Below are positions 1-52,117 of a stretch of 52,117 nt of DNA, piece after piece. The notes under the pieces were generated by a model. It saw only the letters and a program-made list of their open reading frames with translations, ran no database searches and was not told the origin of the DNA. Source of the stretch: Candidatus Magasanikiibacteriota bacterium (GTDB lineage: Bacteria; Patescibacteriota; Patescibacteriia; Magasanikbacterales; UBA922); assembly GCA_016207245.1 (NCBI GenBank), contig JACQQA010000003.1:1-52117 (forward strand), in the 5' to 3' direction. Positions within the stretch are counted from its first letter, which is position 1; each line of letters begins with the position of its first letter. The position numbers and the translations under genes are program-made.

Positions 1-165
1 ACTTCTTAAAGTCATTGCGAGCCTTCGCAGGCGAAGCAATCCACACCGTTATCGCGTTCCCATGCGATTGCTGGATTGCTTCGTCGCGCGAGCTCCTCGC
101 AATGACTGATTTGCCACATAAAGCTCGTAAAAGTATAAACAACGCGACTAATTTTTACATTTTAA
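1..165. repeat. Long dispersed repeat, copy 1 (CATTGCGAG family)
   Basis: This stretch is nearly identical to 15027-15191. It contains a compound palindrome: GTCATTGCGAG near base 12 pairs with CTCGCAATGAC near 95-105, and GAAGCAATCC pairs with GGATTGCTTC inside it. A shorter member of the same family is at 40132-40240. An open frame runs through it into the radical SAM gene, but that extension is repeat-derived and was not used as coding sequence. Confidence 0.85.
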
Positions 166-173
166 ATTTTACT

Positions 174-1187
174 ATGGCTGTAAGCACAAAGAAGCATTTA
201 CCTATAGATTGCGTCCTTGCCATCACCTACAATTGCAACTCCCGTTGCGTAATGTGCGATATTTGGAAATTAAAAAATCAGCCGGAGTTGGCGCCAACGG
301 AGTTTTTGAAACTGCCAGCGTCTTTGCGCGATATAAATATCTCCGGCGGAGAGCCGTTTTTGCGCGTTGACCTGCCGCAAATCGTCGCCAATCTCAAACA
401 AGCCGCGCCAAGAGCTCGGATGATAATTTCTTCCAACGGCTTTGCCACGGATTTAATAATCAGGCAGATGAAGGCGGTTTTAGCCGTTAAGCCGGACATC
501 GGCGTCGCGATTTCCATTGACGGCATCGGCGAAATGCACAATCAGATGCGCGGGATTCCGGGCGGGTTTGATCGGGCGATTGATACGGTAAAGAAATTAA
601 AAGGATTGGGAATGAAAAATCTCCGTCTTGCCTATACTGCCACTGACATGAATATTGAACACTTGTCAAAGGTTTATGATTTATCGCGCGAACTCGGTAT
701 TGAATTTACTCACAGTTACGCCCAGAGTTCGGAGTTTTATTTCGGCGGCAAGCAGAATGTGCAAAATCCAAGCGCTGAATCTTTGCAAAAACAGTATGAT
801 TATCTGATTAAGCAAGAATTACAAACTTTCAGCTTGAAACGTTGGCTACGCGCGTATTTCACGTTCGGAATGTGCCGGTTTGTGGCAAGCAAGAATCCGG
901 TATTGTCCCACGCCCCGGGCCGCGATTTTTTCTTTCTTGATCCGAACGGAGATATTTATCCGTCAGTGGTGCATAACATTAAATTGGGGAATATCAAAGA
1001 GATAGTTAATTTTGAACAATTTTGGTGTTCAGATGATATAGAGGAAAAGAGAAAACTGGTTAGCGCTAAAAATATTCCGGTCTGGATGATTTGCACCGCG
1101 CGATCGGCCATGCGGAAACATCCGTTTCGCGTAATGGTTTGGGTGGTGAGGAGCAAGGTTTTTGGATTCCCGCTTTCGCGGGAATGA
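174..1187 (+). CDS. Radical SAM protein with degenerate SPASM-like tail
   Basis: A 337-residue radical SAM enzyme of unknown substrate. The cluster motif CNSRCVMC (CxxxCxxC) lies near residue 23, followed by the SAM-binding GGEP motif (NISGGEPFL) at about 58-66, typical of the AdoMet-radical TIM barrel. The C-terminus carries MICTARSAMRKHP, which resembles the end of SPASM/twitch proteins, but a V stands just before WMIC where relatives commonly have a Cys. I chose ATG 174 because the upstream frame is a dispersed repeat. The last residues (GFPLSRE and stop) are encoded by another palindromic repeat, so the native C-terminus may have been replaced. It precedes two cell-surface glycan genes, so a role in envelope biosynthesis is possible but only inferred. 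Confidence 0.8.
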   Translation: MAVSTKKHLPIDCVLAITYNCNSRCVMCDIWKLKNQPELAPTEFLKLPASLRDINISGGEPFLRVDLPQIVANLKQAAPRARMIISSNGFATDLIIRQMKAVLAVKPDIGVAISIDGIGEMHNQMRGIPGGFDRAIDTVKKLKGLGMKNLRLAYTATDMNIEHLSKVYDLSRELGIEFTHSYAQSSEFYFGGKQNVQNPSAESLQKQYDYLIKQELQTFSLKRWLRAYFTFGMCRFVASKNPVLSHAPGRDFFFLDPNGDIYPSVVHNIKLGNIKEIVNFEQFWCSDDIEEKRKLVSAKNIPVWMICTARSAMRKHPFRVMVWVVRSKVFGFPLSRE

Positions 1188-1192
1188 CAGCA
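1157..1192. repeat. GTCATTCCCGC-family palindrome
   Basis: ATTCCCGC and GCGGGAAT flank a TTTC loop, followed by GACAG. The radical SAM stop codon lies inside the repeat. A fuller two-hairpin relative is at 7829-7894. Confidence 0.75.
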
Positions 1193-1201
1193 CAATTTCT
1201 T

Positions 1202-2413
1202 ATGAGAGTATTATTAGTCAACAAATTTTGGCATATACGCGGGGGAGCGGACCGTATGGTTTTTTTGACCAAAGATTTGCTGGAGAAAAACGGACACCAA
1301 ACGCAAATTTTTGGCATGCGCCATCCGAAAAATATTATTGAGAACGAATACTTTGTGGATTATGTTGATTATGACAGCGCGAACAGTCTGTGGAAAAAGT
1401 TGAAAGCCGCCGGCAAGATGATTTATAATTTTGACGCTAAGAAAAAATTTGATAAGCTTGTCCGCGATTTTCAGCCGGATTTAATTCACTTTCACAATAT
1501 CTATCATCAGCTGTCTTTTTCTTTGGTTGATGTGGCTCGAAAATATAAAATACCAACTGTGATGACTTTGCATGACTACAAACTCATCAGCCCGAATTAT
1601 AATTTGTTTCATGACGGCAAGATTTGCGAACGAAGCGCGCGGGGCAAGTATTATCGCTGTTTTACGCACAACTGTTTGGGAGGATTTTGGCGCAGTTTGC
1701 TCGGTATGTTGGAAGCGTATTTTGTCTCATGGCGCGGTTATAAAAAAATGATTGATTTGTATATTCCGTCCAGCGAATTTTTGAAAGCGAAATTTATCGC
1801 TGACGGATTTTCGGCGGGCAAGCTGGTTGTAATTCCCAATGTTCTGCCGATGAGCCAGTTTAAGTTTGCGGACGATGAAGGCGATGGAGTAGTATTTACC
1901 GGCCGGCTTTCGAAAGAAAAGGGTTTGGAAAATTTATTATCCGCGGCTAAACTTTTGCCAGATGTAAAATTCAAGATTGCCGGCGCCGGGCCGTTAGAGC
2001 CGGAGTTGAAAGAGAGAATAAAGAAAGAGAGGCTGACGAATGTTAAATTTTTAGGTTATAAAATTTGGCCGGAGTTAGAGCGATTGATCGAAAGCGCGAA
2101 ACTGGTGGTTTTGCCGTCATTATGGTATGAAAATTGTCCGTTGAGCGCGATTGAAGCCGCGGGGCTGGGGAGGGTGGTTTTGGCGAGCAATCGCGGGGGT
2201 TTTGTTGAAATTTTGCCGGAGTCAATGCGGTTTGACCCGGATGATATTAAAGCGATGGCGGAGAAAATTAAATATTGGCTTGAGCTGAATGTGGAAAAAA
2301 GAAAGTCGGCGAGGCAAGCGCTGTTTAATCACGTAAAAAATAATTATAACGCGGATTTATATTGGTCGGAGTTGATTAAAGCGTATGAAAAAGCGGCTGG
2401 CAAAAAAAACTAG
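1202..2413 (+). CDS. Glycosyltransferase family 4
   Basis: A 403-residue GT-B glycosyltransferase. The N-terminal Rossmann part begins MRVLLVNKFWHIRGGADR, whose GGAD loop binds the acceptor side. The C-terminal GT4 (PF00534-like) part carries VVFTGRLSKEKGLENLL at about 225 and the nucleotide-sugar region PSLWYENCPLSAIEAAG near 332, a variant of the EGxxxxxLEAxA signature. ATG 1202 is preferred because the upstream in-frame sequence is the repeat at 1157-1192. It overlaps the next gene by 29 nt, so the two are probably co-transcribed. Predicted to add a sugar to a surface glycan; donor and acceptor unknown. Confidence 0.85.
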   Translation: MRVLLVNKFWHIRGGADRMVFLTKDLLEKNGHQTQIFGMRHPKNIIENEYFVDYVDYDSANSLWKKLKAAGKMIYNFDAKKKFDKLVRDFQPDLIHFHNIYHQLSFSLVDVARKYKIPTVMTLHDYKLISPNYNLFHDGKICERSARGKYYRCFTHNCLGGFWRSLLGMLEAYFVSWRGYKKMIDLYIPSSEFLKAKFIADGFSAGKLVVIPNVLPMSQFKFADDEGDGVVFTGRLSKEKGLENLLSAAKLLPDVKFKIAGAGPLEPELKERIKKERLTNVKFLGYKIWPELERLIESAKLVVLPSLWYENCPLSAIEAAGLGRVVLASNRGGFVEILPESMRFDPDDIKAMAEKIKYWLELNVEKRKSARQALFNHVKNNYNADLYWSELIKAYEKAAGKKN

Positions 2414-4391
2414 CTGGCAGTTTTTCTTGGCAGGGGTATTTTTTGTCCTGTCTTTTTTTTATTATTCTCAAGCGGAAGCCGCGCCGTTTTTAGCCAACTA
2501 TTATTTGGCGGAATTAAAAGAAGACACAAGCTTTATCAGCCAAATCAGCCGTTATGATTTGTTGATTTTAACTCCGGATCAGATCAATCTTCATCCGACA
2601 GTGATAAAACAAATCAGACAGAAAAATTCGGACATAATTATTCTCGCTTACGTGCCGTCGCAGAGTTTCAACACTAAATATTGGGACAAGCCATATTCGC
2701 TTTTCAAGAATCTTCGGCCGATTGTTGACAGCTGGTGGCTGAAAGATCCGCAGGGGAAAATAATTTCCCATTGGCCGGATTTGGCGGATATTAATATGGA
2801 TCCGGCGTGGTCAAGGCATTTGGTGGATTTTACGCAAAATTACATTTTGAACGACGAGGAAGTTGACGGCATATTTTTTGACATGGTGTCGGAAAGCATA
2901 TCATGGGTGAATGGCGGCAATATTGATTTAAACGGGGATGGCCAAAAAGACAGCGCGGCTTGGTTGGACGCTGAATGGTTGTCGCGCACCGAATATTTGT
3001 TGAATTACGCGCGCGCTAATTTAAAAACAAAATATATTGTCATCAATGGTTCCTCCAGCCCGCTTTTGCAGTCAGCTGTTAACGGCCGAATGTTTGAAAC
3101 TTTTCCTTTGCGTTGGGATAACAGCGGCGAGTGGGGGAAAATAATGCGGAGCTGGAAAGCGAATAAGTCAAGTAATAAACAGCCATTGTTGACGATTATA
3201 AATACTAACACCGCGAATGCCGGAGGGAGTGATAATTATCGGCAAATGCGATACGGTTTAACCAGCGCTTTGCTGGAAGACGGCTATTTTTCTTATGATT
3301 ATGGCGACAAAGATCATGGTCAGCTTTGGTGGTATGATGAGTATGGTGTCAGTTTGGGCGAGCCGATTAATACTGCCAGTTCCAAAAATAAAAAAAGCGA
3401 ATATACGGCGGATGTGTGGCGTCGAGATTTTAAGAATGGTTTGGCGATAGTTAACAGCACAGCCGGCAAAGAAGTCGTTTATCTGGGCGGGGAATATGAA
3501 AAAATTCACGGGACGCAGGATTCAGCAGTAAATGATGGATCAATTGTTACCGAAGTAACGATAGATGGGTATGACGGCCGGGTTTTGTTAAAAACTTTTT
3601 CCAGCGTTGATGACGTGCTGTTTCGCAACGGCGATTTTTTGCGTTTTTTTGATAGCGCAGGCAATCGCGTTCGCAATGGGTTTTTTGTCTTTGAAGACGG
3701 ATACAAAGGCGGGGATAAAATCGCGCATATTGATTTGGACGGCAACGGCAAGCGCGATTTACTTGTTGTCCACGGCAATCGCATTATGGCTTGGCGCGAT
3801 GACGGACAAATTTATCTGCGGGTTTTTCCATATACAATAAATTACGCCGGCGAGTTGCGCGTGGCCATCGGTGATTTGAATGGTGATGGATTTAAGGAAG
3901 TTTATGTGGCTCCATCCGACGGTTATCCGGCGCCGATTAAAATCTATACTCGCCATGGCCGCAAGATGAAACAAGATTGGTATCCGTTTGGCGTTAATTA
4001 TTCCGGCGGTTACAGTTTGGCCATAACCAACACTGATGGCGGAAAAAAATCAGAGTTGCTAATTGGCGTCGGCAAAAATGTTGAGCCGAAAGTGTATTTA
4101 TATAATTATCAATTTTACCCCCTAGCCAACTGGCTGGCGTTTGAAAAAAGTTTCCGCGGCGGCGTCAATGTGGCGGGCGGAGATGTTGATGGCGACGGGA
4201 AAGACGAGATAATTGTCGGCGCGGGCGAGGGCAAAAAACCCATAATAAAAATTTTTAATTCTCTTGGCCAGCAAATCGGTTCAGAGTTTTCCGCTTACCA
4301 AACTTCCGCAACGCCTGGCATTGAGGTCTTAAGCGCGGATGTTGATTTTGACGGGAAAGATGATATCGTGGGAATGAGCGGGGGGTTTTAA
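2385..4391 (+). CDS. Secreted GH-like TIM-barrel protein with FG-GAP repeats
   Basis: 668 residues. A basic N-terminus and hydrophobic segment (FFLAGVFFVLSFFYYSQAEAA, residues 13-33) form a signal peptide or anchor. Residues 35-340 resemble the hypothetical glycosyl hydrolase families (GHL15-like), with DGIFFDMVSES near 160 at the position of an active-site strand. Residues 430-668 contain about five FG-GAP/VCBS-like blades with Ca-binding loops: DLDGNGKRD, DLNGDGFKE, DVDGDGKDE and DVDFDGKDD. The combination suggests an exported glycan-active or glycan-binding surface protein. Translation is probably coupled to the upstream GT4 through the 29-nt overlap. Catalysis is not proven. Confidence 0.75.
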   Translation: MKKRLAKKTSWQFFLAGVFFVLSFFYYSQAEAAPFLANYYLAELKEDTSFISQISRYDLLILTPDQINLHPTVIKQIRQKNSDIIILAYVPSQSFNTKYWDKPYSLFKNLRPIVDSWWLKDPQGKIISHWPDLADINMDPAWSRHLVDFTQNYILNDEEVDGIFFDMVSESISWVNGGNIDLNGDGQKDSAAWLDAEWLSRTEYLLNYARANLKTKYIVINGSSSPLLQSAVNGRMFETFPLRWDNSGEWGKIMRSWKANKSSNKQPLLTIINTNTANAGGSDNYRQMRYGLTSALLEDGYFSYDYGDKDHGQLWWYDEYGVSLGEPINTASSKNKKSEYTADVWRRDFKNGLAIVNSTAGKEVVYLGGEYEKIHGTQDSAVNDGSIVTEVTIDGYDGRVLLKTFSSVDDVLFRNGDFLRFFDSAGNRVRNGFFVFEDGYKGGDKIAHIDLDGNGKRDLLVVHGNRIMAWRDDGQIYLRVFPYTINYAGELRVAIGDLNGDGFKEVYVAPSDGYPAPIKIYTRHGRKMKQDWYPFGVNYSGGYSLAITNTDGGKKSELLIGVGKNVEPKVYLYNYQFYPLANWLAFEKSFRGGVNVAGGDVDGDGKDEIIVGAGEGKKPIIKIFNSLGQQIGSEFSAYQTSATPGIEVLSADVDFDGKDDIVGMSGGF

Positions 4392-4426
4392 AAAACCGCC
4401 CCGAGCTTGTCGAAGGGCGGTTTTTG
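4386..4426. terminator. Bidirectional terminator
   Basis: AAAACCGCCC pairs with GGGCGGTTTT around a CGAGCTTGTCGAAG loop, with A and T runs on the two sides. It separates two convergent genes (ending 4391 and 4431). The loop is the dispersed palindrome that also occurs inside coding sequences at 23658, 39712, 45007 and 45720. Confidence 0.9.
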
Positions 4427-4430
4427 AAAA

Positions 4431-5588
4431 TTATTTTACTGGGATTGGTTCGCAAGCGGGGGTGAGGATTCGTTTTGTGTAGATATCTACGACATCAAGC
4501 ACGATATTATCCCAATCGTAGTTTTGTCTGATTGTCGCGTGATTGGTTTTCGCCTGTTTCGCGCGCGCATCGTCCGCGGACAACAGCGTTTTCAGCTTCT
4601 GTTTGAGAGAATTTACATCACCATGCGTAAAGAGGAATTTTGGATTGCTGACCAGTTCGCGGTGCTCAATAATATCAGATAACAACACCGCCACACCGTA
4701 ATTCATCGCTTCAAGCACGCTGATTGGCGTGCCTTCATTTTCAGAAGGATGAACTACAAGGCAGGCATTTGAATAAAGCTGGGCCAGAGATTCGCCGGTT
4801 TGGAATCCGGTAAATATAATATCCTGATTTTTCGTCGCCATTTTTTTCAGTTTTTTGGTATAACTATCGGTGTAATATCCATCGCCGACAATTACCAGTT
4901 TTTTATTATCGGCAACGGAGTTTTCCCAGCATAATTCATTGTAAGCGTCAATCAGATAATGCGCCCCTTTATGCGGAATCAGGCGGGAAACCATCAAAAT
5001 ATATTCTTGCGATTTCAGTCCCCACTTTTTTATTTTATCAGTTTTTTTTGTCGGATGGCATTCCGAAGCTCCATTCGGAATGTAGGTTGTTTGCGCGTCA
5101 TACACATCGCGGCAATACTGTTCAATGGTGCGGGAAACGGTAATGGTTTGATGCGCGAATTTGCAGGCGGTCCATTCGGAAATTTTTAATATCAATCGCG
5201 CGCCAAGCCCCCATTTTTCATGCTTGCGATCAATAGAGTGAAAAGTGGTAACCACTTTTATCCGCGGAGCGAACAGACGCGGGATCCAGGACACGAGCGA
5301 AGGACCGACGCCGTGGTAGTGAATGATGTCGTATTTATTTCTAATCGCGTCCAGAGTCGCCAATAAAGAATGAGTGATGGCATCAAGATGTTTGGTGCGA
5401 ATGGATGGCAGGTGTTTGATTATTACCCCTTGAATTCTTCCATCCTTGCCATTGGTGTACCATTTTCTGCTATAAACGGTTACTTTGTTTCCAAATCTAA
5501 CAAGACGTACTGACAGTTCATGTACGTGCCTTTCCACGCCGCCGAATTTCGCCGGCATGCCTTTTTGTCCGATCATGGCAATACGCAT
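4431..5588 (-). CDS. Glycosyltransferase family 4 (DUF1972-like N-terminus)
   Basis: 385-residue GT-B enzyme. The N-terminus MRIAMIGQKGMPAKFGGVER with HVHELSVRL matches the DUF1972/GT4 group, which includes rhamnosyltransferase-like enzymes of surface polysaccharides. The C-terminal domain has ILMVSRLIPHKGAHYLI near 200 and HPSENEGTPISVLEAMNYG near 295, the EGxPxSxLEAM donor-binding signature. It stands alone on the minus strand and converges on the shared terminator at 4386-4426. Acceptor unknown. Confidence 0.87.
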   Translation of the reverse strand: MRIAMIGQKGMPAKFGGVERHVHELSVRLVRFGNKVTVYSRKWYTNGKDGRIQGVIIKHLPSIRTKHLDAITHSLLATLDAIRNKYDIIHYHGVGPSLVSWIPRLFAPRIKVVTTFHSIDRKHEKWGLGARLILKISEWTACKFAHQTITVSRTIEQYCRDVYDAQTTYIPNGASECHPTKKTDKIKKWGLKSQEYILMVSRLIPHKGAHYLIDAYNELCWENSVADNKKLVIVGDGYYTDSYTKKLKKMATKNQDIIFTGFQTGESLAQLYSNACLVVHPSENEGTPISVLEAMNYGVAVLLSDIIEHRELVSNPKFLFTHGDVNSLKQKLKTLLSADDARAKQAKTNHATIRQNYDWDNIVLDVVDIYTKRILTPACEPIPVK

Positions 5589-5654
5589 ATGATTAAATTT
5601 GGCTTATTAAAGCGTTATTTTTTAACAGATAATTATACCATATTTAGCATTGTT

Positions 5655-5693
5655 TGTCAAGGCTTGACAAGTATTGGCTATGTTTGGTAGTAT
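5655..5693 (+). promoter_or_regulatory. rplJL promoter with inverted repeat over the -35
   Basis: TTGACA at 5664-5669 and TAGTAT at 5688-5693, spacing 18, with a TG (TGGTAGTAT) extension. A perfect inverted repeat TTGTCAA-GGC-TTGACAA spans 5655-5671 and covers the -35 box, so it could be an operator or chance. Confidence 0.7.
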
Positions 5694-5699
5694 ATTCTC

Positions 5700-5839
5700 A
5701 CCGTAGACAGTAGCTCTCCGCCATAGCGGGGTTAAATAAGCTACCGAGGTACATTAAACGAGGCGCGTTAATAAAGGATTAAGATTCCTCGCGGGTCGAA
5801 TGTACAGAAAAGTTTTTACGGTGTAAACCGTATTTTTTT
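5700..5839 (+). ncRNA. L10-type ribosomal protein leader with terminal attenuator
   Basis: About 140 nt of untranslated leader precede rplJ, where the L10 leader (autoregulated by the L10-L12 complex in other bacteria) normally lies. It ends in a clean intrinsic terminator: TACGGT (5817-5822), loop GTAA, ACCGTA (5827-5832), then seven T (5833-5839). The ATG follows at once with no Shine-Dalgarno. Leader position and family are inferred; the hairpin is directly visible. Confidence 0.7.
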
Positions 5840-6361
5840 ATGGCAAAAACCAAACAACAAAAACAAGAAACCGTCCAATCTTTGGTGGGCGGTATTAAAC
5901 AAGCCAAGTCAGTTGTCTTCGCCAATTTTCAGGGTCTGAAAGTTTCTGACTCCGAAGAATTGCGCCGCAAATGCCGCGCCGAGAAAATTATTTTTCTCGC
6001 CGGTAAAAAGTCTTTATTGAAAAAGGCTTTGACTGAAATTGGTTTGGACGTGGACGCGGAATCGTTTCCCGGAGGCGTGGCCACAGTAATGGGTTTGGAA
6101 GATGACGTGGCTCCAGCCAGATTGATCCACAATTTCGCCAAGACTCACGATGTTGTTAAGACTTTTGGCGGAATTTTGGAAGGCAAGTTTATTGATGCCG
6201 CGAAAGTTAAAGAACTGGCGGTTTTGCCGAGCAAACAAGAATTGCTGGCAAGATTTGTCGGCGCATTGAACGCGCCGATTTCCGGATTTGTGAATGTGTT
6301 GGCCGGGAATATCCGCAACCTTGTGAGTGTTCTAAATAATATTAAAGAAGCTAAAATTTAA
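5840..6361 (+). CDS. rplJ: 50S ribosomal protein L10 (uL10)
   Basis: 173 residues, normal for uL10. It forms the base of the ribosomal stalk, binding 23S rRNA with its N-terminal domain and L7/L12 dimers with its C-terminal helix. Family hallmarks are the N-terminal [12 protein letters not shown] helix, [19 protein letters not shown] at about 25-43, the KKSLLKKAL segment and [18 protein letters not shown]. It is first in an rplJ-rplL pair; the stop and the next start form TAA-TTTT-ATG. The start is fixed by the attenuator T-run directly upstream. Confidence 0.97.
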
Positions 6362-6365
6362 TTTT

Positions 6366-6776
6366 ATGTCAGAAGAGAAAAAAGAAGTAATCGTTCCGGA
6401 GAAGTTTAAAACTCTCGTGGAACAAGTGGAAAAAATGTCCGTGTTGGACTTAGCCGAATTGGTCAAAATCTTAGAGGAAAAATTTGGCGTATCAGCCGCG
6501 GCTCCGGCAATGATGATGGCCGGTCCAGCCGTTGGTGGTGGCGCCGCGGCGCCAGCTGAGGAGAAGAGCGATTTCAACGTGGAATTGACTGAGGCCGGCG
6601 GCACCAAGATCGCGGTGATCAAGGCGGTTAAAGAAATAACCGGTTTGGGTCTGGCTGACGCGAAAGCGTTGGTTGACGCCGCGCCGAAGGTAATTAAAGA
6701 AAAAGTCGCCAAGGCCGAGGCCGAGGAAATGAAGAAAAAGATTGAAGAGGCCGGCGGAAAGGTGACGTTAAAATAA
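6366..6776 (+). CDS. rplL: 50S ribosomal protein L7/L12 (bL12)
   Basis: 136 residues. The N-terminal dimerisation domain ([19 protein letters not shown]) is followed by an Ala/Gly/Pro-rich hinge (about 40-65) and the C-terminal factor-binding domain with [20 protein letters not shown] and the conserved [12 protein letters not shown]. bL12 recruits translational GTPases. It is co-transcribed with rplJ and followed by a strong terminator. Confidence 0.98.
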
Positions 6777-6788
6777 ACACTTTAGCAC

Positions 6789-6822
6789 TAAAACACCTCG
6801 GGAGAAGTCGAGGTGTTTTTGT
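6789..6822 (+). terminator. rplJL terminator
   Basis: AAACACCTCG (6791-6800) pairs with CGAGGTGTTT (6809-6818), followed by more T. Confidence 0.92.
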
Positions 6823-6839
6823 TTAGGTGGTTAAGTATC

Positions 6840-6878
6840 CCTCCCCCTCGTAGGGGGAGGCGAGGAGGGGGTCTCAAC
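6840..6878. repeat. CCTCCCCCT palindromic repeat
   Basis: CCTCCCCCTCGTAGGGGGAG is a near-perfect palindrome followed by GCGAGGAGGGGG. It resembles a widespread extragenic palindrome and lies between the rplL terminator and the end of the DMT transporter. Confidence 0.6.
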
Positions 6879-6901
6879 GAGTGCTTGAACCTTCAATCTA
6901 T

Positions 6902-7816
6902 TTAAACCAACACTGCCTCCCTCATCCTCGCCACCATAATAATCGCGAAGAGCAAAACCGCGGCGCCGAGAAATTGCGTGGCGTTCATCAGTTTTCCATA
7001 AACGAAATATTCCAAGATAACGGCCGAGAGCGGCAAACCAAGTTCGCAAATAGTAGAAACCGACGCTTTTGCGTGTTTAAGACCGAAATAATACAACAAC
7101 ATGGCCACGCCGCCGGAGCTGAATACGATTATGAAAAAGTAAATAAATTGACTGCCGGTAACCTGTGGTATCGCCGTTTGTCCGCCGGTTGATAACATAA
7201 TAACCAACATGATTAGAGTGGTGATGCCAAAACGCAGGTAAGTGCCAATACGGAAATTTGTTTCCCGCAAAGCGCGTTTGCTGAAAACAGTTGACGCACC
7301 CCAGCAGATCGCGGCTAACAAACCAAACATGGCGGCAATGGAAGTTTTGTCGCCGGTATTAAAGTTTGGCAATAAGCCGGGGAAAGCGACCGCGTAAGCG
7401 CCAAGCAAAGCCAGCGCCGCGTAGGTAAAGAATTTTTTCGGCAACTTTTCTTTCAAAATCAGCCAGGCTAAAAATATGGCGAAGATCGGTTGGAGTTTTT
7501 GCAAGAGAATTACCGCGGAGAGCGAGGCGAAATTAACATAAAATAATCCTTTGGTGATTGCCAACGTTCCCAGCGCGCCGCCGAAGAGAGCTACGAGAAA
7601 GAAATAAAAATAACTGCTCGGCTTTATTTCTTTTAGCTTCTTCCATTCATAAATTAAAAACGGCAGCATGAATAAAAACGCCAGACTATGCTCGATAAAA
7701 ACCACTGTCGCCACCGGCAGAGAATAAAGCGCCGGACGCAAGACCACGCCATCCACGCCCCAGAGGATTGAGGCGACGACGATGAAAAGGGGAAAAAGCC
7801 AAAAGCGATTGGACAT
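6902..7816 (-). CDS. DMT-superfamily (EamA) transporter
   Basis: 304 residues with about ten hydrophobic helices, the normal EamA size (two repeats of five helices). The start WLFPLFIVVASILWGVDGV is a typical first helix, and the second repeat begins near FGLLAAICWGASTVFSKRAL at about 165, with the usual W-G motif. It probably exports or imports a small metabolite across the inner membrane; the substrate cannot be told from sequence. A palindromic repeat separates it from the upstream membrane protein. Confidence 0.85.
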   Translation of the reverse strand: MSNRFWLFPLFIVVASILWGVDGVVLRPALYSLPVATVVFIEHSLAFLFMLPFLIYEWKKLKEIKPSSYFYFFLVALFGGALGTLAITKGLFYVNFASLSAVILLQKLQPIFAIFLAWLILKEKLPKKFFTYAALALLGAYAVAFPGLLPNFNTGDKTSIAAMFGLLAAICWGASTVFSKRALRETNFRIGTYLRFGITTLIMLVIMLSTGGQTAIPQVTGSQFIYFFIIVFSSGGVAMLLYYFGLKHAKASVSTICELGLPLSAVILEYFVYGKLMNATQFLGAAVLLFAIIMVARMREAVLV

Positions 7817-7828
7817 ATTTTTTGTTTG

Positions 7829-7894
7829 TCATCCCCGCGTAGGCGGGGATCCAAAAATCGGACGCGATGGATTCCCGTTTCCACGGGAATGACA
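7829..7894. repeat. Two-hairpin GTCATTCCCGC-family repeat
   Basis: Outer ends TTGTCATCCCCG and CGGGAATGACAA are complementary apart from wobble. Inside are two hairpins, ATCCCCGC/GCGGGGAT and ATTCCCGT/ACGGGAAT. It is intergenic and related to 1157-1192. Confidence 0.8.
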
Positions 7895-7907
7895 AGGCAT
7901 TAACAAA

Positions 7908-10160
7908 TTAAAAATTAAACTTATAAATTTTATTACTATCTAAAATGTAAATTGTTTTTTTGACTTCATCCACCGCCATTCCGGTCGGATTTTGCCATTC
8001 GGCCGCGGTGTATTGACCAACCAGTTTGCCGGTTTTGTCCAAAATCACCACCCGTTTATTTGTTGGCTCTAAGATGTAAATGTTGGCCAAATTGTTGTAA
8101 GTCCAAATTGTTGTTGGTTTATCCAATTTCGGCTCAAGTCCGCTGATAACAAACTCTTCTTTCCTGCCCGCGACTAATTTTAAAATCTCGCCATTCTGTT
8201 TCAAGACAAACATGTCGCCGTCAATCGCCAGAGATACGGCGTCTTTCAAATCAACACTGTCGTCTTTAAGCCATGTTGTTCCTTTGTCAAATCCGGTTTG
8301 CGTTTGGCTGTGCTTGAAAATTTGTCCATTGGTTTGGTCTAAAGTATACACCTTTCGGTTATAAATGAACAGGTCGCTTAGTTTAACATCATTAACCGGA
8401 AATGAAATTTCTTTTTGCGACAGCAAAGATGTCTCTTTATTATATACCGCCGCGCTGTTATCGCCGACGATAAAAACAATCATATCTTGTTCTTTGGGGG
8501 TGGACGCGGCGCGGAGGCGCAGGTTGTTGCCATAATTTTTGCTTGCGGCAGTCTTGCCAATTAGATCATACTGGTAGTAGCTGCTGCCCTCCTGTCCGTA
8601 AGCGAATAGATTATCGTCTAACCTAGCCAGCCGTTGCGTTTGCGCGGCAGGATTTACGCCCGCGATATCCAAGAGCAGCTCCGGCGTGATACTATAGAGT
8701 TTTTGCAATTTCATCAGCGAAGTGTTTATCTGTTCGCTTAATTTATCCGCTTCTTGTTTTTGTTTCTTGTTGTCAGCCGGCAAACTAGAAATCGCGTCTT
8801 TTGCTTCTTGCAACAAGCTTAACGCCCGCGTTTCATCGCCATAAACTAAACTGGCTTCCGCCGCGTTTTTTTTATCAATAACTGCCTGGAGCTGATTTTG
8901 ATAAGCCTGGCGGCCAGCTTGGATATTTTCTTTGATTTTGAATATGCCGATACTGGCGGTAAAAACAACGGCTAAAACGATAGTTAAAATGAGAAGCGTT
9001 TTGCTTAGTAGAGGCAGTTGTAAAAATGATTCTTTTTTAATTTCGCGCCAGCGTCGGAATGTTTTCAGCACGTCCGCGCGCTTGTTGTCTTTGTTGGAGA
9101 TTATCAAAACGAGCGCGACGGTTAGTTTTATGGTGTTTAATATAATATTTTTTATTAAACGGAATAGGCCGGCAAATCCAAAGGCGATTATTTTTCCAAT
9201 CGTGATCAGCGCGGTGTTAATAATTGAAGTTTGCGTTTCCGGCGGCCGCCAATTGGTTTCCATCTTGCCTTTCTCCAATCTTTCCACCGCTTGTTTGGCA
9301 TTGGTCGCGGTTTTATTTTTTTTGTCCGCTGAACGATTGGCGCGGAATCTATTCCAACGTTTTTTCAAACCGCCCAAGAGCGGCGTTGCCAGCATTTCTT
9401 CGGTAGTTTGTTCTTGCCCGACCAGCCGGTTGAGCGAACCGGTTGAACTATCGGCGCTTTTTGGCGCGCGTCCGGTTTTCGGTAAATCATATTTGGTGGC
9501 GAAGTGAATCAAGATGCCGCCGAAGGAGGATTCCTGGCGTAAGTCCGATAATACTTTTTGAATGTGGCCGGCGGCTTGGCGGGTGTTGCGGCTTAGCAAG
9601 ATTTTTTTAACGCGGTCGGAAGTAAAAAAATCCGCCACGCGCGGAGTGGCGATATAAAAATAATCGCCATAGTTTATCGTCCCTTGCAAGACCGAGGAGA
9701 ACAGTGTGTCAGCGCGGGCTTGGTTTTGTTCGGCGATCACATCCATATCAGCCAGCTCTTCAAGTTCTTTGTTTTTGTAAAATAGCGTTACCTCCGGCTG
9801 GCCGTGATAGGCGAAAGATATTTCGTGTCCGCGTAAAACTCCGACCAGGCAATGTAGAAGAGAATTTTTGTATTGCAAGATGTGGTGGCCACGGCGGTTG
9901 ACGTATTCCAAAACGGTTTCAAACGGATCCTTTTCGGTTTGGCTGTCAGTTTCATAATAGCCTGATTCCAGATCGTCAATCATTTTTTGCAAATGTTCAA
10001 TCTGTTCTATCGGGCCGTTATTAACTTCCGCGACGGCAAAAAAATATCCCTTTTTGAATTCTTCAGGAGTGCTGGGTTCGGTTATGTGGAGAAGGACATG
10101 CGAGCGGTCCTGATTTTGTCCCTCGGCGAAAAATTCGTGTATTTCCAAAATATCCGGCAT
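7908..10160 (-). CDS. Membrane protein: PP2C-like N-terminus, coiled coil, propeller-like C-terminus
   Basis: 750 residues. Residues 1-230 have the look of a PPM/PP2C-type phosphatase fold (GYFFAVAEVNNG, HHILQYKNSLLHCLVGVLRG, LQGTINYGDYFYIATPRVA), but the metal-binding DG and DGxxG acidic motifs are not evident, so it may be a pseudo-phosphatase. Two transmembrane regions lie near 325-365 and 388-412 (TLLILTIVLAVVFTASIGIF). A Lys/Gln-rich helix follows (about 415-490), then a repetitive beta region (500-750) with YIYLD-type blades, compatible with an NHL-like propeller (GMAVDEVKKTIYILDSNK at the end). This suggests signal transduction across the membrane; function unknown. Confidence 0.6.
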   Translation of the reverse strand: MPDILEIHEFFAEGQNQDRSHVLLHITEPSTPEEFKKGYFFAVAEVNNGPIEQIEHLQKMIDDLESGYYETDSQTEKDPFETVLEYVNRRGHHILQYKNSLLHCLVGVLRGHEISFAYHGQPEVTLFYKNKELEELADMDVIAEQNQARADTLFSSVLQGTINYGDYFYIATPRVADFFTSDRVKKILLSRNTRQAAGHIQKVLSDLRQESSFGGILIHFATKYDLPKTGRAPKSADSSTGSLNRLVGQEQTTEEMLATPLLGGLKKRWNRFRANRSADKKNKTATNAKQAVERLEKGKMETNWRPPETQTSIINTALITIGKIIAFGFAGLFRLIKNIILNTIKLTVALVLIISNKDNKRADVLKTFRRWREIKKESFLQLPLLSKTLLILTIVLAVVFTASIGIFKIKENIQAGRQAYQNQLQAVIDKKNAAEASLVYGDETRALSLLQEAKDAISSLPADNKKQKQEADKLSEQINTSLMKLQKLYSITPELLLDIAGVNPAAQTQRLARLDDNLFAYGQEGSSYYQYDLIGKTAASKNYGNNLRLRAASTPKEQDMIVFIVGDNSAAVYNKETSLLSQKEISFPVNDVKLSDLFIYNRKVYTLDQTNGQIFKHSQTQTGFDKGTTWLKDDSVDLKDAVSLAIDGDMFVLKQNGEILKLVAGRKEEFVISGLEPKLDKPTTIWTYNNLANIYILEPTNKRVVILDKTGKLVGQYTAAEWQNPTGMAVDEVKKTIYILDSNKIYKFNF

Positions 10161-10180
10161 AAGCTTTTTGACTTTTAGCA

Positions 10181-10203
10181 GTGATATTATTATACTATAT
10201 CAC
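10181..10203 (-). promoter_or_regulatory. Promoter/operator of the 750-residue membrane protein
   Basis: A -10 TATAAT reads on the minus strand (10194-10189), inside an inverted repeat GTGATAT-(9 nt)-ATATCAC. This geometry suggests a repressor site over the -10. The -35 is poor. Confidence 0.5.
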
Positions 10204-10207
10204 ACGA

Positions 10208-10320
10208 AAGCTGAAAAGGCTGGAGCGATAATGGCTTGAAAGGCTGGAAATGCCCGAAAGGCCAGAAAGGCTGGGGGGCCTTTTAAGCTTTTTTAGCCCC
10301 TCAAGCCTTTTAAGCCTTTT
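10208..10320. repeat. AAAGGCTGG/CCTTTTAAGC inverted low-complexity repeat
   Basis: Four irregular copies of AAAGGCTGG-like units (10214-10273) are followed by complementary CCTTTTAAGC/AAGCCTTTT units (10279-10320). The whole stretch can fold into a long imperfect hairpin just upstream of the winged-helix gene. Confidence 0.65.
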
Positions 10321-10324
10321 ATTT

Positions 10325-10912
10325 ATGCTTGAACAACTTTTTGGCTCAAAGACTCGGTTCAGAATTTTGCGCGCATTTTTCGCTCATCCGGAGCGGTCTT
10401 TTTTCGTGCGGGAATTGTCTCGCGCGATTGACACTCAGCTCAACGCTGTCCGGCGCGAGTTGGAGCTGTTAGTTAATATCGGTCTGTTGAAAGATGGTGA
10501 AGGCAGAGACGATCTTAGCCAGGGCGCCAGTCTGCGCAAGTATTACGCGTTAAATCTGCAGTCGCTGATCTACCCGGAAGTGCAGGCGCTTATCACCAAA
10601 CTTCAAATCTTGGGCCAGCAGGAGCTGATTAAAGAAATAAAAGAAAAAGGCGGAGAAGTCAAACTGCTTTTGTTGAGCGGGCTCTTCACCAACGACCGCG
10701 ACGCTCCGAGCGATCTTCTGGCGGTTGGCAAGCTGAAAGATAAGACTATCGCGAATTTAATCGCCAAACACGAAAAAGAACTGGGCGTTGAAATCCGTTT
10801 TACCTTAATGAGCGAGCCGGAATTCAAAGAGCGCCGGCAGATGATGGACAAATTCATCTTCGCGCTGTTTGAGGCGAATAACGCAAAAGTGATAAACGCG
10901 CTAAATGTCTAA
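10325..10912 (+). CDS. Winged-helix transcriptional regulator
   Basis: 195 residues. Residues 1-75 form an ArsR/MarR-like winged helix (SKTRFRILRAFFAHPERSFF, VRELSRAIDTQLNAVRREL, a basic GASLRKYYAL wing). Residues 100-190 (VKLLLLSGLFTNDRDAPSDL) resemble a nucleotidyltransferase-like effector domain but lack the GS-DxD catalytic signature. ATG 10325 was chosen because upstream codons are inside the low-complexity repeat. Its stop codon lies in the left arm of the four-helix-bundle cassette. The regulated genes are not evident. Confidence 0.7.
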   Translation: MLEQLFGSKTRFRILRAFFAHPERSFFVRELSRAIDTQLNAVRRELELLVNIGLLKDGEGRDDLSQGASLRKYYALNLQSLIYPEVQALITKLQILGQQELIKEIKEKGGEVKLLLLSGLFTNDRDAPSDLLAVGKLKDKTIANLIAKHEKELGVEIRFTLMSEPEFKERRQMMDKFIFALFEANNAKVINALNV

Positions 10913-10948
10913 TTTCTAATGTCTAATGACAAATAAAATGTCAAATGA
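10903..10948. repeat. Left arm of four-helix-bundle cassette 1
   Basis: AT-rich quasi-tandem arm (TCTAATTTCTAATGTCTAATG core) complementary to 11366-11405. It contains the stop codon of the upstream regulator and the start codons of the cassette gene. Most mismatches between the arms are G-T wobbles. Confidence 0.75.
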
Positions 10949-11366
10949 ACGGAATTCTAAATATAATCTTGAGGAAAGAACAGCTAAATTTGGCGAAGAC
11001 ATTATTATGTTCGTCAGAGAGGTTGGTGGCGATAGCAAGGATTACATCGTGGAGGCGATTTTAAAACAGTTAGTGCGTTCTGGCATTTCTGTGGGCGCTA
11101 ATTACTGTGAAGCGGATTGCGCTGAGACCAAAAAAGATTTCGAACATAAGATTGGTATTTGCAACAAGGAAGCCAAAGAAACGAAACATTGGCTGAGGAT
11201 GATCGCAAAGGCAAAAACTAACCAAGCGGAAAGCGCTAGAAAATTATGGAAAGAGGCGCACGAATTAAATTTGATTTTCACGTCTATTATTAGAAAATCA
11301 AAAGAAAACAGTGTTAACGAAAAAATTGAAAATTTTAAGAAAAATAATGCCGGAGAAAACAATTAA
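10926..11366 (+). CDS. Four-helix-bundle protein (S23/IVP-like)
   Basis: 146 residues (142 if ATG 10938 is used). It belongs to the four-helix-bundle family first known from the open frame inside 23S rRNA intervening sequences (TIGR02436/PF05635) and related to the Avd protein of diversity-generating retroelements. Key features are the LEERTAKFGEDIIMFVRE first helix, the conserved SGISVGANYCEA turn and the KKDFEHKIGICNKEAKETKHW third helix. It forms ring-like pentamers in known relatives and probably binds nucleic acid. Here it is outside rRNA, between a regulator and tsaB, bounded by complementary arms. No reverse transcriptase or template repeat is nearby. Confidence 0.85.
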   Translation: MTNKMSNERNSKYNLEERTAKFGEDIIMFVREVGGDSKDYIVEAILKQLVRSGISVGANYCEADCAETKKDFEHKIGICNKEAKETKHWLRMIAKAKTNQAESARKLWKEAHELNLIFTSIIRKSKENSVNEKIENFKKNNAGENN

Positions 11367-11405
11367 TCATTCGGCATTTTATTGGATATTAGAAATTAGG
11401 CATTT
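11366..11405. repeat. Right arm of four-helix-bundle cassette 1
   Basis: Complementary to 10903-10948 with one gap of about six bases. It begins at the cassette gene's stop codon and ends 10 nt before the tsaB start. Confidence 0.75.
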
Positions 11406-11415
11406 GTCATTTATC

Positions 11416-11787
11416 ATGTATCTTCTCTTCGATCTCTCCACCAAAGACACAATTCATCTCGCTGTTTTTGATAAAAACGCGATTGAACACAAAAATTACT
11501 CTGGAAGAAACAGGGAACTTTTGAGTTGTATACATAATTTATCCAAAATTAAAAATTTATCCGGTATCATGGTTGTGGTTGGCGCGGGCGGATTTACCAG
11601 CACTCGTGTGGCCTGCGTAGTTGCCAACACTTTCGCTTATGTCTTGAAGATTCCGCTTCTCGCCATTACCGCAGCGGAAGCTTCAGACCCGCAAAAATTA
11701 ATTCCGAAGTTGTTAAAACAAAAATCGGGGAATTATATTTCCGCGGCTTATTCCGGCGAAGCGAATATTGGAAGGAAGAAGGTATGA
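11416..11787 (+). CDS. tsaB: Short TsaB-like protein (t6A biosynthesis)
   Basis: 123 residues, about half the usual TsaB length. The N-terminal YeaZ fold is present: YLLFDLSTKDTIHLAVFD, then VVVGAGGFTSTRVACVVANT at about 53-72 (the GPGSFTGxR motif) and LKIPLLAITAAEA. TsaB partners TsaD in making N6-threonylcarbamoyladenosine on ANN-decoding tRNAs; it is a scaffold, so a short form can be functional. The stop overlaps a following ATG (ATGA). ATG 11416 directly follows the cassette arm. Confidence 0.8.
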   Translation: MYLLFDLSTKDTIHLAVFDKNAIEHKNYSGRNRELLSCIHNLSKIKNLSGIMVVVGAGGFTSTRVACVVANTFAYVLKIPLLAITAAEASDPQKLIPKLLKQKSGNYISAAYSGEANIGRKKV

Positions 11788-11820
11788 ATAATAAGTCATT
11801 AATTCAAAAAATACGGCTGG

Positions 11821-12531
11821 ATGAAAAGCCGCACTGACGCGGGTTTTGGTTACGGGTATACTTTAAAGGAGGTGGAACAATTGCGGCACGATATTCTAAA
11901 CAACCCGCCCGCCCGCCATACCTATCCGCGCGTGCCGCGGGAGTTAAAAAGTTTAGTTAAAGCGTTGCGGGAGATGGTTTATTTGCGCACATTGCGCAGT
12001 GATTGCCTGTTTGAAATTTATTTTCGTTCCGCGCCCATTTTCGCCAGTTTGGAAAAAGAATTAAGCATTGATTCCGTCGGGCATTATTTGCCGGAGGATT
12101 TAATTGCGGGTAAACTGAATCGTTATGATGATCAAGATTGCGCGGTGTTGAAGTACTATGATGATATCGCAGTTACGAAAGAAAAAATTGTAGGCGAGCG
12201 GACTATTGGTAAGCAAGAGGTTGTGGGTGTTATCGCTTGGAAAGGTAAAGCCAGCGGCCGCGTGAGGGTGGTTTTTTCTCCAACCGAAGCGCATTTGGTA
12301 AAAGAGGGCGAGATTTTGGTGACAAACATGACTGTTCCGGCTTATCTTTTGGCAATGAAAAAAGCCGCCGCGTTTGTCACAGACGAAGGCGGCATCACCT
12401 GCCACGCCGCCATCATCGCCCGCGAGATGAAGAAGCCCTGCATCATCGGCGCCAAAATCGCCACGCAGGTTTTGAAAGACGGCGATATGGTGGAAGTGGA
12501 CGCGGAGAGGGGGATAGTTAGAAAAATTTAA
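11821..12531 (+). CDS. PEP-utiliser mobile-domain protein, paralog 1 (short)
   Basis: 236 residues. The C-terminal 75 residues form the swivelling phosphohistidine domain of PEP synthase/PPDK/rifampicin phosphotransferases (PF00391), with GGITCHAAIIAREMKKPCI and the His at about 195, then GDMVEVDAERGIVRKI. The N-terminal part is helical (VPRELKSLVKALREMVYLRT), like the linker region of PPS-type proteins. No ATP-grasp or TIM-barrel domain is present. It is much shorter at the N-terminus than its three paralogs; a coupled ATG at 11784 opens only 17 codons in another frame, so the gene could be 5'-truncated or frameshifted. Confidence 0.75.
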   Translation: MKSRTDAGFGYGYTLKEVEQLRHDILNNPPARHTYPRVPRELKSLVKALREMVYLRTLRSDCLFEIYFRSAPIFASLEKELSIDSVGHYLPEDLIAGKLNRYDDQDCAVLKYYDDIAVTKEKIVGERTIGKQEVVGVIAWKGKASGRVRVVFSPTEAHLVKEGEILVTNMTVPAYLLAMKKAAAFVTDEGGITCHAAIIAREMKKPCIIGAKIATQVLKDGDMVEVDAERGIVRKI

Positions 12532-12537
12532 CTTAGT

Positions 12538-13923
12538 ATGGCTGAAAAGTGGAAAAAAATTTTTATTCGTAAAAATTGCGATTTGCCGACAGGTTGCGCG
12601 ATTTTGAGCGCGTACCCGTTTGTCTGGCAAGCAATGAAGAACAAGCGAGAGTATCTGTTTGGTTATTTTAAAGATAGGGATTTCCATTATTATGCCAGGA
12701 GTGATGTTGATGAAAGGAAGATTGGCAGAAAATTATATCAAAAGTATTTTAATTCAACGGCAAAGATTATTAAGGCCTACCGGAGCGGACCGGTTTTTTT
12801 AAAAGAAACAAAAAAGAAGACACAATATTTTAAGCGACTTTTAAACCACCGACCTTCGTTCGGTATTTTTAAGAAAGCCATAGGAATTTTTAGTAAGGAT
12901 TTTGGTTTTGTCAATAATAATTTTAGCATTCGTCCTTGGTGGGCGCTGGAGGCGTGGCAGCATGATTTTGAGGATATGATTGAAAATTTGATTAGGAAAA
13001 GACATTTGGAAGATAAGCGAGGTGTTTTAATTTCAAGTTTTTTACAGCCATGGAAGTCGACGGCTTTGTTGAAAGTTGGGCGTGAGGTTTCTAACGGGAG
13101 ATCGGCGGAAACGTTGGTGGAAAAATATCAATTTTTAAGAAGCTGGACACCGGTGTGGTACAAACCGATTACCGAAGCGTGGGTCAAGAGCGCCACGCAG
13201 TCGTCGGTGAAGAATCAGGAGTTGTTTTCTCAAACGCAGTTGTTTAAAATGCTTAAGCCGACTCGCGCGCAAAAGGCATTTTTAATTCAAGCTCCCTATG
13301 TTATTTTTTTTAAAGACTGGCGCGATGATTTACGCCGGCAACAGGTTTATGATTGGAATTTTTTGTTCGTGGAGTTAGCCAAATATCTTTCGGTAGATTA
13401 CGATGAACTCGGTTATTTCACCCTTGAAGAACTCTCTACGGCGATTGAAGATGGTCGTTTAGACGAAAACAAACTTCGCGCCAGAAAAGAACATGAATTT
13501 ATTTTGACGGTTGACGCGAGGACTGCAAAATTTAAAATTTTTACCACCATTCCAATCCGTTATCGCCTGGCGATTAAAAGCGCTGAAAATTTAGATGCTA
13601 AAATAGTCGCGGTAACCGGTATTGTGGCCCAGCCCGGGATAATCTCGGGGCCGGTACGGATAATTAAAAATTTTCATGATATTAAAAAAGTACAGCACGG
13701 CGAAGTTTTGGTCGCCAATACTACGCACCCGAATTATTTAATGGGCATGAGGATGGCCGCGGCATTTATAACTGACGAAGGCGGGGTTGCCAGCCACGCC
13801 GCGATTGTCGCGCGCGAGATGAAAAAACCCTGTATTGTCGGCACAAAGATAGCGACGAAAATGTTTAAAGACGGCGACACAGTTGAAGTGGATGCTAATA
13901 ATGGAATAGTAAGGAAAATTTGA
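12538..13923 (+). CDS. PEP-utiliser mobile-domain protein, paralog 2
   Basis: 461 residues. The N-terminal 370 residues are unassigned, beginning with WKKIFIRKNCDLP and rich in aromatic/basic helices. The C-terminal mobile domain (about 375-461) has GGVASHAAIVAREMKKPC with His near 420 and ends GDTVEVDANNGIVRKI. In rifampicin phosphotransferase such a His domain follows an ATP-grasp domain and a substrate domain; here only the last and perhaps a divergent middle domain exist. It lies 6 nt after paralog 1 and 9 nt before paralog 3. The last 56 nt are identical to those of paralog 4. Confidence 0.78.
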   Translation: MAEKWKKIFIRKNCDLPTGCAILSAYPFVWQAMKNKREYLFGYFKDRDFHYYARSDVDERKIGRKLYQKYFNSTAKIIKAYRSGPVFLKETKKKTQYFKRLLNHRPSFGIFKKAIGIFSKDFGFVNNNFSIRPWWALEAWQHDFEDMIENLIRKRHLEDKRGVLISSFLQPWKSTALLKVGREVSNGRSAETLVEKYQFLRSWTPVWYKPITEAWVKSATQSSVKNQELFSQTQLFKMLKPTRAQKAFLIQAPYVIFFKDWRDDLRRQQVYDWNFLFVELAKYLSVDYDELGYFTLEELSTAIEDGRLDENKLRARKEHEFILTVDARTAKFKIFTTIPIRYRLAIKSAENLDAKIVAVTGIVAQPGIISGPVRIIKNFHDIKKVQHGEVLVANTTHPNYLMGMRMAAAFITDEGGVASHAAIVAREMKKPCIVGTKIATKMFKDGDTVEVDANNGIVRKI

Positions 13924-13932
13924 TTTTTATTT

Positions 13933-14994
13933 ATGTTAATTTCACCGACATCATTAAAACGCCCGGACTGGGTTCAGATATGGGCGGGCGGGTGGAGCAT
14001 TTTGTCATGCAGCCATTTTGCCGAAGAATATTCGCGGCTTATTAAATTTGGAGACAAATTTTTTCTTCCCGAGTCAATCATCATTATTCGTCGCGGCAAA
14101 AGCGAAGGATGGGCGCGGCAAAGCGACCGCGACGCAATATGCGCCCACTTGGCCACGGAAGTGGAAAATGATTCCAGCCGAGCTATAGAAATATGCCGCC
14201 ATCTCAAGACAGAAGCGGACAAGATGCGCAGTTTTATGAAAGAGAACGAGGCGAAAACAATGGGCGAACAGTTATACAACGAGTTTTGGGACAGATTAGT
14301 CAGTTATTATCAACCGCACATCAATGTCAAATATGTCGTTGACGGCTTGTCGCCGGAGCGATTAGAGAAATTATTGCCCTGTTTTGAGGACGCCAGATTA
14401 TACGCGGAAAATGTTTTAAATCAGACCGAACGTTTTATGGAAGCAATGGCCGAAAAAATCGGGCGGAAAGAAAAACTGCCGTGGCAATTGGTATTGTGTT
14501 GCGTCAAAGAAGAAATTATTAGTTATTTTCAGATTAAAAAGTTACCAGCGCGTTCAGTGCTTGAAAAACGCGATGCCCTCTTTGGAATTTTTTGCGACCA
14601 GCGCAGATACGCGGTTTATGCCGGCAAATCAGCCGAAAGGTTGGTAAAAGTAATATTAATGATAGATGAAAAAAATATTTTGCGCGGCATGACCGCGTAT
14701 TCGGGCAAAATACGCGGAGTAGTTCGGGTTGTTATTGACCCGGCGCGTTGCGAGAGATTTGATATCGGCGATGTGTTGGTGTCAGGCATGACGCGTCCGG
14801 AGTTTTTACCGCTGATGAAAAAAGCCGCGGCTTTTGTTACCGATTCCGGCGGTATTTTATCCCATGCCGCGATTGTGGCGCGGGAATTAAAAAAGCCGTG
14901 CGTGATTGGAACAAGAATCGCCACTCAAGTTTTGGAGGACGGTGATATAGTGGAGGTGGATGCTGATTTGGGGATTGTAAGGAAAATAAAATAA
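13933..14994 (+). CDS. PEP-utiliser mobile-domain protein, paralog 3
   Basis: 353 residues. The N-terminus (PDWVQIWAGGWSILSCSHF) and a helical segment around 60-110 (AICAHLATEVENDSSRAIEI) resemble parts of PPS-like proteins. The mobile domain occupies about 265-353, with GGILSHAAIVARELKKPC, His near 311. ATP-grasp and PEP-binding domains are absent. Third of a tandem series; transcription is probably continuous from tsaB. A long repeat follows at 15027. Confidence 0.78.
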   Translation: MLISPTSLKRPDWVQIWAGGWSILSCSHFAEEYSRLIKFGDKFFLPESIIIIRRGKSEGWARQSDRDAICAHLATEVENDSSRAIEICRHLKTEADKMRSFMKENEAKTMGEQLYNEFWDRLVSYYQPHINVKYVVDGLSPERLEKLLPCFEDARLYAENVLNQTERFMEAMAEKIGRKEKLPWQLVLCCVKEEIISYFQIKKLPARSVLEKRDALFGIFCDQRRYAVYAGKSAERLVKVILMIDEKNILRGMTAYSGKIRGVVRVVIDPARCERFDIGDVLVSGMTRPEFLPLMKKAAAFVTDSGGILSHAAIVARELKKPCVIGTRIATQVLEDGDIVEVDADLGIVRKIK

Positions 14995-15026
14995 CTTTAT
15001 ATGTAAGAATCGACAGCGTTGTTTAT

Positions 15027-15191
15027 ACTTCTTAAAGTCATTGCGAGCCTTCGCAGGCGAAGCAATCCACACCGTTATCGCGTTCCCACGCGATTGCTGG
15101 ATTGCTTCGTCGCGCGAGCTCCTCGCAATGACTGATTTGCCACATAAAGCTCGTAAAAGTATAAACAACGCGACTAATTCTTACACTTTAT
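15027..15191. repeat. Long dispersed repeat, copy 2 (CATTGCGAG family)
   Basis: Almost base-for-base identical to 1-165 at an offset of 15026, with a T/C change at 62/15088 and a few differences at the 3' end. It lies between mobile-domain paralog 3 and the minus-strand phosphatase. Confidence 0.9.
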
Positions 15192-15200
15192 AAATTGATT

Positions 15201-15224
15201 CACCCGCCTCGGAAGAGACGGGTG
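15201..15224 (-). terminator. Hairpin downstream of the histidine phosphatase gene
   Basis: CACCCGCCTC pairs with GAGACGGGTG (one G-T wobble) around GGAA. It follows the minus-strand gene's stop by 30 nt. There is no T-run, so termination strength is uncertain. Confidence 0.5.
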
Positions 15225-15253
15225 TGTGTAGGTGTGCACTTTGGGTGGGTGGA

Positions 15254-15835
15254 CTAATTGGACTTTCCCGCCATGGGGGCGGGGATGAGCGCGGCGCTGA
15301 CGATGACGCCGTCTTTGACGCGGTATTCCACCGCGTCGGCCTCGCCGATGGCGTAGGTCATGGCGCCTGCGCTCGGCGCGGCCAGTTCCGCGTACGGCGA
15401 GTGCGAGAAGCACAGCGCCGCGCACTCATCCGGCATGGCGTCGGCGATCTTGAGAATCGCCTGCGTCATCCTATCGCGCGCGAGGGTTGGGTAGCGGCCA
15501 CCGAGTTCCAGGGCGTTGGCCACGGTCCCGCCGGCCGCGCGGATCTGCGGGATGTCGCCGAGGACTCGCTTCTGCTCGTCATCGCCCAAGATCTTGTAGA
15601 TCTGCTGGAAGTTGAGGAGTTCCTCCAGCCCGGCCTGCGCATCCTTGCCGACGATGGCGATGGCGACCTGCATCGCCTGCCACGTCCGATTGGCGCCGGA
15701 GTAGAACAGGTGGGAGAACTGAAACTTGTACTCCTTCACGAGCGCCAGCACAGCCGCGAAGATTTGCATTGCCCCGACCGGAGTCAAGGCATCGCCATCT
15801 TTTTGTCCGTGCCTCACAACCACGACCGTCTTCAT
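15254..15835 (-). CDS. Histidine phosphatase (phosphoglycerate mutase-like)
   Basis: 193 residues of the histidine phosphatase superfamily. The phospho-acceptor motif is at the very N-terminus (VVVVRHGQKDGDALTPVGAMQ), the second Arg lies in YSGANRTWQAM near 50 (the SxxxRxxxTA motif), and the second catalytic His is in CFSHSPYAEL near 145. Known members dephosphorylate sugars, nucleotides or phosphohistidine proteins; the substrate here is unknown. The gene sits inside the mobile-domain cluster but on the opposite strand, is clearly GC-richer than its neighbours, and has its own promoter, a 137-nt leader and an AGGAG site before ATG 15835. Confidence 0.85.
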   Translation of the reverse strand: MKTVVVVRHGQKDGDALTPVGAMQIFAAVLALVKEYKFQFSHLFYSGANRTWQAMQVAIAIVGKDAQAGLEELLNFQQIYKILGDDEQKRVLGDIPQIRAAGGTVANALELGGRYPTLARDRMTQAILKIADAMPDECAALCFSHSPYAELAAPSAGAMTYAIGEADAVEYRVKDGVIVSAALIPAPMAGKSN

Positions 15836-16007
15836 TTTCTCTCTCCTTTTCTCTTTGCTCTTCGCAACACACCGCGCCCGCGGCAGTTGTTCCAAGCTAT
15901 TTTCCAATTGTCCAAAGTGCGCTTGAATAAGGGCAGATCGCCATTTCGCATGGCATCCGTCACTTTTCAAGACATTATATTATACTCCTTTTTCAAGATT
16001 TTGTCAA
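15836..16007 (-). promoter_or_regulatory. Consensus promoter and structured leader of the histidine phosphatase gene
   Basis: On the minus strand TTGACA (16007-16002), a 17-nt spacer and TATAAT (15984-15979) make a near-perfect sigma70 promoter. The leader contains hairpins GCCAT-GCGAA-ATGGC and CCGCG-GG-CGCGG, then AAGGAGAG before the start. Confidence 0.8.
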
Positions 16008-16092
16008 GAGGCAGGGCTCATAATTTGGCTGGGATTAGACATAAAACTTAAATTTATATATACTTAAAACAGTGATTTAATATCTGATTTCT

Positions 16093-17508
16093 GTGAATAG
16101 CCAAACCACCCTATTGAAATTAAATTGGAAATATTACATCTCCCGCAATGTGCCGTTGTGGCATGATTCTCTGCAAATCAGTTTTGGCAAAGAAGGATGC
16201 GAGAGGTATGGTTTGCCGTGCATTTGGCACTTGCGCGCACATCGCCATGGCGAGGAGGCTGATTTTTATTATTTGTCCGGCGGCAAGCATGGCCGGGACA
16301 GATTTTCCGCGGCGCTGGCGAAAAAATTATCGCGGCCGGATTTTATAAAATTCATCAAAAAACAATTTAAGAAAGATTGCGCGAAGTTATTGCGGTTGGC
16401 CGGATCGGTGAAGCCCGACTCACAGCAGGCGCTTTTTAAATTTTTTCGTTTTTATGGATTATCCGAAGCAATGCTTGATATTACTTCTCTGGGCAGTAAA
16501 CTTTTGACTAACAAGGTTTGGGAATTATTGGCGGACAATCGTGATCGGCAAAATGTGGTGGCCTATTACACGCGCCTCGTTGGTTTGGCGCCGATGCAGA
16601 AATTGGAACGCGAGCTGGATAAACTATGTGGTAAAAAGATTGATATAAAAAAAGAAGCCGAGCGTTTGCGTGAAAAATATTCGTGGATTCCGGTTAATTT
16701 TGTCGGCGAGCCGTGGAGCGCGGAGGAATTTGAAAAGAAAATCATTGAACACAAAATTGGTCCAAGGGCGGAATTGAAAAAGCCCGGAGCAAAAATATCT
16801 AAAACAGCGGAGTATTGCCTGAGAGTGTTGAGCGACATCGCGTATTTTAACGAATTTCGCAAAGCCGCCTTCTCTCGCGCTTGTTTAATTATCCGTCCGA
16901 AACTTGACGCGCTCGCGCGCGAGCATGGTTTGTTGAGCTGGCGAGATTTTAACTATTTGACGCATGACGAGATTTTGGATCTTGCAAAAAATAAATCCAG
17001 CACCTTCCTGCGGGGTTTAGTACCTCGCAGGAAGGTGCTGGATAAAGATGGTTATCAGAAAAAACTAATAGAGCGTCGGAGTAGTATCTGTTTCATCGTT
17101 AATGAGACAGTGTCAAAGTATTTTGTCTCTGAAGATTTGGATTTTATCAGAAAATTTGAGAGGAAGTTTAAACCGAAATCAGGCGGCGTTAAAGAGATCC
17201 GCGGCACTCCGGCGCATGGCGGCAAAGCCGCGGGAGTCGCCAAAATAATAAACGGTCCGGTTGATTTTTCTAAATTCAAGCAAGGCGATATTTTAATCGC
17301 GAAAATGACCTCGGTTGATTTTATTCCGATCATGAAAATGGCTGGCGCGTTTGTTACGGATGAGGGGGGTTTGGCCAGCCACGCGGCGATTATTTCCCGC
17401 GAATATAATAAACCATGCGTCGTTGGCACCGGGTTGGCGACAGGGGTGTTTAGAGATGGCGACACAGTTGAAGTGGATGCTAATAATGGAATAGTAAGGA
17501 AAATTTGA
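16093..17508 (+). CDS. PEP-utiliser mobile-domain protein, paralog 4
   Basis: 471 residues, GTG start. N-terminal 370 residues are unassigned and mostly helical; the first part (LKLNWKYYISRNVPLWHDS) loosely parallels paralog 2. The mobile domain is at about 385-471 with GGLASHAAIISREYNKPC, His near 430. A 49-nt perfect-stem palindrome (16995-17043) is embedded in frame, encoding the unusual SSTFLRGLVPRRKVLD segment near residue 303. No ATP-grasp domain. The last 56 nt are identical to paralog 2, pointing to recent conversion or duplication. Confidence 0.77.
   Translation: MNSQTTLLKLNWKYYISRNVPLWHDSLQISFGKEGCERYGLPCIWHLRAHRHGEEADFYYLSGGKHGRDRFSAALAKKLSRPDFIKFIKKQFKKDCAKLLRLAGSVKPDSQQALFKFFRFYGLSEAMLDITSLGSKLLTNKVWELLADNRDRQNVVAYYTRLVGLAPMQKLERELDKLCGKKIDIKKEAERLREKYSWIPVNFVGEPWSAEEFEKKIIEHKIGPRAELKKPGAKISKTAEYCLRVLSDIAYFNEFRKAAFSRACLIIRPKLDALAREHGLLSWRDFNYLTHDEILDLAKNKSSTFLRGLVPRRKVLDKDGYQKKLIERRSSICFIVNETVSKYFVSEDLDFIRKFERKFKPKSGGVKEIRGTPAHGGKAAGVAKIINGPVDFSKFKQGDILIAKMTSVDFIPIMKMAGAFVTDEGGLASHAAIISREYNKPCVVGTGLATGVFRDGDTVEVDANNGIVRKI
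16995..17043. repeat. In-frame palindrome inside mobile-domain paralog 4
   Basis: Perfect 18-bp arms (16995-17012 and 17026-17043; ATCCAGCACCTTCCTGCG and its complement) around a 13-nt loop, extendable by three more pairs with one mismatch. The mRNA would form a very stable hairpin in the coding region. Confidence 0.9.
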
Positions 17509-17534
17509 TTTTTTAATCTGTTGTATGGTATAAT
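17505..17534 (+). promoter_or_regulatory. hicBA promoter
   Basis: TTGATT (17505-17510), 18-nt spacer, TATAAT (17529-17534) with a TG extension (TGGTATAAT). Confidence 0.7.
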
Positions 17535-17571
17535 TAATTTACGAGAGACAGTGATCAATAAATTTAAAATT

Positions 17572-17805
17572 ATGTTAAAAAATCTACACTACAATTTGAT
17601 AATTCGTCCAGAACCCGAAGGCGGTTTTACGGTGTTGGTGCCGGCCCTGCCGGGTTGCGTCACTTATGGCAAGAATTTGGACGAAGCCAGAAAAATGGCC
17701 GGAGATGCCATCAGCGTGTATCTGAAGAGTGTTAAAAAGCATAGAGGGAATATACAGCATGATGAAAAGAGCCTGGTAACTTCCATTGACGTGGCTTATG
17801 CCTAA
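17572..17805 (+). CDS. hicB: HicB-family antitoxin
   Basis: 77 residues. The HicB partial RNase H-like fold is clear: YNLIIRPEPEGGFTVLVPAL, then PGCVTYGKNLDEARKMAGDAI. HicB binds and blocks HicA. It ends with a short C-terminal part rather than a full DNA-binding domain. The stop overlaps the hicA start by 8 nt, so the pair is translationally coupled. The antitoxin-first order (BA) is common. Confidence 0.9.
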   Translation: MLKNLHYNLIIRPEPEGGFTVLVPALPGCVTYGKNLDEARKMAGDAISVYLKSVKKHRGNIQHDEKSLVTSIDVAYA

Positions 17806-17998
17806 AACATCGCGCTTAACATCAAAGCAAGTTATTAAACTATTGAAGAGTGAAGGGTTTGTTTTGGATCATGTTTCCGGTAGCCATTATGTTTTTTATC
17901 ATCAAATTGATGGTAGGCGAGCGGTTGTCCCGTATCATACAAAGGATCTGCCGATTGGGACATTGAAAGCAATTTTACGTTCAGTCGGATTGGAATAA
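17798..17998 (+). CDS. hicA: HicA-family mRNA interferase toxin
   Basis: 66 residues. Double-stranded-RNA-binding-like fold with the catalytic His in VSGSHYVFYH (GSH motif, residue near 29) and the closing PIGTLKAILRSVGLE helix. HicA cleaves mRNA; HicB neutralises it. All expected motifs are present, so it looks intact. Confidence 0.92.
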   Translation: MPKTSRLTSKQVIKLLKSEGFVLDHVSGSHYVFYHQIDGRRAVVPYHTKDLPIGTLKAILRSVGLE

Positions 17999-18007
17999 GT
18001 TTCAATA

Positions 18008-18040
18008 AATAAAAAATTTCCGGTGAAGGAAATTTTTGTT
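18008..18040. terminator. Bidirectional terminator
   Basis: AAAAATTTCC (18012-18021) pairs with GGAAATTTTT (18028-18037) around GGTGAA. It serves hicBA and the convergent coiled-coil gene. Confidence 0.88.
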
Positions 18041-18050
18041 TTGGAGTTTT

Positions 18051-18410
18051 TTAATGCGCAGGTTGCAGTTGTTTCACTTGCCTTTCAAGCATCTGCACTC
18101 GCTGGCGCAATTCCAAAATATCGCCGGCGTGCGCGTCCGAGTCTTCTTTGGTTCGTTTTTCTAATTGATCCAAACGACGCTTGATATCCGTTAATTCTAT
18201 ACGTATTGAACGCAATTCGGATTCAAGAGTATCAAATCGTCCGTTTACTTCGTCAAATCGTCCGTTTACTTCGTCAAACTTTTTGTTTACTTCTCCTTTA
18301 AATTCCTCAAATTCATCTTTCGTCACCGCGTTGTCTTTGATAAAATTGACTGTTTCAAACGTGGAATTGACGGTCTCCAGTATTTCTTGTAAAAGTTTGT
18401 TGTCCTCCAT
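18051..18410 (-). CDS. Coiled-coil protein
   Basis: 119 residues, almost entirely heptad-like helix: FIKDNAVTKDEFEEFKGEV, a tandem FDEVNGRFDEVNGRFD at about 46-61, then LRSIRIELTDIKRRLDQLEK and RQRVQMLERQVKQL. The duplicated DEVNGRF unit is also duplicated at DNA level. Such proteins are common in CPR genomes; function unknown. Its own promoter lies just upstream. Confidence 0.75.
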   Translation of the reverse strand: MEDNKLLQEILETVNSTFETVNFIKDNAVTKDEFEEFKGEVNKKFDEVNGRFDEVNGRFDTLESELRSIRIELTDIKRRLDQLEKRTKEDSDAHAGDILELRQRVQMLERQVKQLQPAH

Positions 18411-18431
18411 ATTATTTTTTTAAGTGAAGAT

Positions 18432-18459
18432 ATTATAGCACATAAGATTTGGCTGTCAA
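18432..18459 (-). promoter_or_regulatory. Promoter of the coiled-coil gene
   Basis: Minus-strand TTGACA (18459-18454), 16-nt spacer, TATAAT (18437-18432). Confidence 0.75.
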
Positions 18460-18478
18460 ATCTATCTAAAAATGCAGG

Positions 18479-18501
18479 CGCCCCGACGTAACGTCGGGGC
18501 G
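18479..18501 (-). terminator. Terminator of the 18516-19025 gene
   Basis: CGCCCCGACG pairs with CGTCGGGGCG around TAA; on the minus strand it is followed by CCTGCATTTTT. Confidence 0.8.
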
Positions 18502-18515
18502 TGGGAAGGAACGAA

Positions 18516-19025
18516 CTAGAGTTTGGTGATGTTGATGTGGCCGCCGCGGTCAACATCAATCTCGTAGACCGTTGCCGGCAGGATTTCGCTTTGGGTGCCC
18601 AGAGCGTTTTGCAGGGCGCACAGAAATGATTTGCTGGCGCAGACCACGGTGTTGTGCGGCAGGGTGTTGCGTACGTAGGTGTGAACAGAGTCGCGGAGAA
18701 CCACAGCATCGGTCACGGCAATTGCTGGCACTTTCGTGCCGTCAGCGAATACGACCAAGCGGAGGTTTTTCTTTCCTTTTTGCTCGCTGTCGGCTGTGCC
18801 AGCCAGGATGGTGAAGTTCGTCGGAGTTATTCCGAGCAATTCGGCAATCTGGCGATGCCGTGATCCGGTGCCGCATACGACCATTTCAATGTGTTCGGGG
18901 AGCTTGTCGCGGAGTCTTCTGATTTTCGCGCGGCCACGCGTCATGTCCGGGTCCGGGTAGCGGTTGTGTCCGCCGTCAGTCACCACGAAGATTGTTTTCC
19001 CAAGCGCAACTGCCTGAGCCCCCAT
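18516..19025 (-). CDS. Unknown protein, possibly divergent histidine phosphatase fold
   Basis: 169 residues. The order of motifs recalls the histidine phosphatase fold but with altered residues: VVTDGGHNR where VRHGxxxR is expected, MTRGRAKIRRLRDKL in place of LTxxGxxQA, and CGTGSRHRQIAELL in place of SxxxRxxxTA. Residue His18 and Arg57 might be remnants. This assignment is a weak inference; it could be an unrelated family. The gene is GC-rich, monocistronic, and has a strong promoter and a nested stem-loop leader like the other genes of its type in the window. The Shine-Dalgarno is weak (GGGGG). Confidence 0.55.
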   Translation of the reverse strand: MGAQAVALGKTIFVVTDGGHNRYPDPDMTRGRAKIRRLRDKLPEHIEMVVCGTGSRHRQIAELLGITPTNFTILAGTADSEQKGKKNLRLVVFADGTKVPAIAVTDAVVLRDSVHTYVRNTLPHNTVVCASKSFLCALQNALGTQSEILPATVYEIDVDRGGHINITKL

Positions 19026-19048
19026 TTATTTCCCCCATCTTATTCTAA

Positions 19049-19088
19049 CCGCATTTTCCAAAACACCTGTTTGGATCTTTGCGGTTGT
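19049..19088 (-). ncRNA. Nested stem-loop in the 5' leader of the 18516-19025 gene
   Basis: On the minus strand AACCGCA pairs with TGCGGTT (outer stem) and TCCAAA pairs with TTTGGA (inner stem), with A-rich internal loops. The topology matches the leaders at 28756 and 34218. Confidence 0.6.
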
Positions 19089-19093
19089 TCTCG

Positions 19094-19129
19094 TTGTTAT
19101 GTTATAACAAATGTTGCGTTGAAGGTCAA
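19094..19129 (-). promoter_or_regulatory. Promoter of the 18516-19025 gene with inverted repeat
   Basis: Minus-strand TTGACC (19129-19124), 17-nt spacer, TATAAC (19106-19101). TTGTTAT-GTT-ATAACAA (19094-19110) is a perfect inverted repeat covering the -10. Confidence 0.7.
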
Positions 19130-19157
19130 ATTAGTATACTATTAGTATGTTTAATTT

Positions 19158-20648
19158 ATGCTATCCGACTATCAAAAATACCGTCTCTTTGAAATACTAC
19201 CAGGACTAAGCATTTGGCTGACTTTGATTTTATCCATCATTTTATCTTTCTTCCGTCCGTTATGGATGATTTATTTTATTATTTTGTTTGATATTTATTG
19301 GGTGTTGAAAGTGGTTAATTTTTCTTTTTATTTAATTTTGGGGTGGTGGCGGTTTAGAATAGCGCGAAAAATTGATTGGGTTGCCAAGATGAAAGATGAG
19401 GTGTCGTACTGGCAAGAAAAACACCATGTGGTTTTTCTTACTTTGTTTAATGAGACATGGGATGTGGTTAAGACCGCGATTGAAAGTGTCTGCGCGGCGG
19501 CGTATGAAAAAGATAAATTCGTGATTGTGGTCGCGGGCGAGGCGAGGATGCGCGAGCATTATGAAGATATTTTGAGCAAAATCAGACAAACATTCGGGGA
19601 TTGTTTCGGCGATATTGTTGGTACTTTGCATCCGGCAGATCCGATTGAGGAAATTCCCGGCAAGGGATCAAATTTGAATTATTCGGAAAATGAGATGAGG
19701 AAATATATTGACGCCAAAGGCTGGAATTATGATAAAGTTATCGCCACGATTTTTGATATTGACACAGTTTGCCATCCGCAATATTTTGCCTGTTTAACTT
19801 ATTTATATTGCAAGCACCCGCGGCCGACGCGCAGTTCATTTCAGCCGATCGCACTGTATGATAATAATATTTGGGAATCGCCGGCGGTTTTGCGCATTAT
19901 GGCTTTCGGCACTACGTTCTGGATTATGACTTCGCTCGCGCGGCAAGATTCGCTGGTCACTTTTTCTTCGCATTCCATGAGCTTTCGCGCGATCGTTGAC
20001 GCCGGTTACCATGAAAAAAGAATTGTTAGCGAAGACTCGCGCATTTTCTTTCAGTGTTTGTTGGCGTATGACGGCGATTATGAAGTTACGCCGATTTATT
20101 TGCCGGTTTCCATGGACACGGTGCGTGATGATAAGTGGTGGCAGAGCATGAAAAATCTTTACCGCCAGCAAAGGCGCTGGGCCTGGGGCGTTGAGCAGGT
20201 GCCTTATTTGCTGTATGAGTTTGGCAGAGAAGAAAGAAAAAAATTTCCGCTTTGGAAAAAAATCAAATGGCTGTTTGTGGAGTGGGAGGGCAAGTGGTCA
20301 TGGTGTATGGTGGCGCTTATTATCACCTTGCTTGGCCGCTTGCCGATGTGGGTGGCATCGGAAGGTGTGAGGCAGAGCGCGCTTTTTTTCAACGCGCCGT
20401 ATATTCTGGAAACACTGATGATTGTCGCCATGAGCGGGATGCTGTTGTCAGCGGCTTTAAGCCTGCCGCTTTTGCCGCGCCGGCCCGAGTCGCAATCTCC
20501 ATATAAATATATTATAATGTTATTACAGTGGCTTCTTCTGCCGTTTTCTTTGATTTTTGTCAGTTCAATTCCGGCCATTGACGCGGTTACTCACCTTATG
20601 AGAGGAAAATATTTGGGGTTTAATATTTCACAGAAGAAGAGGAGATGA
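19158..20648 (+). CDS. Membrane GT2 glycosyltransferase (cellulose-synthase-like)
   Basis: 496 residues. Two N-terminal membrane helices (WLTLILSIILSFF and WMIYFIILFDIYW), a cytosolic GT-A domain, then three C-terminal helices. The processive-GT2 signature is present: DIDTVCHP (DxD) near 195, SEDSRIFFQC near 295 and QQRRWAWG (QxxRW) near 339. Such enzymes polymerise or transfer sugars at the membrane, like bacterial cellulose or hyaluronan synthases. It lies before the DUF4012 gene and mreB, which suggests envelope work. Product unknown. Confidence 0.87.
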   Translation: MLSDYQKYRLFEILPGLSIWLTLILSIILSFFRPLWMIYFIILFDIYWVLKVVNFSFYLILGWWRFRIARKIDWVAKMKDEVSYWQEKHHVVFLTLFNETWDVVKTAIESVCAAAYEKDKFVIVVAGEARMREHYEDILSKIRQTFGDCFGDIVGTLHPADPIEEIPGKGSNLNYSENEMRKYIDAKGWNYDKVIATIFDIDTVCHPQYFACLTYLYCKHPRPTRSSFQPIALYDNNIWESPAVLRIMAFGTTFWIMTSLARQDSLVTFSSHSMSFRAIVDAGYHEKRIVSEDSRIFFQCLLAYDGDYEVTPIYLPVSMDTVRDDKWWQSMKNLYRQQRRWAWGVEQVPYLLYEFGREERKKFPLWKKIKWLFVEWEGKWSWCMVALIITLLGRLPMWVASEGVRQSALFFNAPYILETLMIVAMSGMLLSAALSLPLLPRRPESQSPYKYIIMLLQWLLLPFSLIFVSSIPAIDAVTHLMRGKYLGFNISQKKRR

Positions 20649-20649
20649 A

Positions 20650-20669
20650 GGGGCAGGTCGCGACCTGCC
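20650..20669. repeat. GGGCAGGTCGCGACCTGCCC palindrome
   Basis: A perfect 20-bp palindrome of a widely seen extragenic type, in the 33-nt gap between the GT2 and DUF4012 genes. Confidence 0.85.
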
Positions 20670-20681
20670 CGTACCATAGTT

Positions 20682-22067
20682 ATGTTTAGAAAATTATTAA
20701 TCGTTTCTATTCTGCTTCTTCTGGCGATTGGCATCGGTGGTTATTTTGTAGTGAAAAGTTTTACGCCGGTTGGAATATTCAAATCAGCGGTGGTGCAGGA
20801 GCAGATAAAAAAGAAAATCGGCGATGAGAAGATGGAAATTTTGAATTTGGCGCCGGCGCTATTGGGATTTTCCAAGCCAGTGACATACTTGTTATTATTT
20901 CAAAATAATACGGAACTGCGGCCGAGCGGAGGATTTATTGGTGTTTACGCGGTGGTTAGATTTGATAAAGGCAAGACGGAGTTGTTAAAAGTTGAGGGGA
21001 CGGAAGTGTTGGATAAAAATGCTTCGGCGGATTGGAAACCGGAGCCGCCGGCAATATTGAAAAAACATTTGAAAGTTGACCGTTGGTATTTTCGCGATGC
21101 TAATTGGTCGCCTGATTTCAGCGAGAGCGCGAAAAAGGCGCTGGAGCTGTATCAAGGCGAGGGCGGCGTAATGGCCGGAGAAATAGACGCGGTGGCGAGC
21201 ATCACGCCGACGGTAGTTGAAGAGTTATCGAAACTAACCGGCCCGATTACCGTTGATGGAATAGAGTTTACCGGTGAAAATATCACTGAAAAATTGGAAT
21301 ATGAAGTTGAATATGGGTATGACGAGAAAGGATTGCATTTTTTGGAGCGTAAAAATATTTTAAAACCGCTGATGTTGGAATTTTTAAGCAAGCTGAAGAA
21401 GTCCGGCTGGAGTAATTTTAAAGCATATCTCGACTCAGTTCAAAAATTAGCCGAAGAAAAACAGATTTTAGTTTATAGCGTTAATCCGGATTTGCAAAAG
21501 TCGTTAGACGAGAAAGACTGGACGGGACGTGTTAAAAACACCTCCGGAGATTATTTGTTGTGGGTTGACGCGAATTTAGCGTCTTTAAAAACCGATCACG
21601 CGATTGAGCGAAATTTGGATTATAAAATCACGCCGCGGGCGGACAGCAGGCTTGTAGCCAGCGTTGAAATGGTATACAATCATACCGGCAAATTTGACTG
21701 GCGCACTTCGCGCTACCGCACTTACGCGCGCGTGTACGCACCGCTCGATTCTGAACTTATCAGCGCCAGCGGCACGATGAAATGGGATCGCGCGCCGGGT
21801 CCGGGAGAAATTGACCAAGGCGAGGAATTAGGCAAAAAATGGTTCGGCGCGTTTATCGCGATTGAACCGGGCCAAACCGGCCGTCTCTCTTTTTCTTATT
21901 TACTTCCGAACACAATTAGTGAACAAATCAAAAACGGTTCGTACACATTATTTGTTCAAAAACAATCAGGACTTCCGGAAATGGGTTTGACGATTAATAC
22001 AAAATTTGGTACAACTACTAATACGATACTACGTGCAGACAAAAAGTTTGAATTTTATGTGGATTAA
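20682..22067 (+). CDS. DUF4012-domain membrane-anchored protein
   Basis: 461 residues. One N-terminal membrane helix (LLIVSILLLLAIGIGGYFVV), then an extracytoplasmic DUF4012 domain (PF13196) with the hallmark LLLFQNNTELRPSGGFIGVY at about 73-92 and WYFRDANWSPDFSESAKKAL near 133. DUF4012 is frequent in CPR and Gram-positive genomes near glycan genes; its role is unknown. The stop overlaps the mreB start by 11 nt. Confidence 0.9.
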   Translation: MFRKLLIVSILLLLAIGIGGYFVVKSFTPVGIFKSAVVQEQIKKKIGDEKMEILNLAPALLGFSKPVTYLLLFQNNTELRPSGGFIGVYAVVRFDKGKTELLKVEGTEVLDKNASADWKPEPPAILKKHLKVDRWYFRDANWSPDFSESAKKALELYQGEGGVMAGEIDAVASITPTVVEELSKLTGPITVDGIEFTGENITEKLEYEVEYGYDEKGLHFLERKNILKPLMLEFLSKLKKSGWSNFKAYLDSVQKLAEEKQILVYSVNPDLQKSLDEKDWTGRVKNTSGDYLLWVDANLASLKTDHAIERNLDYKITPRADSRLVASVEMVYNHTGKFDWRTSRYRTYARVYAPLDSELISASGTMKWDRAPGPGEIDQGEELGKKWFGAFIAIEPGQTGRLSFSYLLPNTISEQIKNGSYTLFVQKQSGLPEMGLTINTKFGTTTNTILRADKKFEFYVD

Positions 22068-23064
22068 AAAAGTAGCAATCGACCTCGGCACCACCAACAT
22101 CCTGGTCCATGTCCCCAAACGCGGTATTGTTGTTAATGAGCCGTCGGTGGTGGCAATATCAAAAGAAGATCGAAAAGTTTTGGCAGTCGGTTTGGAAGCG
22201 AAAGAAATGATCGGGCGCACGCCTGACACGATTATCGCGGAGCGGCCGCTGAAAGATGGTGTGATCGCGAATTATCGCACCACGGAAGCGATGTTGCGAT
22301 ATTTTATCAACAAAGCTCTTGGCGGAGTGCATTTGTTTCGTCCGGAAGTAATGGTAGCGGTGCCGGCGGGAATCAGCTCAACTGAACGCCGGGCGGTGAT
22401 TGACGCGGCGATGGCTGCCGGCGCGCGCGCGGCTTACATTATTAAAGAACCGATTGTCGCAGCAATCGGTTCTGATATTCCGATTGGTTCAGCGTCCGGA
22501 CACATGATTATTGATATTGGCGGCGGCACAGCCGAAATCGCGGTTATATCTTTGGGCGGGATTGTTTCTTGGGGTTCAGTCAGAATCGGCGGCAATCGGT
22601 TTGACGCTTCAATCGCCGAACATATTCGGCGCAAGTGCGGTTTGGCGATTGGCGAGCAAAGGTCAGAAGACGTGAAAATCGTGGTTGGCTCGGCAATGTT
22701 TATGGACAAACCCCTATCCATGGATGTGCGCGGACGGGATATGATTTCCGGCTTGCCAAAAACAATTACCGTCACTTCTGATGATGTGACGGAAGCTTTA
22801 CAGCACGATTTGCACCAGCTAGTTGAAGCGATTAAAGAAGTTTTGCACAAAACCCCTCCGGAGTTGTCCGCTGATGTGATGGACAAGGGAATTGTAATGT
22901 CCGGCGGATCCAGTTTATTGCGCAATTTGGACGAGCTGATCGCTGATGCCACCGGCGTGCCGTGTTATGTCGCGGATGAGCCATTGTTGTGCGTAGCCAA
23001 AGGGACAGGAATCGCGTTAGAAAATTTGGAGAGCTATAAGCGGTCGATTCTTGCGACTAAGTAA
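22057..23064 (+). CDS. mreB: Rod-shape-determining protein MreB
   Basis: 335 residues. Bacterial actin homologue. Phosphate-1 motif IDLGTTNILVHVPKRG (residues 8-23; usual form AIDLGTANTLV), VVNEPSVVAI, phosphate-2 MIIDIGGGTAEIAVISLGG near 150, RIGGNRFD, and the adenosine motif MDKGIVMSGGSSLLRNLD near 287. MreB filaments organise cell-wall synthesis. ATG 22057 aligns with the family start. Neighbours are DUF4012 and glycosyltransferases rather than mreC/mreD. Confidence 0.95.
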   Translation: MWIKKVAIDLGTTNILVHVPKRGIVVNEPSVVAISKEDRKVLAVGLEAKEMIGRTPDTIIAERPLKDGVIANYRTTEAMLRYFINKALGGVHLFRPEVMVAVPAGISSTERRAVIDAAMAAGARAAYIIKEPIVAAIGSDIPIGSASGHMIIDIGGGTAEIAVISLGGIVSWGSVRIGGNRFDASIAEHIRRKCGLAIGEQRSEDVKIVVGSAMFMDKPLSMDVRGRDMISGLPKTITVTSDDVTEALQHDLHQLVEAIKEVLHKTPPELSADVMDKGIVMSGGSSLLRNLDELIADATGVPCYVADEPLLCVAKGTGIALENLESYKRSILATK

Positions 23065-23068
23065 GCCT

Positions 23069-24241
23069 ATGCTAATAGGGATTGACGCTTCACGCGCGAA
23101 CGAAGACCAAAAGACCGGCGTGGGCTGGTATGCTTGGCATTTGATTGAAGAATTAAAACACACCATCACTTCATCACACCATCACTTCATCACACGCGAA
23201 CCGGTGAATTTTATTTTATATACTCGCGAGCCGCTGAAAGGCGAGCTGGCGGAGTTGCCGAAGAATTGGATACAAAAAGTGCTCAAATGGCCTCCGCAAA
23301 AATTTTGGACGCAAATAAGACTAAGTTGGGAAATGTTAGTTAACCCGCCGGATGTTTTATTTATTCCGGCGCATGTATTTCCGATTATTCATCCCAAAAA
23401 AACCTTAATGACCGTGCACGACATCGCCGCCCTGCGTTTTCCAAAGAGCTATAATTGGTTTGAACGGTGGTATACGGTGTGGTCAGCGAGGTATGCGGTG
23501 AAGAAATTATGGCGGATTATCGTCCCAAGTCACTTTGTAAAAACAGAATTATTAAGAGATATCAGAGATAAGAGATATGAGATAGGAGATAACGAGAAAA
23601 TTCATGTGATTCCGCACGGGTATGATAAAAAATATAAGAGATATGAGATAGAGCCAGCCCTGAGCTTGCCGAAGGGAGATAAGAGAATTGATGAAATGTT
23701 GAAGAAATATAATATTGAGCGGCCGTTTATTTTATCCGTTGGGAGATTGGAGGAGAAAAAAAATACTGCACGCATAATTGGTGCTTTCAATCTTGTGCGG
23801 CAATCACTTATCTCTTATCACTTATCTCTTATACTCGTCGGTCCATCCGGACATGGTTATGAAAAAGTAGAGGAGGCAATCAACAGTAGTCCTTATAAAA
23901 AAGATATCAAGACATTGGGTTACGTCAGCGCGGACGACCTGCCTTATATCATGAACGCGACCGAGGTGTTTGTTTATCCGAGTTTATACGAGGGTTTTGG
24001 ATTGCCCGTTTTAGAGGCATTGGCCTGCGGAGCGCCGGTCGTGGCGGGAAAGGGGAGCTGTTTAGAAGAAGTCGGCGGCGAGGCGTGTGTTTACGTTGAT
24101 CCGACAAATGTTGATGAAATCGCGCGTGCGATTCAATTTGCGAGACAGAATTTTAATCCGGATACTGGATTAAAACAGGTTGAGCGATTTTCTTGGGAAA
24201 AAAGCGCCAGCGCGACCGCCCGCTTGTTAGGAATAACGTAA
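23069..24241 (+). CDS. Glycosyltransferase family 4 with repeat-derived insertions
   Basis: 390 residues. GT4 hallmarks: IGIDASRANEDQKTGVGWYA at the N-terminus, FILSVGRLEEKKN near 226, and VFVYPSLYEGFGLPVLEALA near 300 (EGFGLPxLEAxA). Three DNA-level oddities lie in frame: a duplicated ACACCATCACTTCATC unit at 23161-23193; complementary AGAGATA-rich tracts at 23562-23600 and 23806-23834, the second giving the atypical LISYHLSLI; and a PERSRR-type palindrome at 23658-23676 encoding EPALSLPKG. The fold core is otherwise complete, so it is probably active. Starts 4 nt after mreB stops. Confidence 0.85.
   Translation: MLIGIDASRANEDQKTGVGWYAWHLIEELKHTITSSHHHFITREPVNFILYTREPLKGELAELPKNWIQKVLKWPPQKFWTQIRLSWEMLVNPPDVLFIPAHVFPIIHPKKTLMTVHDIAALRFPKSYNWFERWYTVWSARYAVKKLWRIIVPSHFVKTELLRDIRDKRYEIGDNEKIHVIPHGYDKKYKRYEIEPALSLPKGDKRIDEMLKKYNIERPFILSVGRLEEKKNTARIIGAFNLVRQSLISYHLSLILVGPSGHGYEKVEEAINSSPYKKDIKTLGYVSADDLPYIMNATEVFVYPSLYEGFGLPVLEALACGAPVVAGKGSCLEEVGGEACVYVDPTNVDEIARAIQFARQNFNPDTGLKQVERFSWEKSASATARLLGIT
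23658..23676. repeat. PERSRR-type palindrome inside the GT4 gene
   Basis: CCCTGAGCTTGCCGAAGGG, the same unit found in terminator loops at 4397, 26957 and 27870, is here translated as ALSLPKG. Confidence 0.85.
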
Positions 24242-24253
24242 GTGTGGTATTAT
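24224..24253 (+). promoter_or_regulatory. holB promoter
   Basis: TTGTTA (24224-24229), 18-nt spacer, TATTAT (24248-24253) with TG extension. ATG 24261 lies 7 nt after the -10, so the transcript would be leaderless. Confidence 0.5.
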
Positions 24254-24260
24254 ATTGTAT

Positions 24261-25205
24261 ATGAGCGAGATAATCGGCCACAAAGAGGCGCTGGAGTTTT
24301 TTGATAAAGTAATCGCGAATAATAATTTAAGCCACGCTTATTGTTTTATCGGACCGGAGCAGGTCGGAAAAAGAACCGTGGCCGAAGAAATCGCGGCTAA
24401 ATTATTAAAAACATCGCGGGAAAATTTATTCAGACAGCCGGATTTTATTCTGGTCGGACAATCGCTTAACGAAAAAACCGGCAAAACCAGAAAAGACATC
24501 ACGGTTGAACAGATGCGCGAATTGCGCTCCAGTCTGGCTATGCGCGCTTTTGCCGGCGGCTACAAGGTCGCGCTGATTGACGACGCGGAAAAAATGAATC
24601 TTGAAGCCGCGAACGCGCTGTTGAAAAGATTGGAAGAGCCGGCTCCGCGCACGATTTTATTTTTGATTACCACGGATGAGGAAAAATTGCCGGAAACGGT
24701 TTTGTCGCGCTGCCAGCGGATTTATTTTCACTCGGTAAAAAAAGAAGAACTTGAAAACTATTTGCTTAAACTTGGGATTAATAAACCGGAATGGGCCAGT
24801 TCGGCGCAGGGTTTGCCAGGGCGGTTGATTGATTGGCTGGGGAATGAAGACGAATTTGTTGAATACAAAACAGAGACGAATAGATTTTTAGGAATGATTG
24901 GTCAGCCATTTTTTTCTAAATTAAAATCAGTGGAAGAATTATTCGGCGAAAAAGGCGGAGACACGATAATGACGAGAGAGAATTTAGATAAAGTTTTAGG
25001 TTTGTGGCAGTTATTGATAAGAGATATTTGTTTGACGGCCGCGGGTTTGGCGTCAGAAGCGGTAAATCAAATTAAGATTTCTACCGGTAGTCAAAATAAG
25101 ATCTGGGTGGAGCTGGAAAAGCAGATAATAACAGCGCGAGGTTTGCTTAATCAAAATATTCATCCAAGATTAGTGGTGGAGAATGTTTTATTAAATTTAC
25201 CGTAA
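24261..25205 (+). CDS. holB: DNA polymerase III delta-prime subunit (HolB-like)
   Basis: 314 residues, AAA+ clamp-loader subunit. Early motifs MSEIIGHKEALEFFDKVIAN and LSHAYCFIGPEQVGKRTVAE (a P-loop with GPEQVGKRT), then ALIDDAEKMNLEAANALLKR near 107 (Walker B DDAE) and the SRC motif VLSRCQRIYFH near 145. The Zn-binding Cys cluster typical of longer delta-prime/DnaX proteins is absent. Delta-prime bridges delta and the DnaX subunits to load the sliding clamp. The C-terminal domain is divergent, as is usual. Confidence 0.88.
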   Translation: MSEIIGHKEALEFFDKVIANNNLSHAYCFIGPEQVGKRTVAEEIAAKLLKTSRENLFRQPDFILVGQSLNEKTGKTRKDITVEQMRELRSSLAMRAFAGGYKVALIDDAEKMNLEAANALLKRLEEPAPRTILFLITTDEEKLPETVLSRCQRIYFHSVKKEELENYLLKLGINKPEWASSAQGLPGRLIDWLGNEDEFVEYKTETNRFLGMIGQPFFSKLKSVEELFGEKGGDTIMTRENLDKVLGLWQLLIRDICLTAAGLASEAVNQIKISTGSQNKIWVELEKQIITARGLLNQNIHPRLVVENVLLNLP

Positions 25206-25236
25206 CATAACATAATAAGAGATTTAACAAAAAACT

Positions 25237-26325
25237 ATGCAACGCAAGTTTTTTTTAACAATATTTGGTATCGCCGCGGGATTTTTACTTATCGGCGCGA
25301 GTTGTGTGTCATTCTCTTCCAACAAATCAGGAACGACCGGGCCGGCGGGCATGTTTCTCTCCACCGACAAAGGCGAGTCGTGGCAGGCAATTTCCACCGT
25401 ACCTACGGCCGAGGGCGTGAAAAATATCAGCGGGGTAAGCGTTTACCGGCTCTATGAAGATCCGCAGGATCCGCGCGCGATGTACCTGGGCAGTTCGGAG
25501 AATGGACTGTACTATTCCTTTGATGACGGCAAGACTTGGCGCCAGCCGGAGGGCGCGCTGTCCGGCGGCTTTATTTACGCCGTGGCCGTGCATCCGAAAA
25601 ATAAATGCGTTTTGTACGTTTCAAATGGCAAGAAAGTTTTTCGTTCGGATGACTGCCTGCGCTCGTGGAGCGAAGTTTTCAGCGAAGCGCGGTCGGACGT
25701 TTCCGTGAGGGCGATAGCGATCAATCAGTTTCCGCCATACCAGATTTACGCCGCTGAAACCAATGGCGACGTTTTAGACAGTTTTGACAGCGGCCATAGT
25801 TGGCAGGTATTGTACAAATTCAAAAAGAGATTGGTTAATTTCGTCGCCAGTCCGCTTAAAGAAAATTTATTATACGCGGCGATGAAAGATGACGGACTGT
25901 ACCGTTCCGAAGACGGCGGAGTAAGCTGGAGTTCCACGAAAGAACAGCTGAAAAAATTCTCCGGCGGATTGGAATACCGGCGTTTTGCTTTGCACGCCAC
26001 CAAGCCTGACACGGTCTTTTGGATTTCCACTTACGGCATTTTGCGCTCCGACGATCGCGGCGAAACCTGGAATGAAATAAAACTTTTGACTCCGCCCGGA
26101 AGCGTGGATATTTATGCGTTTGCCGTCAATCCAAAAGACGATAAAGAGATGTATTATGTCGGCACCACCGGCAATCGTTCCAATTTTTACAAATCAGCGG
26201 ACGGAGGAAAAAATTGGACCACCAAGAAGGTTCCTTCCGGACAGCTACCCACGATTTTGCGCGTGCATCCGGTCCAGACCGGCGCGATTTATCTCGGGTT
26301 TAGCATTCCGCCGAAACAGAAATAA
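25237..26325 (+). CDS. Lipoprotein with Asp-box (BNR) beta-propeller
   Basis: 362 residues. Lipoprotein signal with lipobox LIGASC (Cys at about 23). The rest is a seven-unit Asp-box propeller of the sialidase/YCF48/VPS10 kind: STDKGESWQ, SFDDGKTWR, RSDDCLRSWSE, SFDSGHSWQ, RSEDGGVSWSS, RSDDRGETWNE and SADGGKNWTT. No sialidase catalytic Arg triad or RIP motif was seen, so it is more likely a binding or assembly protein on the outer face of the membrane. Confidence 0.83.
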   Translation: MQRKFFLTIFGIAAGFLLIGASCVSFSSNKSGTTGPAGMFLSTDKGESWQAISTVPTAEGVKNISGVSVYRLYEDPQDPRAMYLGSSENGLYYSFDDGKTWRQPEGALSGGFIYAVAVHPKNKCVLYVSNGKKVFRSDDCLRSWSEVFSEARSDVSVRAIAINQFPPYQIYAAETNGDVLDSFDSGHSWQVLYKFKKRLVNFVASPLKENLLYAAMKDDGLYRSEDGGVSWSSTKEQLKKFSGGLEYRRFALHATKPDTVFWISTYGILRSDDRGETWNEIKLLTPPGSVDIYAFAVNPKDDKEMYYVGTTGNRSNFYKSADGGKNWTTKKVPSGQLPTILRVHPVQTGAIYLGFSIPPKQK

Positions 26326-26364
26326 TTTAATCATAAATCATAAATCTAAAATCTTAGATTACTT

Positions 26365-26916
26365 ATGAGCATAGTTGATCAAAAAAAAGAAGAGTTTAGC
26401 AAAGCGATTGAACATCTGAAGCATGACATCTCTTCCTTGCGCACGGGCAGGGCAACACCGGCCTTGGTTGAAGATGTTCAAGTTGAAGCTTACGGCGTGA
26501 AACAGCCGCTCAAAGCTGTCGCGTCAATTTCAGTTCAAGACGCCAAGACATTGGTTGTCAGCCCGTGGGACAAAAGCGTTTTACAGGCAGTGGAAGCGGC
26601 AATCAGACTGTCTCCAATCGGCCTTAACCCTGTTAATGACGGCAAAATTATCCGTCTGCCTTTGCCGGAATTGTCGCAGGAGCGCCGGCAGGATTTGATT
26701 AAAGTCTTGCATCAAAAATTGGAAGCGTCTCGCGTTGCCGTGCGTCAAATCAGGGAAGATGTCCGCAAAGAAATTGATAATCAAGAAAAAAATAAAGAAA
26801 TCAGCGAAGATGATAAATATAAATTTCAAGAGGACTTGGAAAAGCTGGTGAAAGAATTTAATGATAAAATAAAAGTTGTAGGGGAGGATAAAGAAAAGGA
26901 GATTAATACGATTTGA
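26365..26916 (+). CDS. frr: Ribosome recycling factor
   Basis: 183 residues, normal length. The tRNA-shaped factor splits post-termination ribosomes with EF-G. Signatures: LRTGRATPALVEDVQVEAYG at about 25-44 (the family has SLRTGRA.P.LL), VSPWDKSVLQAVEAAI, GLNPVNDGKIIRLPLPELSQ and ERRQDLIK near 112. Preceded by a small inverted repeat (AATCTAA-AATC-TTAGATT) and followed by a terminator. Confidence 0.97.
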   Translation: MSIVDQKKEEFSKAIEHLKHDISSLRTGRATPALVEDVQVEAYGVKQPLKAVASISVQDAKTLVVSPWDKSVLQAVEAAIRLSPIGLNPVNDGKIIRLPLPELSQERRQDLIKVLHQKLEASRVAVRQIREDVRKEIDNQEKNKEISEDDKYKFQEDLEKLVKEFNDKIKVVGEDKEKEINTI

Positions 26917-26951
26917 GCCCACTAATACGACGACCACTAATTAACACTAAT

Positions 26952-26992
26952 AAAAACCGCCCCTTCGGCAAGCTCAGGGCGGTTTTTATTTT
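26952..26992 (+). terminator. frr terminator
   Basis: AAAACCGCCCC pairs with GGGCGGTTTT around the TTCGGCAAGCTCA loop, followed by T residues. Same repeat type as 4386. Confidence 0.9.
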
Positions 26993-27003
26993 ATTAAGTC
27001 CAT

Positions 27004-27038
27004 CTCCCTTGAGTGGTAAATTTTATCAACCAAGGGAG
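27004..27038. repeat. CTCCCTTRAG hairpin, copy 1
   Basis: CTCCCTTG (27004-27011) pairs with CAAGGGAG (27031-27038) around an AT-rich loop starting AGTGGTA. Related hairpins are at 27799 and 29345. Confidence 0.65.
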
Positions 27039-27103
27039 TTGGATGGACTTGCGGCGCATCCAACGAGAGGTTGGATGTTGTGTGGAAAGAACTGATTGTC
27101 TAG

Positions 27104-27655
27104 CTAGAGCCGGTTGCGTTCGCCCTCGCCGTTCGACGGCAGGTCTACTTCGGCGGAGCTATCGGGGGAGGGCGATTCGACGACGACAGTATCGGCGCGC
27201 TCGATGATTATTCCGGTCGGGATCATAGTTGTGGGCGGCTTTGCGGATGACGTTTCGTCGATCTCGGGTTTGTCTATACAGAAGGTATCATTATCGATAT
27301 TTCTGTAAAGAAGGTGGGCGACTATCATCTTCCACGTGTGCTCGCCGAACACGCCGTCGGCGTTCAGCTGGCCGTTGTCGTCGAAGCCTGTGAGAATCAG
27401 CACTGCCTGAAGACGCTTGATGCCATCCCTTTCATCTGGAATTTCGAATTCACAGCCGCTCATGATCTTGAGCGTCGCGTCGTCCAACTCTCTGGTAACC
27501 AGGAGATCTTCCTGCATCTGGAACCCTTCCAGAGCATTGCGCGTGTGCTCGCCGAACACGCCGTCGGCGTTCAGTTGGCCGTCGTCATCGTGGCCGTTGA
27601 TGATCAGCAGAGCCTGCGCCTGCTTGATCACTTTGGTAGTCACCACGAACTTCAT
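27104..27655 (-). CDS. Protein with two peptidoglycan-binding-like repeats
   Basis: 183 residues. Two PG_binding_1-like units lie at about 12-45 and 78-110, both containing GQLNADGVFGEHT (compare the family's DGxFGxxT). The DNA of the two units is almost identical (27338-27392 and 27542-27596), indicating recent duplication. The C-terminal 60 residues are Pro/Ser/Glu-rich and look disordered. No signal peptide is visible, which is odd for a wall-binding protein. ATG 27655 has an AGGAG site 5 nt upstream. GC-richer than surrounding genes. Confidence 0.72.
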   Translation of the reverse strand: MKFVVTTKVIKQAQALLIINGHDDDGQLNADGVFGEHTRNALEGFQMQEDLLVTRELDDATLKIMSGCEFEIPDERDGIKRLQAVLILTGFDDNGQLNADGVFGEHTWKMIVAHLLYRNIDNDTFCIDKPEIDETSSAKPPTTMIPTGIIIERADTVVVESPSPDSSAEVDLPSNGEGERNRL

Positions 27656-27780
27656 TTTTCTCCTCACTTTCCGTTTGTTTACTCGGTATATCCGGACACC
27701 ATGCCCGGTAACTTTGATGTTGATATATTGACATAAGTTTGCGAGAAAGTCAAGATTTTGACGCTACTCCTGATTTTTTT
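27656..27780 (-). promoter_or_regulatory. Leader and probable promoter of the PG-binding-like gene
   Basis: On the minus strand TTGACT lies near 27756 and an AT-rich -10 (CAATAT or TATATC) near 27730; spacing is imperfect. GTCAA-AATC-TTGAC overlaps the -35. The leader holds a CCGG-(9)-CCGG hairpin near 27695. Confidence 0.45.
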
Positions 27781-27798
27781 CAAGTTAATCAACCCAAC

Positions 27799-27840
27799 CT
27801 CCCTTAAGTGATATAAAAAACAATCTGTAACCTAAGGGGA
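27799..27840. repeat. CTCCCTTRAG hairpin, copy 2
   Basis: TCCCTTA pairs with TAAGGGG (one wobble) around an AT-rich loop starting AGTGATA. With copy 1 it brackets the 27104-27655 gene. Confidence 0.6.
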
Positions 27841-27865
27841 TAGATTTGTTCAAAAAAACAAAAAA

Positions 27866-27898
27866 ACCCCCCCTTCGGCAAGCTCAGGGCGGTTTTAT
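27866..27898 (+). terminator. Decayed PERSRR-type terminator
   Basis: Same as 26952 except that the left arm reads CCCCCCC instead of CCGCCCC, breaking one pair with GGGCGG. The remaining gap between 27655 and the tRNA holds only this and the tRNA promoter. Confidence 0.6.
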
Positions 27899-27913
27899 TA
27901 ATGTGATTTTCGT

Positions 27914-27942
27914 TTGACATTTTTTTTAAAATGCTTTATTAT
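27914..27942 (+). promoter_or_regulatory. tRNA-Lys promoter
   Basis: TTGACA (27914-27919), 17-nt spacer, TATTAT (27937-27942). Confidence 0.85.
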
Positions 27943-27962
27943 ATACGCGTTATTTTTGTTAA

Positions 27963-28038
27963 GGCCCGGTAGCTCAGCTGGTAGAGCAACAGCCTTTTAA
28001 GCTGATGGTCGTGGGTTCGAATCCCACCCGGGTCACCA
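27963..28038 (+). tRNA. tRNA-Lys (anticodon TTT)
   Basis: 76 nt with encoded CCA. Acceptor GGCCCGG pairs with CCGGGTC. D arm GCTC-AGCTGGTA-GAGC, anticodon loop CTTTTAA (TTT), T arm GTGGG-TTCGAAT-CCCAC. Strong own promoter and terminator. Confidence 0.97.
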
Positions 28039-28075
28039 AAAAAGAACACTTCCATCATGGGAGTGTTCTTTTATT
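28039..28075. terminator. Bidirectional terminator (tRNA-Lys and toxin gene)
   Basis: AAAGAACACT pairs with AGTGTTCTTT around a CC-ATCAT-GG centre, followed by TTATTT. It overlaps the stop codon of the convergent toxin gene. Confidence 0.88.
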
Positions 28076-28328
28076 TATAAATACTTGATCGGTGCCCGAC
28101 TCTTAAAATCCTTATATTTTTTTCTTCACAATCAAAAATCACCCGATAATCTCCAATTCTAAATCTGTACTGGCCGATAGCGTCGTATTGCAGACGCTTG
28201 GCAAAATTTAATGGATTTTCTTGTTTAGCAAACCATTTCAGCTTTTTTATTATTCTTGACAACTCTTTTTTATCCAAACCGTCCATGTCTTTTATTGCTT
28301 CGTCGGTAAAGACGGTGTTATATTCCAT
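28071..28328 (-). CDS. RelE/ParE-family toxin
   Basis: 85 residues from ATG 28328 (a TTG four codons upstream is possible). RelE-like fold: YNTVFTDEAIKDMDGLDKKE, then KRLQYDAIGQYRFRIGDYRV and IFDCEEKNIRILRVGHRSSIY, where the R-x-G-x-YR core and the C-terminal HRSxIY are typical. RelE toxins cut mRNA in the ribosome; ParE relatives act on gyrase, and the sequence alone does not decide. It overlaps the antitoxin end by 11 nt. Confidence 0.88.
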   Translation of the reverse strand: MEYNTVFTDEAIKDMDGLDKKELSRIIKKLKWFAKQENPLNFAKRLQYDAIGQYRFRIGDYRVIFDCEEKNIRILRVGHRSSIYK

Positions 28329-28587
28329 ATCTCTTTTCAATTTGAGATAAAGGTGTTAATTTTTTACTTTGTCTGGCTCGCATCACACTTTTTAAATATT
28401 TTGGACTGGAAATTGCTTCCATATCCTCAATCAAATCACTGAAAATATCTTCAGCAAAAAAATAACCAAGCGTTGTTTTGCCTCTTAAAATGCGGGTAAC
28501 GCCCTGCAGGTGGCGGGATGGGCTTTTTTGCAGTTCCTTGATATTTACCAAACCCTCGTTTTTGAGCAGTTTTAAAGTTTGCAACAT
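28318..28587 (-). CDS. Antitoxin of the RelE-like toxin
   Basis: 89 residues. LVNIKELQKSPSRHLQGVTR recalls the Phd/YefM N-terminal DNA-binding region, followed by GYFFAEDIFSDLIEDMEA and SSPKYLKSVMRARQSKK, a toxin-wrapping helix style common in CPR pairs. First gene of the operon, with an autoregulatory-looking promoter. Confidence 0.75.
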   Translation of the reverse strand: MLQTLKLLKNEGLVNIKELQKSPSRHLQGVTRILRGKTTLGYFFAEDIFSDLIEDMEAISSPKYLKSVMRARQSKKLTPLSQIEKRYGI

Positions 28588-28609
28588 ATTTTTTTACTTT
28601 AAAATTAAG

Positions 28610-28648
28610 TATATACAAAAGTATATATAATAAATCAGTGATTGTCAA
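28610..28648 (-). promoter_or_regulatory. Promoter and operator of the RelBE-like operon
   Basis: Minus-strand TTGACA (28648-28643), 17-nt spacer, TATACT (28625-28620). The perfect palindrome TATATAC-AAAA-GTATATA (28610-28627) covers the -10, as expected for autorepression. Confidence 0.8.
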
Positions 28649-28709
28649 GCGCGGTTTATCCACAGTTAAATTAGCTTAAATCAACCAAAAAGATGGTGTG
28701 TATGCGGTC

Positions 28710-28738
28710 TTGATCCGTTTTTAGTTTTGTGATAGTCT
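28710..28738 (+). promoter_or_regulatory. Promoter of the 28844 gene
   Basis: TTGATC (28710-28715), 17-nt spacer, TAGTCT (28733-28738). The -10 and everything downstream are duplicated at 29465-29555. Confidence 0.7.
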
Positions 28739-28742
28739 TACT

Positions 28743-28820
28743 TCAGATCATTATTAAACTCTAACACAGCCAAAATCAGCCGGAATGGTTCCGGGGGATT
28801 GAGGTTGTGTTGAGAGTTTA
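28743..28820 (+). ncRNA. Structured leader RNA, copy 1
   Basis: AAACTCT-AACACA (28756-28768) pairs with TGTGTT-g-AGAGTTT (28806-28819). Inside is CCGGAA-TGG-TTCCGG (28780-28794), flanked by AAATCAGC and GGGGGATT. The 91-nt unit 28729-28819 differs from 29465-29555 at five positions, and the two changes in the outer stem turn C-G pairs into T-G wobbles. Confidence 0.8.
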
Positions 28821-28843
28821 GGCAAAAGGAAAGGAGTACTCTG

Positions 28844-29278
28844 ATGAGAGCGTTTTACGCCACAGATTTTCTTATCGGAGACAGAGTGTATGTCGTCGAT
28901 ACAATTGTCCTACCTAACGGTTCTTTCGTCCTCTGGAGAACGTTGGCCAATGTAGTTCTTGTCCAAGATAATCGCGTGGATTTTGTGGTTGTATCCACAG
29001 TCGACGGGTCACTGCCAGTCGGGGCCGGTTTTTCACTGTTCGATGCTCTGGGGGGGAAGGTAATCGACCATAATCAGTCCATTGCGTCCGTAGAGTTAGT
29101 CTTCCGGAAAGATGATAGCGGCAGTGGGTTAGACTTCGAGATTAAAGGCGACATATACCCGTCGCGTCCACTCGACGGCTTCAAGACTGTTAAGAGGCGG
29201 CCTATCATCTGGGAATCTGAGGATTGCGGTGGCGAAGCTTTAGCTGCTTATGGAGCCTATCTTCGTGGGGACAAATAG
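28844..29278 (+). CDS. Unknown protein with conserved structured leader
   Basis: 144 residues, not recognised. Mostly beta-like: TDFLIGDRVYVVDTIVLPNG, FVLWRTLANVVLVQDNRVDF, ASVELVFRKDDSGSGLDFEI. No signal peptide or membrane helix. An AAAGGAG site lies upstream of ATG 28844. GC-richer than its neighbours. The promoter and leader are almost the same as those of pyrF-pyrE immediately downstream, so the two transcripts are probably co-regulated; a link to pyrimidine metabolism is inference only. Confidence 0.7.
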   Translation: MRAFYATDFLIGDRVYVVDTIVLPNGSFVLWRTLANVVLVQDNRVDFVVVSTVDGSLPVGAGFSLFDALGGKVIDHNQSIASVELVFRKDDSGSGLDFEIKGDIYPSRPLDGFKTVKRRPIIWESEDCGGEALAAYGAYLRGDK

Positions 29279-29333
29279 TAATTATCGTTCTTTTCAATCT
29301 GTACCACCAATCCCTTCGCTGGGTGTGATCACA

Positions 29334-29387
29334 AGACCACTCAGCTCCCTTAAGTGATAATAATTTGTCGCTTTAGGGAGATGGTCT
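29334..29387. repeat. CTCCCTTRAG hairpin, copy 3
   Basis: CTCCCTTAAG (29345-29354) pairs with CTTTAGGGAG (29371-29380) with one mismatch; flanking AAGACCA (29334-29340) and TGGTCTT extend the stem. Confidence 0.65.
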
Positions 29388-29398
29388 TGAAAAAATAA

Positions 29399-29433
29399 TA
29401 AATCCACTTATAGAAATATGAGTGGATTTTAAA
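29399..29433 (+). terminator. Terminator after the 28844 gene
   Basis: AATCCACT pairs with AGTGGATT around TATAGAAATATG, followed by TTTAAAT. Confidence 0.7.
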
Positions 29434-29445
29434 TATGTTTGTATC

Positions 29446-29474
29446 TTGAACTTTTTTCAATTTCGTGATAGTCT
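29446..29474 (+). promoter_or_regulatory. pyrF-pyrE promoter
   Basis: TTGAAC (29446-29451), 17-nt spacer, TAGTCT (29469-29474); same geometry and same -10 as at 28710-28738. Confidence 0.7.
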
Positions 29475-29478
29475 TACT

Positions 29479-29556
29479 TCAGATCATTATTAAATTCTAA
29501 CATAGCCAAAATCAGCCGGAATGGTTCCGGAGGATTGACGTTGTGTTAAGAGTTTG
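29479..29556 (+). ncRNA. Structured leader RNA, copy 2
   Basis: AAATTCT-AACATA (29492-29504) pairs with TGTGTT-a-AGAGTTT (29542-29555). The inner hairpin CCGGAA-TGG-TTCCGG is unchanged (29516-29530). GGGAGG and the TTG start of pyrF follow directly. Confidence 0.8.
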
Positions 29557-29571
29557 AAAGGGAGGTGCAAC

Positions 29572-30291
29572 TTGGAACTTGCAGCAAAGGACAGAATCAT
29601 CGTGGCGCTTGATGTGCCAACTCTTCGCGAGGCGCATTTGCTCGCGGAACAACTCGGCGGCTATGTGGGCGCTTTCAAGGTCGGCCTTGAGCTGATCACA
29701 AGTGAGGGCGCTCCGCAGGTCGTCAAGGAGATGAAGAGGTTCGGGAACGTCTTCTTTGATGGGAAGTTCAGCGACATCCCGAACACGGTGGGGAATGCCT
29801 CGCGCGCAGTCGCCCAGATGGGAGTGTGGATGTTTGATGTCCACGCCTCTAGCGGCCTCGGGTCCATGCAGGCCGCGGTCCAGAACAGGGGCAATTCGCT
29901 CGTGTTCGCGGTTACGGTTCTGACGTCCATTGACATGAACGAGTGCGTCAGTGTCTTCGGCGGCTTTCCGAATACCAAGGTCATACAACTTGCCGGTTCC
30001 GCATACGAAGCTGGGTGCAATGGCGTGATCTGCTCGCCGAAAGAAGTCGGGGATATCTCGAAGAGTTTCAACGGTCTGCTCACGGCCGTCCCCGGTGTGC
30101 GTCCCAGGTGGGCAGCAACCAATGACCAGAAGCGTATCATGACCCCGGGTGACGCTATTAAGGCCGGCGCTGACTATTTAGTCATCGGCCGTCCAATCAC
30201 GAGCCCGCCGTCGGAAACCGGCGATTCGATCAGGGCGGCGCAGCTGATTGCAGAAGAGATCGACCAGGCGTTGGCCGAGTCTGGGAGGTGA
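29572..30291 (+). CDS. pyrF: Orotidine 5'-phosphate decarboxylase
   Basis: 239 residues from a TTG start preceded by GGGAGG at 6 nt. Converts OMP to UMP, the last step of UMP synthesis. The substrate-binding IVALDVPTLREA start, FKVGLEL, the catalytic DGKFSDIPNTV (D-x-K-x-x-D-I-P-N-T, type I) near 56-66, VPGVRP near 168 and the phosphate-binding YLVIGRPIT near 202 are all present. Followed after 3 nt by pyrE. GC-rich compared with the flanking ATPase gene, so possibly acquired. Confidence 0.95.
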   Translation: MELAAKDRIIVALDVPTLREAHLLAEQLGGYVGAFKVGLELITSEGAPQVVKEMKRFGNVFFDGKFSDIPNTVGNASRAVAQMGVWMFDVHASSGLGSMQAAVQNRGNSLVFAVTVLTSIDMNECVSVFGGFPNTKVIQLAGSAYEAGCNGVICSPKEVGDISKSFNGLLTAVPGVRPRWAATNDQKRIMTPGDAIKAGADYLVIGRPITSPPSETGDSIRAAQLIAEEIDQALAESGR

Positions 30292-30294
30292 ACC

Positions 30295-30945
30295 GTGGAA
30301 ACGATGAAGACGATTCTCGCGTTGTTCGAGTCCCTGGGAGCCATTTTGCGAAACACCCACGTCGTCTACACGTCGGGCAAACATGGGAACGCTTACGTCA
30401 ACAAGGATGTCATCTACCCACACACCGAGGCCGTGTACAGGCTTTGCTTCCTCATGGCGAAGCAGCTCGAGAACGCGGGCATCGATGTCGTGGCAGGTCC
30501 GGCTATGGGCGGATTGATCTTGGCCCAATGGGTCGCTTTTCATCTCTCGCAACTCACTGGCAGGGAGGTCCTTGCCGTGTACGCCGAGAAAGAAGGAGAA
30601 GGCTTCGCATTCAGGCGCGGACAGGACAAACTGATCGTTGGAAAGCGAGTTCTCGTAGTTGAGGATATTCTGACGACTGGTGGTTCGGTCAAGAAAGTGA
30701 ATGCTACTGTGCGTGCCGATGAAGGTCATCTCGTCGTCGTATTCGCCTTGTGCAATCGAGGCTGTGTTACGTGCGAGATGATTGATTCGCCGTTGCTGTA
30801 CACGCTCGTCGATATCAATCTGCAATCCTACGAGCCAGACAATTGTCCGCTCTGTCACGATGGAGTACCGATCAACATGTCGGTCGGCCACGGCAAGCAG
30901 TTTTTGCTGGACCATCCCGAGTTGGCGCATCTTGCGCCGAAATGA
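30295..30945 (+). CDS. pyrE: Orotate phosphoribosyltransferase
   Basis: 216 residues from a GTG start with GGGAGG upstream. Makes OMP from orotate and PRPP. YTSGKHGNAYVNKDVIYPH near 24, VVAGPAMGGLILAQW near 65 and the PRPP-loop VLVVEDILTTGGSVKK near 118 match the family. The C-terminal extension contains CNRGCVTC and NCPLCHDGVPI, a likely metal-binding or structural Cys set not found in E. coli PyrE. Directly coupled to pyrF. Confidence 0.95.
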   Translation: METMKTILALFESLGAILRNTHVVYTSGKHGNAYVNKDVIYPHTEAVYRLCFLMAKQLENAGIDVVAGPAMGGLILAQWVAFHLSQLTGREVLAVYAEKEGEGFAFRRGQDKLIVGKRVLVVEDILTTGGSVKKVNATVRADEGHLVVVFALCNRGCVTCEMIDSPLLYTLVDINLQSYEPDNCPLCHDGVPINMSVGHGKQFLLDHPELAHLAPK

Positions 30946-31037
30946 AAGATAACAAAATTAACCTTCGCAACCCGCCCTTGAAAGGCTGTGGGGGATGCGA
31001 GCGCAAAGATCCATTCGCACACCACATTTTTTCCTAA
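30942..31037 (+). CDS. Possible 31-residue CxxC/HH small protein
   Basis: ATG 30942 overlaps the pyrE stop (ATGA). The product contains GCGGCERKDPFAHHIFS, with a CxxC and two His, possibly binding a metal. The left arm of the terminator hairpin lies within it. It may be a coupled small gene or a fortuitous frame. Confidence 0.35.
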   Translation: MKDNKINLRNPPLKGCGGCERKDPFAHHIFS

Positions 31038-31088
31038 ATAAAATTAGGCGAAGATGCGGAGGATTCGCGAATGGATTTTTTGTTTTTC
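31009..31088 (+). terminator. pyrFE terminator
   Basis: ATCCATTCGC (31009-31018) pairs with GCGAATGGAT (31067-31076), directly followed by a T-run; the 48-nt interior is AT-rich. Confidence 0.7.
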
Positions 31089-31108
31089 TAGTCATATTCT
31101 GTTAGAAT
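31080..31108 (+). promoter_or_regulatory. P-type ATPase promoter
   Basis: TTGTTT (31080-31085), 17-nt spacer, TAGAAT (31103-31108). ATG 31118 is 9 nt beyond the -10, suggesting a leaderless mRNA. Confidence 0.6.
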
Positions 31109-31117
31109 AAGTCCAGT

Positions 31118-33613
31118 ATGTCAATTATCGTCGGGAAAACCTACAAAGGCCTTACTTCCGCCGAAGCGCTGGAAAGGACAAAGCAGTACGGATTAAACAT
31201 CCGTCGAGGCGCGAAGCAGAAGACTTGGCACAAGCGTCTGTTTAATATTGTCAGCGAGCCGATGATTCTGTTGATTTTGGCAACCGCGGTGGTTTATTAT
31301 TTTATCGGCGATCAGTTGGAAGCGACCATTCTTTTGATTTCCATAATTCCGATAATATTTATTGAGTTCGCTCAAGAATCAAAAACCGATGAAGCCATCA
31401 AAATATTAGACAAGATAATAACAGAATATTGCATGGTTTATCGCGATGGAAAAATTGTTAAGTTGGAAAGCAAATTTTTAGTCCCCGGTGATTTGGTTTA
31501 TGTGACTGCCGGCGATAAAATCGGAGCTGATGGCTACTTATTAAATTCCCCCGGTCTGCAAATTGATGAATCTATTTTAACCGGCGAATCTGTTTCCACG
31601 ACTAAGGTGGAAGTGGGGAAGGATGTTGAAGTAGTAAAAGATGAAAATAAAGTTTTTCAAGGCACACTGGTAAGTCAGGGCGAAGGTTATATTATCGTAG
31701 AAAAAATCGGCAATGAAACCGAATACGGCAAATTGGGGGACTTGTTGGAAAAAATTATTTCTTTAAAAACTCCATTGCAGAAAAAAATTCATCATCTGGT
31801 TCGTTGTGTCGCTTTAACGGCGATATTTTTCGCAGTGTTTGTCGGTTTATTTTTAGCCGTAAAAAATGGTTGGACCGCCGGTCTTTTGGGCGGATTAACG
31901 ATTGCCATTTCATTAATCCCCGAAGAATTTCCCGTGGTTTTTTCCGTGTTTTTAATCATGGGCGTGTGGCGGATGACCAAAGAGAAAGCGTTAATCCGTG
32001 AAATGGCCATAGTAGAACTGTTGGGTTCGGCAACCGTTATTTGCACGGATAAAACCGGCACTCTGACTGAAGGAAAAATGGCTTTGGAAAAAATTTATTT
32101 CTCCGGTCGGCTTTTAACTTTGACGCAGGCGAAGAAACAGCAAGCGGATTGCGAGCATTTTTTCAAAACCGCCCTGCTGTCTCTGGAACAGATCGCGGTT
32201 GATCCGATTGAATTGGAAACCCAACGTTTTGCCAGGGAATTAAATATTGACACGCAGAAATTTTATGATGAGCATGTCTTAACGGAAGACGCGCCGTTTG
32301 ACGCCAAGACAAAATTAGTCAGCCACATTTGGAAAGACAAGAGCGACGGCTATTTTCAATATACCGCCGGCGCTCCGGAATCAATTTTAAAATATAGCAA
32401 TATTAGCCCGCCGGAAAAAAAGAAGATAGAAGAAATTTTGGAAGAAAATTTTGCCGAAGGATTAAGAATCGTAGCCATCGGCTACAAGGAAATCGCCAAA
32501 GACGCGCCGGTAACTTTGAACAACCTTAAGTTTGTCGGCCTTTTGATTATGAGCGACCCGCCGCGCGAGGGAGTGAGAGAGGCGATTGAGCTCTGCCAAA
32601 AAGCGGGAATCCGCATTATTATGATCACCGGCGATAACAAGCTCACCGCGCATTCCATCGCCGAGCAGATTAAACTCAAACATAACGAAAATATTATTTC
32701 CGGACCGGAACTGGAAAAATTGTCCCCGGACGCTTTGTACGAGGCGGTTAAACATCATGACATTTTCGCGCGCGTTTTGCCGGAACAAAAATATCTGCTG
32801 GTGGAAGCTCTGCAAAAACATGGTGAAATCGTGGCCATGACCGGCGACGGCGTTAATGACGCGCCGGCCATAAAAAAAGCCAACATCGGCATCGCGATGG
32901 GCCGGAGAGGAACCGAAGTCGCGCGCGCCGCTTCCGGCATGGTGCTGTTGGACGATAATTTTTCCACTATCGTCAACGCGATAAAGGATGGCCGAAGAAT
33001 CTACGATAATATCCGCCACGCGTTTGTTTTTCTTTTTTCTTTTCATATTCCCATTGTCGGTCTGGCAGTCTTGCCTCTGTTTTTTGGGCAGAACTTGATT
33101 TTTTCACCGATACATATTATTTTTTTGGAAATGATTTGTGATCCGTCGGCCGTGCTGGGTTTTGAGCGGGAAAAAGCTAGAAAAGGGCTGATGAACGAAT
33201 CGCCGCGTTCGATTAACGAACCGTTGATAAACCCGGCGCTTTGGAAAAAAATTCTTTCGCAAGGCGTCAGCATTACCGTGGTCAGTTTTGGTTTTTATTA
33301 TTATTTCGCGATTTATTTGGGACAGACGGATTTGGGGCGCACTTTGGCTTTCGGCTCATTGATTTTTTCGCAGATTTTTCTTATACTTATCAATCGGGAG
33401 TGGGAGCAGATCAAAGCCAATAAATTTTTGCTCTATATTTCTTTAATCACCGCCGGTTTTCTTGTGCTGGCAATTTATACGCCATTTTTAAGAAAAGTTT
33501 TTTCCCTCACGCCTTTGGTTTTGATAGAATTATTGCTGATGGCCGCGGTTCCGTTTATTGTCGCGGTGTTTTTGAAGCTCTCGCGTTTAATTAAAATAAA
33601 AATTAATTACTAA
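31118..33613 (+). CDS. Cation-transporting P-type ATPase (P2-like)
   Basis: 831 residues. Cation N-terminal domain (GLTSAEALERTKQYGLN), A domain with LTGES near 155, phosphorylation motif CTDKTGTLTEGKM near 310, hinge VAMTGDGVNDAPAIKKANIG near 575, and about ten membrane helices. The ion-site helix 4 reads ISLIPEEFPVVFS where Ca or Na/K pumps have PEGLPA/PEGLLA; PEEFPV is a recurring variant in bacterial pumps. The likely cargo is Ca2+ or another cation, but not certain. Followed after 4 nt by the translin-like gene. Confidence 0.9.
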   Translation: MSIIVGKTYKGLTSAEALERTKQYGLNIRRGAKQKTWHKRLFNIVSEPMILLILATAVVYYFIGDQLEATILLISIIPIIFIEFAQESKTDEAIKILDKIITEYCMVYRDGKIVKLESKFLVPGDLVYVTAGDKIGADGYLLNSPGLQIDESILTGESVSTTKVEVGKDVEVVKDENKVFQGTLVSQGEGYIIVEKIGNETEYGKLGDLLEKIISLKTPLQKKIHHLVRCVALTAIFFAVFVGLFLAVKNGWTAGLLGGLTIAISLIPEEFPVVFSVFLIMGVWRMTKEKALIREMAIVELLGSATVICTDKTGTLTEGKMALEKIYFSGRLLTLTQAKKQQADCEHFFKTALLSLEQIAVDPIELETQRFARELNIDTQKFYDEHVLTEDAPFDAKTKLVSHIWKDKSDGYFQYTAGAPESILKYSNISPPEKKKIEEILEENFAEGLRIVAIGYKEIAKDAPVTLNNLKFVGLLIMSDPPREGVREAIELCQKAGIRIIMITGDNKLTAHSIAEQIKLKHNENIISGPELEKLSPDALYEAVKHHDIFARVLPEQKYLLVEALQKHGEIVAMTGDGVNDAPAIKKANIGIAMGRRGTEVARAASGMVLLDDNFSTIVNAIKDGRRIYDNIRHAFVFLFSFHIPIVGLAVLPLFFGQNLIFSPIHIIFLEMICDPSAVLGFEREKARKGLMNESPRSINEPLINPALWKKILSQGVSITVVSFGFYYYFAIYLGQTDLGRTLAFGSLIFSQIFLILINREWEQIKANKFLLYISLITAGFLVLAIYTPFLRKVFSLTPLVLIELLLMAAVPFIVAVFLKLSRLIKIKINY

Positions 33614-33617
33614 ACGT

Positions 33618-34190
33618 ATGCTCAACACAAAATATCTCGGTCAGTTGCGTCAGAATCTCCATGCCTACGCCAGCAAGCGCGTTGAAGTTATTAATAAATC
33701 TAACGAAGCTCTGCATCACGCCAAACGGGTGATTTTCGCTTTGCATCGCGACAACGTTGAAGAAGCGAAAGAAAAATTAAATTTCGCGGAAAAGATGCTG
33801 TTGGATTTGCGCAAGACTTATCAAAAAGATAATAAAATGATGCACGAAGGCGCATTTTTGGCCGCGTTGGAAGAATATGTGGAAGCGAAATTATTTTTTG
33901 ATTTTATTACGGTTGGTAAAATCGGCGAGATAAAAAATTTAACAGTTGACGGCGAGGTTTATCTGGCCGGCTTGTGCGATGTGCCGGGAGAGCTGTACCG
34001 TTTTGCTATCAAAGCCGCGACCAATCGCGACATTAAAACCGTAAAAAAATGCGCTGATATGGCGCAGGAAATTATCGGCGAGCTGATAGAGTTTAATTTA
34101 ACCAGTTATCTGCGGACAAAACTTGATCAAGCCAAGCAGGCGGTGCATAAGTTAGAGCAGGTGGTGTATGAAGTTAGTTTGCGGACTTGA
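33618..34190 (+). CDS. Translin/TRAX-family protein
   Basis: 190 residues, all-helical. Family signatures: SNEALHHAKRVIFALHRDN, EGAFLAALEEYVEAKLFFDF near 78 (the QEYxEA acidic motif) and GLCDVPGELYRFAIKAATN near 117 (DVxGEL). The acidic residues that give TRAX its RNase activity in C3PO appear to be kept (EE..E and D). Eukaryotic translin-TRAX cleaves RNA passenger strands and tRNA fragments; prokaryotic members are known but little studied. Probably co-transcribed with the ATPase. Confidence 0.85.
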   Translation: MLNTKYLGQLRQNLHAYASKRVEVINKSNEALHHAKRVIFALHRDNVEEAKEKLNFAEKMLLDLRKTYQKDNKMMHEGAFLAALEEYVEAKLFFDFITVGKIGEIKNLTVDGEVYLAGLCDVPGELYRFAIKAATNRDIKTVKKCADMAQEIIGELIEFNLTSYLRTKLDQAKQAVHKLEQVVYEVSLRT

Positions 34191-34274
34191 CATTTTTATC
34201 TAAAAAATATAGAATATTTTATTCTCTAAATCAGCATATCGCAAGGCGCGGTATGTTGGCGGGGGAATAAAGTA
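34187..34274 (+). promoter_or_regulatory. Promoter and structured leader of the 34288 gene
   Basis: TTGACA (34187-34192), 17-nt spacer, TAGAAT (34210-34215). In the leader TTTATTC (34218-34224) pairs with GAATAAA (34265-34271); inside, CAGCATATCGC (34232-34242) pairs with 34248-34258. AAATCAGC and GGGGGA occur at the same relative places as in the 28743 leader. Confidence 0.7.
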
Positions 34275-34287
34275 AAGGGGTAGAGTT

Positions 34288-34641
34288 ATGCTTTCTATCG
34301 GATCTTGTTCTACGGTTTCGTTCGTCAGACGAACAACAAACCGCGAGATCAGCTTCGCTCTGCTGGTCAATCCGGAAGGTGACGCGACAGCGTGCGTCTA
34401 TGCCTTGTTGGGCACATACGTGTCAGGACCTGTGAGGAACATCCAAATAGAGAAAAGCACGCCGAGTCCAAGAGGACTCATCGTTGAAGGATGCGCGGAA
34501 GTAGAATTTCCTCACGCTCTGCATCAGGACAGCGATTCACCATCAATCTCTTCTTGCAGTCTCGCTCTAAGCGGAATCGCTTTCTCTCCCAGCGCTGGTC
34601 GCCGCCAGCGCAGACGCTCCGGTTCACCGACCATCCACTAA
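34288..34641 (+). CDS. Unknown protein, possibly frameshifted
   Basis: 117 residues, unrecognised. Residues 1-75 (FVRRTTNREISFALLVNPEG, CVYALLGTYVSGPVRNIQIE) look like a normal beta-rich protein. The C-terminal 40 residues are Ser/Arg-rich (SAGRRQRRRSGSPTIH), which suggests a shifted frame or repeat-derived tail. Strong promoter, structured leader and AAAGGGG site upstream support expression. A terminator follows at 34740. Confidence 0.5.
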   Translation: MLSIGSCSTVSFVRRTTNREISFALLVNPEGDATACVYALLGTYVSGPVRNIQIEKSTPSPRGLIVEGCAEVEFPHALHQDSDSPSISSCSLALSGIAFSPSAGRRQRRRSGSPTIH

Positions 34642-34739
34642 CCCCCCGCTCTTTCGGAGCCGCTCGCGCTCCTCACCAACTCCGCGAGCATCACTTCTTC
34701 TTGTGTTCAGATAGTTGTACGCAAGAAAAAGATAAGTAA

Positions 34740-34778
34740 TCCGCCCCTTCGACTACGCTCAGGGCGGATTTTTTGTTT
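34740..34778 (+). terminator. Terminator, PERSRR-type
   Basis: ATCCGCCC pairs with GGGCGGAT around CTTCGACTACGCTCA, followed by a T-run. The 100 nt before it hold no gene. Confidence 0.88.
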
Positions 34779-34784
34779 TTGTGG

Positions 34785-34790
34785 TATAAT
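34785..34790 (+). promoter_or_regulatory. Extended -10 of the GT-B gene
   Basis: TATAAT with TG extension (TGGTATAAT), 9 nt before ATG 34800. No -35 is visible because the terminator occupies that place. Confidence 0.5.
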
Positions 34791-34799
34791 AATAAACAT

Positions 34800-36173
34800 A
34801 TGGTGACAAAAAAACAATCTTCCAATTCAGGCGCGTATGTTATCACCGTTGATATGGGCTATGGCCATCAACGGGCGGCTTTTCCATTGCGCGATTTTGT
34901 TGTTGGTTTAGACGGGATTAAAAGCGAGATGGGGATTATCAACGCCAATAATTACGCCGGGATTCCAAATGTTGACCGCCGGCGCTGGGATGGCGGGCGC
35001 AGATTATATGAAAGAATCTCCCGTTTAAAAAATTTACCGCTGATCGGCGAAACGATTTTTTCCGTAATGGATTATTTTCAGCGCATTGAGCCGTTTTATC
35101 CCAAACGAGATTTATCCGCGCCGACAGTTCAGCTCAAAACAATTTATTCAATGATTCGGAAAGGGTGGGGGAGAGATTTGATTGAACGGCTGAATAAAAA
35201 TCCTTTGCCGTTAGTCAGCGCGTTTTTTTCTCCGGCCTATTTCGCCGAGGAACACGGCTATAAAGGCGAAATCTATTTAATCTGCTGTGATACTGATGTG
35301 TCGCGCGCGTGGGCGCCGCTGGTTCCGGCCAAAAGCCGGATAAAATATTTGGTGCCTAATCGCCGCGTTAAAGAGCGGCTGGGATTGTATGGCGTCAAAC
35401 CGGAGCAAATTTTTGTTACCGGTTTTCCTCTGCCGAAAGAAAATATCGGCGGCCGTGATTTGCGGGTATTGAAAAAAAGTTTGGGGGAAAGAATCGCTCA
35501 TTTGGATGAAGACGGACGGTATCGCAAAAAATATCATGAAACATTAAAAGAATTTTTGGGCGATAATTATTGTCCGATCGGTTTTGCTTCCAAACATCCG
35601 CTGACGATTACTTTCGCCGTCGGCGGAGCCGGCGCGCAAAGAGAATTGGGCGCGCAGATTGTAACCAGCTTGCGCCACCACATTGATAAGGGACTGCTGA
35701 GATTAAATTTAATCGCCGGCGCGCGCAACGATGTTTATTTATACTACCAGCGCGTGATTAAAGAATTGGGATTGTTAAAAAAACAAAACGGCCATGTTAA
35801 TATTTTATTTGCTGATAATAAATTGGAATATTTCAAAAAATTTAATCAAATTTTGCTCGCCACTGATATTTTGTGGACCAAACCGAGCGAACTGTCTTTT
35901 TACGCCGGTTTGGGCTTGCCGATAATTATGGCGCCGACCGTCGGCTCGCAAGAAGAATTTAATCGGCAGTGGCTGGAATCAACCGGCGCCGGCGTTCAGC
36001 AGGAAAATCCGCGCTACACGCACGAGTGGCTGTTTGATTGGCTGAAATCCGGCTGGCTGGCCGAGGCGGCGATGAACGGCTTTCTTCACGCTCCGCGCAA
36101 CGGCGCATATCATATTGAAGAAGTAGTATTAAAAAGTAAGAGGAGCGAAATAGAGGATATACACTTGTTGTAA
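34800..36173 (+). CDS. GT-B glycosyltransferase-like protein
   Basis: 457 residues. The N-terminus VITVDMGYGHQRAAFPLRDF is like the GxGH-x-A loop of MurG and monogalactosyldiacylglycerol synthases. YLICCDTDVSRAWAPL near 160, VPNRRVKERLGLYGVKPEQI near 185, LTITFAVGGAGAQRELG near 270 and TDILWTKPSELSFYAGLGLP near 360 (GGxT..E-like nucleotide site) complete a GT-B pattern. It may be a processive lipid-glycan transferase; substrate unknown. A DMT transporter and a GH-like gene follow. Confidence 0.75.
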   Translation: MVTKKQSSNSGAYVITVDMGYGHQRAAFPLRDFVVGLDGIKSEMGIINANNYAGIPNVDRRRWDGGRRLYERISRLKNLPLIGETIFSVMDYFQRIEPFYPKRDLSAPTVQLKTIYSMIRKGWGRDLIERLNKNPLPLVSAFFSPAYFAEEHGYKGEIYLICCDTDVSRAWAPLVPAKSRIKYLVPNRRVKERLGLYGVKPEQIFVTGFPLPKENIGGRDLRVLKKSLGERIAHLDEDGRYRKKYHETLKEFLGDNYCPIGFASKHPLTITFAVGGAGAQRELGAQIVTSLRHHIDKGLLRLNLIAGARNDVYLYYQRVIKELGLLKKQNGHVNILFADNKLEYFKKFNQILLATDILWTKPSELSFYAGLGLPIIMAPTVGSQEEFNRQWLESTGAGVQQENPRYTHEWLFDWLKSGWLAEAAMNGFLHAPRNGAYHIEEVVLKSKRSEIEDIHLL

Positions 36174-36262
36174 TTTTCAATTACCAATTATCAATTTTCA
36201 AACAAATTTTTAATTTAATTTTTTTAATTTTTTCTGAGAATTGGTAATTGGGAATTGAGTAT
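36174..36262. repeat. Empty inverted-repeat unit between stop and start
   Basis: CAATTACCAATTATCAATTTTC (36178-36199) and its near complement GAGAATTGGTAATTGGGAATTG (36236-36257) enclose about 35 nt of A/T. The upstream stop and the downstream ATG 36269 abut the two arms, as in the four-helix-bundle cassettes. Confidence 0.7.
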
Positions 36263-36268
36263 TAATCT

Positions 36269-37171
36269 ATGTGGTTTTTTATTGCAGTCGCCGGTTACTT
36301 TTTGTTGGCAATCGTCTTCATCCTTGATAAGCTGATTGTTCAAAAATCCGTCAGCAAGCCGGTGGTGTATACTTTTTATTCAACAATCATAATGTTCGGC
36401 GCTCTTTTGGGATTGCCGTTTGTTGGTTTTGGTTTGTTAGCCGGAATTGATTGGCTGTGGGCGACGATGTCCGGCGTCGCTTTCGGTTTGGCGCTGTGGA
36501 CTTTTTATTTAGCTGTCCATCATGGCGAGGTTACGCACATCGGTCCGTTCAACGGGGCGATGGTGACGGTTTTTTTATATGTTTTGGGTTGGCAATTTTT
36601 GGGAGAAAAATTATCCGGTTTGCAAATGGGAGGAATCGTGATTTTGGTTTTTGCTTCATTACTGCTATCTTTTGAAAAAAGCAAAGAGCATAATGGTTTT
36701 CACATTGGTTTTTGGTGGGCGATTGTTTCAGGATTATTCTTCGCCATCTCTCATGTCAGCGCGAAATATTTATACGGCATTTATCCGTTTTGGACCGCGC
36801 TGATTTGGACGCGCGCCGCCACCGGTTTGGTGGGTCTGCTGGTTTTATTGTTTCCATCTGTCCGCGCCGCGCTTAAACACGCTAAAACCAAACCAAAAAC
36901 TTACGCCCGGCGCCACGCGGGCTGGATTATGGCCGTTGATAAAATTTTTGCCGTTGTTTCAAATTTGCTTATCCAATTCGCCATTGCCATCGGCGCGGTC
37001 ACTTTGGTGGGCGCGATGAGCGGCTTGCAGTTTGCGCTGATGTTTGTTATGGTTTATTTATTAACTAAACTATCGCCGCGCGTGTTCAAAGAATATTTTA
37101 CCAGAAAAGAGATTGCTGTTGAGCTGATTGCGTTGGCGCTGGTGGTGATCGGGCTTGTGTTTATGATATGA
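36269..37171 (+). CDS. DMT-superfamily (EamA) transporter
   Basis: 300 residues, about ten membrane helices in two repeats (WFFIAVAGYFLLAIVFILDK start; second repeat near WWAIVSGLFFAISHVSAKYL at 150). GEVTHIGPFNGAMVTVF near 91 fits the EamA core. Overlaps the next gene by 4 nt (ATGA). Given its neighbours it may move a glycan precursor, but that is inference. Confidence 0.83.
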   Translation: MWFFIAVAGYFLLAIVFILDKLIVQKSVSKPVVYTFYSTIIMFGALLGLPFVGFGLLAGIDWLWATMSGVAFGLALWTFYLAVHHGEVTHIGPFNGAMVTVFLYVLGWQFLGEKLSGLQMGGIVILVFASLLLSFEKSKEHNGFHIGFWWAIVSGLFFAISHVSAKYLYGIYPFWTALIWTRAATGLVGLLVLLFPSVRAALKHAKTKPKTYARRHAGWIMAVDKIFAVVSNLLIQFAIAIGAVTLVGAMSGLQFALMFVMVYLLTKLSPRVFKEYFTRKEIAVELIALALVVIGLVFMI

Positions 37172-38163
37172 AAAAAATTATGTTAGCAATTATAATTATT
37201 TTGTCAGCGTTTTACGGCTTTTTTTGGTTAACAAGCATCAAATCATATAAAGTTGATTACGGCATCAGTTTCAGCAAAGAGCACGCTGAATCGCTCGGAC
37301 TTGATTGGCAACAGACATATTTGGCGATGTTGGATGAATTAAAACCGAAATTTATTCGCATTTCAGCCACATGGATGGAGACCGAACCCGAACAAGGTAA
37401 GAAAAACAGCGACTTTGTTGATTGGCAAATGTTGGAAGCCGCGAAGCGTGGCGTGAAAGTTACCTTAGTGGTGGGCCAAAAGGCGCCGCGCTGGCCCGAG
37501 TGCCATGTGCCGGGCTGGGCGAATGAGTTGAAAAGCGATGAATACAAACAAGCGGCTAAAGATTATGTCCAATATATCGTGGAGCGCTATCGCAATCATC
37601 CGGCGCTGGAAATCTGGCAAGTGGAAAACGAACCATTTATCAAATTTCGTTTTGGCGAATGCAAAAATTTTGACGAGAGTTTGGTAAAAGAAGAGATTGA
37701 TTTAGTTCACTCGTTGGATAAGCAGCGCAAGGTAATCGTTACTGACAGCGGCGAATTAAGCACGTGGATTTCCGCCAGCCGAGCCGGAGATATTTTTGGC
37801 ACCACGGTTTATCGGATTGTAATAACGCCAAGCGGCCGGTATTGGAAGTATGATTGGTTGCCGGCCGGATTTTATAAATGGAAAGCGAAACTATTCGGCA
37901 GGAGTTATGATGATTTTTTCGTTTCCGAACTGCAAGCCGAACCGTGGTTTAACAACAGCAATCCGACTAATACCGCAATCAGTGAACAAGAAAAAAGCAT
38001 GAATCCGGAACGGTTGCAAAAACATCTTGATTTTGTTCAGCACATCGGCGCCTCCCGCGCTTATTTGTGGGGAGTGGAATGGTGGTATTGGATGAAAGAG
38101 AAGCAGGGGGATGTGAGGTATTGGGAGATAATAAAAAATATTATTGAGATAAAAAAATATTAA
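37168..38163 (+). CDS. Membrane-anchored GH-like TIM-barrel protein
   Basis: 331 residues. N-terminal membrane helix (IMLAIIIILSAFYGFFWL), then a clan GH-A-like barrel: LKPKFIRISATWMETEPEQG near 53, VTLVVGQKAPRWPE near 93, EIWQVENEPF near 147 (acid/base Glu in NEP) and DDFFVSELQAEPW near 247 (candidate nucleophile Glu). This fits GH5/GH42-type hydrolases acting outside the membrane, though the exact family is not clear. Coupled to the transporter by an ATGA overlap. Confidence 0.75.
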   Translation: MKKIMLAIIIILSAFYGFFWLTSIKSYKVDYGISFSKEHAESLGLDWQQTYLAMLDELKPKFIRISATWMETEPEQGKKNSDFVDWQMLEAAKRGVKVTLVVGQKAPRWPECHVPGWANELKSDEYKQAAKDYVQYIVERYRNHPALEIWQVENEPFIKFRFGECKNFDESLVKEEIDLVHSLDKQRKVIVTDSGELSTWISASRAGDIFGTTVYRIVITPSGRYWKYDWLPAGFYKWKAKLFGRSYDDFFVSELQAEPWFNNSNPTNTAISEQEKSMNPERLQKHLDFVQHIGASRAYLWGVEWWYWMKEKQGDVRYWEIIKNIIEIKKY

Positions 38164-38190
38164 CAAAAACCGCCATGTGGCGGTTTTGTG
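38164..38190 (+). terminator. Terminator after the GH-like gene
   Basis: AAAACCGCC pairs with GGCGGTTTT around ATGT. Confidence 0.88.
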
Positions 38191-38199
38191 TTGCTGCGC

Positions 38200-38228
38200 T
38201 TGCTTTTTTTTGCTTTTTATAATATTAT
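38200..38228 (+). promoter_or_regulatory. tRNA-Pro promoter
   Basis: TTGCTT (38200-38205), 17-nt spacer, TATTAT (38223-38228). Confidence 0.6.
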
Positions 38229-38242
38229 ATATCCGTTTTTAA

Positions 38243-38318
38243 CGGGCTATAGCGCAGTTGGTAGCGCGCATCGTTCGGGACGATGAGGCCGTGGGTTCAA
38301 GTCCCACTAGCCCGACCA
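38243..38318 (+). tRNA. tRNA-Pro (anticodon CGG)
   Basis: 76 nt with encoded CCA. Acceptor CGGGCTA pairs with TAGCCCG. Anticodon stem CATCG/CGATG with loop TTCGGGA (CGG), T arm GTGGG-TTCAAGT-CCCAC. Its last 12 nt overlap the 3' end of the convergent aclA gene. Confidence 0.97.
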
Positions 38319-40109
38319 ATCCAGATTCGCCACTTCGTCTTCCGGCAAACGGAACAATCCTTCGTCAAGCCGGCGCTGGTCAAGATAATGTCCGACAAAA
38401 CCGACACTGCGGCTTAAGACAAACAAGGCGTTAAAAAACTCTGCTGCCACCAGTTCGGATAGCGCTGAATTATCATATCCTTCTTTTTCTTTTAACAAAT
38501 CAAGCATTACCGCGGCCACCGCGCCGTCAACATTCAAAATTAAATTTGCTTTTTTCATCAGAGTGATTTTTTCTATTTTTAACGTGAAATCAGTGAAAGT
38601 TTTTTGACTAAGCGATTGGCTAAAATTTAAAATCATCTTCACGCGCGGGTCAGGCTGGCGCGAGCTGTATTTTTTATGTCCGATTCCAGCAATATGTTTT
38701 TGCGTACTCGCGCAGTTTTCCACGAATACTGCCGGGTCAATTTGTTCTCCCGCGCCCTTCAGCCAATTATTCGCCGCCTCATTGATCGCTCCGCCAAAAC
38801 GATCGCCGATGGTCAGAAGCCCTGAACACAAACTTGATACCAAATCTTTGCCCGCTCGCGTTGTTATCATCGTATTGACCGCGCCGGATACGCATGGTCC
38901 ATGATCAGTCAATAATTTCAAAACCAATTCAGTAAAGTCCACCAGCTCTTTTGATTTTGGTTTTTGTCCGAGCAAAATGGAAATTATCATTTCCGGATAA
39001 GACATTTTTTCCGCGATTTTTGTAAGTTCTTCATTAAGAATCGTCGGCGCGCCGTCTTTGTCTCCGGAAATACCGCAGGTGAACAGTGTGTGTTTGCGAT
39101 TCGACAGGTCTTCGTGGTTTTGCGTTTGATTGTCGCCGCTCATAATATTATTTTTAATCAAATTTATAAATTCTTCGTAAGATTCGCCGACCAGCGCGCC
39201 GGCGTCGCGCAAGGCGGTTTTTTTGGCCGCGGCGGTTTCTTCTCCTTTTTGCGCCAGCGCTTTGGCGTGGCCGAATTGTGGCGGTTCCGCGAACACACCG
39301 GCGACGCTGCCGGCGATGTAGGCGATTATCGGCTTGGTGATTTTTTTCTCTTTTATCAATTCCGCCAGGCGATATTCATCGGTTCCACCAAGTTCGCCGA
39401 AATATACTATTTGTTTTGTCTCCGCGTCCTGTTCAGCGGTTAAAAACGCTGATTCCGGAGTTAGAATAGGGAAACGATCGCCGCCGAAAGCGAGCGCGAA
39501 AGACAGACCGATGTTTTGTCGTGCCAATTGGTTAATTAGTTCATTTGTCATCCCGCCGGATGAACATAATACGGCGGTATTCCCGGATGTAAACAGATGC
39601 GCGGCAATCAGTTGGTTGTTTTCAATCCCCCCGATCGCTCCCAGTTTTAGCTTTCCTGGAATTAAAATTCCCACGCTGGCCGGTCCGATGATAAATAGAT
39701 TTTTTTCTTTACCATGAGCTTGTCGAATGGTTTTCCAAATCTCTATCGCGTGTTTTTCCGGCAGGTTTTCCGCGAAGATGACTCCGCCACGCAAGTTCGG
39801 CAGGGCCGCGATGGTTTCTGGCGTGCTTGATAAAGCGCGTCGGCCAGAGGATACGTTGATAAATAAATTTATTTGCTCTTTTATTTTTGTCGGTATTAAA
39901 TTAACATTCGCGTAAACCGGAATCAAACATTCTTTCCTGCCCCAGAAAAATTTTTCCAATTTTCTGCCGGAGCCGATGATTGCTTTTACCGACGGTGTTG
40001 GTTTTCCAGACAAAAAGTCAAAATCTAGCATTGACTGCAAAATTTGCGGGTGCGAGCCTATCATGATGATGCTGTGTTCGTTGTCTCTTAGGTGATTGAG
40101 TTCAATCAT
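38307..40109 (-). CDS. aclA: ATP-citrate lyase, large subunit (AclA-like)
   Basis: 600 residues, normal for the split form. CoA-binding/ligase part first, with the phosphohistidine loop in PPQFGHAKALAQKGEE near 280. The C-terminal citrate-synthase-like domain contains TDHGPCVSGAVNTMITTRAG near 408, SGLLTIGDRFGGAINEA, and GIGHKKYSSRQPDPRVK near 480. With AclB it cleaves citrate to acetyl-CoA and oxaloacetate using ATP and CoA. A palindromic repeat is inserted in frame (IRQAHGKEKN, from 39712-39730). The stop codon lies inside the opposing tRNA-Pro. Confidence 0.9.
   Translation of the reverse strand: MIELNHLRDNEHSIIMIGSHPQILQSMLDFDFLSGKPTPSVKAIIGSGRKLEKFFWGRKECLIPVYANVNLIPTKIKEQINLFINVSSGRRALSSTPETIAALPNLRGGVIFAENLPEKHAIEIWKTIRQAHGKEKNLFIIGPASVGILIPGKLKLGAIGGIENNQLIAAHLFTSGNTAVLCSSGGMTNELINQLARQNIGLSFALAFGGDRFPILTPESAFLTAEQDAETKQIVYFGELGGTDEYRLAELIKEKKITKPIIAYIAGSVAGVFAEPPQFGHAKALAQKGEETAAAKKTALRDAGALVGESYEEFINLIKNNIMSGDNQTQNHEDLSNRKHTLFTCGISGDKDGAPTILNEELTKIAEKMSYPEMIISILLGQKPKSKELVDFTELVLKLLTDHGPCVSGAVNTMITTRAGKDLVSSLCSGLLTIGDRFGGAINEAANNWLKGAGEQIDPAVFVENCASTQKHIAGIGHKKYSSRQPDPRVKMILNFSQSLSQKTFTDFTLKIEKITLMKKANLILNVDGAVAAVMLDLLKEKEGYDNSALSELVAAEFFNALFVLSRSVGFVGHYLDQRRLDEGLFRLPEDEVANLDWSG
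39712..39730. repeat. PERSRR-type palindrome inside aclA
   Basis: CCATGAGCTTGTCGAATGG, translated on the minus strand as IRQAHGKEK. Confidence 0.8.
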
Positions 40110-40131
40110 ATATGATAATACCAGTGTTGTC

Positions 40132-40240
40132 TGTCATTGCGAGGAGGAGTTCGCGCGACGACGAAGCAATCCAGTCGTCAACGATTAACGAACGTGGATT
40201 GCTTCGTCAGCCGATGCGAATCGGCTTCCTCGCAATGACA
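40132..40240. repeat. CATTGCGAG-family repeat between aclB and aclA
   Basis: TGTCATTGCGAGGA at one end pairs with TCCTCGCAATGACA at the other, and GACGAAGCAATCCA pairs with TGGATTGCTTCGTC inside. Fills almost the whole aclB-aclA gap. Confidence 0.88.
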
Positions 40241-40247
40241 GAGGCTG

Positions 40248-41450
40248 TTATTTTATCGCCAACTTCACTATTTCTTGTAAAGGCAATTCCGGGCCGTAAA
40301 CGCCGCCGCATAAATTATTTTTTTCCAAAAATTCTTTCATCATCGCCAGCCCCTCGGTCTGCCCGGGTCCGCCGCGGCGGACGAAAATTTTTACACCGGA
40401 TTTATTTCCGCCCGAGGCGGATCCGCCTTGGGCGGACAGTGCATCTTTTTCTTCATCCAAAGCGCGGATAATCCCGCGGAAAGTTACGCGGACGTCAGTG
40501 AAGTTCGCCACGCCGCCGCCGATAATAATAATTTTTTTGTCTGATTTAGAATTTTTTAACAATGATAAAACTTGTTTGGCGTAAAAATAAGTTTCTTCTT
40601 CATTCGGGTTCCCGCTGTATTCGCCGTAGTTGGCCAGTTTATCCGCGTAACCGAGATTATATACTTCATCAGCGACAACTAAACTTCCGCCGCCGCCGGA
40701 AAGCAGAAGGAAGATCGCGCCATCCGGATTTATTACGGAAAGCGAGAATGACGCCTGGCTGTTTTTTTTCAATACCGCGACCGCGTTTTCCTGCGGAGTT
40801 TTTTTATTATTCGGAACGATATCTGTTTCATTCCACGCGTGATTGGCAAAAAATTGTCCGGCGCTGTCCACTTGCGCGGCCATATCAAGAAAGTACGGGA
40901 TGTTATTTGAAACGACCAGCGGGTTTATTTCCAAAAAAGAAAAATAACAATCATCAAATATTTGCTCCAACTTGGTTATTGTTTTTAGATCTAATCCAAT
41001 TTGTTTAGCCACTGCTTCGCATCCCGCGTCGTCAAGCAAATATTTTTTTATCGCGCCGGCATTGTTTTCAATATCAACCCCGCCAGTCGCGGAAACACTG
41101 GCGGTTATTCCTTCGCGTTCGCGCTCCAGACATAAATATTTCTCTTCGTCAGCATTATGCGCGACAAATTCTTCAATTAAAAAATAATCAAAACCCTTTG
41201 CTTTAAGATTATCTAAAGTTGTTTTAATTTCAGCTCGACCGATATTCAAAACTACCAATCCATTTTTAAACCGCTTTTTTACTCCTTGATCAACTTTAAC
41301 CACATATTTTTTGTCATAAGCCAATGTTTTTATCACACTATCAATATCTGTTTGCGGGGTAACAGCGATTCCGTTGTATGGAAAAAACAACCGTTTGCAC
41401 ACGATTCTTTTGGCGTTATGTTCAAATAGTTTCACTCGCGGCATAAACAC
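40248..41450 (-). CDS. aclB: ATP-citrate lyase, small subunit (AclB-like, ATP-grasp)
   Basis: 400 residues. ATP-grasp/CoA-ligase beta-type subunit: KRIVCKRLFFPYNGIAV, KYVVKVDQGVKKRFKNGLV near 48, FDYFLIEEFVAHNADEEKYL near 87, SFLEINPLVV near 172, then the ligase part with LLLSGGGGSLVVADEV near 250 and IFVRRGGPGQTEGLAMMKEF near 360. Works with AclA. SAQGGSASGGNKSG near 345 is encoded by an inserted GC palindrome (40407-40436). A promoter-like TATACT lies just upstream. Start could be ATG 41444. Confidence 0.9.
   Translation of the reverse strand: MFMPRVKLFEHNAKRIVCKRLFFPYNGIAVTPQTDIDSVIKTLAYDKKYVVKVDQGVKKRFKNGLVVLNIGRAEIKTTLDNLKAKGFDYFLIEEFVAHNADEEKYLCLEREREGITASVSATGGVDIENNAGAIKKYLLDDAGCEAVAKQIGLDLKTITKLEQIFDDCYFSFLEINPLVVSNNIPYFLDMAAQVDSAGQFFANHAWNETDIVPNNKKTPQENAVAVLKKNSQASFSLSVINPDGAIFLLLSGGGGSLVVADEVYNLGYADKLANYGEYSGNPNEEETYFYAKQVLSLLKNSKSDKKIIIIGGGVANFTDVRVTFRGIIRALDEEKDALSAQGGSASGGNKSGVKIFVRRGGPGQTEGLAMMKEFLEKNNLCGGVYGPELPLQEIVKLAIK
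40407..40436. repeat. TCCGCC/GGCGGA palindrome inside aclB
   Basis: TCCGCCCGAGGCGG and CCGCCTTGGGCGGA form an imperfect 30-nt palindrome in frame. A relative lies in gatA at 45619-45649. Confidence 0.82.
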
Positions 41451-41507
41451 GCTTTTTGCCTTTATAGAGTATATGATAAACGGATTTTTTTCAAGGGTTT
41501 GGGCTTG

Positions 41508-41537
41508 TTGACAGCAGATAGCATTGCGTGTTAGACT
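41508..41537 (+). promoter_or_regulatory. Promoter of the 41640 gene
   Basis: TTGACA (41508-41513), 18-nt spacer, TAGACT (41532-41537). A 100-nt leader follows with TTGTCCA/TGGACAG pairing and AAGGAGGTGAAA before the ATG. Confidence 0.8.
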
Positions 41538-41639
41538 TTATAAAAGTTCGCTGTTCTTTACATTTTGTCCAGACGCAGGGTGTGTTTGGAGACAGTTGTC
41601 GCTTTTGGACAGGATAGGCAGGATAGGAAGGAGGTGAAA

Positions 41640-42722
41640 ATGAGTGAAACGGTGATAGAGCGACCAAGCGTGCTTGATAATACAATATTCTACTGCAAGG
41701 CTCGGCGCAAGAAACAATCGCTTGAGAAGTGCTTGGACGATTACACGAACGCCACTGCGTTTGAAAACCGCAAGTCTGCTTGTTGGCATTGTCCGCAGGG
41801 TCGTGGAAATCGTACCGACTTCGTCAATTCTGCTGACGGTGTGGACGGTGATGATTTCGTTCCGCCACCTCGGAAATCGACCTCATCGGTCAATCGCGGA
41901 CACTCGGTAGTCGTTCCCAGCATAGAGGTACAAACACCCCAGCCAGCGCCGCAACCCGCCGAGCCAACACCTGTTTCGCTACCAGTCGAGCCAGTTCTGC
42001 CTGTGCCACCCGCTGAGTCTCCGCCACCCGCGGAAGTTCCGGAGGCTGTTCCCCAAGCGGTGGTTCCGCCGCCGCACGACGATGAAGTCAGTGATACCAC
42101 AACTGTGCCAACACCAGAACAAGAAGAGAGAGGAGAAATGAAATTGGAAAACAGAGCGAGAAAGATGTCGTTCACGGATCGTGTCCGCCATGCCTGGAAT
42201 AACACTCCGGGCGAAACGGCGGTAGAAAAGCAAGAATATCTTTTCCTGCGTAACGCCACTGACGCGCTCCAGCAGATCTTCGGCCTTGGTTCGCCGGCCT
42301 ATGCGCAGCTTTTCATGGATAGACTGCGTCAAAATGATCTGATCATCGGAACCGACGGGTCTTACTACTGGGCCAACGACATGAGCAACTACAGTGAGAC
42401 GGACGGTCCCAAACCGGGTCCTCGCTCGAGAGCCTCCGAACCGCCTTCGGAAGACGTCGCGGACGACGCGGGAGAGTCAACGGAAACGGACGAGGTGGAC
42501 AGCAACGATCTTCATATCGTCCTCGCACGCGCGCCATGGATGGCGTCCGTACTTCGGGCCGCGGCTCTGCTGGGACAAATAGCGCCGGACGCGCGCATTC
42601 TGGCGCTGGAGGCGATCAGGAAGATTGCGGCGCTACCGGAAGAAAATCTGCCACAGGCGCTCAACACACTGAACGCGATTTTTCACGAATCGCTGCCGGC
42701 CGAGGAGCCAGAGTTCGAGTAA
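41640..42722 (+). CDS. Protein with Cys-rich N-terminus, Pro-rich linker and helical C-terminus
   Basis: 360 residues, not assigned. Residues 17-60 hold four Cys (FYCKARRKKQSLEKCLDDY, then SACWHCPQGRGNR), a probable zinc ribbon. Residues 95-155 are Pro/Glu/Val-rich and repetitive. Residues 180-245 (SFTDRVRHAWNNTPGETAVE, ATDALQQIFGLGSPAYAQLF) and 285-360 look helical. A cytosolic scaffold or nucleic-acid-associated role is possible. It has a perfect AAGGAGG site, GC-rich codons and a consensus promoter, so it is probably well expressed. Confidence 0.7.
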   Translation: MSETVIERPSVLDNTIFYCKARRKKQSLEKCLDDYTNATAFENRKSACWHCPQGRGNRTDFVNSADGVDGDDFVPPPRKSTSSVNRGHSVVVPSIEVQTPQPAPQPAEPTPVSLPVEPVLPVPPAESPPPAEVPEAVPQAVVPPPHDDEVSDTTTVPTPEQEERGEMKLENRARKMSFTDRVRHAWNNTPGETAVEKQEYLFLRNATDALQQIFGLGSPAYAQLFMDRLRQNDLIIGTDGSYYWANDMSNYSETDGPKPGPRSRASEPPSEDVADDAGESTETDEVDSNDLHIVLARAPWMASVLRAAALLGQIAPDARILALEAIRKIAALPEENLPQALNTLNAIFHESLPAEEPEFE

Positions 42723-42998
42723 TAGGAGAAATTAACAATTCAAGGAGGAGGCAGAAAAGAAAGGAGGATTTTTTCTGCCACCCATCTCTTTCGGTGTATA
42801 GATATGTATCAGAAGAAATGGGTTATAAAATTAGAGCCAACCGGAGAGGTTGGTTTTATAGTCAAAAATTTTGCTAAAAAGAGGGGGATGTGGTAAAATT
42901 ATGACATATTGCATCATTGTTAAATTGCTAAATTGTCATCGTGATGTAGTGATGATGTGGCGCGGTGATAAGTTAAATCCCATTAATTATTTTTTTCT
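42723..42998. other. Intergenic region with hairpins and pilT promoter
   Basis: GGCAGAAAA (42750-42758) pairs with TTTTCTGCC (42771-42779); its loop contains AAGGAGG. A terminator-like CCAACC-GGAGA-GGTTGG followed by TTTTAT lies at 42838-42858. The pilT promoter follows at 42871. From 42905 to 42970 the DNA is low-complexity (TTGTTAAATTGCTAAATTG, ATCGTGATGTAGTGATGATG). Confidence 0.6.
42871..42899 (+). promoter_or_regulatory. pilT promoter
   Basis: TTGCTA (42871-42876), 17-nt spacer, TAAAAT (42894-42899) with TG extension. Confidence 0.65.
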
Positions 42999-44033
42999 AT
43001 GCTTAGTGTAAAAAATTACTTTAAAGAAGCAATCAAACAAAAAGCTTCCGACCTACACTTAATCGCCGGCGAAAAGCCAACATTGAGAATTGATGGTGAA
43101 TTAAAAGAAATAGACGATAAATTATTATCAGCCAAAGAATTGGAAGAGGGGATTTTATCTTTGCTTAACAGCGAGCAGAAAAAAAAGTATCAAGAAGAGT
43201 TGGAGTTGGATTTTGGTTATGAGCAAGAAAACGCGCGGTTTCGCGTTAATTTGCATCAGCAGGAAGGAAAAATCGGTTTATCAGCGCGTTTGATCCCAGA
43301 AGAAATCCCGACGCCGAAAGACTTGCGTTTTGAGCCAAAACTTTTGGAATTTACCCAGCTTTTGGACGGTCTAGTGTTAGTGGTTGGCCCGACCGGCCAC
43401 GGCAAGTCAACCACTTTAGCGAGCATGATTGAGGAAATCAACAAAAGCCGGAAGGCGCACATTATCACGATTGAGGACCCGATTGAGTTTGTTTTTAAAG
43501 ACAAAAAAAGTTTGATTGAACAGCGCGAAGTCGGCACTGACACCAAGTCATTCGCCGCGGCGTTAAAACATGTTTTGCGCCAGGATCCGAATGTTATTTT
43601 GGTCGGGGAAATGCGCGACCCGGAAACAATCGCCACGGTTTTAACTGCCGCTGAAACCGGCCATTTGGTTTTTTCCACTTTGCATACTTCCAGCGCGGCT
43701 GAAGCGGTGGAGCGCATCGTTGATGTGTTTGAAGGTGCGAAGCAAAAACAAGTATTGATTCAACTCGGCGCGGTTTTGCGCGGTATCGTTTCCCAGCAAT
43801 TATTGCCGACCGTGGATAAAAAATTAGTGGCGGCGCGCGAGATTTTGGTCAACACTCCGGCGACAGCCAATTTAATCAAAGAAAATAATATCGCGCAAAT
43901 TTCCAGCGCCATGCAGACCGGCGCCAAAGACGGCATGGTAACAATGGAAAACTCCATCAAACAATTATTAAAAGACGGGTTGATTGACAAAGACACGGCG
44001 GAGAGAAGAGTGGGGAGACAACGACGAGTGTAG
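42999..44033 (+). CDS. pilT: Twitching motility ATPase PilT
   Basis: 344 residues, normal PilT length. N-terminal domain (KQKASDLHLIAGEKPTLRID), Walker A VVGPTGHGKSTTLAS near 127, Asp box ITIEDPIEFV near 153, Walker B DPNVILVGEMRDPETI near 194 and His box ETGHLVFSTLHTSSA near 219. PilT retracts type IV pili, used by many CPR cells for attachment. No pilin gene is in the window. No Shine-Dalgarno. Confidence 0.95.
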   Translation: MLSVKNYFKEAIKQKASDLHLIAGEKPTLRIDGELKEIDDKLLSAKELEEGILSLLNSEQKKKYQEELELDFGYEQENARFRVNLHQQEGKIGLSARLIPEEIPTPKDLRFEPKLLEFTQLLDGLVLVVGPTGHGKSTTLASMIEEINKSRKAHIITIEDPIEFVFKDKKSLIEQREVGTDTKSFAAALKHVLRQDPNVILVGEMRDPETIATVLTAAETGHLVFSTLHTSSAAEAVERIVDVFEGAKQKQVLIQLGAVLRGIVSQQLLPTVDKKLVAAREILVNTPATANLIKENNIAQISSAMQTGAKDGMVTMENSIKQLLKDGLIDKDTAERRVGRQRRV

Positions 44034-44068
44034 TTGGAGTTGGCTAAGTTATCTAAGTTAGTTAAGTT

Positions 44069-44371
44069 ATGAGGTTAAGTGTGGACCAAATTGAGGAAAT
44101 TGCCCGGCTGGCTCGTTTGGAATTAAGCGAGAAAGAAAAAAAAATATACGCCGAACAGTTATCGGTTGTTTTGGATTATATGGAAATGTTGAATGAAGTA
44201 AATACGGATGGAGTAGAGGAAACTTGCCAGGTGACCGGATTGGAAGATGTGGTGAGGAGCGATAAAGTTGTAGAATGTCCGCCGGGGGTTGAAGAAAAAA
44301 TAATCGGAAATTTTCCGGAGAAGGTAGGGAATTTGTTGAAGGTGAGGGCGGTGTTTAGTGAAGCAGAGTAA
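44069..44371 (+). CDS. gatC: Asp/Glu-tRNA amidotransferase subunit C
   Basis: 100 residues. GatC supports GatA folding and the GatA-GatB interface in tRNA-dependent Gln/Asn formation. LSVDQIEEIARLARLELSEK and VVLDYMEMLNEVNTDGVEET are diagnostic. The stop codon falls in the left arm of the second four-helix-bundle cassette, which separates gatC from gatA. Confidence 0.93.
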   Translation: MRLSVDQIEEIARLARLELSEKEKKIYAEQLSVVLDYMEMLNEVNTDGVEETCQVTGLEDVVRSDKVVECPPGVEEKIIGNFPEKVGNLLKVRAVFSEAE

Positions 44372-44400
44372 GCAGAATAAGCAAGGTAGGAAGCAGAGTA
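44361..44400. repeat. Left arm of four-helix-bundle cassette 2
   Basis: AAGCAGAGTAAGCA (44361-44374) is the perfect complement of 44799-44812; further GAATAAGCAAGG/AAGCAGAGTAA units follow. It includes the gatC stop codon. Confidence 0.78.
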
Positions 44401-44415
44401 AAGTAACTGTAAAAT

Positions 44416-44787
44416 ATGGCGCAGATACAGACTTTTAAGGATTTAGTGGCATGGCAAAAAGCACACGAACTTGTCTTATGTGTGTATCAGACAACTAATT
44501 TGTATCCAAAACATGAACTCTTTACATTAACAAGTCAAACACGACGAGCCGCGATATCAGTACCAGCTAACATTGTTGAGGGTTTTCGAAGAAAAGGATT
44601 GCGGGATAGCATAAATTTTTATAATATTTCCGATGCTTCATTAGAGGAACTCAAGTATCACTTATTGCTTGCAAAAGATTTAAAATACATTGATGAAATT
44701 GTATATGGCGTTGTTCAAAAAAAATGTGAAGATGTGGGCAGACTTTTAACAAGATGGATACAAAGCCAGCGTAAATATCTTGCTTAA
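44416..44787 (+). CDS. Four-helix-bundle protein (S23/IVP-like), second copy
   Basis: 123 residues of the same family as 10926-11366: FKDLVAWQKAHELVLCVYQT, RRAAISVPANIVEGFRRKG (the conserved S-x-P-x-N-I-x-E-G turn) and DSINFYNISDASLEELKYHL. The two copies share little sequence beyond family motifs. It interrupts gatC-gatA, with arms overlapping the gatC stop and ending just before gatA. Confidence 0.9.
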   Translation: MAQIQTFKDLVAWQKAHELVLCVYQTTNLYPKHELFTLTSQTRRAAISVPANIVEGFRRKGLRDSINFYNISDASLEELKYHLLLAKDLKYIDEIVYGVVQKKCEDVGRLLTRWIQSQRKYLA

Positions 44788-44798
44788 TCTGCCTTTTT

Positions 44799-44812
44799 TG
44801 CTTACTCTGCTT
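44799..44812. repeat. Right arm of four-helix-bundle cassette 2
   Basis: TGCTTACTCTGCTT, perfect complement of 44361-44374, 2 nt before the gatA ATG. Confidence 0.85.
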
Positions 44813-44814
44813 AT

Positions 44815-46299
44815 ATGCTGAACAGATTGACAATCCAACAAGCCCACGACGGTTTGAAAAAAAAAGAGTTTTCCTCGGTTGAGCTGACGCGAGCGTGTTT
44901 GAAAAGAATTAAAGAGCGCAACAAAGATATTAACGCGTTTATTTCAGTTTTTGAGAAAGAAGCGTTGGACGAGGCAAAAAAGGCTGATGAGCTTATCAGT
45001 GGAAAACCCTTCGGCAAAGCTCAGGGTAAACAAAAAGCGCTGACCGGTATTCCGTTTTGCGTGAAAGACGCGATAAACACCAAGGACAGGCGTTCAACCG
45101 GCGCGGCGAAAATTTTGGATAATTATGTTCCGCCGTTTGACGCGACGGTGATTAAAAAAATTCGCGAGCAAGGCGCGGTGTTGTTGGGGAAAAATAACTG
45201 CGACGCTTTTGGTCACGGCGCGAGCAATGAAAATTCAATGTATGGTCCGGTAAAAAATCCTCATGACTTAACAAAAGTCGCGGGCGGTTCATCCGGCGGA
45301 ACAGCCGCGGCCGTGGCTGACGATATGTGCGTTTTTGGCATTGGCGAAGACACCGGCGGTTCAATCCGCCAGCCGGCAAGTTTTTGCGGCGTTGTCGGCC
45401 TGCGTCCGTCTTACGGCCGAAATTCGCGTTACGGCATTATGCCGATGGCCTCATCGTTGGACACAGTCGGGCCGATAACGAAAACTGTGGAAGATTGCGC
45501 GATTGTGGAAGAAATTATCGTTGGACCTGATGAGTTGGATGCGACGACAGTCCAAAATCATAAATCAAAAATCATAAATCAAAAATCTTTGCGGGTTGGG
45601 GTGCCGAGAGAATATTTTTCCGCCATAGGCGGACCCGCCTTTGGCGGGAATGGGATGGATGGGGAGGTGAAAAAATTGATTGAACGAAAGATTGAAAGAC
45701 TAAAAGATTTGAAGACTTGTCCTGAGCGGAGCCGAAGGATTACGATAGTTGATGTGAGTTTGCCGATGACGAAATACGCGATTCCGGTTTATTATATTAT
45801 CGTGCCGAGCGAAGATTCATCTAATCTCGGGCGATTGGATGGCATTCGTTACGGCGTGCGCGCAGAAGCGGAAAATTTATATGATGTTTACGCGAAATCG
45901 CGCGCGCAAGGTTTTCCTGAAGAAGTAAAACGCCGGATTATGATCGGCACTTACGCGCTATCCGCCGGTTATTACGATGCGTATTATCGCAAAGCGCAAA
46001 AAGTTCGCACTTTAATTATTCAGGATTTTAATCAAGTATTTAATAATGTTGATGTATTATTAACCCCAACCTCGCCGTTTCCCGCGTTTGGGATCGAGGA
46101 AAAGAAAAATGATGTTTTGGCGATGTATCTGGCAGATGTTTTTGTTGGAGCGGCGGCTTTAGCTGGATTGCCGGCAATCTCTGTGCCGGCAGGAAAAACT
46201 AAATCCGGTTTGCCGGTTGGCTTGCAAATTATTGGACCGAGATTAAAAGAGAATTTAGTTTTTCATACGGCTAAATTAATTGAAAATTATGCGCATTGA
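44815..46299 (+). CDS. gatA: Asp/Glu-tRNA amidotransferase subunit A
   Basis: 494 residues. Amidase-signature glutaminase supplying ammonia to GatB. Catalytic Lys in IPFCVKDAIN near 82, cis-Ser in VAGGSSGGTAAAVA near 158 and nucleophile Ser in GEDTGGSIRQPASFCG near 182 are all kept. Four DNA repeats sit in frame: KPFGKAQGKQ (45007-45026), QNHKSKIINQKS (45551-45585), SAIGGPAFGGNG (45619-45649) and TCPERSRRIT (45720-45739), all apparently at surface loops. gatB is not in the window. Confidence 0.95.
   Translation: MLNRLTIQQAHDGLKKKEFSSVELTRACLKRIKERNKDINAFISVFEKEALDEAKKADELISGKPFGKAQGKQKALTGIPFCVKDAINTKDRRSTGAAKILDNYVPPFDATVIKKIREQGAVLLGKNNCDAFGHGASNENSMYGPVKNPHDLTKVAGGSSGGTAAAVADDMCVFGIGEDTGGSIRQPASFCGVVGLRPSYGRNSRYGIMPMASSLDTVGPITKTVEDCAIVEEIIVGPDELDATTVQNHKSKIINQKSLRVGVPREYFSAIGGPAFGGNGMDGEVKKLIERKIERLKDLKTCPERSRRITIVDVSLPMTKYAIPVYYIIVPSEDSSNLGRLDGIRYGVRAEAENLYDVYAKSRAQGFPEEVKRRIMIGTYALSAGYYDAYYRKAQKVRTLIIQDFNQVFNNVDVLLTPTSPFPAFGIEEKKNDVLAMYLADVFVGAAALAGLPAISVPAGKTKSGLPVGLQIIGPRLKENLVFHTAKLIENYAH
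45007..45026. repeat. PERSRR-type palindrome inside gatA (1)
   Basis: CCCTTCGGCAAAGCTCAGGG, translated as PFGKAQG. Confidence 0.82.
45551..45585. repeat. ATCATAAATCAAAA tandem units inside gatA
   Basis: Slightly more than two units of ATCATAAATCAAAA in frame. Confidence 0.75.
45619..45649. repeat. TCCGCC/GGCGGA palindrome inside gatA
   Basis: TCCGCCATAGGCGG followed by ACCCGCCTTTGGCGGGA; same kind as 40407-40436 in aclB. Confidence 0.8.
45720..45739. repeat. PERSRR-type palindrome inside gatA (2)
   Basis: TCCTGAGCGGAGCCGAAGGA, translated as CPERSRRI. Confidence 0.82.
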
Positions 46300-47644
46300 A
46301 GAAATAAAAAAATCAGTTGAACAAGCTAAAAACGATTATGCCTATCAAATTAATGTGATCGGCGACTACCGCGACACGTGGCGCATTTTTCGCATTATGG
46401 CGGAATTCGTTGAAGGCTACCAGTTTCTATCCAAACTTGAGCGCGAGGTAACGGTTTTAGGTTCGGCGCGGTTTGACGAAGATCACGAATATTCTAAAAT
46501 CGCTCGCGAATTGGGTGGTTTGTTGGGCAAGAACGGCTTTACGACAATTACCGGCGGCGGTCCCGGCATTATGGAAGCGGCCAACAAGGGCGCGCATGAA
46601 GTCAACGGCGAATCAATCGGTTTAAATATTCAACTTCCGTTTGAACAGCGGATTAATCCTTATGTCAAACGCTCAACCGCGTTTTATTATTTTTTTACCC
46701 GCAAAGTGATGCTGACTTCTCCGGCCAACGCTTTCGTGTATTTTCCCGGCGGTTTTGGCACCATGGACGAATTTTTTGAAGTGGTTGATTTGATGGAATT
46801 AAACAAGATGGAACGCGCGCCGATAATTTTGGTCGGCAAAAAATATTGGCTGTCGCTATTAGATTTTTTGCGCGAGAAGTCCGCCGGCGTCGGTTCAGTG
46901 CCGGTTCATAATATTAATTCGTGGCATCTAGTTGACACAGCTGAAGAAGCATACAGATTTATTAAAGACACAAAAGATAAAAAAAATATCTGCGAGTTAT
47001 CTCCTGGAAGTTTTCATTGCCAAGGCAGTTTGGATTGGAAAATTTTTCGCATCATGGCTGAATTGGTGGAAGGCTTTGATTTTCTTACCGGCCTGGTTGA
47101 CGATGTGACAGTGTTAGGCACAAAAAGCACTGCCGCTGACAGTCACTATTATGCCGCGGCCTATGAGTTGGGGAAAAAACTGGCTAAGGCAAATTACACC
47201 GTTGTAACCGGCGGAGGACCGGGCACAATGGAAGCGGCCAACAAGGGCGCGTTTGAGGCCGGCGGGCAGTCGCTGGGCGTAAACATGCGATACGGACAGA
47301 GAGAAAGAAAAAATCCGTATTTGACGCGGTCAATCGGTTTCCAATTTCCGTTCACGCGCAAGATGATCATCACCGCGCCGTCAAAAGCATTCGTGTTTTT
47401 TCCGGGCGGCCTTGGCACACTGCACCAGTTGTTTGAGGTTTTGACATTAATCCAAACCAAAAAAATGGAACCGATTCCGGTTTTGCTTTTTGACCATAAA
47501 TTTTGGGAACCACTTCACACCTGGATTAAAAAGACCATGGTGCATGACGTGGAAACCATCGGCGATGAAGATGACGAGCTCTATCAAATCGTTGATGGCG
47601 TTGATGAGATGGTGAAGATAATTAGAGAGTCAAAGAAGTATTAA
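46289..47644 (+). CDS. Tandem LOG/TIGR00730-family protein
   Basis: 451 residues made of two LOG-like (lysine decarboxylase-like, cytokinin riboside monophosphate phosphoribohydrolase) Rossmann domains. Unit 1 (about 30-215) has TITGGGPGIMEAANKGA and PGGFGTMDEFFE. Unit 2 (about 245-440) has VVTGGGPGTMEAANKGA and PGGLGTLHQLFE; the second lacks the Glu of PGGxGTxxE (Q instead), so it may be inactive. The family hydrolyses nucleoside monophosphates such as AMP. Overlaps the gatA end by 11 nt. Confidence 0.88.
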   Translation: MRIEEIKKSVEQAKNDYAYQINVIGDYRDTWRIFRIMAEFVEGYQFLSKLEREVTVLGSARFDEDHEYSKIARELGGLLGKNGFTTITGGGPGIMEAANKGAHEVNGESIGLNIQLPFEQRINPYVKRSTAFYYFFTRKVMLTSPANAFVYFPGGFGTMDEFFEVVDLMELNKMERAPIILVGKKYWLSLLDFLREKSAGVGSVPVHNINSWHLVDTAEEAYRFIKDTKDKKNICELSPGSFHCQGSLDWKIFRIMAELVEGFDFLTGLVDDVTVLGTKSTAADSHYYAAAYELGKKLAKANYTVVTGGGPGTMEAANKGAFEAGGQSLGVNMRYGQRERKNPYLTRSIGFQFPFTRKMIITAPSKAFVFFPGGLGTLHQLFEVLTLIQTKKMEPIPVLLFDHKFWEPLHTWIKKTMVHDVETIGDEDDELYQIVDGVDEMVKIIRESKKY

Positions 47645-47652
47645 ATAAATTT

Positions 47653-47684
47653 AAAAAACGGCGGCGCGCCGTTTTTTTTGTTTT
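47653..47684 (+). terminator. Terminator after the LOG gene
   Basis: AAAACGGCG pairs with CGCCGTTTT around GCG, followed by a T-run. Confidence 0.88.
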
Positions 47685-47692
47685 AGTTTTGT

Positions 47693-48535
47693 TTACTGTT
47701 TGGTTGTAAGCGGCGGTAAAGCTTCAAAGGCACGAAAGTCTTCTGTGAATTTTCGCACCAGCGCCACCATCATGTCATGAAGCGACTGAAGGTCGCAGTA
47801 TTCTCTGTACAGCTGTTGTTTTTTGGGGTCTAAGAAAGATCCGAAATAGTTTTGTCCAGCCGGCGTTTGGAGCGCCAGCGCTTTAAGTTTTCCATAATCA
47901 AATTTTTCACTAGGAAAGTTGTCAACGTAAGCTCGCGCGAATCCTTTAGCGTGGGCGCGCATCTCGCCACGATTAGACAGATATTTCAAGAGGCTTATTT
48001 TGTCGCCAGATGTATAATCTTTGCCCGGATAAAAACAATGTTCCACTTCATGAGTTATATCAACCGCCACTCTTTTCATTGCCTTTCGCAATTTATCCGC
48101 GTCAATGTCTTCACTGTCTATCGGTTCGGTATTGATAGATATGAAATTAAAGAAATTTGAGTTGCAAGATGATTGGCCGGTGATGCAATGCAATTGTTGC
48201 ACCGATAGATCGTCGCTGACTGTGTTGGAAAAACCATCAAAAGTAAAGCTTACCGCGCCATCTTTGTCAATCTCAACAAGTTTTTTTGGCCAAACTTCTT
48301 GCAGATATTCTTCTATCTGCCGCGGTGGTTTTCCAGCTAAAATATCTGTAGCTTTTAGTTCTATAGCCATCTCAAAATGTTCTCTGATGTAGCGCGCAAA
48401 TCTAAACAAATCTTTATCTTTTCGTTGCGATTCTTCGTGTTCTTCTTTACTCTTTGGATTTAGCCAGTTTTCTATTGAAGTTTTCGCGGCTTCATCAAAT
48501 TTTATCGCGGGTTTTTTTTGTTCCGGCGTTGGCAT
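47693..48535 (-). CDS. Unknown protein with HExxH motif
   Basis: 280 residues, not assigned to a family. VDITHEVEHCFYPGKDY near 165 contains HEVEH (HExxH), and GEMRAHAKGFARAYV downstream offers a third ligand (E or H), as in gluzincin-like metallopeptidases. No signal peptide, so a cytosolic protease or an element of an accessory region. N-terminal part is Lys/Glu-rich helix. ATG 48535 was chosen because the open frame upstream is the 137-bp repeat. Confidence 0.65.
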   Translation of the reverse strand: MPTPEQKKPAIKFDEAAKTSIENWLNPKSKEEHEESQRKDKDLFRFARYIREHFEMAIELKATDILAGKPPRQIEEYLQEVWPKKLVEIDKDGAVSFTFDGFSNTVSDDLSVQQLHCITGQSSCNSNFFNFISINTEPIDSEDIDADKLRKAMKRVAVDITHEVEHCFYPGKDYTSGDKISLLKYLSNRGEMRAHAKGFARAYVDNFPSEKFDYGKLKALALQTPAGQNYFGSFLDPKKQQLYREYCDLQSLHDMMVALVRKFTEDFRAFEALPPLTTKQ

Positions 48536-48576
48536 AGAGATTGTAAATTGGCGGTGTTTTTTGAACGAAGTTCGAG

Positions 48577-48713
48577 CATTTTTTGAGCAAAACCCCGAAT
48601 GATTGCGCGCTTCGCGCGCAAAACCCGAACGCTCGGGCGGGCAAAAAGGAAGGGGGTTGGGGGGAAGGAATTTTTGCCCGCCCTCGCTTTCCGCCGCCGC
48701 CGAATTTCGTGCC
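48577..48713. repeat. 137-bp inverted repeat, left copy
   Basis: Reverse complement of 51966-52117 with about two mismatches (for example GGAAGGGGG against GGATGGGGG). Internal pairs: GCGCG-CTTCG-CGCGC, and GGGCGGGCAAAAA with TTTTTGCCCGCCC. Frames read through it in several directions, so apparent proteins there are not trusted. Confidence 0.93.
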
Positions 48714-48745
48714 AACGCAGTTGGCGCGCCGCAATTATTATCTTA

Positions 48746-49510
48746 TTATTTCAGAATTTGCTCAACAATCGCTTTTAACTTTTGATAAGTTGCTTTATCG
48801 CCACCAATGAAAACTCTGTCGCTCGGCTTTATATTTTCATCGCCATTGAGATTTGTAAAAACTCCGCCAGCTTCTTTAATCATCAAACTACTTGCAAAAT
48901 ACGGAAAACTATCTTTTGCCAAGCAAACTACGCCGTTATATTTGCCGCAAGCTATTAAACTATCATTGACTGCGTGAGAACCTAAAACTCGATAAAGCTC
49001 AAAATCGCTAAGTTCGTAAAACATTTTTTTAGCGCTTGCGGCATCTTTCCAGCCGAGCGACAAATTAAAAATTATTCTTGGTTTTTCTGAATTACTTTTT
49101 ACGAAAATTTTTTGGCCGTTTAGATAAGCGCCCTTATTTCTATAAGCAGTGTATAAATCGTTCATTGATGGGTCGTAAACAGCGGCAAATTGAACCTCGT
49201 GATTATGAAGATGGGCTATAACAATCCCGTAATGGGGCAGCCCGTCTATAAAAACATGAGTGCCGCTAATTGGGTCAGCTACCCAAACATCTTCGGCTTC
49301 CAAAAAATTTTCGTTTTCTTCTTCAGAATAAAATTCGTGTTTCGGATTAAAATCCTTAATAATCTGCTTCAATTCTCTTTCGATTCTGATATCTTCTTCG
49401 GTTAAATTCTTTTTCGTAACACCAATATCTTGAATTTTGCCAGATTTTTCACGAATCCTTTTTCCACTATTCACTATTTGTTCAATAATTTTTTGGTAAA
49501 TTTTTTCCAT
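48746..49510 (-). CDS. Inositol-monophosphatase-fold protein with altered active site
   Basis: 254 residues. FIG/IMPase fold: FYSEEENENF near 60 (metal Glu), VWVADPISGTHVFIDGLPHY near 75 and AKDSFPYFASSLMIKEAGG near 200. In active enzymes the second motif is DPxDGT and the third WDxAAG; here the second Asp is Ser and the third motif has KDSFPYFAS, so two metal ligands look changed or shifted. It may have a different substrate or be non-catalytic. Last gene of a five-gene minus-strand operon joined by TAA-NNNN-ATG junctions. Confidence 0.82.
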   Translation of the reverse strand: MEKIYQKIIEQIVNSGKRIREKSGKIQDIGVTKKNLTEEDIRIERELKQIIKDFNPKHEFYSEEENENFLEAEDVWVADPISGTHVFIDGLPHYGIVIAHLHNHEVQFAAVYDPSMNDLYTAYRNKGAYLNGQKIFVKSNSEKPRIIFNLSLGWKDAASAKKMFYELSDFELYRVLGSHAVNDSLIACGKYNGVVCLAKDSFPYFASSLMIKEAGGVFTNLNGDENIKPSDRVFIGGDKATYQKLKAIVEQILK

Positions 49511-49514
49511 AAAT

Positions 49515-50003
49515 TTATTTGGTCAGTTCTTCTATTTTTTCTGGTAAATTATTAATCCCGCTAAATTCTTTAACAACGATTGATTTTATTTTTTGCTTTG
49601 TTTCTAGTTTAACGAAAGTTATCGTCATTTCTTTTTCTCCGCCAATACTTTCGCAATCGTCCTCGATTAAAACATTGGGAATAATTTTTTCAGCAATATC
49701 CTTATAGGATTCGGCATTGTGCCGAAAGAAAACTTGACCTTTTGGAAAGTTATACTTTTCCAAAACAATTTTATCTTTTTCTACATCTTCGGCGCTTTCG
49801 TGTGAGCTTAAATATAAAATTTCTGCACCTTGCGATTGCCAAGATTTTAATTTTTCTACAGCATTACCAACGGGAATATAAGAAACATAATCGTGAACCG
49901 AAAGGTCACCGTCCATTACTTGCTTTACCCTTTCTTCACGAGTTTTGCCTTCTGCGCTTTTATGCATTATCAGCGTGCCATGCAAAAAAATTAAAATCTT
50001 CAT
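49515..50003 (-). CDS. HAD-like protein lacking the nucleophile Asp
   Basis: 162 residues. KILIFLHGTLIMHK at the start mirrors the HAD motif DxDGTL, but the first Asp is absent (FLHGTL). LYLSSHESAEDV near 64 could be motif II (S/T) and NVLIEDDCESIGG near 109 motif IV (DD). The fold is likely HAD-like; phosphatase activity is doubtful. Fourth gene of the operon, 4-nt junctions on both sides. Confidence 0.65.
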   Translation of the reverse strand: MKILIFLHGTLIMHKSAEGKTREERVKQVMDGDLSVHDYVSYIPVGNAVEKLKSWQSQGAEILYLSSHESAEDVEKDKIVLEKYNFPKGQVFFRHNAESYKDIAEKIIPNVLIEDDCESIGGEKEMTITFVKLETKQKIKSIVVKEFSGINNLPEKIEELTK

Positions 50004-50007
50004 AAAA

Positions 50008-51045
50008 TTATTTCGATGAATCTTCTTTAATGAGCCGAATTATTTCTTGAAGAAGAAAATCAAGATTAGGTTGAAAACTTATTTGCGTCTTTGTTGGTAG
50101 AATTTCCTTCTTTCTTATTTGAGTATGTAGGTACGAATCGGCGATTTTCTTTGTTGATTCTTGAAGCGGCTTTACTACATCCTTAAAACTTTTTGAACCA
50201 TAATTTGAACTGACTTCCTCAAAATTTTTCATCTTGAAAATAGGAGGAATATGATCCAGCATGGAGCGCAATATCATTCCGCATGACAAATAGTTTCCGA
50301 GGCTATAATTATCATTCAATTCCTTGCAGAGCTTTATTAAACGAGCCAGGTCAAAATTTTCAGATTTTATTTCAGATAATTGCAGAATTGTTGAACTCTC
50401 CACATAAAAACCCACCTTGCCATCCGTTATTGTTACTGCCGAGGAAGCTTTGGTTGCCTTCTTAATCTCAAAAATAAAACGTTTCAGTTCTTCCGGAAAA
50501 TTCCGAACATACATTGCTATTGCTTGATAATAAATATGAGGGACAACATAGTGGCCAGTCATTGCCTCCGAATCCCGTGTCATATACCGAGTTGGAAATA
50601 TCTCATTAAAAATATTTGTTGCAGATCTGAAGGCGAAATTTTCGACCTTTTCTACCTCTTTCTTCTCTTCGGATAACGCCAGAACTACTTCACGTTGGAG
50701 ATCAGTTAGTTTTTGTTCAATTTCTGTTGCATACTCCCGAACCCTTGAAAGTTTCTGCCCAGAATTATTTTCTATTGCCTCTATCACTTCCTCGTCACTT
50801 CTTTCAAACCAGCCCGTGGGTATTCCATGTATTAACCCCCACTCAATACTGAATCTGTGGTGGGCATCCGGTTCTTCAAAATTGCTATAGAAAAATTTGG
50901 CATGCCCCGCAAGAGAGCTTCCACTCCATGCGCGACCAACAACACGGCACGCTTCAATGATCTTATCAGAATTCTCTTTCTCCTTTTCTACCTCCGCTTT
51001 CAGAGATTCAAGTTTCTCTATTATTAATTCTGTTTCAGTTTTCAT
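50008..51045 (-). CDS. Unknown protein paired with an XRE regulator
   Basis: 345 residues. Long N-terminal helix (IIEKLESLKAEVEKEKENSD), a middle region with NIFNEIFPTRYM, and a C-terminal helical domain with CGMILRSMLDHIPPIFKMKN near 258 and IADSYLHTQIRKKEILPT near 305. I recall similar C-termini in uncharacterised bacterial proteins, sometimes near accessory genes, but cannot name the family. Its position after an XRE repressor suggests a regulated accessory or defence function; this is inference. Confidence 0.6.
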   Translation of the reverse strand: MKTETELIIEKLESLKAEVEKEKENSDKIIEACRVVGRAWSGSSLAGHAKFFYSNFEEPDAHHRFSIEWGLIHGIPTGWFERSDEEVIEAIENNSGQKLSRVREYATEIEQKLTDLQREVVLALSEEKKEVEKVENFAFRSATNIFNEIFPTRYMTRDSEAMTGHYVVPHIYYQAIAMYVRNFPEELKRFIFEIKKATKASSAVTITDGKVGFYVESSTILQLSEIKSENFDLARLIKLCKELNDNYSLGNYLSCGMILRSMLDHIPPIFKMKNFEEVSSNYGSKSFKDVVKPLQESTKKIADSYLHTQIRKKEILPTKTQISFQPNLDFLLQEIIRLIKEDSSK

Positions 51046-51049
51046 AAAA

Positions 51050-51256
51050 TTATTTCAAAAGCTCATCTGCCGAAACGCCTAGCGCATCAGCCAATTTTTT
51101 AATTGTCGCAAGGGTCGGATTTCTTTTTCCGCTTTCAATACCGCTAATATATGCGCGATGAACTTCTAACGCTCTTGCAATGTCGCCCTGCGACATTTTC
51201 TTTTTTGTTCTTATCCGTTTAAGATTTTGCCCTAATTGTGAAGATATATCAGCCAT
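51050..51256 (-). CDS. XRE-family HTH regulator
   Basis: 68 residues, a single Cro/C1-type helix-turn-helix: LGQNLKRIRTKKKMSQGDIA, then VHRAYISGIESGKRNPTLAT (recognition helix) and KLADALGVSADELLK. It likely controls its own operon. Confidence 0.93.
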   Translation of the reverse strand: MADISSQLGQNLKRIRTKKKMSQGDIARALEVHRAYISGIESGKRNPTLATIKKLADALGVSADELLK

Positions 51257-51260
51257 AAAA

Positions 51261-51830
51261 TTATTTTTCCAAAATTTGCAAAACTTTGTCTTTCAACAAA
51301 TCAAACTTTAAATATCCAGCTTTTTTGTTGAAATGTCCGGCGTTCGGCACAAAAGAAAGCTCAATGCCAAGATTTTTTGCAAGTTCTTTACCGTTGTCTA
51401 AGCCGACATAAGGGTCGTCATCCGACTGAAAGACGACAAAATTTTGAGCTTTCTTTTTTATTTCTTCCCAATTAAAATCAAAACCACTGAAAGCGCTATC
51501 TCGGTCAAAATTCAAAATCGGCCGAACGCCGATCGGCGTTCCAACAAAGAAAGCCGCCTTAATTGGATGAGTAAGTTTTTCTAATTCGCGAAGCAAAAAT
51601 ATTCCGCCCAAACTATGGCCAATTAAAATAGAATTTTCATCTATATTTTGTTCATAGTTTTTAAGAACATCAAACCATTCGGCTATTTTTGCCGGAACTA
51701 TTGGCGGCGAGGGAAACTGAGGAACAAAAACCTTGTATTCTTTTTGCTCTAACTCTTGTTTTAACCACGGAAACCAGTTTTCCTCTGGATAGCCTTCGGT
51801 GCCGTGAAAGATAAAAATATTTGCGTTCAT
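51261..51830 (-). CDS. Alpha/beta hydrolase (RBBP9/YdeN-like)
   Basis: 189 residues. NIFIFHGTEGYPEENWFPWL at the N-terminus, nucleophile elbow ILIGHSLGGIF near 72, acid in FQSDDDPYVGL near 133 and His in VPNAGHFNKKAG near 162 complete a Ser-Asp-His triad. Compact serine hydrolases of this kind have unknown substrates. ATG 51830 was chosen; GTG 51839 directly abuts the -10 box. First gene of the operon. Confidence 0.88.
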   Translation of the reverse strand: MNANIFIFHGTEGYPEENWFPWLKQELEQKEYKVFVPQFPSPPIVPAKIAEWFDVLKNYEQNIDENSILIGHSLGGIFLLRELEKLTHPIKAAFFVGTPIGVRPILNFDRDSAFSGFDFNWEEIKKKAQNFVVFQSDDDPYVGLDNGKELAKNLGIELSFVPNAGHFNKKAGYLKFDLLKDKVLQILEK

Positions 51831-51839
51831 ATTATCCAC

Positions 51840-51868
51840 ATTATAATCCTTGTTGCATTATTAGGCAA
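51840..51868 (-). promoter_or_regulatory. Promoter of the five-gene operon
   Basis: Minus-strand TTGCCT (51868-51863), 17-nt spacer, TATAAT (51845-51840); ATG 51830 follows after 9 nt, suggesting a leaderless transcript. Confidence 0.65.
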
Positions 51869-51889
51869 TGTTGTATTATAATGATACAT

Positions 51890-52117
51890 ATGAATAAAGG
51901 GAGAAAAATTGTTGTGTACGCACTGGTGGGCGGGGCAAGCACAACTCCATTTATGGCGGCGCATTTTGCAAAGCAAAATACGAAATTCGGCGGCGGCGGA
52001 AAGCGAGGGCGGGCAAAAATTCCTTCCCCCCAACCCCCATCCTTTTTGCCCGCCCGAGCGTTCGGGTTTTGCGCGCGAAGCGCGCAATCATTCGGGGTTT
52101 TGCTCAAAAAATGTTCG
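51890..52117 (+). CDS. Possible partial reading frame running into the repeat
   Basis: ATG 51890 opens a frame to the window end. The first 30 residues (MNKGRKIVVYALVGGASTTP) look protein-like, but the rest is encoded by the inverted repeat. A TATAAT-like box lies upstream. It may be the truncated start of a gene disrupted by the repeat, or chance. Confidence 0.25.
   Translation, partial: MNKGRKIVVYALVGGASTTPFMAAHFAKQNTKFGGGGKRGRAKIPSPQPPSFLPARAFGFCARSAQSFGVLLKKCS
51966..52117. repeat. 137-bp inverted repeat, right copy (reaches the window end)
   Basis: Near-identical inverted copy of 48577-48713. It may continue past the window. Confidence 0.92.

Follow-up and report, generated by a model that had tools for sequence, protein, structure and literature searches.

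The DNA analysed in this study (hereafter the window) is a 52,117-nucleotide stretch of a Candidatus Magasanikbacteria genome, referred to as G000; G005 and G006 are congeners that carry the leader described below. The landmark of the locus is a tRNA-Lys(TTT) gene (27963-28038, forward strand), which adjoins gene cassettes in three species. Two transcription units with nearly the same promoter and leader follow on the forward strand. The first consists of a promoter at 28710-28738 (TTGATC at 28710-28715, a 17-nt spacer and TAGTCT at 28733-28738), a predicted 5' leader stem-loop at 28754-28821, the Shine-Dalgarno (SD) sequence AGGAG at 28832-28836, 7 nt 5' of the ATG, the orphan ORF unk144 (28844-29278, 144 aa), a 3' hairpin element of the kind termed type I below (29287-29396, main hairpin 29332-29389) and a terminator-like hairpin, AATCCACTTATAGAAATATGAGTGGATTTT, at 29401-29430, which is conserved in G005. 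The second is a complete pyrFE cassette of 1,645 bp (29431-31075). Its promoter is at 29446-29474 (TTGAAC at 29446-29451, 17 nt, TAGTCT at 29469-29474) and its stem-loop at 29490-29557, both stem-loops being delimited by folding and a covariance model; pyrF (29572-30291), pyrE (30295-30945) and a type II 3' element with a T-tract at its end (31006-31085) follow.

The GC-rich pyrF matched OMPdecase with E 8e-46 and an NCBIfam equivalog above its cut-off, and pyrE belongs to the orotate phosphoribosyltransferase family, its best NCBIfam match being under the curated cut-off. For unk144 no relative was found in Pfam, PHROGs, NCBIfam, IMG/VR or phages, and 380 genomes gave one doubtful match only. 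Ahead of tRNA-Lys, a GC-rich gene with a peptidoglycan-binding domain is encoded on the reverse strand (27104-27667). It has a type I 3' element and a leader that is not homologous to the repeated one, with a similar tip, CCGGGCA-TGG-TGTCCGG, read off the sequence itself. Between tRNA-Lys and the first leader, an AT-rich ParE-like toxin gene and a small partner ORF occupy 28071-28587 on the reverse strand; their third-position GC content (GC3) of 0.33-0.34 is unlike that of the GC-rich cassettes.

The repeated promoter and leader

Positions 28731-28819 and 29467-29555 are identical at 84 of 89 positions, and the whole homology, from the -35 to the end of the stem, spans 112 nt (28708-28819 and 29444-29555, 90%), well above chance (blastn within the genome, E 8e-39). 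Outside it, the upstream and coding sequences of the two copies are unrelated. Both copies fold into a long stem with the tip CCGGAA-UGG-UUCCGG (predicted -35.9 kcal/mol, z -7.2, for copy 1 and -28.9 kcal/mol, z -4.9, for copy 2), and CCGGAATGGTTCCGG is the same in both. Two of the five differences are C-to-T changes in the outer stem at which pairing is kept as G.U, a third disrupts the innermost outer pair, and the remaining two are unpaired. The initial annotation had described this pair of near-identical units, with the -35, 17-nt spacer and TAGTCT, an outer stem around a shared hairpin, two differences retained as wobbles and unrelated genes (here the orphan ORF and pyrFE) downstream, and each of these points was found again on reading the sequence. 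The promoter of copy 1 did not pass a simple consensus scan; the hexamers and their spacing are kept in all five leader copies found.

Distribution and covariation of the leader

A third copy, 71% identical and upstream of pilM, was found in G005 by blastn against 46 genomes of the family. With a covariance model built on the two copies of the window, a weak fourth candidate emerged, upstream of an MFS transporter in G006, the third species of the genus (E 0.3), which was accepted because promoter, stem and SD were all present. The fifth copy, in G005 upstream of another MFS transporter, was outside the training set of the four-sequence model and scored 51.6 bits (E 4.6e-6; these E-values are rough, given a short calibration). 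The final covariance model returned these five leaders only, in the three genomes, and nothing further in a draw of 380 other genomes of the phylum, so that the covariance searches give a total of exactly five, all from a single Candidatus Magasanikbacteria genus, of which three species are represented. A consensus pattern run on 84,980 species recovered the G005 and G006 copies only, plus two matches in Calditrichaeota and Limnovirga that lack the leader context and are attributed to chance; IMG/VR gave no leader match.

Several other candidates were rejected. The exact 15-mer CCGGAATGGTTCCGG had a single extra match across the order (G078), inside an unrelated terminator-like RNA. A match of model R1 in G022 and one of model R2 in G220 were discarded, one being within a coding sequence and the other across a gene end and terminator. 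The segment 34218-34271, put forward in the initial annotation as a third copy, scored only 15.9 bits with model R1 and was missed by R2 and R3; its architecture is alike and its sequence is not homologous. At this place (34187-34641, forward strand) TTGACA-17-TAGAAT, a strong hairpin leader and an SD precede a 117-aa orphan ORF, in the layout of the leader family without its homology.

In the five leaders, 89.6% of the cells pair, and both sides have changed in eight of the 23 pairs. The covariation score was reached by none of 500 shuffles, and slid controls scored far lower, none reaching it; the five-sequence alignment was fitted to the model, and a four-sequence MAFFT alignment gave the same picture. 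Paired positions include 18 G.U against five A.C combinations, and therefore the RNA sense strand is the strand kept paired. Judged from these comparisons, the repeated leader is a real structured RNA element. A structured leader RNA had been proposed in the initial annotation together with a covariance search of CPR genomes; since homologues exist beyond this genome and covary, the pair in the window is neither a recent duplication confined to one genome nor a leader lacking covariation. It could be argued that a promoter region was simply copied ahead of other genes and that the RNA structure has no role, as the two window copies are adjacent and 90% identical and promoter copying is known (PMC9944727). 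The compensatory changes between species, which preserve the pairing of the stem, make this explanation very unlikely.

The loop GGUU, the internal-loop CAA-A and TTA-T-AG past the -10 are invariant. Downstream of the hairpin there is only UUU, directly followed by the SD; because a U-run after the hairpin is absent and no terminator hairpin with a U-run stands ahead of the gene, the leader is not a transcription attenuator. A T-box was considered on account of the UGGU loop and AAR in the internal loop and was dismissed, as stem I, the terminator and downstream lysine genes are all missing. No Rfam leader family reached its gathering cut-off in the window, and none matched either leader even at E 5; a sub-threshold Leu_leader match at 26949-27051, with 28.9 bits where the cut-off is 50, is taken as chance. 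In three of the five transcripts the SD is predicted to be partly paired with early coding sequence.

Genes downstream of the leader

The leader precedes an orphan ORF, pyrFE, pilM and two MFS transporters, the latter being related to PgtP and GlpT with scores below the cut-offs of those models. As it had been suggested that the leader is a regulatory element shared with pyrimidine synthesis, the possibility was considered that it senses UMP, UTP or orotate, or is bound by PyrR. One of the five copies does precede pyrFE. The other four stand ahead of genes without a tie to pyrimidines, pyrF is present in four of 46 family genomes and absent from both leader-bearing congeners, and neither an Rfam match nor an attenuator was found. 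A pyrimidine-responsive leader has, on this evidence, a close to negligible probability; as far as gene context can tell, the leader is not a pyrimidine element, and of the earlier suggestion the structured RNA stands and the pyrimidine link falls.

Most of the downstream genes stand out by their composition. The median GC3 of G000, taken over about 370 kb, is 0.49; the ORF holding pyrF (read from 29554) has 0.72, pilM 0.71-0.72 and the MFS genes 0.76, whereas unk144 is ordinary (0.52). The SDs of GC-rich genes are far stronger than those of native genes (p 7e-6), and their leaders tend to be more structured (p 0.03). The general statement that all GC-rich genes have hairpin leaders with RGG loops is not claimed, the structure being a trend only. 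Further GC-rich genes with strong SDs were seen in G000 at C2:42962, C12:51065, C5:154076 and C5:155979 and in the window at 18516-19025 (reverse strand) and 41640-42722; strong hairpin leaders precede those at C2:42962 and C12:51065, and RGG occurs in several apical loops of this further set.

3' elements and gene replacement beside tRNA-Lys

The 3' ends are also shared. Over about 100 nt, the sequence 3' of unk144 matches that 3' of pilM in G005 at 89% identity and that 3' of the MFS gene in G006 at 79%, and this type I element stands behind four of the five leader genes (unk144, pilM and both MFS). It also occurs behind the 27104-27667 gene with its different leader (26988-27092, reverse strand; profile match 98.7 bits), where it aligns with the element of the G006 MFS gene at the same position on the side of the adjoining gene, read as that of ribosome recycling factor (frr). 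A profile of five elements retrieved a sixth from another genus (G014, E 4.9e-8), behind a GC-rich orphan gene adjoining tRNA-Lys. A possible decayed copy at 27793-27841 (forward strand) gave weak profile matches only (E 0.02-0.06). The core, CCA(T)-CYMA-CTCCC ... GGGAGATGG, forms a stem in which a bulge of 4-5 nt is conserved, and its distal part is variable in sequence with the pairing retained. The covariation score was reached by none of 500 shuffles, and the number of two-sided pairs by 83 of 500, so that covariation support for type I is only moderate.

The type II element behind pyrE was matched (E 4e-7) by a profile built solely from two orphan cassettes adjoining tRNA-Lys in G015, of another genus. 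A third kind of 3' end is shared by two tandem GC-rich orphans adjoining tRNA-Lys in G002 (L094 7940-8900), at 92% over 91 nt. Across the other genera of the family, GC-rich orphans lie beside the same tRNA-Lys in five of the 18 neighbourhoods looked at. The 3' element patterns were not found in IMG/VR. These counts come from five leader copies and six type I elements, all from metagenome assemblies. In G000, about 370 kb of the 687-kb genome were read first and about 130 kb more were scanned for 3' elements; other cassettes may exist, as the coverage was limited to these parts.

Gain or loss and replacement were each seen at one site. The pyrFE cassette is missing from the matching site of G005, where the 3' element and terminator are directly joined to the sequence ahead of the P-type ATPase; between those same flanks G000 has the 1,645-bp unit, from terminator to terminator, with the breakpoint in the terminator T-tracts. 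On the frr side, the 27104 gene in G000 and an MFS gene in G006 occupy the same place in the same orientation; the genes are unrelated, and the 3' element and frr flank align up to near the stop codons. The two leader-bearing MFS genes share 43% identity in protein and 57% in DNA, against 81% for their leaders; native genes of G000 and its congeners show 80-86% DNA identity. The simplest reading of these comparisons is that, at these sites, the flanking ends are older than the coding sequences between them.

One leader copy adjoins an aminoacyl-tRNA synthetase gene, probably lysS, rather than tRNA-Lys. The scan of ORFs turned up no recombinase or integrase, and plasmid records held only distant matches (<60% identity) as donors for pyrFE or MFS; in the MFS tree the G006 protein is on a long branch with ambiguous placement. 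A search for tRNA-end duplication, as a trace of integration at tRNA-Lys, used the G005 tRNA arm as its pattern, which was unmatched even in the window's own tRNA. The P-type ATPases adjoining tRNA-Lys (window 31118-33613; L079 11561-14236) are themselves of two types, about 32% identical, which alternate between species at the same place, ahead of a translin-family gene.

Discussion

Rather than a pyrimidine switch, the leader appears to form one end of a gene cassette that is portable. The initial annotation had caught the structured leader, whereas it had overlooked that the 3' elements are shared and that the units look like cassettes. We favour, with slightly better than even confidence, the reading that exchangeable, mostly foreign, moron-like cassettes lie by tRNA-Lys and that the hairpins at their ends work both as handles for expression and as homology arms. 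Such a cassette would consist of a promoter, a 5' stem-loop, a strong SD, an unrelated and usually GC-rich foreign gene or gene pair, a 3' hairpin element and a terminator, and cassettes could be gained, lost or refilled with a new coding sequence, the ends being retained. Transcription would start about 10 nt ahead of the stem-loop, which may shield the 5' end and leave the ribosome-binding site outside the stem. The 3' hairpins may shield the other end of the message; with both shielded, the ends could be portable handles that give incoming genes stability and expression. The shared ends would also double as homology arms, with swapping through ordinary recombination. Several points count against the cassette reading: the copies are few, the GC3 of unk144 is 0.52, the SD is predicted to be partly paired in some transcripts and the scanned ORFs include no recombinase. 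Nor are the ends a fixed pair, since pyrFE is followed by a different 3' type and the 27104 cassette has a different leader.

The main rival is a shared factor, either a host protein or a small RNA, that reads the invariant GGUU and co-controls all leader genes, the shared 3' ends being incidental. That GGUU, CAA-A and TTA-T-AG are constant while the stem covaries is as expected for a recognised element. However, the downstream genes vary between species and have no common pathway, no candidate partner is known and the shared 3' elements would be left unexplained, and we regard a regulon of this kind as rather unlikely.

The hairpins could also be recombination sites, either similar to the attC of integrons or of another single-strand DNA type, at which an unknown recombinase inserts cassettes. 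The exact insertion of one whole unit, the replacement at one site, the structured 3' ends common to different genera and the tandem repeat of the leader with a gene between are compatible with this. On the other hand, the attC boxes RYYYAAC/GTTRRRY are not conserved in the six type I elements (by eye), the ORFs scanned include no integrase, the pyrFE breakpoint lies in the terminator T-tracts and not in the hairpins, and the G.U excess indicates RNA rather than DNA; this explanation is therefore considered quite unlikely. Integron gene cassettes do resemble the units described here in being interchangeable single genes, sometimes in tandem, with a structured 3' end, and they differ in that each Magasanikbacteria unit has its own promoter and leader. 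The boldest reading is that of a dedicated Candidatus Magasanikbacteria recombination system, in which structured ends of several types, shared between genera, tag single-gene cassettes to be captured and swapped at tRNA-Lys by unknown machinery and also supply the promoter, the stabilised message and the terminator; we rate it as unlikely.

Returning to exchangeable cassettes with shared ends, the closest parallels are phage morons, which are independently transcribed foreign genes, each with its own promoter and terminator. The term is in use (PMC6469090). The likeness lies in a single foreign gene of different composition, with its own predicted promoter and terminator, between conserved neighbours; the shift in base composition holds for pyrF, pilM and MFS (GC3 0.71-0.76 against a median of 0.49) and not for unk144 (0.52). 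Unlike morons, the cassettes are chromosomal and adjoin tRNA-Lys, their leader and 3' patterns are absent from IMG/VR, and unrelated genes have common structured 5' and 3' ends. In the propagation of promoters, or horizontal regulatory transfer (PMC9944727), a regulatory region also stands ahead of unrelated genes and is mobile independently of them, but here the sharing extends to both ends of the transcription unit, and the leader RNA covaries. The stem-loops of ompA, papA and aprE protect the message from its 5' end (reviewed in PMC3997798). They likewise combine a stable stem-loop near the predicted 5' end with a ribosome-binding site directly after it, a likeness of fold and position; the present leader differs in being common to unrelated acquired genes and in its invariant loop.

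Little is known of how foreign genes are taken up and expressed in streamlined CPR bacteria. Of the genes in the regions they have acquired, most are without assigned function (PMC12455944). Among the titles and abstracts listed in searches of open-licence papers, none described such shared-end cassettes in CPR bacteria. A recognisable pair of transcript ends would allow acquired genes, orphans included, to be extracted from Magasanikbacteria genomes, and their origin and the agent that moves them could then be asked about. To our knowledge, unrelated genes with both structured ends in common have not been reported from CPR bacteria. Being compact expression parts, the leader and the 3' elements could also be put to the test in laboratory strains.

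Two further features of the window were noted. Genes for 23S rRNA-intervening-sequence proteins (PF05635) occur at 10926-11366 and 44416-44787, distant from any rRNA seen there. A pair of ORFs at 38307-41450 (reverse strand) resembles the halves of ATP-citrate lyase, which is unexpected for a streamlined CPR genome.

Follow-up and report, generated by a model that had tools for sequence, protein, structure and literature searches.

A four-helix-bundle gene between inverted repeat arms at a gatC-gatA junction, a probable extra-ribosomal relative of 23S rRNA intervening sequences

In the genome of a Candidatus Magasanikiibacteriota bacterium (687-kb assembly, G000), a small cassette separates gatC from gatA within the 52,117-nt stretch of DNA that we analysed (hereafter the window). 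Our reading, which we consider probable, is an element related to the intervening sequences (IVS) found in 23S rRNA but located outside rRNA genes, with repeat arms that are specific to its lineage and without a recombinase of its own. In such an element, one gene for an IVS protein (IVP, or S23p) would lie between two inverted arrays of 7-9-nt units able to fold into a single long stem, and the whole would insert at gene boundaries.

IVS elements have for decades been curiosities of 23S rRNA, and we know of no function for their protein. The same layout of protein and stem is now seen dispersed across genomes, with arm repeats that track the lineage of the protein. The IVP thereby gains a testable candidate ligand, its own repeat unit, and IVS elements could be tied to the unexplained arrays of short repeats found in intergenic regions. 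If the reading is true, the cassette would represent a mobile element that spreads without its own recombinase.

The gatC-gatA cassette and its protein

The genes gatC (44069-44371, + strand, PF02686) and gatA (44815-46299, + strand, PF01425), both taken from the ORF list, lie 443 nt apart, and this spacing holds a 123-aa ORF on the + strand (44416-44787). The 14-mer AAGCAGAGTAAGCA at 44361-44374 has its complement at 44799-44812. This perfect match is the outer part of longer, imperfect arms on the + strand (44361-44383 and 44790-44812) of 23 nt each, which are 87% complementary and enclose 406 nt. The last codons and stop of gatC (GAA GCA GAG TAA, stop at 44369-44371) fall at the left arm's outer end, while the gatA ATG (44815) begins 2 nt past the end of the right arm. 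Beyond its first 14 nt, the left arm carries 9-nt copies of AAGCAGART and runs on to about 44401 in degenerate form (AAGCAGAGT, AAGCAGAAT, AAGCA..., AAGCAGAGT). An earlier note on the window had described a second cassette with a perfect 14-bp complement at this place, and this observation is confirmed here. The IVP is the sole gene between the arms, with no transposase there, and the predicted RNA fold pairs the arms (z −2.87).

A chance palindrome was excluded, since the 14-mer is confined to its two arm positions across the 687-kb assembly, the inverted-repeat score of the insert (15.5) was matched by none of 200 shuffles, and matched flanks of IVP genes outscored mismatched ones (see below). 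At 44034-44074, a tandem array (CTAAGTTAT CTAAGTTAG TTAAGTTATGAGG) enters the start of gatC; it has no inverted partner and is possibly half an element.

The insert ORF is intact and matches PF05635 (E = 1.1e-33) and TIGR02436 (E = 1.5e-31), both above the cut-offs of the profiles; this gene family is S23p, the "23S rRNA intervening sequence protein". Its solved relatives by sequence are PDB 2gsc and 2rld. The DivGenRetAVD profile also matched it (E = 2.4e-12), below the cut-off of that profile. Passages of published work report a pentamer for the S23p protein of Xanthomonas (PMC4990558), remark on the homology between Avd and IVP (PMC10053308) and list IVP among the proteins close to CRISPR adaptation modules (PMC10910872).

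The IVP is under purifying selection, with dN/dS values of 0.024-0.132 in 15 of 16 mostly orthologous pairs, the remaining pair being undefined. Together with the persistence of the element at orthologous sites, which likewise tells against the reading we prefer, these low values suggest a retained function over a purely selfish element. The IVP and its hairpin could thus be a regulatory unit that acts in place, by autoregulation or by processing of the operon mRNA, and that has lost its mobility. In 27 of 31 pairs, the arms of one locus match each other better than they match those of the orthologue, as such a unit would have it, but this comparison favours the within-locus match by construction. 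Neighbouring genes moreover differ at most IVP loci (flank homology was seen in 41 pairs and was lacking in 2734), and the element is present, absent or replaced among species of a single genus. For these reasons we regard an immobile regulatory unit as unlikely.

Repeat arms and empty sites

PF05635 was found in 35 of the 46 genomes of the family, in up to 16 copies, and the window genome has 8 matches. One of these (L008) is the other IVP copy of the window (10926-11366, + strand), the start codon of which lies inside its left arm (10902-10948, + strand), built from a TCTAATG-type unit; its right arm spans 11367-11413 (+ strand). Comparison of this first cassette (about 10.9-11.4 kb) with the one at gatC-gatA showed that their arms are unrelated, bearing out the claim that self-complementary arms differ between copies within one genome.

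Such arms are a general feature of IVP genes. Across 91 ORFs at 90 loci (L061 and L119 give more than one ORF), matched left and right flanks had a median score of 18.0, compared to 9.0 for mismatched flanks, and a score of at least 14 was reached by 69 of the 91 matched pairs and by 1.8% of the mismatched ones. When species genomes were scanned with the IVP of the window cassette, 49 named loci from many phyla were returned, including one archaeon; seven short, partial or similar loci were dropped before counting, and in 35 of the 42 examined the arms scored at least 13, against 4.9%. The best period over 170 arms was 7 nt in 89, 8 in 39, 9 in 33, 10 in 7 and 11 in 2 arms, so that 161 arms have a period of 7, 8 or 9 nt, with a self-match of 0.72 compared to 0.45 after shuffling. 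Each arm consists of degenerate 7-9-nt units in an array, and the two arrays of an element lie in inverted orientation on either side of the IVP gene. At L073, the gene upstream of an IVP copy reads into the arm repeats and thereby acquires a repetitive tail. Two PF05635 members are armless, L081 in the same-genus genome G005 and L010 in the window genome (G000:C9:3817-4116); the latter adjoins RVT_1 matches at C9:2940-3589 and is probably the avd gene of a diversity-generating retroelement (DGR).

The arm unit follows the protein. In 110 elements with an arm score of at least 13, out of 133 (91 + 42), arm similarity tracked IVP similarity over 225 non-orthologous pairs with a protein similarity of at least 0.55 (mean 8.40 compared to 5.43 after permutation, P = 0.0002). 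The association held in the 35 named elements alone (123 pairs, 8.04 compared to 6.05, P = 0.0002) and in the 75 family elements alone (80 pairs, 9.48 compared to 5.66, P = 0.0002), and it extends across phyla: AGAATACAGGATACAG-type arms were found again at loci of Planctomycetota, WOR-3 and Elusimicrobia. The closest full-length IVP, 67% identical to that of the window, lies at an unrelated locus of Magasanikbacteria GW2011_GWC2_37_14 (L244), beside a gene that we take to be murC-like from the start of its protein. Its arms are built from the AAGCAGA unit of the window, with AAGCAGAATAAGCAGATTAAG in the right arm (as reverse complement) and AAGCAACAAGCAGATTAAG in the left. The automatic arm search had overlooked L244 (score 8.5) because the IVP gene is separated from the right arm by a second ORF of unknown kind (1879-2247 of that locus); the loop can thus carry additional cargo. 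Units containing AGCAGA also occur at L059, L099 and L106. The IVP most similar to that of the window in the 110-element comparison (L248; 0.74, partial protein) has TAAGTAAT arms instead, indicating that the unit drifts and that arms diverge fast, which counts against our preferred reading. From these comparisons we conclude that the arms are, to all appearance, a property of the element, that is of its IVP lineage, and not of the site. Since the unit belongs to the lineage of the protein, it is very probably what the protein recognises.

The gatC-gatA site itself gives a less uniform picture. A genome of the same genus, G006, has an empty site (L013) that reads ...GAAGCAGAGTAAGCA|ATATGCTGAACAG..., at the bar of which the window species (L003) has 438 bp (44375-44812, + strand). 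This insert ends in 14 nt that are reverse-complementary to the 14 nt preceding the bar, so that the empty site and the outer left arm are identical over 14 of 14 nt, and the 14-mer is native to L013. One arm hence is identical to target sequence, which the other repeats in inverted form; comparison of filled L003 with empty L013 revealed no direct target-site duplication. The earlier note had suggested aligning the junctions of relatives with and without the insert, and it is this alignment that uncovered the exact arm in the empty G006 site. Element-borne arms alone do not predict such a match.

The insert is not a fixed feature of the lineage. The order provided 83 gatC-gatA junction loci, of which three (L030, L233, L239) could not be parsed; of the other 80, 51 are tight, with a spacing of no more than 28 bp, and 29 have a gap of at least 30 bp. 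An IVP, sought in the nine gaps of 150 bp or more, was found in one, that of the window, so that the gene parts gatC from gatA at 1 of 80 parsed junctions. The third species of the genus, G005, has a different, IVP-less hairpin there, made of GACATAG units. Over the 29 wider junctions, gatC ends matched their own right arms above chance (permutation, P = 5e-5), a signal that is driven by eight junctions and that also weighs against our reading, while the controls did not differ from expectation (inside gatC, P = 0.39; from gatA, P = 0.26 and 0.36).

These matches are what arms templated by the target would produce. Under that mechanism, a 3′ end at the target would be extended by fold-back and slippage, the arms being degenerate local copies and the IVP a cargo of the loop. 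It would account for the 14-nt identity at L013, for the agreement of gatC ends with right arms, for IVP-less hairpins at gatC-gatA that use other gatC ends (L012, L015, L016, L017) and for L075 and L144, which share one diverged hairpin with an IVP in the former and a 39-nt loop in the latter. However, gatC tails are variable and poorly conserved, and the arm may have become the tail instead of copying it. Clean insertions elsewhere gave little sign of target matching. Comparison of stretches from three species of the genus (249, 190 and 128 kb) yielded 36 indels that were clean, one-sided and at least 35 bp long; 12 of them carry hairpins matched by none of 200 shuffles. Indels #14 and #29 being one insertion, these amount to 11 distinct insertions, three of them with an IVP. 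With #14 and #23 left out, the ten remaining hairpin insertions resembled their empty sites at P = 0.014, a value carried by the window's own event (#13) alone; the other nine empty sites have no clear arm match. A general resemblance of arms to their targets is therefore not claimed. Copying from the target was dropped as a rule, since arm units go with the IVP lineage even where loci are unrelated and phyla differ, and the window's own AAGCAGA unit recurs at L244, in another species. The proposal in the earlier note that the insertion site is the source of the arms was to fall if arms recurred elsewhere as fixed element ends. L244 supplies that outcome and, with the 110-element test and nine of the ten insertions, leaves the proposal unsupported as a general rule. 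The note's other ground for refutation, a gatC-gatA pair always parted by this gene in the lineage, did not apply, so that its interpretation is supported in part. We hold target templating to be distinctly improbable.

The 14-mer at L013 could also be a footprint, an older AAGCAGA element having been lost from G006 with its outermost left repeat remaining as the tail of gatC. No target matching would then be required, and AAGCAGA-type repeats at the gatC-gatA junctions of other genera (L018, L025, L027) make an old occupancy plausible. Removal must, however, have stopped precisely at the right arm's outer boundary although neither end has direct repeats, and none were seen at L013 when precise excision was considered in place of insertion; the preponderance of tight junctions further makes the empty site the usual state. 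We view a footprint as possible, if doubtful. An element with arms of its own, the reading we favour, would instead have inserted beside a native gatC end that resembled the unit (GCAGAGTAAGCA), after which hairpin-templated correction would have kept both arms identical. Target resemblance, an older copy and such correction could each explain the match.

Gene-less hairpins

Many hairpins of this kind lack a gene. The stretches of the three species hold 25, 22 and 13 IVP-less hairpins (one of the 13 is a run of Ns), and a block-shuffled control returned none, compared to 20 in six G000 stretches. At several junctions (L008/L146, L079/L150), one species has an IVP element where a second species has an unlike hairpin that lacks the IVP. 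Fifty-nine gene-less hairpins were more similar to the IVP arms of their own genus than to equal-sized samples of arms from other genera (12.53 compared to 9.27, P = 0.0016, Wilcoxon test), and 17 of them reach 14 against same-genus arms. One example in the window (36171-36264) has AATTTTCAATTACC-type repeats and resembles the arms of the sister-species IVP copies L078 and L079. Gene-less copies would probably rely on an IVP supplied in trans. The IVP copies seen do not account for the remaining hairpins, among them a GC-rich TCATTGCGAGG family.

Several other hairpins were noticed. GC-rich hairpins of the form TCTGTCATTGCGAGG...GACGAAGCAATCCA occur at 40130-40242 of the window, at L164 (772-856), at L156 (16174-16279) and elsewhere, in both G000 and G005, and one was also seen as a clean insertion (#27). 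CAGAATACAGATAACAG units make up at least seven hairpins without an IVP on contigs C9 (L167, L185) and C4 (L164) of G000. A 20-kb span (L167) contains five of these, yet none of the IVP copies seen in G000 has this unit. An inverted pair of a different repeat kind, TGTAAGAAT...GCGTTGTTTATACTT, with a 126-nt loop, lies at 15002-15185 of the window and again at L170 (10042-10238), giving at least two copies in the genome.

Known elements and mode of movement

The closest described system is the 23S rRNA IVS of Coxiella burnetii, which passages of PMC4990558 present as a selfish element of 428 nt whose ends are complementary and which carries an S23p gene, the latter preceded by tandem heptamers (GACAGAT, GACAGAA); it is excised by RNase III, and mobility was proposed in older print (PMC4990558). 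As far as these passages go, the cassette shares with it an S23p/IVP gene, a length of about 430 nt, one stem formed by complementary ends and short tandem repeats. Unlike it, the cassette lies between the protein genes gatC and gatA and not in a helix of 23S rRNA, and IVP elements here occur in many copies per genome, with differing units linked to IVP lineage and with gene-less hairpins. With its IVS protein, stem and short repeats but a site outside rRNA, it was classed as a variant and not as a 23S IVS. No link between IVP genes outside rRNA and repeat arms was found in the open-licence PMC literature.

TAACTGA heptamer arrays, described in passages of PMC4679880 from Beggiatoaceae, cyanobacteria and Bacteroidetes, are likewise intergenic and patchily distributed, near start codons, by a mechanism that was not evident to their author; in these passages they differ from the cassette in having one fixed unit in direct repeats. 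That paper draws no link from the arrays to S23/IVP, and the terms 'S23', 'intervening sequence' and 'four helix' have no matches in its main text. The arrays may be related to IVP elements, which we offer as a lead only. A broader proposal, which we put forward tentatively, would be a class of recombinase-free mobile elements in bacteria and archaea, in which a pentameric IVP and a lineage-specific hairpin move jointly and choose or rebuild unit-like targets, 23S IVS and perhaps heptamer arrays being special cases.

For the element as we read it, an IVP that is pentameric like its solved homologue would bind the array of units within the folded arm, either as RNA or as single-stranded DNA at a fork. 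Because the cassette encodes no nuclease, recombinase or reverse transcriptase, insertion would be carried out by host replication or repair enzymes. The inserted stem would be a substrate of RNase III, parting the messages of gatC, IVP and gatA as in the Coxiella IVS.

Could the cassette instead be an ordinary transposon remnant or a MITE that depends for its movement on a DGR reverse transcriptase or an IS200/RAYT Y1 transposase? G000 does encode candidates, two RVT_1 matches on contig C9 and a single Y1_Tnp on C4. The cassette is on C3, though, with no reverse transcriptase near gatC-gatA, the RVT_1 matches lying beside another, armless PF05635 copy, and with no link to the lone Y1_Tnp. The IVP belongs to the same fold family as DGR Avd. 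REP/RAYT and MITE systems have gene-less hairpins with sequence common to their gene-bearing copies; the cassette differs from them in having no Y1 transposase inside or alongside and in having degenerate repeat arrays as arms. In the draft assemblies, and hence provisionally, RVT_1 is absent from 19 of the 35 IVP-bearing genomes, and RVT_1 and Y1_Tnp are both absent from 11 of them, including one with nine IVP copies (G034); Y1_Tnp is absent from 25 of the 46 family genomes. Movement driven by either enzyme is not supported by this distribution, and judging by gene content neither appears to be needed genome-wide. The missing target-site duplication in L003 and L013 also counts against a transposon remnant, an origin that we find very improbable. 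In G032, fragments of Y1_Tnp stand at many contig ends, which suggests that an abundant IS200-like element interrupts this assembly.
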